34,107 nucleotides of DNA from Planctomycetota bacterium (GTDB lineage: Bacteria; Planctomycetota; Planctomycetia; Gemmatales; Gemmataceae): positions 1-34,107 of the forward strand of contig JAFKJJ010000548.1 of the NCBI GenBank assembly GCA_017306025.1, written 5' to 3'. Made by a program: the position numbers and the translations under genes. Positions 1 through 34,107 of the stretch are shown here, one piece after another. Below the pieces are notes generated by a model. That model saw only the letters and a program-made list of their open reading frames with translations. It ran no database searches and was not told the DNA's origin. Positions within the stretch are counted from its first letter, which is position 1; the number at the start of each line of letters is the position of its first letter.

Positions 1-553
1 GGACGACCACGCCCGCCGCGGTCCGCGCGTCGATCGCGCCGCCGGAAAGGATGCCCAGCGACGTCGCGTCCGGGAGGTCCGCGGCGGCGAACTCGTCGGT
101 CGTCTGGTTAAGGTTCAGCCCGATGCCGGCGACGGTTGTGAGCGCGTTGCCGGTCCCGCTCTGCTCGATGAGGATGCCGCACACCTTTTTGCCTCGAACG
201 AGCAGATCGTTTGGCCACTTGATGCGCGCCTGAACGCCGGTAAGCGCGAGGACCGCCTCCGCGACCGACACCGCGGCCCACGCGGTGAGGACCACCGGCC
301 GGCGCAGTTCCGCCGGCGGGCGCAGCACAACGGACATCAGAAGCGAGCTGCCCGGCCGGCTCTGCCAGACGCGGCCGTACTGTCCGCGGCCGGCGGTCTG
401 CTGGTCGGCGATCAGAACCAGGCCGTCTGTGTCGGGCTCGGCACGCGCGAGTTCGGCGCCGCGCGTGTTGGTGCTGTCGACGTGGTCGTACACGAGGACG
501 CGGCGGCCGATCCGTTCCGTGTCGAAGTGCCAGGTCTCGCGCGGGGTGAACAT
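1..553 (-). CDS. birA: Biotin--[acetyl-CoA-carboxylase] ligase, 3' end cut by the window
   Basis: Activates biotin to biotinyl-AMP and attaches it to the biotin carboxyl carrier protein of acetyl-CoA carboxylase in the cytoplasm. About 184 residues are visible, translated from the ATG whose complement lies at 551-553. The BirA/LplA catalytic signatures appear in order: DHVDSTNT near residue 24, QTAGRGQYGRVW near 52, KWPNDLLVRGKKVCGILIE near 113 and GIGLNLNQ near 145. No N-terminal helix-turn-helix precedes the catalytic domain, so this is the monofunctional ligase type and not the BirA repressor type. It starts 5 bp after the nadC stop, so the two are almost certainly cotranscribed. The C-terminal SH3-like domain lies beyond the left edge. 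Confidence 0.93.
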   Translation of the reverse strand, partial: MFTPRETWHFDTERIGRRVLVYDHVDSTNTRGAELARAEPDTDGLVLIADQQTAGRGQYGRVWQSRPGSSLLMSVVLRPPAELRRPVVLTAWAAVSVAEAVLALTGVQARIKWPNDLLVRGKKVCGILIEQSGTGNALTTVAGIGLNLNQTTDEFAAADLPDATSLGILSGGAIDARTAAGVVV

Positions 554-558
554 GGGGG

Positions 559-1506
559 TCACGAAATGTAATCCAGCGCGATGTCGAGGGCCGGCGCCGA
601 GTGCGTCAGCGCGCCGACGCTGATGCGGTCGACCCCGGTCGCGGCGATGTCGCGGACCGTGGACAGGTTTACCCCCCCCGAGGCTTCTAACAGTGTGCCC
701 GGGGCCATCGCGTCGCGGCGCTCGACGGCGGTGCGGAGCTGGTCGAGCGTCATGTTGTCGAGCAGCACAATGTCGGCCTTCACGTCCAGCGCGATTTCGA
801 GCTGGTCGAGCGTGTCCACCTCGACCTCGACCGGGAGCCCCGCGTTGCCGGGATAGTTCCGGGCGGCCTCGACGGCCCGGCGCACGTCGCCGCCGATCCC
901 CGCGAGGTGGTTGTCCTTGATCAGAATGCCGTCGAAGAGGCCGATGCGGTGGTTCGTGCCGCCCCCCGCGCGGACCGCGTACTTCTCCAGGAGCCGCCAG
1001 CCGGGCGTGGTCTTGCGGGTGTCGAGTATCTTCGCGCGGCGCCCGTTGCCGGCGTCGACGAACTTGCGCGTGAGGCTCGCGACGCCGCCGAGGCGCTGGA
1101 GGAAGTTCAGCGCGGTCCGCTCGGCCGCGAGGATCGCCCGCAGCGGTCCGGAAACGGTCGCGAGGACGGTGCCGCGGCGCGTCGGGGTGCCGTCGGGGAC
1201 CGCGGGGGTGAAGGCGAGTTGTCCGCGGACCTCGGGCCGCGGGACGTTCAGCCGGTCGAAGAATTCGAGCAGCGCCGGGCTGAAGGTGAGGTCGCCGCCC
1301 ACGGCCGCGCACACCCGCGCCGCGACCGGCAGCCCCGCGACCACGCCCTCGGCTCGGGCGACGAACGCGGCCACCCCCCGGGCGGCTTCGGGGATCGTGG
1401 CGAGGCTGGTGCGGTCGCCGGTGGCGCCGAGGTCTTCGGCCAGCGCCAGCCGGATGAGCGCGTCGGCGGCGTCGGCTGCTGCCGCGGTGAGCGTGTCGGG
1501 TGTCAT
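559..1506 (-). CDS. nadC: Nicotinate-nucleotide pyrophosphorylase (quinolinate phosphoribosyltransferase)
   Basis: Converts quinolinate and PRPP to nicotinate mononucleotide, CO2 and pyrophosphate in de novo NAD synthesis. The product is 315 aa, a little longer than the usual 280-300. Family motifs are clear: DTRKTTPGWR, AGGGTNHRIGLFDGILIKDN, VEVEVDTLDQL, IVLLDNM, LEASGGV and ISVGALTHSAPALDIALD at the C-terminus. I chose the ATG at 1506 (MTPDTL); the frame stays open upstream to 1590, but that stretch is Arg-rich and unlike the family. No strong Shine-Dalgarno is seen. It is the first gene of a probable nadC-birA operon; no nadA or nadB is nearby. Confidence 0.94.
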   Translation of the reverse strand: MTPDTLTAAAADAADALIRLALAEDLGATGDRTSLATIPEAARGVAAFVARAEGVVAGLPVAARVCAAVGGDLTFSPALLEFFDRLNVPRPEVRGQLAFTPAVPDGTPTRRGTVLATVSGPLRAILAAERTALNFLQRLGGVASLTRKFVDAGNGRRAKILDTRKTTPGWRLLEKYAVRAGGGTNHRIGLFDGILIKDNHLAGIGGDVRRAVEAARNYPGNAGLPVEVEVDTLDQLEIALDVKADIVLLDNMTLDQLRTAVERRDAMAPGTLLEASGGVNLSTVRDIAATGVDRISVGALTHSAPALDIALDYIS

Positions 1507-1585
1507 GCGGTTACGGTAACCCGCGCGAAGTGAGAAGGCGAGGGCTCTTCGGGCGCGGGTGGTGACGTCGGCGCCCCGAAACGCA

Positions 1586-1613
1586 CACACGCCGGCGCTT
1601 CCACCGGCGTGTG
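1586..1613 (-). terminator. Hairpin downstream of the S41 protease gene
   Basis: A perfect 10-bp stem (CACACGCCGG at 1586-1595 with CCGGCGTGTG at 604-613 of the same kilobase, that is 1604-1613) closes an 8-nt loop. It lies just after the stop of the minus-strand S41 gene and before nadC. The T-tract on the minus strand is weak (TGCGTTTCGG), so termination is plausible but not certain. Confidence 0.5.
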
Positions 1614-1636
1614 CGGTCGCACGGGAGGTACGCCCG

Positions 1637-3343
1637 TTACGGGAGCGGGTCGAGCGGCGGCAGCTCCTGCGGGAGCATCGGCCGCGGCGCCGGCATCATC
1701 GCGCCGGGGAGCAGTTCCACCGCCTTCTCGATCGCGAGGTCGAGTTGCTGCGCGAAGTCCGCTTCGAGGAAGTGCGGGGTGACGCCCACGCCGTTGATCG
1801 GGCCGCTCCGGGGCGAGATCAGTTTCGCGATCGTGATCCGCACGGTGCCGGTCTTGTTCACGCGCCGGCCGGTCGGGTCGACGTCGTCGAGCGTCACCAG
1901 CCGCAGCGGGTACTGCACCGTCCCCTTGCCGAAGGTCGGCATCCCGACGAGCGTCGCGCGGTCGTTGTCCTTCAGCGCCGCGGCCAGCACCTCCGCGGCC
2001 GACGCCGTCTCCGCGTCGATCAGGAGTACCACCCGGATGTCGTGCGCCGTCATCCCGCTCATCGACGAGAACACCTGGTTGTTCACCTCGCTCGCCTGAC
2101 CCTGCGTCGTCACGATCAGGCCCGCGGGGAGCAGCCGACGCGCGGTGTCCACGCCCGCGAGGAACGAGCCGCCGTGGTTGCCGCGCAGGTCGAGGATCAC
2201 CACCCGGGCGCCCTCGTTCTTCAAGTGGTTAATGGCCGTGTCGAGTTCCCGCGGCGTGCTCGGTGCGAAACTGCCGATGCGCGCGTACCCGATCTCCTTC
2301 GGGGTCAGGAGCTTCGTCCCGTATACGGTCGGGACGATCACCGGCACCCGCGCCAGGACGGTCGGCGCGTCGCCGGCGGGGCGCACCTCGAACTGGTGGA
2401 AGCCGTCCGGACCCGGCGCCCGCAGTGCGTCGGCGGCCCCGGCGAGTCCGACCACGTCCATCACGCGGCCGTTGATCTTCGCGACGCGGTCGCCCCGGCG
2501 CAGTTCGGGGTGGGTCTGTGCGAACCACGAGTTCGGCACGACGCCCTGAATCACCAGCCCGTCCTTCGTGTGGCCGAGGTAGAGGCCCGCGGCCGACAGG
2601 TCCGGGACCGTGGCGGCTTCCGCGCCGGGCTGGGTCGGTGTGAGGAAGACGGTGTACTCGTCCAGCCCGCTGCACGCGCCGCACGCGCACTCGACGGCCA
2701 GGGCCGACGGCACGCGGACCGACAGCGCGTCCTGTGCCGCAGCGATCAGGTTCCGGAGCTGCGCGCGGGCCTCCTTGTGGTTCGCGACGTTCCGCCTCGC
2801 CCAGTCGCGCCGCAGGTCGGTGCGGAAGTCCGCCACCTTCTCCGCCCGCGGAGTGTCGAAGAACGCTTGCCGGAAGGTCGGGTTGCCGAGCGCCCGGTCG
2901 AGTTCTTCGACCGCGTAACTCCAGAGGGCTTGCGGCGTCGCCTTCTCGCGCTCCGCGTACACCCCGGGCACGCGCTGCATCACTTCCGCGAACAGGTCGA
3001 GGCCGGAACTGAGCGTCATGCCGCCAGCGAACTGCTGAAAGCCGGGGTCGCGGTGGCGGCGGAGCTGCTGAACGTGGCGGAGGGCGGTGTTGAGCTTCTC
3101 GCGCAGTTCGGGCTGGTGGCGGTCGGCGACGAACAGGTGGCAGTACGCGTTGAACGCCGCTTCCCAGTCACCGGCCTTTTCGGCCTTTTCGGCGATCTCG
3201 CGGAGCTGTGTGGGGGTGGGCTTGGCGGGCCGCAGCGACGGGCCTTTGCCATCCGGTTCGGCAGCGGGGGTGGGAAGGGCGAACGCGCCTGCCAGTAGCG
3301 CGAGAGCAATTCCAAACCGGCGGATTGTCGCCCACGCGGTCAT
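1637..3343 (-). CDS. S41 family C-terminal processing peptidase with PDZ domain
   Basis: A secreted or periplasmic serine protease of the Ctp/Prc family, 568 aa. The chosen ATG (3341-3343) begins a clean signal peptide (MTAWATIRRFGIALALLAGA, cleavage near TPAAE); an in-frame ATG at 3442 would bury it. Order: signal peptide 1-26; a helical, possibly TPR-like region about 35-220 that is not standard for Ctp enzymes; a CxCGAC cysteine cluster near 220; a PDZ domain about 251-321 (RRGDRVAKINGR); and the protease domain. The catalytic Ser sits in ETASAAE (about residue 445) and Lys in TFGKGTVQ exactly 25 residues later, the Ser/Lys spacing of the family. It appears to be a single-gene transcript, divergent from proB. 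Confidence 0.9.
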   Translation of the reverse strand: MTAWATIRRFGIALALLAGAFALPTPAAEPDGKGPSLRPAKPTPTQLREIAEKAEKAGDWEAAFNAYCHLFVADRHQPELREKLNTALRHVQQLRRHRDPGFQQFAGGMTLSSGLDLFAEVMQRVPGVYAEREKATPQALWSYAVEELDRALGNPTFRQAFFDTPRAEKVADFRTDLRRDWARRNVANHKEARAQLRNLIAAAQDALSVRVPSALAVECACGACSGLDEYTVFLTPTQPGAEAATVPDLSAAGLYLGHTKDGLVIQGVVPNSWFAQTHPELRRGDRVAKINGRVMDVVGLAGAADALRAPGPDGFHQFEVRPAGDAPTVLARVPVIVPTVYGTKLLTPKEIGYARIGSFAPSTPRELDTAINHLKNEGARVVILDLRGNHGGSFLAGVDTARRLLPAGLIVTTQGQASEVNNQVFSSMSGMTAHDIRVVLLIDAETASAAEVLAAALKDNDRATLVGMPTFGKGTVQYPLRLVTLDDVDPTGRRVNKTGTVRITIAKLISPRSGPINGVGVTPHFLEADFAQQLDLAIEKAVELLPGAMMPAPRPMLPQELPPLDPLP

Positions 3344-3485
3344 TGCGGAGGTCTCCAAAACCAACAGCCGAGCCGCACGACAGGGTGTTCGGGGGAGGGA
3401 CGCGAACAGCCACCACTGGTCAAATCCTAACCACTTCATCATATCCGCGTCAAAGAAAAGTTTCGCCCCGCGTTACAGTTGCGTG

Positions 3486-3500
3486 ACGACAGTTTGTCGT
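3486..3500. promoter_or_regulatory. Small dyad in the S41/proB divergent intergenic region
   Basis: ACGACA (3486-3491) and TGTCGT (3495-3500) form a 6-bp inverted repeat with a 3-nt centre inside the 266-bp region (3344-3609) between two divergent genes. The position suits an operator, but the repeat is short and no regulator gene is adjacent. Confidence 0.2.
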
Positions 3501-3550
3501 TTGCCGTTGTGCCCCTATCGCGTCGTGTGTACCAAACTCTGAGTGGGGCG

Positions 3551-3591
3551 GGCCGCCGGCCTGCCAGTCCGGTGCCGGCAGGCCAGCGGCC
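3551..3591. repeat. 15-bp inverted repeat just upstream of proB
   Basis: The arms GGCCGCCGGCCTGCC (3551-3565) and GGCAGGCCAGCGGCC (3577-3591) are inverted copies matching at 14 of 15 positions, around an 11-nt loop. It ends 18 bp before the proB ATG, so in the mRNA it would fold as a strong hairpin in the leader. It could be an intergenic REP-like repeat or a leader structure affecting proB translation. Confidence 0.55.
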
Positions 3592-3609
3592 TGTGCCACG
3601 AGAAGAAGC

Positions 3610-4743
3610 ATGGTCGATCCAGTCCGCCAGGAAGTCATTTCCGGAGCGTCAACCGTCGTCATCAAGGTCGGCACCAACGTCCTTGCCGATCCGACGGGTC
3701 AACTCGACCGGCACCGCATTCAATCGCTCGCGGATCAACTTCACCGCATCCGTCAGAGCGGGCGGAAGGTGGTACTCGTCACGTCCGGGGCGATCGGGGC
3801 CGGGGTCGGCAAACTCGGTCTCGGCAAGCGGCCCACCGACCTCGCGCACCTTCAGGCGTGTGCCGCCGTCGGGCAGGCCGCGCTCATGCAGCTCTACCAG
3901 GAAAGCGTCGCCCAGTACGGCATCCGGACGGCCCAGATCCTGCTCACCGCGAGCGACTTCGACAACCGCGCCCGTTACCTCAACGCCCGTAACACCATCG
4001 GCACGCTGTTCGAATACGGGGCGCTGCCGATCATCAACGAAAACGACACCGTATCGGTCGCGGAGATCAAGTTCGGCGACAACGACCACCTGGCCGCGAT
4101 GGTGACCAATCTCCTACGCGCGCCCCTTTTGGTGTTGCTCACCAACGTCGACGGACTGTATTCCGACGATCCTCGGACCAATCCGGATGCGAAACTGGTC
4201 GCAACTGTTCCTAATATCGATCAATCCGTAACGGGACTTGCCGCGGCCACAAAAAGTGCCCTCGGCACCGGAGGAATGGAGAGCAAACTCAAGGCCGCAC
4301 GGCTGGTTACGGTGTCGGGAGAAGCCGTCATCATGGCGAACGGCTCACTCGACGGCATTCTGGACCGTGTGTTCGCTGCGGAACCGGTGGGCACGCTGTT
4401 TCTGCCGCACGGCGCAGATGTTCCGTCACGCAAACGGTGGTTCGGCTTCACCGCGAGGCCGAAGGGCGTCTTCCGGCTCGACGCCGGGGCGCGACAAGCC
4501 GTCCTTGATGGGAAAAGCCTATTACCGATAGGAGTTACAGCCGTCGAAGGCGAGTTCGGAAAGGGCGATGTGGTGTCGCTCATCGACCCGGAGGGTACGG
4601 AAGTAGCCCGGGGTTTGAGCAATTACGCTTCAACTACAGCAGTGCGTGTTTGCGGACTTCACACGGAACGTATCGCGGCGCTACTCGGTGGGGTGCCGTA
4701 CTCCGAACTGGTTCACCGCGATAATCTCGTCGTCACGGGTTAG
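3610..4743 (+). CDS. proB: Glutamate 5-kinase with C-terminal PUA domain
   Basis: Phosphorylates L-glutamate to glutamyl 5-phosphate, the first and feedback-controlled step of proline synthesis. At 377 aa it is close to the long, two-domain form. The amino acid kinase domain carries VVIKVGTNVL, VLVTSGAIGAGVGKLGL, IINENDTVSVAEIKFGDND, LLTNVDGLYSDDP and the GTGGMESKLKAA motif. A PUA domain occupies about residues 275-370 (KRWFGF, AVLDGKSLLPIGV, VSLIDPEG, GLSNY). The ATG at 3610 gives the expected N-terminus. proA is not adjacent, unlike the common proBA arrangement. The next gene starts about 10 bp downstream, so readthrough into the sigma factor gene is likely. Confidence 0.95.
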   Translation: MVDPVRQEVISGASTVVIKVGTNVLADPTGQLDRHRIQSLADQLHRIRQSGRKVVLVTSGAIGAGVGKLGLGKRPTDLAHLQACAAVGQAALMQLYQESVAQYGIRTAQILLTASDFDNRARYLNARNTIGTLFEYGALPIINENDTVSVAEIKFGDNDHLAAMVTNLLRAPLLVLLTNVDGLYSDDPRTNPDAKLVATVPNIDQSVTGLAAATKSALGTGGMESKLKAARLVTVSGEAVIMANGSLDGILDRVFAAEPVGTLFLPHGADVPSRKRWFGFTARPKGVFRLDAGARQAVLDGKSLLPIGVTAVEGEFGKGDVVSLIDPEGTEVARGLSNYASTTAVRVCGLHTERIAALLGGVPYSELVHRDNLVVTG

Positions 4744-4752
4744 AATGAGGCG

Positions 4753-5403
4753 GTGCCGTCGTCTTTATTTGTGACGACACCGAGTGATGTCTCTCGGTTA
4801 GAACTGCCGATGCCGAAGGGCGAATTGAATCCCCCGGACCCGCGCGGCTCCGCCCGGCGGGCGGAGTTCGAGTCGCTGTACGAACAACACAGCCGCGAAG
4901 TGTGGGCGCTCGCATACGCCCGCTGGATGGATTCCGACCTCGCGATGGACGTCACACAGGAGACGTTCCTCCGGCTCTGGAAGCAGTGGGAGGCGAACCC
5001 GGCCGAGGAGATCCAGAACCCGCGAGCGTGGTTGTTGCGCGTGGCGCGAAATCTCGCGGAAGATTATGCGAAAAGTGCCTTCCGGCGGTACGGGACGCAA
5101 CCGCCCGAGTTATTGAATGGTGTGCGGTCCTCGCAACCGCTGCCGGCCGACGAGATGGAGCGACAGGAGCAGTTCGCTCAGTTACGGGCGGTCCTCGAAG
5201 AGCTCGCCCCGGCCGATCGCGAAATCCTGACGTTGCGGTACGCGTTCGATTACGACGCGAACACGATCGCCGAGCGGCTGAACGTCGCCGTGACGGCGGT
5301 CCACATGCGGCTGAGTCGCGCCCGACAGCGGCTCGCCGAGCGCCTGGCCACACACGGAGACTTCACCCCCGGCGAACCCGCGGGTGAGACGAAAAAGACA
5401 TGA
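4753..5403 (+). CDS. ECF-type RNA polymerase sigma factor
   Basis: A group 4 sigma factor of 216 aa (197 if it starts at the in-frame ATG at 4810). Region 2 spans about residues 35-105 with the core-binding motif DVTQETFLRLWKQW and promoter-melting residues around NPRAWLLRVARNLAEDY. Region 4 spans about 145-200, with LAPADREILTLRYAF and a helix-turn-helix TIAERLNVAVTAVHMRLSRA. The GTG start at 4753 follows a GAGG-like site (4747-4750), whereas 4810 has no visible ribosome binding site, but the domain begins after both. Its TGA overlaps the ATG of the next gene (ATGA at 5400-5403), which implies translational coupling to a one-TM protein that may act as its anti-sigma partner. Confidence 0.9.
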   Translation: MPSSLFVTTPSDVSRLELPMPKGELNPPDPRGSARRAEFESLYEQHSREVWALAYARWMDSDLAMDVTQETFLRLWKQWEANPAEEIQNPRAWLLRVARNLAEDYAKSAFRRYGTQPPELLNGVRSSQPLPADEMERQEQFAQLRAVLEELAPADREILTLRYAFDYDANTIAERLNVAVTAVHMRLSRARQRLAERLATHGDFTPGEPAGETKKT

Positions 5404-5852
5404 ACGCCACCCCCACACACGCCGACGCGCCGGACGAACTCGACCGGCTGTTTTCCGAGTTCTTCAAGGCGCAACTGAAACGTCCCTGGCCGAACGCGCC
5501 GGTCCCGGCCGCCGCGAGTACCACGAAATCCGCCGAGCCCTCCGAATTGGTCACGGCACGCGCCCAAGAGGCACCGCGGAACGCCCCGATGCCGGCGCGG
5601 CGCGACAGTTCGTCCCGCGCGCGGTTCACGTTGGCCGCGTCGGTGGCGCTGATGCTGGGCACCTGCTGGTACCTGTCGAACGGGTTCCAGCCGGGCGCGC
5701 GTTCCGGGCCGGGCACACCGAGCACCCCGTCCGGACCGGGGATGCTGCCGGACAGCGGCGCGAGCGCCCCGAAGGGGGGCGTGCTCGACACGATCAACAA
5801 GAACAAGGCGACCGACAACGGCGGCAAGATGGACATGGGCAAGTTCGAGTGA
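5400..5852 (+). CDS. Single-pass membrane protein coupled to the sigma factor (putative anti-sigma partner)
   Basis: A 150-aa protein with no recognised domain. The N-terminal 25 residues (DELDRLFSEFFKAQL, then KRPWPNAP) form a short amphipathic acidic segment, followed by an Ala/Pro-rich linker, one hydrophobic helix at about residues 74-93 (RFTLAASVALMLGTCWYLS), and a Gly/Pro/Ser-rich tail ending in Lys/Asp-rich sequence. No Cys/His zinc site of the ZAS anti-sigma type is present. The ATGA overlap with the ECF sigma gene and the cytoplasmic-helix plus single-TM architecture suggest it binds or sequesters the sigma factor at the membrane; this is inference from context alone. Confidence 0.75.
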   Translation: MNATPTHADAPDELDRLFSEFFKAQLKRPWPNAPVPAAASTTKSAEPSELVTARAQEAPRNAPMPARRDSSSRARFTLAASVALMLGTCWYLSNGFQPGARSGPGTPSTPSGPGMLPDSGASAPKGGVLDTINKNKATDNGGKMDMGKFE

Positions 5853-5857
5853 CGCGG

Positions 5858-5880
5858 CCCGGGGCGCGTTCGGCCCCGGG
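5858..5880. terminator. Bidirectional hairpin between convergent genes
   Basis: CCCGGGGC (5858-5865) pairs perfectly with GCCCCGGG (5873-5880) around a 7-nt loop. It fills the 28-bp gap between the end of the plus-strand TM protein gene and the end of the minus-strand sensor gene, so it can serve both. Confidence 0.55.
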
Positions 5881-7308
5881 TCACCCTTTCATCTCACCGC
5901 GTTCGGCCTCCATTTCGGCTTGCAGGGTCCGCAGGCAGGCGGGGCACACGCCGTGCGTGAACCGGGCGTCGGTGCGGGCCGCGACGTAGTGTTCGACCTG
6001 GTGCCAGTAGTTCTGGTCGTCCCGCACCTTCTTGCACCACGCACAAATCGGTAGCAGCCCCTGGAGCTGTTTCACCTTCCCGAGCGACTCCTGAAGTTGC
6101 CGGGTGCGTTCTTCGACCCGCCGTTCCAACTCTTCGGCGTACTGCCGTAACTGTTCGCGCATCTGGCTGTGGTGCAGGGCGATGGTGAACTGACGGCCGA
6201 TCTCGTCGGCTATCTCGCGGTGCTCGGCGGTGAACGCGGACGGCCCGGGGGCGGCGAACGCCAGCGCGCCGAACCGTTCTCCTCCGGATTCGAGCGGGAC
6301 GGTCAGGCAGCTCCGATTTCCGAGCCGGAAAAGATGATCCTGCAACGGATCTCGTTCGACGGCCCCGAGGTCGGAAATCAGCTGCGTCCCGCCCGCGAGG
6401 CACGTTGCCGGGGCAATTTCCTCCACCGGGTGATCGCTCGTGGAAAACGCTCGCGGCGCCCCACCGTCCGGGGCCGGCGCGACGACGAGTGCGTCGCGCG
6501 CCGGGACGTCTTCTTGGACGCGTCGGAGCGTCGCCCGGATCAGTTCGGGTATGGGGGTTGACGTCAGGATCGCCCGGTCAATTTCGTGGAGCGTCCCGAT
6601 CCGCCGGAGCGATTTCCGGAGCGTTTCGGCCCGCGCTTCGGCGGCCGCGAGGGCGGCCCCGTAGCTGCCCGAAACCCGCAGCAACTGGCGGCGAGTCAGG
6701 AGAGCGAGGGCGCCGCCGAACAGCAGCGCCGAGCCGAGGCTGAGCCCGCCGACGAGCCAGGTCGCCGTCCGGGCCGTTCGGACGCGGTCTTCCCGGACTT
6801 GTTCCTCGACCCGAACGAAATCGGTCAGTTCGTCCCGCATCTCGTCCATGCGGCGCTTGCCCTCCTGGTTACGGACCGGGGTCAGGTAGTCGCCCCCGGT
6901 CCGCCGCGCCTCGATCACCCGACGCGCGAAGTCGCGCCACTCCGCATGATCGGCGCGCAGGTCGGCGAGCCGCTCGATCTGGGCCGGGTTGTCCGACACC
7001 AGTCGGGTCAGTTCGTCGAAGGCCGGCTCGCTCTGCGTTTCGTGGGACCGGTAGGGTTCAAGGAACGCTGCGTCGCCGGTGAGGAGATAGCCCCGGAGGC
7101 CCGTTTCGCCGTCCACAAGGACCTTGTGCAGGGCGTTCGATCGGGCGATTACCTGATCGGAGTGCTCGACCCGATCCGTCGTCGAGAGCAGGTAAACGAC
7201 CTGACCGAGGAAGACCAGCGCCAGCGCGCCGAGGAGGACGGGCGGCGCCGCGACGGCGCGCAAGAGGAGGCGGCGGAATGCCTGTTGGGGGAGGCATTTG
7301 GAAGTCAC
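5881..7308 (-). CDS. CHASE3 and GAF domain sensor-like protein lacking a kinase domain
   Basis: A membrane sensor of 475 aa. From the GTG at 7308 (AGGGG ribosome binding site 7 nt upstream) it runs: TM1 about residues 15-36; an extracytoplasmic CHASE3-like helical domain about 40-165 (VDGETGLRGYLLTGD is diagnostic); TM2 about 178-200; a GAF domain about 240-385; a coiled coil about 390-430 (EELERRVEERTRQLQESL); and a C-terminal module with CAWCKKVRDD, a YWHQVEHYV segment and GVCPAC. That last module is known downstream of PAS or receiver domains. No HisKA, HATPase, GGDEF or methyl-accepting domain follows, so its output is unknown. An in-frame ATG at 7425 would add an implausible Arg-rich leader. 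Confidence 0.82.
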   Translation of the reverse strand: MTSKCLPQQAFRRLLLRAVAAPPVLLGALALVFLGQVVYLLSTTDRVEHSDQVIARSNALHKVLVDGETGLRGYLLTGDAAFLEPYRSHETQSEPAFDELTRLVSDNPAQIERLADLRADHAEWRDFARRVIEARRTGGDYLTPVRNQEGKRRMDEMRDELTDFVRVEEQVREDRVRTARTATWLVGGLSLGSALLFGGALALLTRRQLLRVSGSYGAALAAAEARAETLRKSLRRIGTLHEIDRAILTSTPIPELIRATLRRVQEDVPARDALVVAPAPDGGAPRAFSTSDHPVEEIAPATCLAGGTQLISDLGAVERDPLQDHLFRLGNRSCLTVPLESGGERFGALAFAAPGPSAFTAEHREIADEIGRQFTIALHHSQMREQLRQYAEELERRVEERTRQLQESLGKVKQLQGLLPICAWCKKVRDDQNYWHQVEHYVAARTDARFTHGVCPACLRTLQAEMEAERGEMKG

Positions 7309-7518
7309 GGCGAACCCCTGTTTCTGGGCGCGTCTGAACACTAGGTCGCGCGTCCGACCGTGTCTACCGGTTTCTGCCGGGCGAGAGAACCCGCACCTCC
7401 GGGGGCCGACCTGGGGGGGCGACAAGTCGTGTAGACAGCGGCGCTCTCCGCGATTTACGATGAATGCGATAGAATGGGTTTTGAGGCGATCGTTTTCGCC
7501 ACTCGTATACGCATACCG

Positions 7519-9075
7519 ATGGAGTCAGTGTTGACCCCCCTACCGAACGGGGACGACTGGACCGTTCCCGAACCCGACCCGACGCACGTCCCGACCGAAG
7601 AGCCGATTTCCGCCGCGCCGCCCCCCGACGACGAGCCGGTTGACGAACTCCCGCCCGAACTCGCGTCCGACGACACCGACGCCGAAGCGGAGCCCGTCGA
7701 TCCGACCGAGGACCCCGACCACGAGTCGGCCCCGCCGCCGGAAACCGACCCGGCGATGACGTTCGCGGACCTCAAACTCATGCGTCCGCTGATGGACGCG
7801 GTCACCATCGCCGGCTACAAGCACCCGACCCCGATCCAGGAAGCGGTTATCCCGCCGGCCCTCCGCGGCCGCGACGTGATCGGGCAGGCGCAGACCGGCA
7901 CCGGCAAGACGGCCGCGTTCCTGATCCCGTTCCTCAACCGCTGGCGGCCGCACACGTTGAAGGGGCCGATCGGCGTCGTGATGACGCCCACCCGCGAACT
8001 CGCGCTCCAGATCGCCACCGAGGCGGAGAAGCTGGCCCCGAGCAGCCGGTTCCGGTGCGTGCCGGTGTACGGCGGCACCGGGATGCAGCGCCAGCTCGAC
8101 GGGCTGAAGCGCGGCTGCGACCTCGTCGTCGGCACGCCGGGCCGGATGCTCGACCACCTCCAGCGGGGGTCGATGTCGCTGGCCCAGGTGCGCTACGCGG
8201 TGCTCGACGAGGCCGACCGGATGCTCGACATCGGCTTCCGCGACGACATCGAGCGCATCCTGCGGCGGTGCCCGACCGAGCGGCAAACGCTGCTCATGTC
8301 CGCGACCGTGCCGGACTCGATCAAGCGGCTGGTGAACCGCTACATGAAGGACCCGGTTCACCTGCACATGACGCCCGAGAAGCCGACGGTGGACAAGATC
8401 CGCCAGAGCTATTTCACGGTGGACGCGGACCGGAAGTTCGAGCTGCTGAAGCGCGTGATCGAACGCGAGAAGCCGCGGCAGTGCCTGATCTTCGTGGAGC
8501 GCAAGCGCTGGGCCGACAACCTGTACCGCGACCTCAAGCGGGCGGTGCCGAAGGCCGCGGTGATCCACGGGGACCTGCCGCAGTCGCAGCGCGAGAAGAT
8601 CATGGCCGCGTTCCGCACGGGCGAGATCAAGTACCTGATCGCCACCGACGTGATGAGCCGCGGCATCGACGTGAACGGCCTGTCGCACGTCATCAATTAC
8701 GACCTGCCGATGGACATCGAGAACTACGTCCACCGGATCGGGCGCACCGGGCGCATCGGCAAGGACGGGATCGCGATCTCGTTCGTGCTGCCGGAGCAGG
8801 GCGACCTCCTCACCGACATCGAGATGATGATTAACCGCCTGATCGAGGCGGATCAGATCGAGGGGTTCGAGGCGGCCGCCCCACGCGCGAAACGCCCCGC
8901 GGCCGAGGTGAAGGTGGTGTTCAGCGGGCTGGACGCGGTGAAGCCCCCGCCGAAGCCCGACGGCGAGGACGACGGCTGGGGGAGCGACGACGCCCCGCCG
9001 CCGGCGGCCGGCGGCGAGGCGGAGAAGAAGACGGTGTTCGGTCGGCGCACGAAGAAGTACAGTCAGCGGCTGTGA
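7519..9075 (+). CDS. DEAD-box RNA helicase
   Basis: An ATP-dependent RNA helicase of the RhlE/RhlB/CsdA group, acting on structured RNA in the cytoplasm. All motifs are intact: Q motif GYKHPTPIQ (about residue 99), Walker A AQTGTGKT (123), PTRELALQ, TPGR, VLDEADRML (230), LMSAT (261), ATDVMSRGIDV and YVHRIGRTGR (about 405). The 75-residue N-terminus is very acidic and Pro-rich, and the C-terminal 70 residues are low-complexity with a Lys/Arg tail. It is 518 aa from the ATG at 7519; an in-frame ATG at 7474 would add 15 residues. Neither start has a good ribosome binding site. A small membrane protein gene follows 17 bp downstream. Confidence 0.94.
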   Translation: MESVLTPLPNGDDWTVPEPDPTHVPTEEPISAAPPPDDEPVDELPPELASDDTDAEAEPVDPTEDPDHESAPPPETDPAMTFADLKLMRPLMDAVTIAGYKHPTPIQEAVIPPALRGRDVIGQAQTGTGKTAAFLIPFLNRWRPHTLKGPIGVVMTPTRELALQIATEAEKLAPSSRFRCVPVYGGTGMQRQLDGLKRGCDLVVGTPGRMLDHLQRGSMSLAQVRYAVLDEADRMLDIGFRDDIERILRRCPTERQTLLMSATVPDSIKRLVNRYMKDPVHLHMTPEKPTVDKIRQSYFTVDADRKFELLKRVIEREKPRQCLIFVERKRWADNLYRDLKRAVPKAAVIHGDLPQSQREKIMAAFRTGEIKYLIATDVMSRGIDVNGLSHVINYDLPMDIENYVHRIGRTGRIGKDGIAISFVLPEQGDLLTDIEMMINRLIEADQIEGFEAAAPRAKRPAAEVKVVFSGLDAVKPPPKPDGEDDGWGSDDAPPPAAGGEAEKKTVFGRRTKKYSQRL

Positions 9076-9092
9076 GCCTTCGGAGGGCGCCG

Positions 9093-9359
9093 ATGGGCGG
9101 AACGCCGTACTGGCTCGTTCTTCCGGCCGCGGTGGGCTGGCTCGCGTACCGCCACGCCTCGTCGTCCACCGCGTCCGACCGCTCCCGGCGAACCGTCGCG
9201 TGGCTGACCGGCGCTACGGTGCTGCTGATGCTCGCGCGGCCGGTCGTGATCGTGCCCGCCTCGATCGTGTTGGCGGGCGTCGGCGCCTACGTGCTCCTCC
9301 ATCGCGAGGTCAGCGACCACATCGAGAAAACGGAATCGGACCACCTCCCGCGGAAGTGA
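9093..9359 (+). CDS. Small membrane protein of unknown function
   Basis: An 88-aa protein with two or three hydrophobic stretches: PYWLVLPAAVGWLAY at the N-terminus and the long VAWLTGATVLLMLARPVVIV, ASIVLAGVGAYVLL hairpin about residues 34-70, ending in an acidic, charged tail. I chose the ATG at 9093 because GGAGG stands 7 nt upstream; an alternative GTG at 9072 would overlap the helicase stop as GTGA. No family is recognised. Position suggests cotranscription with the helicase. Confidence 0.7.
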   Translation: MGGTPYWLVLPAAVGWLAYRHASSSTASDRSRRTVAWLTGATVLLMLARPVVIVPASIVLAGVGAYVLLHREVSDHIEKTESDHLPRK

Positions 9360-9381
9360 GCCCGCGTTTTTTCCTGGGACC

Positions 9382-9398
9382 GCGGGCGTCTCGCCCGC
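9382..9398. terminator. Short hairpin between convergent genes
   Basis: GCGGGCG (9382-9388) pairs with CGCCCGC (9392-9398) around TCT. It lies in the 158-bp gap between the small membrane protein gene and the end of purB. There is no T-tract after it on either strand; a T6 run (9367-9372) precedes it. The rest of the gap holds only G-rich imperfect repeats. Confidence 0.35.
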
Positions 9399-9517
9399 TG
9401 CTCGGCCTGTCGGACCCTTTTCGAAGGCCCGAATTGCGTTTCCGGGCGATTACCAGCGGGCGGGAGGTTCCCTCCGCGAGGCGGGAGGGGTTGGCCCGCG
9501 GTCTCAGGAACCTAACC

Positions 9518-11005
9518 TCACACGTGCAACTCCGCGGTCTTACCCAGCGCGCCCGCGTACCGCTTGCGGATCGGTTCGACGTGCTCCGCGACGAACTCCG
9601 CCACCTGTTCCGGCGAGCGCCCGACGAACTCCTTCGCCCCTTGCCCGGCGACCGCGGCGAAATCGACCTTCTCGAACTCCTTCGCGCGATTCAACCGCTC
9701 CAACAACTCCGCGGTAGAGCCCTCGCCCGCCTTCACGCGCGCCGTGACGGCGTGGCTGTGCTGCCGGACCACCTCGTGAACCACCTGACGGTCTTCGCCC
9801 GCCCGCACCGCGGCCATCATCAGGTTTTCCGTCACCATGTACGGCAGGAGTTCGCGCACGTTCTTCGCGATCACCGGCTTGTTCACCACGAGCCCGCGGC
9901 CGGTCTCGTTCTTCTGGGTGAGCAGGTTCAGCGCGATCCGCAGTACCGCGTCGGACGCGAGAAACGCTTGCGGAATGTAGAGCCGACGGCAGGCGCTGTC
10001 GTCCAGGGTGCGCTCGAACCACTGCGTTGATGCGGTATCGGCGGCCATCGCGGGCAGGCCCGAAATGAATCGCGCCAGGCTGCACATCCGCTCCGCGCGC
10101 ATCGGGTTCCGCTTGTAGGCCATCGCGCTCGAACCAATCTGCTCCGCCTCGAACGGCTCATCGACCTCCTGACGGTGCGCGAGCAACCGCAGGTCGGTGC
10201 CCCACTTGTGCGCGGACTGAGCGAGGCCGTTCAGCGCGTCGAGAATCTGCGTGTCGATCTTCCGCGAGTACGTCTGCCCCGTGACCGGGAACACGCGCCC
10301 TTCGAAGCCCATCTTTTTCGCGACGAGTGTGTCCAGCGCCTTCACCTTGTTGTGATCGCCGCCGAACAGCGACAGAAAGCTCGCCTGTGTGCCGGTCGTG
10401 CCCTTCGCGCCGCGGAAGGGGAGGGTGTCGCGGCGGTGTTCGAGTTCCTGTAGGTCGATCACGAAGTCGAACAGCCACAGCGTCGCGCGCTTCCCGACCG
10501 TCGTGAGCTGCGCCGGCTGGAAGTGCGTGAACCCGAGCGTCGGCTCGTCCTTCCACGTCTCCGCGAACCGCGCGAGCGCGTCGATCACGGACGCGAGCGA
10601 GGTACACAGTTGGTCCAGGCTCTCGCGCATCAAGATCAGGTCGGCGTTGTCCGTGACGTAGCACGAAGTCGCGCCGAGGTGGATGATGTCCCCGCAACCG
10701 GGTGCGACGTCCTTCAGCGCCGTGACGTGAGCCATCACGTCGTGTCGGAGGCGCTTCTCGTGTTCCGCGGCGCGCTTCAGGTCGATGTCGTCGAGGTGCG
10801 AGCGGAGTTCCGCGAGTTGGGCCGCGGTGATCCGTGGTTTGCCGTCCTCGGCGAGCAGTCCCAACTCGTGTTCGGCTTCTGCGAGCGCGAGCCAGAGCCG
10901 GCGCCAGGTGCGGAACTTCCGCAGCGGTCCCCAGCGCTCGGCCATCTCCTTCGAGGCGTAGCGGCCGATGAGCGGGTTGTCGTACACGTCGTTCGCGGTC
11001 GTCAT
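9518..11005 (-). CDS. purB: Adenylosuccinate lyase, animal-like type
   Basis: Cleaves fumarate from SAICAR and from adenylosuccinate in purine synthesis. The 495-aa protein belongs to the fumarase/aspartase superfamily: conserved region 1 HLGATSCYVTDNADLILMR, region 2 LGFTHFQPAQLTTVGKR with KGTTGTQASFL, and the signature loop with the catalytic Ser in GSSAMAYKRNPMRAE. Many stretches (FRTWRRLWLALAEAEHELGL, EKRLRHDVMAHV, GQTYSRKID, QWFERTLDDSACRR) match what I recall of human ADSL far better than the short PurB of Bacillus or the E. coli form. I start at the ATG at 11005 (MTTANDVYDNPL), which fits family length; the frame stays open upstream to 11332 but that part is Arg-rich noise. Confidence 0.95.
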   Translation of the reverse strand: MTTANDVYDNPLIGRYASKEMAERWGPLRKFRTWRRLWLALAEAEHELGLLAEDGKPRITAAQLAELRSHLDDIDLKRAAEHEKRLRHDVMAHVTALKDVAPGCGDIIHLGATSCYVTDNADLILMRESLDQLCTSLASVIDALARFAETWKDEPTLGFTHFQPAQLTTVGKRATLWLFDFVIDLQELEHRRDTLPFRGAKGTTGTQASFLSLFGGDHNKVKALDTLVAKKMGFEGRVFPVTGQTYSRKIDTQILDALNGLAQSAHKWGTDLRLLAHRQEVDEPFEAEQIGSSAMAYKRNPMRAERMCSLARFISGLPAMAADTASTQWFERTLDDSACRRLYIPQAFLASDAVLRIALNLLTQKNETGRGLVVNKPVIAKNVRELLPYMVTENLMMAAVRAGEDRQVVHEVVRQHSHAVTARVKAGEGSTAELLERLNRAKEFEKVDFAAVAGQGAKEFVGRSPEQVAEFVAEHVEPIRKRYAGALGKTAELHV

Positions 11006-11262
11006 ACTTGAGTCATTCTCGCCGAGCCGGGAGCGAAAGCTCCGCGTGGGACGTTCCAATCCGGCGCGCGCCGACCCGTCGCCAGAAGCGGCACACGACG
11101 CAGTTCGTTTTACGATTTCGGCTCGTCGCGGCCGACCGGTCGGCGCCCGCGGCGAACGGGTGGGGTAGAGTTGGGCCGACAGGAAGTCCGGCCCCGTCCG
11201 CCTGCGGGCGGCGACCACACAGGGGGTCGGCTGTCGCATTCGAATGTCACAGGAGGACGACG

Positions 11263-11655
11263 ATGCTCCGCACTTGGCTCCCGCGACTCGGCTTCGCGGC
11301 GCTGGCCGTGTCACTGTGGGCCGGTTCGGCACAACCCGCCGCCGCCCAGGAACCGCCGCTGCCGCGGATGTACTACTACCCCTACTACTACTACCCGCAC
11401 AGCTACTGGCCGCAGAACAGCCCGCAGTGGCCGGAGCCGAAGGGGCACCCGTACGTCCGGCCGCCCGCGTACATGGCCTACCCCGCGTTCAAGGAACCGG
11501 GCTGGCGGTACGAACTCTGGACCCCGATGCGCTATTACCGGGGCAACCACTTCTGGCTGGATCAGGCGTGCGAATGCACCTTCTTGAAGTGTTCGGCGAC
11601 CTTCTCCATCATGACGTGCCAGCCGCAGTCGTCGCACGGGGGCACGGCCGGGTAG
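11263..11655 (+). CDS. Exported Tyr/Pro-rich protein with an unusual C-terminal extension
   Basis: A 130-aa protein of unknown function. A perfect AGGAGG (11251-11256) sits 6 nt before the ATG. Residues 1-29 are a signal peptide ending PAAAQE, followed by a tyrosine-rich stretch (MYYYPYYYYPHSYW), then KGHPYVRPPAYMAYPAF and a WTPMRYYRGNHFWLDQ block that reads like the natural C-terminus of this kind of protein. The last 30 residues (from ACECTFLKC) are encoded antisense to the end of the neighbouring zinc-finger-like gene. The two convergent genes overlap by 94 bp (11562-11655), so the extension may have arisen by loss of a stop codon near 11562. Confidence 0.75.
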   Translation: MLRTWLPRLGFAALAVSLWAGSAQPAAAQEPPLPRMYYYPYYYYPHSYWPQNSPQWPEPKGHPYVRPPAYMAYPAFKEPGWRYELWTPMRYYRGNHFWLDQACECTFLKCSATFSIMTCQPQSSHGGTAG

Positions 11656-12002
11656 CACTTCGAGCAGTACAGCGGCCCGCCCTTGAGGAACTGCTCGATG
11701 CGGTCCTTGTCGGCGGGCATCGCGCCCTCCGCGGTGAGCGGGAACGACACTGCGGTCTTGCACTTCTCGCACGGGCGCGACGAGTGGTGTTCGATGACGT
11801 GCTCGAAGTGGTGGTGGATGCCCGCGGGCACCACCCCGGACCCGGTGCAGAGCGGGCACGTCATGTTGAACTGCGCCAGGATCGCGCGGCGGATGAACTC
11901 GCTCTTGTTCGGCAGCTTGTCGAGGAACTCGGCCAAGTCCTCGTCCACCTTGAAGGCGACGATCTGCGACTTCTCGGCCTTGTCCTTCTTGTCCTTCGCC
12001 AT
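11562..12002 (-). CDS. Ribbon-helix-helix protein with four CxxC pairs
   Basis: A 146-aa probable DNA-binding protein. After a Lys-rich start, residues 13-46 (SQIVAFKVDEDLAEFLDKL, then NKSEFIRRAIL) fit a ribbon-helix-helix fold of the CopG/Arc type. The rest carries CPLC (49-52), a His-rich GIHHHFEHVIEHH segment (61-73), CEKC (78-81), CSKC (113-116) and CDDC (123-126), with further His at 129, 138, 143 and 145. Eight cysteines in four pairs plus histidines suggest at least two bound zinc or other metal ions. It could be a metal- or redox-sensing regulator; no target or partner is evident. ATG at 12002 has only a weak GCGGGG upstream. Confidence 0.82.
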   Translation of the reverse strand: MAKDKKDKAEKSQIVAFKVDEDLAEFLDKLPNKSEFIRRAILAQFNMTCPLCTGSGVVPAGIHHHFEHVIEHHSSRPCEKCKTAVSFPLTAEGAMPADKDRIEQFLKGGPLYCSKCYPAVPPCDDCGWHVMMEKVAEHFKKVHSHA

Positions 12003-12179
12003 GACGCGCCCCGCGGGATACTCGGTCTTACGTTATCGTACTTCGTCACCGCGGCATCTGCAATGCGATAGGTCGGTCGTGCTCCTCGGGGTTCACGCCA
12101 CGTCCGTTGCGCATTTCTCACATCCGTCCCGCGTGTCGGTTCGTCGTACTGGTGATCGCCCACCCAAACCGAGGCCGAT

Positions 12180-12515
12180 ATGCGCTCGTTCGCAATCGCA
12201 CTGCTGGTCGTCTGCGCGGGCTTTACCTCCGTGGGGCGTGCCGACGCGCCGACCCCTTTCGTGGACTCTCCGGCGTTCGAGGTTGGGAAGACCTACACCG
12301 AACCGGGTAGCATCATCCACCTGGAGGGCGCCCGTTATCTCGTGGTGGTCATCACCGACACGCACGAGTACGTCGTGCTGCGGGCCACGGCGAAGAAGGG
12401 CGTGGTGCCGGACGACAAACTCGGCCGGCCGGTCAAGATCGAGGCCAAGCTCCTGGCGCGGAAGGGAAAGGAGAAGAGCACGGAGGAGAACCTGGAGATC
12501 CTCTCGGTGAAGTAG
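12180..12515 (+). CDS. Small exported protein of unknown function
   Basis: A 111-aa protein with a signal peptide (MRSFAIALLVVCAGFTSVGR, cleavage near ADA) and a mature part of about 90 residues rich in predicted beta strands (GARYLVVVITDTHEYVVLRA) with a Lys-rich end (ARKGKEKSTEENLEIL). No family is recognised. It converges on another small exported protein gene with only 26 bp between stops. Confidence 0.7.
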   Translation: MRSFAIALLVVCAGFTSVGRADAPTPFVDSPAFEVGKTYTEPGSIIHLEGARYLVVVITDTHEYVVLRATAKKGVVPDDKLGRPVKIEAKLLARKGKEKSTEENLEILSVK

Positions 12516-12517
12516 CC

Positions 12518-12535
12518 CCGCGCGCACCGGCGCGG
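12518..12535. terminator. Hairpin between convergent small genes
   Basis: CCGCGC (12518-12523) and GCGCGG (12530-12535) form a 6-bp stem with a 6-nt loop in the 26-bp gap between convergent genes. There is no T-tract. Confidence 0.35.
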
Positions 12536-12541
12536 CGGGCG

Positions 12542-12862
12542 TCACTTCCGCTTCTTGGCCGCGAACCGCGCCTCCACGATCTCCTCGCCCTTCACGGTCA
12601 CGTTGAACTTCAGCCGGTTCTTCGACTTGTCGCTGCCGAGGCCCTTCACCGCGTCGTCGTAGGTCATCTCGCGGGCCTTGCCCTCCGGGTCCACGCCGTA
12701 GAACTTGGTCGCGTCGGTGACCCTGTACACCTTCTGCTCGTCCCCCTCCTTGACCGTCACCTCCTTCAGCTCCTTGTCGAAGTTCACGAGCGTGACCTCG
12801 GCGGCCGCGGCCAGTCCGCTCATCAGCACGAAACCGCACAGCGCGAACAACAACTTCCGCAT
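12542..12862 (-). CDS. Small exported protein of unknown function
   Basis: A 106-aa protein starting at an ATG with GGAGG 7 nt upstream (complement 12870-12874). A signal peptide (MRKLLFALCGFVLMSGLAAA) precedes a mature beta-rich domain: AEVTLVNFDKELKEVTVKEG, QKVYRVTDATKFYGVD, LKFNVTVKGEEIVEARF, ending in KKRK. The pattern of short strands joined by Lys/Glu turns resembles small OB- or barrel-like exported proteins common in Gemmata, but I cannot assign a family. Confidence 0.75.
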   Translation of the reverse strand: MRKLLFALCGFVLMSGLAAAAEVTLVNFDKELKEVTVKEGDEQKVYRVTDATKFYGVDPEGKAREMTYDDAVKGLGSDKSKNRLKFNVTVKGEEIVEARFAAKKRK

Positions 12863-12946
12863 CGTCGGGCCTCCGGGGTTACGCGTATTGGATGCCGGTC
12901 CGCGGCGCGGGTCAAGCGCGATCGGTGCTGCCCTCCACGGGCCGAC

Positions 12947-12964
12947 GTGATATTATCGAATCAC
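12947..12964 (+). promoter_or_regulatory. Dyad and -10-like element upstream of the solute-binding protein gene
   Basis: GTGAT (12947-12951) and ATCAC (12960-12964) form a 5-bp inverted repeat around TATTATCGA, 26 bp before the ATG at 12990. TATTAT fits a -10 box. It is the only AT-rich stretch in the leader, so a promoter or operator is plausible. Confidence 0.3.
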
Positions 12965-12989
12965 TCCTCAGCACCGCCGGGGCCTCCAA

Positions 12990-15734
12990 ATGCTCGCACG
13001 TTCGCGCGTCTCCCGACACTGGCGCCGACCCGCGGCCGCCGTCGCCGGCCTGTTGACCGCGTTCGCGCTGGGTGCGGTCGGCCAGCCGCCCATCCCCGAG
13101 GAGGAGGTGAAGGACTTCGACAAGACGAAACTGAAGCGGTTCCCGGTCGAAGCGGACCCGATCGTCGTGAAGTCGAAGGCACCGGACGTCACCTTCGGCA
13201 CCCCGCCCGACGTGAAGCTCGACGAACTCGCCCGCGCCGCGCAGGAGACCCCGCACCCCGCGTTCAAGGACCTGTACGCCAAACACACCTACCCGTTCGA
13301 CCGGCTCACCGCGCGGGGGGCCCCGAGCCGCATCAAGCCGCTCCCGCTCGGCCGCGGCGAGAAGTTCCCCAACCCGTTCGGCGTTCAGGAGGTCGGCGCG
13401 GAGGGGCAACTCGGCCCGCCGGTGGCGGTGAACGTCCCGGACGTGCAGAAGATCGAGTACTTCGAGGAGATCGTTCTGAAGGCGGGGAACGACCTCCTCG
13501 CGCTCAAGCCGTTCGGCACCGGCACCGGCGCCGGCGCCGGTCCGGCCGGGTGGACGATCCCCGACCAGCTCTCCGCGGCCGAGCGGGTGATGGCCGCGGC
13601 GCTACGGTTCCACGACTACGCGCGCGAGAACCCGCGCGACCGACCGGGCCGCAAGGGCCGCGGGTGGGACGACGTCCGCAAGCCCCTGGCCGACCGGCTG
13701 CGCGAGGTGAGGCTGCTCCTCCTGAAGAACGCGGTGGCGGTCGGCGACTGGGATCGTGTCCGCCAGACCGGCAGTCAGCTCATGGCCGCGTACCCCAAGG
13801 ACCCCACCGTCGCCGCGGAGGTCGCGTCGGCGCGTGTGCTCGAAGCGCGTCGGCTGCTCGCCTCGGACAAGCACTTCGACCACGTGAAGGCGAAGGACCT
13901 GCTCGACGAGTTCGACGCGCGGTACCCCGGCGGCGGGGGGGAGCCGGTGAAGGCCCTGCGGGCCAGGATCGCCGAACTGGCGCAGAAGGCGTTCCAGCGC
14001 GCCAGGGACAAGAAGGCGGTCAACGACCTCGTCACGGCCCGCGACGCGCTGGCGCAGGCCGCGGCGCTCGACCCCACCATCCCCGGCGTCCGCGAGATGC
14101 AGCGCGAGCTGAAGGCCGGCTACCAGACGCTCTACGTCGGCGTCCGCGACTTCCCCCGGAACATGACGCCGATCACCGCGCGGCTCGACAGCGAGAAGCA
14201 GGCGGTGGAGCTGCTGTTCGAGGGCCTCCTGTCGGAGGTTCCCGACGACGCGACCGGGACGCGGTACCGGCCGGGCGCCGCGGTGAACATGCCGGCCGTC
14301 GTGATCGGCGGGCGCGAGTTCCTGTTGCGCACCCAGGAGCGCGATTCCAGCGGCCGGTACGGGTTCGAGTCGCACGACGTCGTCAGCACGCTGAAGATGT
14401 TGCAGGGGAAGCCCGAGACGTGGAGCGCCTACGCGCTGCCGTGGCTCGACGACCTGCCGACGCCGCGGGACAACACCGGCGTGCGGATCGCGTTCCGGCA
14501 GGGCCACCCGGACCCGCGGGCGCTCCTGACGTTCAAGCTGCTGCCGGCGCGGTGGCTGGAGAGCAACGGCAAGCCGATCGACGACGCGGCGTTCGCAGAG
14601 AAGCCCTACGGCACCGGGCCGTTCAAGCTCCAGTACGGAACGCGGTCCGACGGCGGGCCGCGCGAGATGGTGTTCGTGGACAACCCGCTCTACGGCCGCT
14701 GGCGCGACCGCGCGAACCAGCCGTTCATTAAAGAGGTGCGGCTGGTCGAGGTGGCGAAGGTGTACAACGTGGTCGAGGCGTTCCAGCAGGGCAGCCTGCA
14801 CATCCTGCCGGACGTCCCGACCGCCGACCTCGACAAGTTCCGCAACGCGCTGGGCGCGCGGGCCGAGATCGTGACCGCGGCCACGAACCGGCGCGTCCAC
14901 ATGCTGGCGGTGAACCACCGGCGCCCGCAGATGCGGAGCAAGGTGCTCCGGCAGGGGCTGATGATGGCGATCGACCGCGAGGCGATCCTCAACGAGGTGT
15001 TCCGCGCCGGCAAGCCGGAGTTCCACCGGTCGATGAACGGCCCCTTTCCGCCGAACAGTTGGGCCGCGCCGAAGGGGGCGGACGGGGTTCCCACCCCGCT
15101 CGTGAACCGCGACCTCGCGGTGCTGAAGCTGAAGACGTACCTGGGCGACACGGGGGCGAAAGCCGAGGTGACGCTGGCGTACCCGGACGGCGATCCGCAA
15201 TCGAAGCTGGCGTGCGAGGCGATCCAGAAGCAGATCGACGGGCTCTTCAAGGACTCGCCCGGCCGGAAGCTCGCGGTGGTGCTGGAACCGGTCCCGCTCC
15301 GCGACCTCCTGACGCGCGTGGAGGACGAGCACCGCTTCGACCTGGCGTACGTGCCGTTCGACTACCCCGATGACTGGTACCCGTATGCTCTGGGTGCGAT
15401 GCTGGAACCGGCGGCCGCGGAGCGCGGCGGGCGGAACTGGTTCGGGTTCCTGTCGAGGGACAGCGGCGCCGACGACCAGGACGCGCGGCTGGGGCAGCTC
15501 CTGAACGACCTGCGGGCGTTCCGCGAGTTCGGACAGTTGGCGACGCGCTCGGCGGAGGTCCACAAGCAGTTCAACGAGTGTGTGCCGTTTATCCCGCTGT
15601 GGCAGCTCGACCGGCACATGCTGGTTCACAACGCGGTGAAGGTGGTCGTCGACGACTCGGACGCGCAGGTGAGTCCGAAGGTGCTGAACCCAACAACGCT
15701 GTTCCAGGGCATCGCGCGCTGGCGGCTGGAGTGA
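12990..15734 (+). CDS. Very long family 5 extracellular solute-binding protein (peptide/oligopeptide binding type)
   Basis: A secreted 914-aa protein. Residues 1-32 are a signal peptide (AAAVAGLLTAFALGAVGQ). Residues about 35-375 are a helical, TPR-like region with alternating Ala/Lys/Asp segments that is not part of standard OppA/DppA proteins. From about residue 380 the family 5 binding domain appears: AVELLFEGLL, YGTGPFKLQYG, GSLHILPDVPTADLDKF, VLRQGLMMAIDREAILNEVF (about 655), and FDLAYVPFDYPDDWYPY. Standard members are about 500-600 aa. No ABC permease or ATPase genes are adjacent, so it may serve a distant transporter, or act as a scaffold or sensor in the large planctomycete periplasm. 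Confidence 0.87.
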   Translation: MLARSRVSRHWRRPAAAVAGLLTAFALGAVGQPPIPEEEVKDFDKTKLKRFPVEADPIVVKSKAPDVTFGTPPDVKLDELARAAQETPHPAFKDLYAKHTYPFDRLTARGAPSRIKPLPLGRGEKFPNPFGVQEVGAEGQLGPPVAVNVPDVQKIEYFEEIVLKAGNDLLALKPFGTGTGAGAGPAGWTIPDQLSAAERVMAAALRFHDYARENPRDRPGRKGRGWDDVRKPLADRLREVRLLLLKNAVAVGDWDRVRQTGSQLMAAYPKDPTVAAEVASARVLEARRLLASDKHFDHVKAKDLLDEFDARYPGGGGEPVKALRARIAELAQKAFQRARDKKAVNDLVTARDALAQAAALDPTIPGVREMQRELKAGYQTLYVGVRDFPRNMTPITARLDSEKQAVELLFEGLLSEVPDDATGTRYRPGAAVNMPAVVIGGREFLLRTQERDSSGRYGFESHDVVSTLKMLQGKPETWSAYALPWLDDLPTPRDNTGVRIAFRQGHPDPRALLTFKLLPARWLESNGKPIDDAAFAEKPYGTGPFKLQYGTRSDGGPREMVFVDNPLYGRWRDRANQPFIKEVRLVEVAKVYNVVEAFQQGSLHILPDVPTADLDKFRNALGARAEIVTAATNRRVHMLAVNHRRPQMRSKVLRQGLMMAIDREAILNEVFRAGKPEFHRSMNGPFPPNSWAAPKGADGVPTPLVNRDLAVLKLKTYLGDTGAKAEVTLAYPDGDPQSKLACEAIQKQIDGLFKDSPGRKLAVVLEPVPLRDLLTRVEDEHRFDLAYVPFDYPDDWYPYALGAMLEPAAAERGGRNWFGFLSRDSGADDQDARLGQLLNDLRAFREFGQLATRSAEVHKQFNECVPFIPLWQLDRHMLVHNAVKVVVDDSDAQVSPKVLNPTTLFQGIARWRLE

Positions 15735-15839
15735 TTGTTGGCCTCGCAGGACGGACCGCAGCGTGATCCGGCCCGAACCGATTTTCACCGGCGCGAGTCC
15801 CTGATTGAAATGGTCGTTGGCCCCTTTGCGAAGTTCAAC

Positions 15840-15857
15840 GCCCTCCCTTCGGAGGGC
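15840..15857 (+). repeat. Stem-loop before the ATPase remnant
   Basis: GCCCTCC (15840-15846) pairs with GGAGGGC (15851-15857) around CTTC. It lies in the 137-bp stretch between the solute-binding protein stop and the ATPase remnant, 15 bp before the remnant ATG. No T-tract follows, so it could be a leader hairpin or a degenerate terminator. Confidence 0.35.
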
Positions 15858-15871
15858 TCCGGATAACCGTA

Positions 15872-16026
15872 ATGGCTCGGCCCACTTTCACTCGTCTTGA
15901 ATTCGTCAATTTCAAGGCGTTCGGCGCCTTTCCGCCCCTCTCGATTATATGAATTCATTGGTTGGACCATACAATTCCGGCAAATCCACTATTGTTTCGG
16001 CTTTCCGGATTTTAGGGGTGGCCTAT
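15872..16026 (+). pseudogene. N-terminal remnant of an AAA/OLD-like ATPase
   Basis: Two abutting short frames together give the start of an ABC/SMC-like (RecF/OLD) ATPase. The first, ATG at 15872 to TGA at 15950, reads RLEFVNFKAFGAFPPLSI, the typical first beta strands. The second starts at 15949 (ATGA overlap) and reads MNSLVGPYNSGKSTIVSAF plus RILGVAY, containing Walker A GPYNSGKST. A small indel at about 15945 separates the frames. Homology stops near 16026, where antisense of the next gene begins, so the remaining several hundred residues (signature motif, Walker B) are lost. The fragment is visibly less GC-rich than all neighbours, pointing to acquired DNA. Members of this superfamily occur in defence islands, but a function cannot be assigned to the stub. 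Confidence 0.75.
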
Positions 16027-16085
16027 GCGGATCGGGGCGCGTGCCCCGCTCCCGGCTCGCGAGGTCGCCGAAGCTCGGCGCCGCG

Positions 16086-16778
16086 TCACCCCTTGCCCAA
16101 GAGCAGATCGACGACCCAACACCCGTGGACGTGCGCGAGTGACGTATCGCGGCAGTGCGAGAGCACGTCTTCGTTGATGCCGCCGGCGTCCTGGAGCGTG
16201 TCGGCGAGGATCGGCATTCGGTCGAAAGCGCGTTCGTTGTAAATGCCGCGCGCGAGGGCGAGCATGTCGGAGGTGAGCCACGCACGATCGAGCGCGACGG
16301 GATGAAATGGATTACCGAAAATGTCGCGGAGAAAACGGACTTGAGAGAACGATTCCGCCGCACGATCCGGTGTTGCTGCGGCGGCTTGGTTTGCGGCACC
16401 CACCATGCCATTCGCAAGCGAATAGCCGATTCCGCTGGAATCGGTTTTATGTGTGGCGAGCGACATCACCGCCGAAGCCGCGAGAAGCAGTGGTTCACGC
16501 TCCCATCGGAGGCCGACACCGGTTGCGCTTCGGAGATCTTCAAACGCAGCCTCAGAGCGAATGGCAGCCACGCCCATCTCGGTTTTGCCGACCGATCCCT
16601 CCGTATACTCCTCGACCACTTCAACGGCGCGGCGGCTGCGCACATCGCGCAAGAGTCGCTCGATGGACTGGCAGCATGCGACGCCGAAAAGCCGCAGTTT
16701 GCGAGGGCTCGCGCCCGCGCCGAGGTAGCCCAACAGTGCTTCTGTATCGAACGAGCCAAGCCACTCTTCTTCCGTCAC
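16086..16778 (-). CDS. Gemmata-type paralogous family protein, copy 1
   Basis: A 230-aa cytoplasmic protein of unknown function from a family that I recognise as expanded in Gemmata genomes. The N-terminus is MTEEEWLGSFDTEALLGYL with SPRKLRLFGVACCQSIERL; the middle is Ala-rich helical and variable; the C-terminal third has FLRDIFGNPFHPV, LARGIYNERAFDRMPILADT, LQDAGG, VLSHCR and GCWVVDLLLGKG. It starts at a GTG (16776-16778) just 4 nt after the DUF1501 stop, whose end region (TTGGGGTGA) can act as its ribosome binding site, so the two are probably translationally coupled. A frameshifted second copy lies at 19063-19842. Confidence 0.85.
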   Translation of the reverse strand: MTEEEWLGSFDTEALLGYLGAGASPRKLRLFGVACCQSIERLLRDVRSRRAVEVVEEYTEGSVGKTEMGVAAIRSEAAFEDLRSATGVGLRWEREPLLLAASAVMSLATHKTDSSGIGYSLANGMVGAANQAAAATPDRAAESFSQVRFLRDIFGNPFHPVALDRAWLTSDMLALARGIYNERAFDRMPILADTLQDAGGINEDVLSHCRDTSLAHVHGCWVVDLLLGKG

Positions 16779-16782
16779 GGCT

Positions 16783-18141
16783 TCACCCCAAGATCTGCCT
16801 CACCGGTTCGCCGCGATACACCGCAAGCGGACGGTCGACGGTGTCGCGGATCTCCGCGTCCCGTGGGATGCCCAAGCAGTGGTAGATCGTCGCGTGAAGC
16901 TCCTGCGGCGTCACGCGGCCGTCCTTCGGGTACGCGGCCAGTTTGTCGCTCGCGCCGTACACCGCGCCGCCCCGCACCCCGCCGCCGGCCAGCGCCACCG
17001 AGAACACCGGCCCCCAGTGGTCGCGGCCGCCCGCGCCGTTGATCTTCGGCGTCCGCCCGAACTCCGCCATCCACACCACCAGCGTGTCGTCGAGCAGCCC
17101 GCGGTCGGAGAGGTCTTCCAGTAGCGCCGTGTACGCGGTGTCGAGCGTCGGCATCATCTTCCGCATCGCCTCGCTGTTCTTCTGGTGCGTGTCCCAGTGG
17201 CCGTTGTTCGGGCAGTTCGGCAGGCGGGTCCAGTTCACGCGAACCAGCGGCACTCCGGCTTCCACCAGCCGGCGCGCGAGCAGACACGACTGCCCGAACC
17301 GCGTGCGGCCGTAGCGGTCGCGCGTGCGCGTGCCCTCGGCGTCGAGGTCGAACGCTTTTCGCGCCGCCGGTGAGGCGATCATCTCGAACGCGCGCCGGAC
17401 GTGCGCGTCTTCCGCGCCCGACCGCCTGTCGAGCGCGCCGAGCAGTCTCTTGCGGCCGTCGAAGCGCGCGGCGGGTACGTCCGGGGGCAGCGCCAGGCCG
17501 GGCACCTCGAACTCCCCCTTCTCCGGCGCGCAGTTGATGAGCCACGGGTCCGCGCCGCGGCCGAGAAACCCGGCGTCCTGCCCCGGCCACGTCAGGTTGC
17601 CGTCGTTGGCGATCTGTTCGGGCAGCGTGACGGCCGCGGGCAGCCGGCAGCGCGGCTGGAGCAGTTTCCGCACGACGCCGCCCATGCTCGGCCGGTCGTT
17701 CGGCGCGCCGGGCTTCGCGTTCTCGACCTGCATCGGGGCGTGCGGCACGCCCGTCGTCATGTAGTAGCCGCTGGCCGAGTGGGCGTTGTCGTTGGTCGAA
17801 ACGGCGCGGAGGATCGCGATCTTCTCCGTCAGCCGCGCCGTCCTCACCATCGTCTCGCCGATGACGAGCCCGGGCGTGGCGGTGCGGATCACGCCGAGGT
17901 CGCCGCGCGCTTCGACCGGGGAGTCGGGTTTCGGGTCCCACGTCTCCTGTTGCGGCGGCGCGCCCAGCAGGAACAGCAGAACGACGCTCTTCGGCCCCTT
18001 GCGCCCGGCGCCCGACGCGCGCGCGGCGAGCAGGCCCGGGAGCGTGAGCCCGAAGGCGCCGAGCGAGCCGACGGTGAGCGCTTCACGGCGCGAGAGGCCG
18101 TCGCAGAGCCGAACGGGCCGAGACGCGAGCAGGGAGAGCAT
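16783..18141 (-). CDS. DUF1501 family protein (Tat-exported, sulfatase-like fold)
   Basis: A 452-aa member of the DUF1501 family, abundant in planctomycetes and distantly related to sulfatases and alkaline phosphatases. The N-terminus has a Tat-like signal (LSRREALTVGSLGAFGLTLP, LLAARASGA). Family landmarks follow: VVLLFLLGAPPQQETWDPKP, NDNAHSASGYYMTTG, FGQSCLLARRLVEAGVPLVR, GHWDTHQKN, LDDTLVVWMAEFGRTPKING, GGRDHWG and CLGIPRDAEIRDTVDRPL. These genes normally follow a DUF1549/DUF1553 planctomycete cytochrome gene; here that partner is absent and a Gemmata paralog follows instead. The ATG at 18141 lies 37 bp downstream of a 22-bp sequence repeated elsewhere in the window. Confidence 0.92.
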   Translation of the reverse strand: MLSLLASRPVRLCDGLSRREALTVGSLGAFGLTLPGLLAARASGAGRKGPKSVVLLFLLGAPPQQETWDPKPDSPVEARGDLGVIRTATPGLVIGETMVRTARLTEKIAILRAVSTNDNAHSASGYYMTTGVPHAPMQVENAKPGAPNDRPSMGGVVRKLLQPRCRLPAAVTLPEQIANDGNLTWPGQDAGFLGRGADPWLINCAPEKGEFEVPGLALPPDVPAARFDGRKRLLGALDRRSGAEDAHVRRAFEMIASPAARKAFDLDAEGTRTRDRYGRTRFGQSCLLARRLVEAGVPLVRVNWTRLPNCPNNGHWDTHQKNSEAMRKMMPTLDTAYTALLEDLSDRGLLDDTLVVWMAEFGRTPKINGAGGRDHWGPVFSVALAGGGVRGGAVYGASDKLAAYPKDGRVTPQELHATIYHCLGIPRDAEIRDTVDRPLAVYRGEPVRQILG

Positions 18142-18178
18142 CGGTCGGCACTCGCGGGGTGGGAGGGTGCGAGTCGAG

Positions 18179-18200
18179 CAGGCGGGATGATCCGAGTATG
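18179..18200. repeat. 22-bp intergenic repeat, copy 1
   Basis: This stretch, core GGCGGGATGATCCGAGT, recurs at 20264-20285 with 21 of 22 bases identical. It contains the palindrome GGATnATCC. Here it lies 37 bp upstream of the DUF1501 start, where a promoter or operator would be expected on the minus strand (its complement includes CATACT). The rest of the 18142-18425 gap shows no gene. Confidence 0.5.
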
Positions 18201-18425
18201 CCGCAAAGCGCCCGCGAGGTGAAGCGGAAACCGCTCCGGTCGAATCGGAGGAGCGGAGAAGCGCGCCGTTGTCCCGCGGGCCGGGCGCGAGAATCGGCCC
18301 CGTTGCATCCTTCCCCGGAGGGAGTACCGCCCGCGCCCGCGGCTCCTGGTCGGTGCCCGCCTACGGTTCTAGACTGGTACGGCCATGCGCCCGCCCGGCC
18401 CCGGCGGCTCTTCCGAAGGCGACCC

Positions 18426-18830
18426 ATGCGCGCGATTGTTTCCGGACTGCTGTTCCTCGGGATGGCCTCCGCGGCCGCCGACGACAAGGCGGGCGACAAG
18501 CTCGACGAGAAGTTCCTGGTGGGCAAGTGGTCGATGGTCAGCGTCCTGGACCCGGCCCCGAAGAAGAAGACGGCGTTCAGCAACGTCCCCAGCGGGACCA
18601 TCGAGTTCAAGGGCGACGGCACCTACGTGATGAAGAACGACCCGGTCGAGTTCAAGGGGACCTACGCGCTGAAGGGGACGACGCTCGTGCTGACCCGGGA
18701 CGGCAAGCCGTTCCAGGAGTGGAAGGACCTGTCGGTCAAGGACGGGAAGATGTACCAGCCGCTCAGCAAGGAGTCGAAAATGGTCTTCACGCGGTCGACC
18801 GAGACCGACAAGAAAAAGGGCAAGAACTGA
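18426..18830 (+). CDS. Small exported lipocalin-like protein
   Basis: A 134-aa exported protein. A short signal peptide (MRAIVSGLLFLGMASAAA) precedes a domain beginning LDEKFLVGKWSMVSVLDP, then GTIEFKGDGTYVM, VEFKGTYALKGTTLVLTRDG and MVFTRSTETDKKKGKN. The order of an initial GKW motif, a GDGTY strand and a GTY.L.G..L strand is typical of lipocalin-like small beta-barrel proteins, and resembles small exported paralogs of Gemmata. Ligand and role are unknown. I chose the ATG at 18426; the frame is open upstream but without signal-peptide character. Confidence 0.75.
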   Translation: MRAIVSGLLFLGMASAAADDKAGDKLDEKFLVGKWSMVSVLDPAPKKKTAFSNVPSGTIEFKGDGTYVMKNDPVEFKGTYALKGTTLVLTRDGKPFQEWKDLSVKDGKMYQPLSKESKMVFTRSTETDKKKGKN

Positions 18831-18883
18831 CCGGCCGTGGTCGACCGGTTTTGAGCTTCGCCGTGGATATGTGAGATGGCAGG

Positions 18884-18910
18884 CGCCGGCGCGGGGCAAT
18901 CCCGCCGGCG
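18884..18910 (+). terminator. GC-rich hairpin after the lipocalin-like gene
   Basis: CGCCGGCG-c-GGG (18884-18895) pairs with CCCGCCGGCG (18901-18910), one bulged base, loop GCAAT. TCGTTCGTTT follows, so this is a reasonable terminator. Its loop and flank (GGGGCAATCCCG, then CGTCGTT) resemble the hairpin at 20187-20211. Confidence 0.5.
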
Positions 18911-19062
18911 TCGTTCGTTTCGCAGTGTGGAGCTGCGGTCCGGCGGGCGGGTCACTTCCGAGGTCCACAGGCCAGCCCCAAAGCGAGGGCGGGCCTGCCG
19001 GGTCTGGGGCTTCATCTGACCGGCACTGAGAAACCATCCGCGGCGTAACGCCGCGGCAGTTG

Positions 19063-19842
19063 CTATCCGCGGCCCGCCGGACCGCAGAGGGGAGGATACC
19101 GGAGCGGGCGAGCACCGGACACGGTGACGCGGGCGCCGGGCGCGCCGTGCTCACTTCTTGCCGAGCACCTGGTCGACCAGCACCCGCGGACGTGCGGCCC
19201 CGACCCGCGACAGTGGCTCAACACTTCGTCGGAGTCGCACCCCGCGTCCTGAAGGGCGTCGGCCAGGATGGGCATCGCGGAGAACTCGCGCGACTCGTAC
19301 ATCTGCCGGGCAAGGGTAAGGGCGGTGCCGGTGCGCCACGCAGGGGAGAAGGTGACGGGGCGGAACGGATTGCTGAAGATCTCGCGAACGAGCGCGGCCT
19401 GATGAGCGAGTTCGGCCCGATGCACGGCGGTCACCGCGTCGCGATCGTTTTCGCTGTTTCCCCAGCCCCGCGACTCCCGGGCGATCATGACGAATCCCAC
19501 CGCCGCACTCCTCGCGGCCGACGATGCGGCCGAAGCGGCGTCCCGCTCGATCGTCGCGTAACCGGCGTACAGCGCACAGGCGAATGAGGAATACTCCCCG
19601 ACCCCCCACTCGTTCGCACGCGCCGCGTCCACCTCCTCGGGGGCCGCGCATCCCTCGGCGAAGGCTTCCGCGAGAACGACCTGCGGGTGCATCTTCTCGC
19701 CACGGCACTCTTCCGCCGCACCCCAAATGCGACGCGCGCAACTACAGGCCAACAGGCGAAGCTTCCGGTCGCTGGCCGTTCCTCGAAGGTGCCCGAGGAG
19801 GGGCTCCGGATCGACACACGTCAGCCACTCCGCTTCGGTCAT
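19063..19842 (-). pseudogene. Gemmata-type paralogous family protein, copy 2, C-terminal frameshift
   Basis: Second member of the family seen at 16086-16778. The ATG at 19842 has GGAGGG 6 nt upstream. MTEAEWLTCVDPEPLLGHL and SDRKLRLLACSCARRIWG open the protein; LVREIFSNPFRPV, MYESREFSAMPILADALQDA, VLSHCR and GPHVRGCW follow. After the Trp at 19177-19179 the frame changes: as written it continues 38 residues as Arg/Gly-rich noise to 19063, whereas a shifted frame reads VDQVLGKK and stops at 19151-19153, exactly the family ending. A deletion of one (or four) bases near 19176 explains this. The protein is otherwise complete, so it may still function with an altered tail, or the shift may be a sequencing error. 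Confidence 0.75.
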
Positions 19843-19934
19843 CGGTCGCCCTCCGTGGCCCCAGCATGACCGATCCGCGGCCGGGTGCAAGCCCCGCCCC
19901 TTGCGTGGCGCCCGCGCGCCGGCTACTCTGCTCG

Positions 19935-20184
19935 GTGTTCCCGCGGTCGGGTTTAGCTCGTCGCACTGCGACGGGACGATGCTGCGTCGTCCGAGCACCT
20001 GCCACCGCACCCCGCGCGGGGAGGGCTGTTCCAGCACCGCTTCCGGCCACGGAGTATTCCGTTAACGGAATTGCTGGGGCCGTGCCGTCGGTCGTCACGT
20101 AATTCCGTTAACGGAATACTCCGTGGCCGGCGGTGCCGTGAGCCCTCCGCGCATCAGGACGAGAAGTAGACACCGCGGGAACAC
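19935..20184. mobile_element. 250-bp nested palindrome, MITE-like
   Basis: The outer ends are 13-bp perfect inverted repeats, GTGTTCCCGCGGT (19935-19947) and its complement (20172-20184). Near the centre lie 30-bp perfect inverted arms (20043-20072 and 20101-20130), each containing the palindrome TTCCGTTAACGGAA, separated by 28 bp. Between outer and inner arms the halves also show imperfect complementarity (left GCGCGG...AGGGCT and right AGCCCT...CCGCGC; CTCGTC blocks). There is no ORF inside. The whole reads as a hairpin-forming non-autonomous element or a structured RNA gene in the 580-bp gene-free stretch 19843-20422. No clear target-site duplication was seen. Confidence 0.55.
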
Positions 20185-20186
20185 GA

Positions 20187-20211
20187 GCGGGCCGGGGTAA
20201 TCCCGGCCCGC
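20187..20211. terminator. Perfect 10-bp hairpin next to the palindromic element
   Basis: GCGGGCCGGG (20187-20196) and CCCGGCCCGC (20202-20211) pair perfectly around GTAAT, followed on the plus strand by GTCGTTTCG. It is 2 bp outside the nested palindrome. No plus-strand gene ends nearby, so it may belong to the element or to a lost gene. Confidence 0.45.
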
Positions 20212-20263
20212 GTCGTTTCGCGTGGTGAGCGAGTGCCGCCCCGTGTCACTCGACCGGTTCGGT

Positions 20264-20285
20264 CAGGCGGGATGATCCGAGTGTG
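20264..20285. repeat. 22-bp intergenic repeat, copy 2
   Basis: Matches 18179-18200 at 21 of 22 positions. Here no minus-strand gene follows within the usual distance; the palindromic element lies there instead. It may be the leftover promoter region of a displaced gene. Confidence 0.5.
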
Positions 20286-20422
20286 TCATCAGTCGCGTTC
20301 AAAACAATGCAAAAAGGTCTTGCTTTTGGGCGTCGCGTCTTGTGCAATTAACCCATATTAACCCCGGTGATTCACGGACGCGATGGCCCGGCTCTCTTCT
20401 GTCTCTTCTCGCGAGTCTTCCC

Positions 20423-21250
20423 GTGCGCCGACCCGTTTTCGCCCTCGTGGCCGCCTTTCTCGCGGTCGCGTCCGCTGTTGCGGTCACGACACAAACCTCT
20501 AACACGGCCACAGTCCCGGCCCAGGCCAACGGCCCCTCCGGTACCGTCACAGCCCCCGCGACAGAACTCGCCCCGACCGAAACTGCCTCGGAACAGCTCC
20601 CGGCCGCGGCCCGACCCGAGCCGCTCGACGGTAACGCGTACTGGATCAACCGCAACATCGAGAACGAGATCGCGCTGTTCGTCGGGGTGCCGTGCGACGT
20701 CTTGTTCCTGGGCGACTCGGTCACGGACTTTCTGGCCATCGGCACCGGCCAGCCGCTCTGGGACGCGTTCTACGCCCCGCTCGGCGCGCTCGACTTCGCG
20801 GTCGCCGGCGCCACCACGTCGCACGTGCTCTGGCAGGTCGAGACGGGACAGGTGGCGATGGCCGCCCCGAAGGTGGTGGTGCTGTTGATCGGCTCGAACA
20901 ACCTGGGGAACGGCCAGAAGCCCAAGGAGGTCGCCGCGGGCGTCGAGAAGATCGTCAAAGGGATCGGCGCCCAGCTCCCCGATACGCGCGTCCTGCTCCT
21001 GGGCATCCTGCCGCGCGGGTTCGCCGCGGACGACCCGTTCCGCAACGTGATCGCCGAGACGAACCGGTTGCTCGCCGACCTCGAAGGCGACCAGGTTACC
21101 TATCTGGACATCGGCCACTGGTTCGTTTCGACCGACGGCTCCATCTCCCCGGCGGTGCTGTTCGACGGCGCCCACCCCACCCTGTTCGGCTACGAGATCT
21201 ACTCGATCGCGATCTGGGAGACGCTCATCGACCTCCTGCCCCAGCCGTGA
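20423..21250 (+). CDS. Exported SGNH/GDSL-type esterase
   Basis: A secreted or periplasmic hydrolase of the SGNH superfamily (lipases, acyl-esterases, PAF acetylhydrolase-like). Block I is VLFLGDSVTDF with the nucleophile Ser; block II Gly is in FAVAGATTSH; block III is VVVLLIGSNNLGNG; block V is FDGAHPTLFGYEIY with the catalytic Asp and His. The GTG at 20423 gives a compact signal peptide (MRRPVFALVAAFLAVASAVA) and 275 aa; the same frame is open from a GTG at 20342, which would add 27 residues before it. A Thr/Pro/Ala-rich linker (about 25-65) follows the signal. The natural substrate cannot be told from sequence. Confidence 0.87.
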   Translation: MRRPVFALVAAFLAVASAVAVTTQTSNTATVPAQANGPSGTVTAPATELAPTETASEQLPAAARPEPLDGNAYWINRNIENEIALFVGVPCDVLFLGDSVTDFLAIGTGQPLWDAFYAPLGALDFAVAGATTSHVLWQVETGQVAMAAPKVVVLLIGSNNLGNGQKPKEVAAGVEKIVKGIGAQLPDTRVLLLGILPRGFAADDPFRNVIAETNRLLADLEGDQVTYLDIGHWFVSTDGSISPAVLFDGAHPTLFGYEIYSIAIWETLIDLLPQP

Positions 21251-21282
21251 GAGGTCGAGGTTCGGTGTCAACGAGCCGAAAA

Positions 21283-21324
21283 ATCGGGGCCGCGAGCGGA
21301 TGTTGATCCGCTCGCGGCCCCGAT
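21283..21324. terminator. 19-bp perfect hairpin after the SGNH hydrolase gene
   Basis: ATCGGGGCCGCGAGCGGAT (21283-21301) pairs perfectly with 21306-21324 around GTTG. A run of five A precedes the stem and no T-run follows, so by sequence it is a better intrinsic terminator for minus-strand transcription, although the upstream gene is on the plus strand 33 bp away. It may also act as an mRNA 3'-end stabiliser. Confidence 0.6.
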
Positions 21325-21472
21325 CCGTTATCGGAACCCGTCTGCTCCGACGGGATAAGGGCGCGGGTCCGGCCGCAACCGTCGTGCCGACCCGATCGGC
21401 ATGTCTGTTGCTCGGAGCAAGGATCGCGTTTCGCCGAAATCGGCGTTCGTCCCGAGCCTCCGAGAGTACCCC

Positions 21473-23002
21473 ATGTCGAAACCGCTAAACCTGGCCATCC
21501 CGCTCGTCGCGGGCACGTTCCTGGGCACGTGGATGGTGAGCGCCGCGCCGCAGCAGCCGCAACCGGTGCGCGACCCGGCCGCCGAGGCCCTGAAGGCCCT
21601 ACCGGTCGCCGAGGAGCGCCCCGAGCAAAAGCTGACCGAGCACGACAAGTCCGACAAGTTCGACTGGAAGAAGCCGGCCCCGCTCAACCCCGCGCTCAAG
21701 GACCAGCCCAACGCCGGACGGATCACCGGATTCGACTTCGCTCGCGACCCGCTTAACTCGGACAAGCCGTTCGCCACCTTCATCGAGGTGATGAAAAAGG
21801 AGAGCGAGGCGAAGCCGAAGGTGATGGACGCGCAGGGTAAGTTACTCGCCGCCCGATACGACCTCACACCCAAGTTCGACCCGCACGTGAAGATGTCGCG
21901 CGGCAAGCCGCTCTGCACCGGCCCGACGGCGCGGCTGGCGAACGGGGTGACCTGGGAGAAGCTCGCGGGCATGTCCGCGGCCGACATCAAGAAGGCGGGC
22001 GCCTTCCCGTACCCGTCGCTGCCGCACCCGCTGCACACCAACGGCGGACAGGTGTTCCCACAGATGCAGCTCAAGATGTTCCCGCGGTTGCAGCGGTTCG
22101 ACGTCGACTTCGACCTGCCCGAAGCGTTTCTGCCGGAGTTCCCGCCGGCGATCTTCCTCCAGAACCGCCCCGAACTGGGAGACGTGTCCCGCGGACAGGT
22201 CGTTCACCTGGGCAACTTCCGCGACCTGTTCAAAGAGATCATGACGCCGGTGCAACTCGAAGGGATGCGGCTGCTGCTGACGCCGCTGCCGCAGGAGGAG
22301 TTCAACCTGACCGACGACCGGAAATCGCCCCAACCGCAGCAGGGCGTCGCGTGCCTCGACTGCCACGTCAACGGCCACACGACCGCGCAGTTCCACCTCA
22401 GCCCGGACATCCGACCGCAGGACCGCCGGTTCCGGCTCGACACGACCAGCCTGCGCGGGATGTTCAACCAGCAGATCCACGGCTCGAAGCGGAGCCTGCG
22501 GAGCGTCGAGGACTTCACCGAGTTCGAGCAGCGCACCGCGTACTTCAACGGCGACCCGATCCGGCCGATGAAGAAGGGCTTCCAGGAGATCCCGCGGACG
22601 AACATACCGCACATGGCGCAGGCGCAGAACATGTTCGACTTCCCGCCGGCGCCGAAGCTCAACGTGTTCGGCCGGCTCGACCCGAAGAAGGGGGCGACCG
22701 AACAGGAGCTGCGCGGCGAGAAGCTGTTCTTCGGTAAGGCGAACTGCGCCGTGTGCCACCCGGCGCCGTTCTACCTCGACGACAAGATGCACGACCTGCA
22801 CCTGGAACGGTTCCTCGACGAGCCGGGCGACGGCCCGATCAAGAGCTTCACGCTCCGCGGGATCAAGGACAGCCCGCCGTACATGCACGACGGCCGGTGC
22901 CTGACGCTGGAGGACACGGTCGAGTTCTTCAACATCGTGCTGGAACTGCAACTGACGAAGGAAGAGAAGGCCGACCTGGTCGCGTTCATGAAGTGCCTGT
23001 GA
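21473..23002 (+). CDS. Di-heme cytochrome c peroxidase-like exported protein
   Basis: A 509-aa exported protein with two c-type heme motifs, CLDCH (about residue 296) and CAVCH (about 427). The ATG at 21473 opens a signal peptide (MSKPLNLAIPLVAGTFLGTW, cleavage near SAA); an in-frame ATG at 21401 would add 24 residues. The C-terminal half has MauG/CcpA-like features: RGEKLFFGKANCAVCHPAP, FTLRGIKDSPPYMHDGRC, LEDTVEFFN and a final EKADLVAFMKCL. About 270 residues precede the first heme, with many Met and Pro, and are not typical of the family. It may reduce peroxide or oxidise another protein in the periplasm; the electron partner is not in the window. Confidence 0.88.
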   Translation: MSKPLNLAIPLVAGTFLGTWMVSAAPQQPQPVRDPAAEALKALPVAEERPEQKLTEHDKSDKFDWKKPAPLNPALKDQPNAGRITGFDFARDPLNSDKPFATFIEVMKKESEAKPKVMDAQGKLLAARYDLTPKFDPHVKMSRGKPLCTGPTARLANGVTWEKLAGMSAADIKKAGAFPYPSLPHPLHTNGGQVFPQMQLKMFPRLQRFDVDFDLPEAFLPEFPPAIFLQNRPELGDVSRGQVVHLGNFRDLFKEIMTPVQLEGMRLLLTPLPQEEFNLTDDRKSPQPQQGVACLDCHVNGHTTAQFHLSPDIRPQDRRFRLDTTSLRGMFNQQIHGSKRSLRSVEDFTEFEQRTAYFNGDPIRPMKKGFQEIPRTNIPHMAQAQNMFDFPPAPKLNVFGRLDPKKGATEQELRGEKLFFGKANCAVCHPAPFYLDDKMHDLHLERFLDEPGDGPIKSFTLRGIKDSPPYMHDGRCLTLEDTVEFFNIVLELQLTKEEKADLVAFMKCL

Positions 23003-23016
23003 AGACCGTCTTCACA
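22998..23016. repeat. Palindrome spanning the cytochrome stop codon
   Basis: TGTGAAGAC (22998-23006) and GTCTTCACA (23008-23016) are perfect inverted arms around one base and include the TGA at 23000-23002. It may be part of the 3'-end structure together with the terminator that follows. Confidence 0.4.
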
Positions 23017-23022
23017 CGCGAA

Positions 23023-23059
23023 CGGGCTGCCGCGCGCCGCGCGGCAGCCCGTTTCCTTT
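23023..23059 (+). terminator. Rho-independent terminator of the cytochrome gene
   Basis: CGGGCTGCCGC (23023-23033) pairs with GCGGCAGCCCG (23041-23051) around a 7-nt loop, then TTTCCTTT. Position 20 bp after the stop fits. Confidence 0.75.
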
Positions 23060-23222
23060 GCTCACGCACGCCTCTGCACAATCCGGGCCGAACGAACCGG
23101 CGCCGATGCGGCTCGCACCCGGCTCCTTGTCGGGGAATCGGCGAAAATCGGTCCGCGTTCGGGACGGGGCACCCGCGTTGCACTCCGGTTCGCCGTCCGC
23201 TTTCCCCAACCCGGAGTTTGCC

Positions 23223-23729
23223 ATGTTCCGCAGGATGACGCTGGTGGCGGCCCTCGCGTTCTTCGCCGGTGTCCTCAGCGCCCGCGCCGAGGACAAGAAG
23301 GACCAGCCGTTCGACGACACCGCGTTCGTCAAGATGGCCGCCAGCGACGGGATGCACGAGGTCATGCTGGGCAAGATCGCCGCGGCGATGGCCAAAAACG
23401 ACGACGTGAAGAAGTTCGCGGAGCGGTTGGTAAAGGACCACAGCAAGGCGAACGAAGAACTGAAGGCCGCGGCGAAGTCGGCGAACATCGCGGTGCCGGA
23501 GAAGATGGACGAGAAGCACATGAAGCACGTCGACCACTTCCAGAACTACAAGGGCACCAACTTCGACGCGGACTTCCTCAAGCACGAGGTGGCCGACCAC
23601 ACCGAGGCGGTCGCGCTGTTCACCCGCGCCAGCAAGGAGGCGAAGAACCCGCAGATCAAGGACTTCGCCACCAAGACGCTGCCCACCCTCCAGGCGCACC
23701 TGGAAATGGCGAAGAAGCTCAGCAAGTGA
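23223..23729 (+). CDS. DUF4142 family exported protein
   Basis: A 168-aa exported helical protein of the DUF4142 family (ferritin-like four-helix fold, found in stress-related contexts). The signal peptide is MFRRMTLVAALAFFAGVLS, cleavage near ARAE. The mature protein has the family order: DTAFVKMAASDGMHEVMLGK, VKKFAERLVKDHSKANEEL, then MDEKHMKHVDHF, NFDADFLKHEVADHTEAVAL and a final PTLQAHLEMAKKL. No metal ligands of true ferritins are conserved as a set. It has its own terminator, so is probably monocistronic. Confidence 0.87.
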   Translation: MFRRMTLVAALAFFAGVLSARAEDKKDQPFDDTAFVKMAASDGMHEVMLGKIAAAMAKNDDVKKFAERLVKDHSKANEELKAAAKSANIAVPEKMDEKHMKHVDHFQNYKGTNFDADFLKHEVADHTEAVALFTRASKEAKNPQIKDFATKTLPTLQAHLEMAKKLSK

Positions 23730-23753
23730 TTAGCGCGACCCGTCCCGACACCG

Positions 23754-23785
23754 CCCGCGGGCCGTCCGGCCCGCGGGTTTCGTTT
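23754..23785 (+). terminator. Rho-independent terminator of the DUF4142 gene
   Basis: CCCGCGGGCC (23754-23763) pairs with GGCCCGCGGG (23768-23777) around GTCC and is followed by TTTCGTTT. Confidence 0.75.
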
Positions 23786-23894
23786 GCGCGCCCGGCTCGC
23801 ACTGACTCGGGGTGATCGTCAACGCCGACCACGCTCGTGGCAATTTGCTCGCTCGCAACGTCGCGTCCGAAAAGCGACTCATAGAACAGCGCCC

Positions 23895-24881
23895 ATGACG
23901 CGCGTGTTCGTTTACGAGTACATGACCGCGACCGGGCTCGGCCGCGACCCGGCTTCTCCCGAACACGGCATGTACCTCGAAGGCCGCGCGATGCGCGACG
24001 CGCTCGTGGAGGATCTTCGACGTGTTCCGAATGTCGAGGCGTTCGCCTTCCCGGACGAAGCCGCCCCGATCGAACCCGAGTGGTTCGAGGAGACGTGCAG
24101 CTCGGCCGTTTCTGACCGGACGCTGGTGATCGCACCCGAAACGGACGAGATCCTTGTTCGCCTCGCCCGGTTGGTCGAAGACGAGGAGCGCCGCGGCCGG
24201 TTGCTCGGCAGCTCTCCGCGGGCGATCGAACTCACCTCCGACAAGCTCGCTATGGCCGAACACTGGTGGGAACATGACGTCCCCACGCCCGCGACGACCG
24301 ACCGCGAGCCGACGCCGTGCGAGGCGTTCCCGGTAGTGTGGAAGCCGCGGGACGGGGCCGGTTCCACCGACACGTTCCTGATCCGCAACCGCTTCGAACT
24401 CGCCGCGGCACTCGCGGCCCGCGACCCGGCCCGGCCAATGACTCTTCAGGAGTTCGTGCCGGGACGAGCGGCGAGCTGCGCGTTCCTCTGTGGGCCGAAC
24501 GGGAATGTTCCTCTCGTGCCAACCTTCCAGTTCCTCAGCGACGACGGGCGGTTCAAGTATCAGGGCGGCGAACTGCCGATCCCGGCCGATCTCGCGGAGC
24601 GCGCGGTGAGGCTCGCTTCGCGCGCCGTCGCGTGCGTGCCGGGACTGCTCGGCTACGTCGGCGTCGATCTGGTGCTCGGAGACACCGCAGACGGCGCGTG
24701 CGATTTCGCCATCGAGATCAACCCGCGCCTCACCACCTCCTACATCGGGCTGCGGGCCATCGCGGACTTCAACGTCGCCGAAGCGATGCTCCGAATCGCC
24801 GCGGGCGAACCGGTCGGGCAGTTGAAATGGAAACCCGGCCGCGTGCGGTTCGGCCCGGACGGAGGGGTCCGGTGGTGCTGA
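23895..24881 (+). CDS. ATP-grasp ligase, possibly MfnD/cofactor-biosynthesis type
   Basis: A 328-aa cytoplasmic ATP-grasp enzyme that joins a carboxylate to an amine via an acyl phosphate. Motifs: N-terminal MTRVFVYEYMTATGLG, ELTSDKLAMAEHWWEHDVPTP, FPVVWKPRDGAGSTDTFLI (the P-loop-like grasp), MTLQEFVPGRAASCAFL, and Mg-binding FAIEINPRLTTSYIGLR. This set resembles the ATP-grasp proteins that accompany tetrahydromethanopterin/methanofuran-type C1 cofactor genes (for example tyramine-glutamate ligase MfnD), which planctomycetes possess. No other C1 gene is in the window, so the substrate assignment is tentative. The start at 23895 lacks a visible ribosome binding site but matches the family N-terminus. 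Confidence 0.82.
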   Translation: MTRVFVYEYMTATGLGRDPASPEHGMYLEGRAMRDALVEDLRRVPNVEAFAFPDEAAPIEPEWFEETCSSAVSDRTLVIAPETDEILVRLARLVEDEERRGRLLGSSPRAIELTSDKLAMAEHWWEHDVPTPATTDREPTPCEAFPVVWKPRDGAGSTDTFLIRNRFELAAALAARDPARPMTLQEFVPGRAASCAFLCGPNGNVPLVPTFQFLSDDGRFKYQGGELPIPADLAERAVRLASRAVACVPGLLGYVGVDLVLGDTADGACDFAIEINPRLTTSYIGLRAIADFNVAEAMLRIAAGEPVGQLKWKPGRVRFGPDGGVRWC

Positions 24882-25272
24882 ATCCCCGACGCCGGATTCT
24901 TGAGATTTCGGCTATCTTTTTCAGACGCAGCGCGTATAGTCAAATCAGCCTCTGGGGGCGGACCCCGGGGGCGAGGAAGATTTCGGACAGGTCTTCGCGT
25001 ACGCGGTTTGGTTTTTCGGCGGATCGGCTTTGAAGCCCTGCGACAGCTCATCACTGCCTTGCACACGCTCCCAAGCTCATCAGGCTGGCCCCTTCCCCTG
25101 TACGTCCGCGCCGGGCGCTCACTCACCTCGCAACCCAACAATACACACGCGACGGTGACGCCCCGGTCGAGCGGTGGCCTGTCCACACAAATCTTCCCGG
25201 CCGCGACGGCGCGGCCGGCTCACGCTTGTTCCCGGTCGGGTCGGTGAAGAAGCCCGGCCGGGGAGGGATGAC
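24882..25272 (+). promoter_or_regulatory. Long leader region upstream of the RRM protein gene
   Basis: A 391-bp gene-free stretch. A lower-GC part (24895-24960) contains TATAGT (24938-24943), a good -10 candidate, with only a poor -35. If transcription starts there, the RRM mRNA has a leader of about 320 nt, which would allow cold-shock-type structural control as seen for other RNA-binding protein genes. I see no known riboswitch. GGGGAGGG just before the ATG is the ribosome binding site. Confidence 0.3.
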
Positions 25273-25683
25273 ATGTCCACGAAGAATCTGTACGTGGGGA
25301 ACCTGCCGTTTACGACGACGCAGGCAGACCTGGAGCAACTGTTCGGGCAGTACGGCACGGTCACCAAGGCGCAGGTGATCTCGGACCGGGAAACCGGCCG
25401 CAGCCGAGGGTTCGGGTTCGTCGAAATGTCCAGCGGGGCGGACGAAGCAGTCGCGGCGATGAACGGGGCCGAGTACCAGGGGCGGCGCCTGACGGTCAAC
25501 GAGGCCAAGCCGCGTGAGGAGCGCCCGCGGGGCGGTGGTGGCGGCTACGGCGGCGGTGGCGGTGGGTACGGCGGTGGCGGTGGCGGCGGCCGCGGCGGAT
25601 ACGGCGGCGGTGGCGGCCGCGGCGGATACGGCGGCGGTGGCGGTGGCGGCGGGTACGGCGGCGGCCGCGGCGACCGGTACTAA
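25273..25683 (+). CDS. Glycine-rich RNA-binding protein (single RRM)
   Basis: A 136-aa protein with one RNA recognition motif (residues 3-82) and a Gly-rich tail. RNP2 is LYVGNL (6-11) and RNP1 is RGFGFVEM, both intact, with the usual [11 protein letters not shown] loop. The tail (about 90-136) consists of GGYGGGG and RGGYGGG repeats ending GRGDRY. Cyanobacteria, planctomycetes and plants share this architecture, and cyanobacterial members are cold-induced RNA chaperones. Strong ribosome binding site GGGGAGGG 5 nt before the ATG at 25273 and a strong terminator suggest high expression as a single gene. Confidence 0.93.
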
Positions 25684-25728
25684 ACCGCACTCGCGCTGAA
25701 TCCGAATTGAGATCACCCGCGAACACTC

Positions 25729-25763
25729 GAACCGACCCGGCGTCCCGGGTCGGTTCTGCTTTT
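25729..25763 (+). terminator. Rho-independent terminator of the RRM gene
   Basis: GAACCGACCCGG (25729-25740) pairs perfectly with CCGGGTCGGTTC (25745-25756) around CGTC, followed by TGCTTTT. Confidence 0.8.
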
Positions 25764-25863
25764 GGGTCCCGTGTCGCGTTTCGTCCGAAGAGCCTCGCGC
25801 CCGCTTCTGTCAAACGCGCAACTCGGGAACACGGCGACACGGCGAACACGAAGTATCAAGAGC

Positions 25864-25892
25864 TTGGCAACCCCCTACGCGTGGGGTAGCAT
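25864..25892 (+). promoter_or_regulatory. Candidate housekeeping promoter for the second sigma factor gene
   Basis: TTGGCA (25864-25869), a 17-bp spacer containing a CCCC/GGGG dyad, and TAGCAT (25887-25892) match sigma-70-type boxes with ideal spacing. The gene starts at 25942, leaving a leader of about 45 nt. Confidence 0.35.
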
Positions 25893-25941
25893 GTCCCTCA
25901 CTCGCGTTCGTCGCCCCCGGTCCACCACGCGCGGCACTCCC

Positions 25942-26550
25942 ATGACCGACCCCGCGTTCGACTCCGTCAACCTCCAGAAGTACATCGACCGCTGGCGCTC
26001 GGGCGACCGCGCGGCAGCCGACGACCTGCTCCGCGCCACCGGCTCGCGGCTGGAGAAGCTCGCCCGCCGCATGACGCGCGCGTTCCCGAACGTCCGCGGG
26101 CAGGCGGACACCGGCGACGTGCTCCAGAACAGCCTCATCCGGCTGTTGCGCACGCTGCTGCGGCTCCGCCCGTCCACCACGCGCGACTACTTCAACCTCG
26201 CGGCGGTCCACATCCGGCGCGAGCTGATCGACCTGGCGCGGCGGTGCAAGGGGAAGGGGTGGGTGACGCTCGCCGTCCAGGACGACGGCGACCAGCCGCC
26301 CGGCCCGTACGTGGTGGAACCGCAGACGGCCGTCGCCGAAGACTTCGAGCTGTGGGTGCGGTTCCACCAGGCGGTGGACGAACTGCCGCTCGAAGAGCGC
26401 GAGGTCGTGGGCCTGGTGTTCTACCACGGCTGGACGCAGGTCCGCATCGCGGAGCTGTTCAACGTGGACGAGCGCACCATCCGCCGGCGGTGGTCGAACG
26501 CGTGCGAGCGGCTCCGCGGGCTGGTCGGCGACGACGTACTGGCGGGGTGA
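25942..26550 (+). CDS. ECF-like sigma-70 family factor, planctomycete type
   Basis: A 202-aa sigma factor of the ECF-like type abundant in planctomycetes. Region 2 (about residues 15-95) has WRSGDRAAADDLLRATGSRL, ARRMTRAFPNVR, TGDVLQNSLIRLLRTLLRL and REYF-like TRDYFNLAAVHIRRELIDLA. Region 4 (about 140-195) has ELPLEEREVVGLVFYHGWTQ and RIAELFNVDERTIRRRWSNA as helix-turn-helix. The ATG at 25942 is chosen because conserved sequence begins right after it; in-frame upstream starts (25891, 25762) add Arg-rich sequence. No anti-sigma gene is adjacent; it converges on selB with a hairpin between. Confidence 0.9.
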   Translation: MTDPAFDSVNLQKYIDRWRSGDRAAADDLLRATGSRLEKLARRMTRAFPNVRGQADTGDVLQNSLIRLLRTLLRLRPSTTRDYFNLAAVHIRRELIDLARRCKGKGWVTLAVQDDGDQPPGPYVVEPQTAVAEDFELWVRFHQAVDELPLEEREVVGLVFYHGWTQVRIAELFNVDERTIRRRWSNACERLRGLVGDDVLAG

Positions 26551-26559
26551 ACCGCCGTT

Positions 26560-26578
26560 CGGTCGCGCCCCGCGACCG
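26560..26578. terminator. Hairpin between convergent sigma factor and selB genes
   Basis: CGGTCGCG (26560-26567) pairs with CGCGACCG (26571-26578) around CCC, in the 35-bp gap between the two stops. Confidence 0.5.
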
Positions 26579-26585
26579 GACCCGC

Positions 26586-28514
<1,929 letters not shown>

Positions 28515-28631
28515 GGATCGTTACTTCGGGTGTGAGCGGTCCGACCCATTGTACCACCGCGCGGCGCCTGTTGGCATGGCGTCGGGCGGGCGGTTCGCGG
28601 TACGATCCCCGTTCCGTGCGGAGGAACAGCG

Positions 28632-28913
28632 ATGTCGATCCTGTGGGTGCAGGGCGTGGTGAAGAACGGTCAGGTAGTGCTCGACCCGCCACTCGACCGG
28701 CCGGACGGCACCGTGATGACGGTCATGGACTACGACCCAGACGGCGACCCGCGCCCGCAGGGACCAAAACCGAACCTCACCGGCGAGGAGATTGAAGAGG
28801 TGCATGCGTTCTTCTGCGGCAAGAAGGACAAGGCGCTCTGGCCGGAGTTTGAAGCCCGTCTCGTGGAGAAGTACGGACCGTGGTTACCACACCATCGCCG
28901 CAGCGCGGCTTGA
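28632..28913 (+). CDS. Putative antitoxin of a PIN-domain pair (AF2212-like N-terminus)
   Basis: A 93-aa protein just upstream of a PIN-domain gene and overlapping it by 34 bp, the usual antitoxin-first order. GGAGG stands 8 nt before the ATG. The N-terminal 35 residues ([18 protein letters not shown], then [12 protein letters not shown]) match the short beta-barrel pattern of AF2212/DUF104-type antitoxins, where a GVVKNG and a PL..PDG motif are typical. The C-terminal half is charged and helical ([20 protein letters not shown]) and would wrap the toxin. DNA binding and autorepression are expected by analogy but not visible. Confidence 0.72.
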
Positions 28914-29284
28914 TCGACACGCCCGTCCTGATTGCCTACCGCAATGGCGAACCGGATGCCGTCGCGTTCTTCGCGTCAATGCGGCAGATCGGGCGCCCCG
29001 ACTGCAGTCAGATTACGGCTCTCGCGCTGATAGCTTGGTGCCAAGACGCGCTCGACTTGTCCGTGGTTCAGAACTTCCTGACGTTGCTGGACGTCCACGC
29101 GATCACGGCACACACCATGCGCCGGGCGCAGCGCTTACTCGGCTCCCTTCCGCCACCGTGTGGCCTCACACCGGACGATGCCATCATCGCCGCGACCGCA
29201 ATAGAACACTCCCTACCGCTGTACACGCTCGACCCGGCTCGATTCGCGAACCTTCCGGGCCTGGCGACCATCCAACCGTATTGA
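28880..29284 (+). CDS. PIN-domain protein, VapC-like toxin
   Basis: A 134-aa PIN domain of the VapC type, normally an RNase that cuts tRNA or rRNA when the antitoxin is lost. First acidic residue: D13 in [11 protein letters not shown]. Third: D99/D100 in LTPDDAIIAATAIEH. Fourth: D118 in YTLDPARFANLPGL. The second conserved acidic residue, expected near residue 48 in the helix after SQIT, is missing: the segment reads ITALALIAWCQ without Glu. Activity may therefore be weakened or use another residue. Its GTG or ATG start lies inside the upstream gene (28880), which implies coupled translation. Confidence 0.78.
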   Translation: MVTTPSPQRGLIDTPVLIAYRNGEPDAVAFFASMRQIGRPDCSQITALALIAWCQDALDLSVVQNFLTLLDVHAITAHTMRRAQRLLGSLPPPCGLTPDDAIIAATAIEHSLPLYTLDPARFANLPGLATIQPY

Positions 29285-29311
29285 AACCGTCTCCCGAACC
29301 GAGAACGACCC

Positions 29312-29902
29312 ATGATCGGCACGACGCTCGACCCGCGACAGTTCCTCGACCGCGTGGCCCATGAGCTGGCACGCGTCGACCCCGCCGAGATCCAGAAGCT
29401 CTCCGACCTGATCCACGAGCGCTACGTCGCGGGGCGGTTCGTGTTCGTCATCGGCAACGGCGGCAGCGGGTCCAACGCGTCCCACTTCTGCGAGGACATG
29501 GGCAAAGGCACACTCGCCCGCAAGTTCTTCGACGACGACTCGAAAAAGCGCCTGAAGGTGCTCAGCCTGACCGACAACACCCCGTACATCCTCGCGTGGG
29601 GCAACGACGAGGGCTTCGACCGCGTGTTCGTCGAGCAACTGAAGAACCTCGCCTCGCCGGGCGACCTGCTCGTCGCGATCAGCGGCAGCGGGAACAGCCC
29701 GAACATCCTGCGGGCGGTGAGCTGGGCCAACGAGCACGGACTAACCACCTTCGGCTGCACCGGTTTTTCGGGCGGCAAGCTCCGCGGGCTGGCACACCAC
29801 GGGTTGCACGTCCCGCTCGACGACATGGGAATCGTCGAGTCGATCCACCTGACCGCCTTCCACTGGGTCGTGGACGACACCTACCGGCGCATCTCCATGT
29901 GA
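29312..29902 (+). CDS. SIS-domain protein, phosphoheptose isomerase (GmhA)-like
   Basis: A 196-aa single SIS domain most like GmhA, which isomerises sedoheptulose 7-phosphate for the ADP-heptose of lipopolysaccharide core. Sugar-phosphate binding motifs [14 protein letters not shown] and [14 protein letters not shown] are intact; His and Glu in SHFCEDM correspond to the metal/catalytic pair, and the C-terminal [13 protein letters not shown] supplies the second His region. Differences from classical GmhA in the C-terminus ([18 protein letters not shown]) leave other ketose/aldose phosphates possible. No hldE or gmhB is adjacent. Its TGA (29900-29902) lies at the boundary of a palindromic intergenic element. 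Confidence 0.84.
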
Positions 29903-30018
29903 AGAAAGACTAACCACAGAGACACAGAGGCACAGAGAAAGCCAAGAAGAAAGTGTTTTTGAAGAACTCTCTTCTTGTCTTCTCTGTGCCTCTGTGTTTC
30001 TGTGGTTAGTCTTTCTTC
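29901..30018. repeat. Long inverted repeat with CACAGAGGCACAGAG core
   Basis: The outer 20 bp GAAGAAAGACTAACCACAGA (29901-29920) are perfectly inverted at 29999-30018. The next 19 bp (29921-29939 against 29980-29998) match at 18 positions, and the arms continue imperfectly to about 29953 and 29967. The left arm overlaps the TGA of the SIS gene and the right arm contains the TAA (30006-30008) of the DUF1028 gene. This AC/AG-rich palindrome is of a kind seen between genes in diverse bacteria, and here can act as a bidirectional terminator. It is much less GC-rich than its flanks. Confidence 0.8.
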
Positions 30019-30752
30019 TCGTGCTTCGGCTTCGGTAGGCGCAGTGCCAGCACCCGAACGAGTTCCGGGATCGGCTCCTTGTGATCGTCCACGCGGAAGT
30101 CGATGTAGCGGTCGTTGAGCCCAGCGTAACCGCCCTTCGCCTTTGCCACGCACACCGCCGCCGACTGCTTGCCGCGCCGGTCGCCACCGGCCTTGTCGCC
30201 CGCCTCCAATGAAGCCATCAGTCGCCACGCGAGCGGCCCTTTCGCCTCCTCGAACGCCTTCGCCATCGCGTCCACCACTTCCGGACCGGCCAGGATATTC
30301 CCCTGACACGCGAAGTGCTTGCCGGTCTTACCGCCCGCCCACGCGAGGCACTTCTTGCCCGTGTAAGTGAAGGCTTCGCCCTTCGCGTCGACCATCCCGA
30401 CCTGCCGCTGGTCGCGGCCCTCGTCGTCGTCGGTCAGCGCCTTGATCGCCCCTTCGGCGGTCGTGCCCTTGCGCATCAGTTCGAGCCCCTTCGGGCCGAA
30501 CGTGACGTTGGCGTAGCTCTGCGTGGCGACCGCGCCGGCGCCGGCCTCGGCCCACGGCACCACCGAACCCACCGCGAGGAACTTCGACGCGACCGCGACG
30601 CCCCACTCCTTCGCCTCGGGGTCGTACCCGACGACGGAGAACGTCGCGACGACGTCCGGTTCGGGTTCCGGGGGCCTGTCGGACGGCCGCGCGACCGCGG
30701 CCAGCGACGCGAGAAGGGAAACGAACAGCGCGGCGAGCGGGTGGCGGGGCAT
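30006..30752 (-). CDS. DUF1028 family exported protein (Ntn-hydrolase-like)
   Basis: A 248-aa member of the DUF1028 family, proposed to have an Ntn-hydrolase fold. A signal peptide (MPRHPLAALFVSLLASLAAV) precedes the domain: TFSVVGYDPEAKEWGVAVAS, KFLAVGSVVPWAEAGAGAVA, QSYANVTFGPKGLELM, RQVGMVDAKGEAF, GNILAGPEVVDAMAKAFE, GGDRRGKQSAAVCV and DFRVDDHKEPIPEL. The Thr/Ser at the start of the mature conserved block may be the nucleophile as in other Ntn enzymes, but substrates are unknown. The signal peptide is an addition, as many members are cytoplasmic. The stop codon lies within an intergenic palindrome. It follows lptE by 56 bp on the same strand. Confidence 0.9.
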   Translation of the reverse strand: MPRHPLAALFVSLLASLAAVARPSDRPPEPEPDVVATFSVVGYDPEAKEWGVAVASKFLAVGSVVPWAEAGAGAVATQSYANVTFGPKGLELMRKGTTAEGAIKALTDDDEGRDQRQVGMVDAKGEAFTYTGKKCLAWAGGKTGKHFACQGNILAGPEVVDAMAKAFEEAKGPLAWRLMASLEAGDKAGGDRRGKQSAAVCVAKAKGGYAGLNDRYIDFRVDDHKEPIPELVRVLALRLPKPKHEKKD

Positions 30753-30808
30753 CGGCGTGTTCTCCGGGTGAACGATCCCGCGGATCGTTCTACGCCCGGA
30801 GAACGCGT

Positions 30809-31465
30809 TCACCACCGGCGCTCCATCATCGACACGATCTGCACCGCGAGCAGGTTCTGGACCCGCTGCGCGGCGGACGCGTTGCTCTCGCCCAGTTCGG
30901 GCAACAGGCGGCCGCTGGCGACGAGCCGCACCGGGCTCGGGTTCTCCAGTTCCCGGAGGTCGGGCGGGGGTTGGAGGTTCGGGTCGAACGGGACCGGCTG
31001 ATCGTCCGGGAGCCGCGGGCCGGGCCGGCCGGGCGCCGGGCGCGGCTTCGGGTTCGACAGGATCGTGCCGTCGCGCAGGTCGCGCCACACCACGTCCACC
31101 GACACGATGACCTCCGCCTCGCGCACCTGGTTCTGTTGGTTGCGGTTGAGGATCTGCTTCTGGATCATCACGATGTTGCCGAGCAACTCGGTGTCGGCTC
31201 GCTCGTAGTCGGACGTGACGCGGAAGCTGGTCGTCTTGCCGATCTCGCGGATCACCGCCTGCGTCACGTCGATCTCGAACCCGCGGTACGGGGTCGTCTG
31301 GAACGAGCGGTTGTTGAACAGCGGGACGTAGACGGTGCGGACGTTCGGGTCGTAGAGCGCGCCGGCGCCGACGTCGTAGCCGAGGAACTTGTAGCCGCTC
31401 TTGCACCCGACCGCGGCCAGGGGCGCGATCGCGGCGGCGCACTTCAAGAATTGACGTCGCGTCAT
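30809..31465 (-). CDS. lptE: LPS-assembly lipoprotein LptE-like
   Basis: An outer-membrane lipoprotein of 218 aa that in Gram-negative bacteria plugs LptD and helps LPS transport. The N-terminus MTRRQFLKCAAAIAPLAAVGC has a twin-arginine and a lipobox ending at Cys21. The mature part has the LptE pattern: YDPNVRTVYVPLFNNRSFQT, YRGFEIDVTQAVIREIGK, FRVTSDYERADTELLGNIV, and a later VREAEVIVSVDVVWRDLRDG strand. A Pro-rich insert (about 140-175) is unusual. The C-terminal helix ends QNLLAVQIVSMMERRW. It lies between the BamD-like gene and the DUF1028 gene in an envelope cluster, and is separated from the BamD-like gene by a palindromic repeat. Confidence 0.82.
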   Translation of the reverse strand: MTRRQFLKCAAAIAPLAAVGCKSGYKFLGYDVGAGALYDPNVRTVYVPLFNNRSFQTTPYRGFEIDVTQAVIREIGKTTSFRVTSDYERADTELLGNIVMIQKQILNRNQQNQVREAEVIVSVDVVWRDLRDGTILSNPKPRPAPGRPGPRLPDDQPVPFDPNLQPPPDLRELENPSPVRLVASGRLLPELGESNASAAQRVQNLLAVQIVSMMERRW

Positions 31466-31483
31466 GCTTCGCCCGTGTTTCTC

Positions 31484-31560
31484 AAAGTAGTAGGCACACT
31501 CCGTGTGCCGTCGGTATTCCTGTGGTGTTGCGACGGCACGCGGAGCGTGCCTACTACTTT
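31484..31560. repeat. 30-bp inverted repeat element between the BamD-like and lptE genes
   Basis: The arms 31484-31513 and 31531-31560 (start AAAGTAGTAGGCAC) are inverted copies with 2 mismatches in 30, around a 17-nt loop. The last base of the right arm is part of the BamD-like stop codon. When read through by chance frames it encodes VGTLRVPS and DGTRSVPTT, peptides that recur in planctomycete ORF predictions, so I take it for a dispersed genomic repeat. Function could be attenuation between the two genes. Confidence 0.78.
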
Positions 31561-32762
31561 CACGGCCCGCCCGCCGGCTGCAGGTTCGGGTCGACCCGCA
31601 CGCGGTCCTTCTCGTCCGGCGCCTTCGGCTTGCCGAACAGTTCGTTCCACTTCGCCTGGGCGATCGCGAACGGGTCGTTGCCCGGTTCCGGACGGCCGTC
31701 CTGCATGAGCTTGATGAGCCGCGCCTGCCGCTCGGTCGCGAGGTCCGAGTACCGCGTGCCGCCGTACCGCCGGCGCACCAGTTCGTAGTAGAACACGGCC
31801 GAGCCGGGGTGGCCGGTGCGCTCGTAGTACTCGGCCATCAGGAAGTCCTTCTCCGCCTGCTGCGAGCGGATCGCGAACTTCGCCCGGGTCAGCTTTTCCG
31901 ACATTTCGGGGTTGTTCGTCAGTTCCGGCACGCTCGCCTCCGCGACGTGGACCAGTTGCAGCGCCTCGGCGCACTTGCGCCCGTCGTAGGACGCGCCGCC
32001 GGTGGCGTTGTTCTTCGCCTGGATCGCGAACGCGATCGCCTGCGGGCGCAGCGGGCTGTCGGCGTGCATGTCCACCAACTGGCTGAAGAACTGGTCCGCC
32101 TCCTGGAAGTTGCCGCGGATGAAGCTCACGTACCCGCACCAGAAGATGGCCTTGTCGGCGGTCGGCCCGGTGACGTCGTGCGTGTGGATGCGCTCGAGGG
32201 TTTCGAGCGTCCGCCCCTCCTGGTCGATCGTCGGCTTGGTGCGGTCCCACGGGTTGGGCCACTTGGGGCGCCAGCGGAGCACGCCCTTTTCGCCGGACCG
32301 CTTGTCCAGCTCGTCGCGGAAGTCGTCGAGCCAGTAGTCGCAGATCTGGTACATGCGGGCGCAGCAGTCGCGGCGGTAGGCGCCGGTGGGGAAGTCGAGC
32401 AGCACCTTGTGGAAGGTGTCGGCGGCCTCGGGGTACTGGCCGCGGGCGTAGCGGCACTCGGCCTGCATGAACCGGGCGCGCTCGGCGAGCACGGCCGAGT
32501 TGCCCTTGTTGTCCGCCAGGGTGCGGAACTGCGTCTGGGCCTTCTCGTACTGCCCGGCGGCGAACAGGTTTTCCGCCTCTTTCAGTTTCGACTCGGCCAG
32601 GGGGTCGTCGTAGTTCGACCCGACGAGCGGCGCCACCGCGCCGTGGACGCGTTCCTTGAAGCTGCGCGCCGAGTGGCAACCGGGAGCGACCGCCAGCGCG
32701 ACGACCGCGACCAGCGCCCCGGCGCGGCCCGGTCGGAACCTCCTGTCGGCTGGCTTCGCCAT
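31560..32762 (-). CDS. BamD/YfiO-like outer-membrane lipoprotein with TPR repeats
   Basis: A 400-aa lipoprotein. Signal and lipobox: RFRPGRAGALVAVVALAVAP then GC (Cys about 28). TPR-type helices follow: LKEAENLFAAGQYEKAQTQF, AERARFMQAECRYARGQYPE, AADTFHKVLLDFPTGAYRRD, IRGNFQEADQFFSQLVDMHA, and a final YYERTGHPGSAVFYYELVRR with RYSDLATERQARL. The first and last blocks match BamD, which helps insert beta-barrel proteins; the central 100 residues (DRTKPTIDQEGRTLETL) are extra compared with the roughly 245-aa E. coli protein. ATG at 32762 has GGGGAG 7 nt upstream. It lies 29 bp after recO. Confidence 0.85.
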   Translation of the reverse strand: MAKPADRRFRPGRAGALVAVVALAVAPGCHSARSFKERVHGAVAPLVGSNYDDPLAESKLKEAENLFAAGQYEKAQTQFRTLADNKGNSAVLAERARFMQAECRYARGQYPEAADTFHKVLLDFPTGAYRRDCCARMYQICDYWLDDFRDELDKRSGEKGVLRWRPKWPNPWDRTKPTIDQEGRTLETLERIHTHDVTGPTADKAIFWCGYVSFIRGNFQEADQFFSQLVDMHADSPLRPQAIAFAIQAKNNATGGASYDGRKCAEALQLVHVAEASVPELTNNPEMSEKLTRAKFAIRSQQAEKDFLMAEYYERTGHPGSAVFYYELVRRRYGGTRYSDLATERQARLIKLMQDGRPEPGNDPFAIAQAKWNELFGKPKAPDEKDRVRVDPNLQPAGGP

Positions 32763-32791
32763 CCTTGAGCTCCCCCTGCCCCGTTCCGATC

Positions 32792-33531
32792 TCACCGACC
32801 GTCCACGTACCCCAACAACCGCGGACGCCGACCGAGCACACAGCTCACCGTCTGACCCAGCAGTTGCCGCACTTCCGCCCGCACCGCGTCCGGCAGCCGG
32901 GGCGCGGCGTCGGCTGCCGCGAGTTCCCGCAAGCAGACCAGCGCAGCGCCGGAAGCGCCCCGTCGGTCGGCGAAGCCCGGCCCGCAGTGCGGGCACAGCA
33001 CCCCGCCGGCCTGCGGGCTGTAGAGCGCGCCGCCCGTGGGGTTCAGACGTTCCAGGCCGCACCCGGCACACGCATCGAGTCGCGGGCTATATCCCAGCTC
33101 CTGGAGCCAAACAAGCTCAAACGCCGAGACGGTTGCGGGGAGCGAAGAACCTAACCCAGCCCCCGCAGCGTCCGCACGGCCGCGTCGAACAGCGGCGGGT
33201 GCGGGTCGTAGTCCTGCGTGCCGTCGGCGAGCAGTTCCGCGACGTAGTACCCCGCGTACAGTGCCGAAAGGTTCTGCCGGAGCGCCGGGAACTGCTCTTC
33301 GAGCCGCGCCTCGGTGAGCAGATCGAGGCCGCCGTGGGCCTTCCGGATGAACATGATCTGGCAGACGGTGAGCAGGTCGAAGGCGACGTCGAAGTTCGAT
33401 TTCAGCCGGCGCCCGCCCTTGGCCAGCGCGCGGACCTTGCCGAACTCGCGCGTGAACAGCGTCGTGATGCGGCTGGTCTCGCTCCAGTCGGTCCCGCGAA
33501 CCACGATCGCCAGCGCCGGTTCGGCCGCCAT
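32792..33531 (-). pseudogene. recO: DNA repair protein RecO, reading frame broken by a frameshift
   Basis: RecO loads RecA with RecF and RecR. The first frame, ATG at 33531 (GAGGGGG upstream), encodes the OB-fold half: IVVRGTDWSETSRITTLFTR, GRRLKSNFDVAFDLLTVCQI, LSALYAGYYVAELLADGTQD and ends LRGLG at a TAG (33151-33153). The second frame carries the rest: TVSAFELVWLQELGYSPRLD, zinc-type CAGCG and CPHCG, LPDAVRAEVRQLLGQ and GYVDGR, stop at 32792. Restoring one G in the G5 run (complement 33160-33164) joins the frames seamlessly as LRGAGLGSS. So it is either a real one-base loss, a programmed slippage site, or a sequencing error in a homopolymer. All family features are otherwise intact. Confidence 0.88.
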
Positions 33532-33636
33532 CACGCCCCCTCAATAACCGGCGCCATACCGGCGCCCCCGTGCCGTACGAACCCCAACCCAAGATAATAC
33601 CCGTGGCCGAAATCGCGTATGTACGAGGGGTCACGA

Positions 33637-33975
33637 ATGCCGAGTGACGAAAAGGAGCGCATTGCCGCCCGTTCGCTGGCCGAGCTGCGAAAAGATTACT
33701 CACTCGCCGGCCTCGCGGAAGCCGACGCGGGCTCCGACCCGTTCGCGCTGTTCCACCGGTGGTTCGATCAGGCCGTCGCGGCCGAACTCACCGACCCGAA
33801 CGCGATGATCCTCGCCACCTGTACCCCCGACGGGAGCCCGTCGGCCCGCGCGGTGAACGTGCCGGGAGCGAAGCCGATCGCGAACGTGAGGTTCTCGTAC
33901 GCGCCGAGCTTGTCCGCGCTGTTGCCGTTGAGATTGGCGAGCACCACCACTGTGATCCTGCGGTCCGGATCATAG
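33637..33975 (+). CDS. pdxH: Pyridoxamine 5'-phosphate oxidase, N-terminal part joined to foreign sequence
   Basis: PdxH makes pyridoxal 5'-phosphate with FMN. Residues 1-73 are typical: LRKDYSLAGLAEADAGSDPF, LFHRWFDQAVAAELTDPNAM, ILATCTPDGSPSARAV. At that point (nt 33855) all PdxH homology stops, where VLLKGFDERGF-like sequence with the FMN-binding site should come, and the frame continues as noise to a stop at 33975 over the antisense of an unrelated serine hydrolase. The protein as written has 112 aa instead of about 210 and cannot be active. ATG at 33637 is preferred over 33619 because GAGGGG lies 6 nt upstream. Confidence 0.8.
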   Translation: MPSDEKERIAARSLAELRKDYSLAGLAEADAGSDPFALFHRWFDQAVAAELTDPNAMILATCTPDGSPSARAVNVPGAKPIANVRFSYAPSLSALLPLRLASTTTVILRSGS

Positions 33976-34107
33976 CCGAGCCAGGTGTTGAACCCCTCGA
34001 TGCCGCCGCCATGCGACAAGGTGGTGCTGCCGTCCCTGGCGACGGCGACGATGCCGAGCGCGTAATTGTCCTTGTAGGGCGTCCGCATCGCCGCGAGCAA
34101 TTCGGGC
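33768..34107 (-). CDS. Serine hydrolase (beta-lactamase/penicillin-binding family) fragment
   Basis: A reading frame entering from the right edge carries a class C beta-lactamase-type C-terminal region: TPYKDNYALGIVAVARDG, LSHGGGIEGFNTWLGYDPDR and ITVVVLANLNGNSADKLG. HGGG is the third active-site motif (KTG equivalent) of the family. Homology fades at about 33890, and the last 35-40 residues are antisense to the pdxH start, so the native C-terminus is missing. The remaining N-terminal two-thirds would lie outside the window. Style and codon use look slightly less GC-rich than the rest, consistent with a different origin. Confidence 0.72.
   Translation of the reverse strand, partial: PELLAAMRTPYKDNYALGIVAVARDGSTTLSHGGGIEGFNTWLGYDPDRRITVVVLANLNGNSADKLGAYENLTFAIGFAPGTFTARADGLPSGVQVARIIAFGSVSSAATA

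What the first reader, a model, noticed from the sequence alone, without database searches (positions are those of the whole stretch)
19935..20211. Nested palindromic element with 13-bp ends and 30-bp inner arms
A 250-bp gene-free unit has perfect terminal inverted repeats, 30-bp perfect internal arms each containing a 14-bp palindrome with GTTAAC, and imperfect complementarity between. A perfect 10-bp hairpin follows 2 bp outside. This suggests a non-autonomous transposable element or a large structured RNA, next to a frameshifted paralog and a repeated 22-mer.
Basis: seen in the sequence. Interest (0 to 1): 0.6.

Follow-up and report, generated by a model that had tools for sequence, protein, structure and literature searches.

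The report
Dispersed retron RNA with swappable stem
The palindromic element is one of about twenty scattered copies of a retron RNA gene (the template a bacterial reverse transcriptase copies into a small DNA) in a Gemmata genome; every copy keeps the same scaffold but carries a different 29-base-pair stem, and whole stems are replaced and reused between copies, which suggests that one retron enzyme serves a changeable repertoire of DNA hairpins.

Summary
It is a standalone retron msr-msd gene. The 13-bp ends are a1/a2; after a1 comes GTTTA|G, and before a2 TAGAC; a three-way junction and the 30-bp msd hairpin lie between. A promoter-like site precedes it, and the 'extra' 10-bp hairpin looks like a terminator.

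The own genome (a Gemmata MAG) has 21 copies and two reverse transcriptases, both best matching retron type XIII. In 17 of 19 genus members there are 7-37 copies, and exactly those 17 carry a full RT_XIII. Copies of the same RNA sit at the head of the type XIII operon (HEAT-ARM, HEAT-ARM, SWIM, RT, about 12.5 kb); in two outside genomes it is the only copy found.

Across copies, scaffold and length (220 nt) are nearly constant, while the 29-bp stem is hypervariable, almost always perfectly paired, and enriched in dyad symmetry (z 10-15). Between two close genomes, orthologous loci have either identical stems or wholly replaced ones inside 92-98% identical 5' scaffolds. The same stem recurs at different loci.

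Best reading: one RT/effector set serves in trans a repertoire of msDNAs with exchangeable, operator-like stems, probably baits. msDNA synthesis and bait function are inferred.

The parts
19901..19929 (+). promoter-like TTGCGT - 17 nt - TACTCT, ending 5 nt before a1
   Evidence: TTGNNN-16..19-TANNNT in the 80 nt upstream of 59/142 copies, against 2/140 in a control stretch further upstream
19935..19947 (+). a1, outer 5' arm (GTGTTCCCGCGGT)
   Evidence: covaries with a2 across copies
19951..19956 (+). GTTTA|G: end of the a1 helix (GTTTA pairs with TAGAC 20167-20171) and G19956, the putative 2'-5' priming guanosine (AGC)
   Evidence: near-invariant in the alignments; role by analogy with Ec86 (recalled)
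19956..19996 (+). msr three-way junction: GCTC 19956-19959/GAGC 19993-19996; stem 1 19960-19964/19968-19972; stem 2 19974-19981/19985-19992 (loop CTG; TTG in most copies)
   Evidence: stems 1 and 2 show changes on both sides with pairing kept (AU/GC/CG at columns 27-41)
20015..20040 (+). conserved 5' strand of the msd base helix (..CGGGGAGGGCTGTTCCAGCACCGC), paired with 20130-20151
20043..20072 (+). msd 5' arm, hypervariable, with dyad ATTCCGTTAACGGAAT
20073..20100 (+). msd apex (conserved as CTGGAACAACC..GGTTCC in most copies, divergent here)
20101..20130 (+). msd 3' arm, perfect complement of the 5' arm
20172..20184 (+). a2, outer 3' arm
20187..20219 (+). intrinsic-terminator-like hairpin (10 bp) with downstream TCGTTTC
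   Evidence: stem >=7 bp plus >=4 T in 50% of copies near the 3' end, against 0.7% in a control stretch
19066..19842 (-). divergent neighbour, MTEAEWL paralogous family; not thought to belong to the retron
   Evidence: such a gene lies beside only 10 of 184 copies; the family has many paralogs per genome

Best explanation
The element is a free-standing gene for a retron msr-msd RNA. SHOWN by sequence: it has promoter- and terminator-like signals, retron anatomy (a1/a2, conserved AGC after a1, msr stem-loops, long msd hairpin), about twenty relatives in the same genome, and one relative at the head of the type XIII retron operon (HEAT-ARM, HEAT-ARM, SWIM, RT). INFERRED: it is transcribed alone, recognised in trans by the type XIII RT through the conserved scaffold, primed from the 2'-OH of G19956 and copied into an msDNA whose duplex is the 30-bp stem with the dyad ATTCCGTTAACGGAAT. 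The copies differ almost only in that stem, the stems are operator-like, and whole stems are replaced while scaffold and locus stay; so the most likely role is a repertoire of msDNA baits: each displays another binding site for a dimeric DNA-binding or DNA-modifying protein, probably of phages, and loss or capture of a bait releases the shared HEAT-ARM/SWIM effectors. Stems seem to move between copies as cassettes, perhaps by recombination through the shared scaffold, possibly with msDNA as donor. The confidence given is for the trans-served retron RNA with exchangeable stems; for the bait function alone I would say about 0.5.
For: 21 matches to model R1 in the own genome. Only two RVT_1 genes there, both best RT_XIII (E 1e-158 and 1e-160), related to Ec86 RT, with NAxxH, YADD and VTG motifs. 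All 17 element-bearing genus members have full RT_XIII; the two without elements (G011, G017) do not (1/171 by chance). R1, built only from own-genome copies, finds the operon copies at 124-134 bits in five other genus genomes, 127 in G028 and 91 in G053; operon identity; in the own genome, copy C697 precedes HEAT-ARM. msd arms: 96.8% of cells paired vs 47% shuffled and 32-43% slid; 1421 of 2755 cells changed on both sides. a1/a2 covariation. Dyads: longest inverted repeat 5.37 vs 3.68 +/- 0.11 (mono) and 4.12 +/- 0.12 (dinucleotide) over 68 unlike arms. Orthologous loci with replaced arms; the same arm at different loci.
Against: No transcript, msDNA or phage data. Trans use of the RT is inferred. 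A second RT class (e.g. L031) has its own different RNA just upstream and could serve some copies. Dyads might arise from foldback mutation instead of selection; within-arm compensatory change is only weakly supported (15 of 19 double changes keep the pair, but rows are not independent). The one arm tested, the window's, has no longer match elsewhere in its own genome, and I did not find the source of any arm. The recognised targets are unknown.
Confidence: 0.8

Rival explanations
1. Non-autonomous transposable element (MITE-like) mobilised by a transposase that recognises the terminal repeats.
For: Inverted ends, multiple dispersed copies, palindromic architecture.
Against: Ends are not shared between copies but covary within a copy. 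The most conserved parts are internal RNA loops and helices. Promoter and terminator signals are attached. Presence tracks a retron RT. A copy heads the retron operon.
Confidence: 0.04
2. Passive retro-copies or decaying duplicates of the operon's msr-msd, as proposed for Nannocystis Ne160 repeats, with no function in trans.
For: Precedent in the literature (Lampson & Rice 1997, cited in PMC6868368); some copies are truncated (C18, C543); no protein family is tied to the copies.
Against: Most copies keep 29 perfect stem pairs despite unrelated sequence, constant length, promoter and terminator; many loci are kept between species.
Confidence: 0.08
3. A multicopy retron RNA whose stem diversity and dyads come from mutational processes (foldback or template switching on a long hairpin), with no bait function; the msDNA stem need only be double-stranded.
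For: Long hairpins are known sites of template-switch mutation, which can make both arms complementary at once and create internal palindromes (general knowledge).
Against: Identical 28-nt arms recur at unrelated loci and in different species, which local mutation does not give; replacement is confined to the two arms.
Confidence: 0.25
4. A structured RNA family unrelated to the reverse transcriptase that happens to co-occur with it.
For: No direct biochemical link.
Against: The same RNA heads the RT_XIII operon in seven genomes inspected, including one of another genus and one of another family; co-occurrence in the genus is exact; retron anatomy.
Confidence: 0.03

Closest known systems
Retron type XIII (HEAT-ARM / SWIM / RT, as modelled in PADLOC-DB)
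   Same: RT and all three accessory proteins match the type XIII profiles (E from 5e-189 to 0 for the accessory proteins, 6e-158 for the RT); the same RNA lies at the head of that operon.
   Different: The window copy has no RT near it; the genus carries 7-37 dispersed copies with different msd stems; in the operon the RNA lies about 12.5 kb from the RT.
Retron-Nex1 (Ne160) of Nannocystis exedens
   Same: Several msr/msd repeats without an RT within a kilobase (PMC6868368).
   Different: There read as possible repeated duplication or retrotransposition; here the copies are structurally intact, differ specifically in the stem, and turn over at fixed loci. Relationship of the two retrons not tested.
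Retron Ec86 (Eco1) msr-msd
   Same: a1/a2 ends, AGC right after a1, a stem-loop like GGATGTTG...CATCC, long msd hairpin (Ec86 RNA recalled, not fetched); the Ec86 RT is related to the own-genome RT (E 4e-37).
   Different: One cis copy next to the RT, different effector, no variable stem repertoire.
Diversity-generating retroelements
   Same: RT-bearing system with a variable sequence inside a conserved frame (analogy only).
   Different: No protein target; adenine mutagenesis was not examined; the RTs here are of retron type.

Membership tests
Retron msr-msd RNA | Outer inverted repeats a1/a2 enclosing msr and msd | tested here: met
   covariation against swapped partners
Retron msr-msd RNA | Conserved guanosine (AGC) just inside a1 as priming site | tested here: met
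   Sequence conserved in nearly all copies; priming itself not tested
Retron msr-msd RNA | msr stem-loops followed by a long msd hairpin | tested here: met
Retron msr-msd RNA | Retron RT encoded next to or in one operon with the RNA | tested here: not met
   The window copy has no RT beside it (both own-genome RTs lie on other contigs); met for the operon copies
Retron msr-msd RNA | Production of msDNA (2'-5' branched RNA-DNA) | not testable with these tools
   needs nucleic acid from cells
Retron type XIII | RT of clade XIII with retron motifs (NAxxH, YADD, VTG) | tested here: met
Retron type XIII | HEAT-ARM and SWIM accessory proteins | tested here: met
   (G002 operon); in the own genome HEAT-ARM follows copy C697 and a SWIM-like ORF precedes the C247 RT (by eye)
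Rfam families | match above the gathering score | tested here: not met
   none; the best weak match is a microRNA model, as a long perfect hairpin tends to give
MITE / transposable element | terminal inverted repeats shared among copies | tested here: not met
MITE / transposable element | empty sites with target duplication in relatives | tested here: inconclusive
   two joined-flank searches gave no clean empty site

The most novel reading that the evidence does not exclude
Gemmata carries a retron-based variable repertoire: a single RT/effector operon reads 7-37 chromosomal bait genes whose 29-bp operator-like stems are replaced as cassettes and copied between loci, possibly by the msDNA itself acting as donor in natural retron recombineering, so the defence can change the set of phage proteins it senses.
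Probability: 0.35. Interest if true: 0.95.

Novelty: new variant of a known kind. Interest (0 to 1): 0.85.

Why it matters
Retrons are understood as one RNA, one RT, one effector. A genus-wide system in which one RT seems to serve dozens of RNAs differing only in the msDNA stem would be a retron with a repertoire. It offers a natural experiment on what the msDNA stem recognises, an open question for most retrons, and a ready set of about 130 distinct arm groups on a fixed scaffold. Stem replacement within 92-98% identical 5' scaffolds also raises the possibility that msDNA rewrites chromosomal copies in nature. Gemmata genomes with the system include public, named strains (e.g. Gemmata sp. IIL30), so it can be tested directly.

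Tried and rejected
Transposon reading rejected because the ends covary instead of being shared. Rfam: nothing above threshold. Integron attC-like site considered from anatomy only and dropped when retron anatomy and RT co-occurrence appeared. Dedicated partner gene: the MTEAEWL family beside the window copy looked promising but flanks only 10 of 184 copies and has many paralogs. Empty sites: no clean one found; the window's GDSL neighbour has at best a 60% identical relative in the genus (G016) with no copy beside it. Viral carriage of the scaffold: no exact match of a 22-mer in viral contigs. Matching the arms to phage genomes was not attempted: Gemmata phages are presumably poorly covered and 29-mers give little power. 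Literature: no paper held pairs Gemmata with retrons; the type XIII description (10.1093/nar/gkaa1149) is not held, so whether the operon RNA is already described could not be checked. The phylum survey scored only ten candidates per genome and is a weak negative.

Full report
WHAT IS THERE. Ends 19935-19947/20172-20184 (13 bp) and arms 20043-20072/20101-20130 (30 bp) are perfect; the outside hairpin is 20187-20196/20202-20211. RNA folding is far beyond shuffles on both strands (z -10.6 and -11.1). No Rfam family reaches its threshold.

COPIES. A BLAST of the 250 bp against the own genome (a 6.64 Mb assembly in 707 contigs, 82% complete) gives many further diverged places. I aligned 15 own-genome copies with the variable hairpin cut down, found a consensus fold with changes on both sides, and built model R1. 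R1 finds 21 copies in the own genome. Most copies hold the same total length: 131 of 145 extracted copies are 217-222 nt from GTTTA to TAAAC.

RETRON ANATOMY. The outer repeats end in GTTTA|GC on the 5' side and GAAG|TARAC on the 3' side; these two pair, and the outer arms continue the helix. That is the layout of retron a1/a2 with the priming G directly inside a1 (Ec86, from memory). Then come a three-way junction with two small hairpins, a conserved base helix and one long hairpin. Across copies the outer arms covary: at least 8 consecutive Watson-Crick pairs in 47% of 129 copies, against 4.6% when partners are swapped between copies. The window copy has TTGCGT-17-TACTCT just before a1 and a GC hairpin with T-rich tail after a2; such signals are enriched at the copies (59/142 vs 2/140 upstream; 50% vs 0.7% downstream).

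THE ENZYME. The own genome has exactly two RVT_1 reverse transcriptases. Both carry retron motifs, match retron RTs in NCBIfam, and have RT_XIII of PADLOC as best family; the closest solved structure of the one tested is Ec86 RT. Among 19 genomes of the genus, 17 have 7-37 R1 matches, and precisely these 17 have full-length RT_XIII (E below 1e-150). G011 has no RT_XIII match and G017 only a weak one (7e-44), and both have no element. Outside the genus only G028 (another genus) and G053 (another family) had one match each in that survey. In those two, and in the five genus genomes inspected, a copy lies at the head of a cluster that in G002 was identified as HEAT-ARM_XIII, HEAT-ARM_XIII, SWIM_XIII, RT_XIII, spanning about 12.5 kb. 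R1 was built from own-genome copies only, nearly all of them dispersed, so the 91-134 bits of the operon copies in other genomes are an independent link. In the own genome the operon copy is C697:77-325, followed by the HEAT-ARM gene; the window copy is a dispersed one. A second RT class has a different RNA just upstream, with a weak R1 score (31.5 bits in L031) and also a long perfect stem.

THE VARIABLE STEM. On 95 non-redundant 220-nt copies the two arms pair in 96.8% of cells, against 47% with shuffled partners and 32-43% when slid by one or two positions; 1421 of 2755 cells are changed on both sides. So pairing is kept while sequence is free. The arms are not random: 68 arms less than 60% alike have a longest internal inverted repeat of 5.37 bp on average, against 3.68 +/- 0.11 for shuffled arms and 4.12 +/- 0.12 for dinucleotide shuffles. 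Many look like operators, e.g. GATCTGGTACCAGATC, CCTCGAAGTACTTCGAGG, and in the window ATTCCGTTAACGGAAT.

STEM REPLACEMENT. Orthologous loci could be recognised by their flanks. In the closest pair, G007 and G009 (37 and 33 matches), about 13 loci have the same or nearly the same arm. At least four further loci with both flanks homologous (86-96%) have unrelated arms, as does the operon copy itself; several more are supported by one flank (a further two-flank case, L283/L305, is left out because the G009 copy has an unusual length). Position by position, replacement covers the two arms only: in G7_L277/G9_L266 the 5' scaffold is 97% identical, both arms 41%, apex 85%, 3' scaffold 95%; in the operon pair G7_L274/G9_L249 the values are 98%, 38%, 85% and 90%. 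Identical arms occur at different loci: CCGCGGGGCCTGCAATTCTTACTGCAGG at two loci of G009 and one of G007, CCGGAAATATCCGGGTACCTGTATTCGG at two loci of G007; related arms recur in several genomes, including the window's arm and one in G001 (L070) at an unrelated locus. This is cassette-like turnover, not point mutation.

MECHANISM. Shown: structure, covariation, co-occurrence with the RT, operon linkage, stem replacement. Inferred from retron biology: separate transcription, recognition by the type XIII RT in trans, 2'-5' priming, msDNA with a duplex stem. Inferred with less certainty: the stem is bait for a dimeric DNA-binding or DNA-modifying protein, in line with known retrons in which phage proteins act on msDNA (general knowledge), and loss or capture of the bait frees the HEAT-ARM/SWIM effectors. 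How stems move is unknown; recombination through the shared scaffold is the simplest way, and msDNA as donor is an attractive possibility.

LIMITS. No expression or msDNA data. Copy numbers are from capped candidate lists and may be low. The type XIII literature is not held, so the operon RNA may already be described; the dispersed, stem-swapping repertoire was not found in the papers held. The closest precedent is Ne160 of Nannocystis (PMC6868368).

Noticed in passing
window 19066-19842(-) and 16089-16778(-): Paralogous proteins starting MTEAEWL..., no Pfam or NCBIfam match, with many paralogs sharing a conserved start region in Gemmata genomes; occasionally divergent from a retron RNA copy (10 of 184).
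   Followed up: partly
L031:490-730, L114:1040-1330, L116:1960-2230: A second class of RT_XIII-like retron RT has its own RNA directly upstream, different in scaffold but also with a long perfect stem containing dyads (e.g. GGTCGAATTCGACC).
   Followed up: partly
L007 around 1735-1935 (G000:C521): A 3' half-copy follows a full copy; its stem arm is the palindrome GGTCCGGTCACTCCGTGACCGG, which also appears downstream of other copies.
   Followed up: no
L033 (G000:C151), L051-L058, L124, L016: Miniature copies (about 110-160 nt) with the scaffold but a very short msd stem or almost none.
   Followed up: no
G000:C200:6160-6644 and G000:C642:2309-4181: Copies arranged in tandem on one strand, about 270 bp and 1.67 kb apart.
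   Followed up: no
L024 (G000:C200): A copy with a large extra hairpin inserted in msr stem 1.
   Followed up: no
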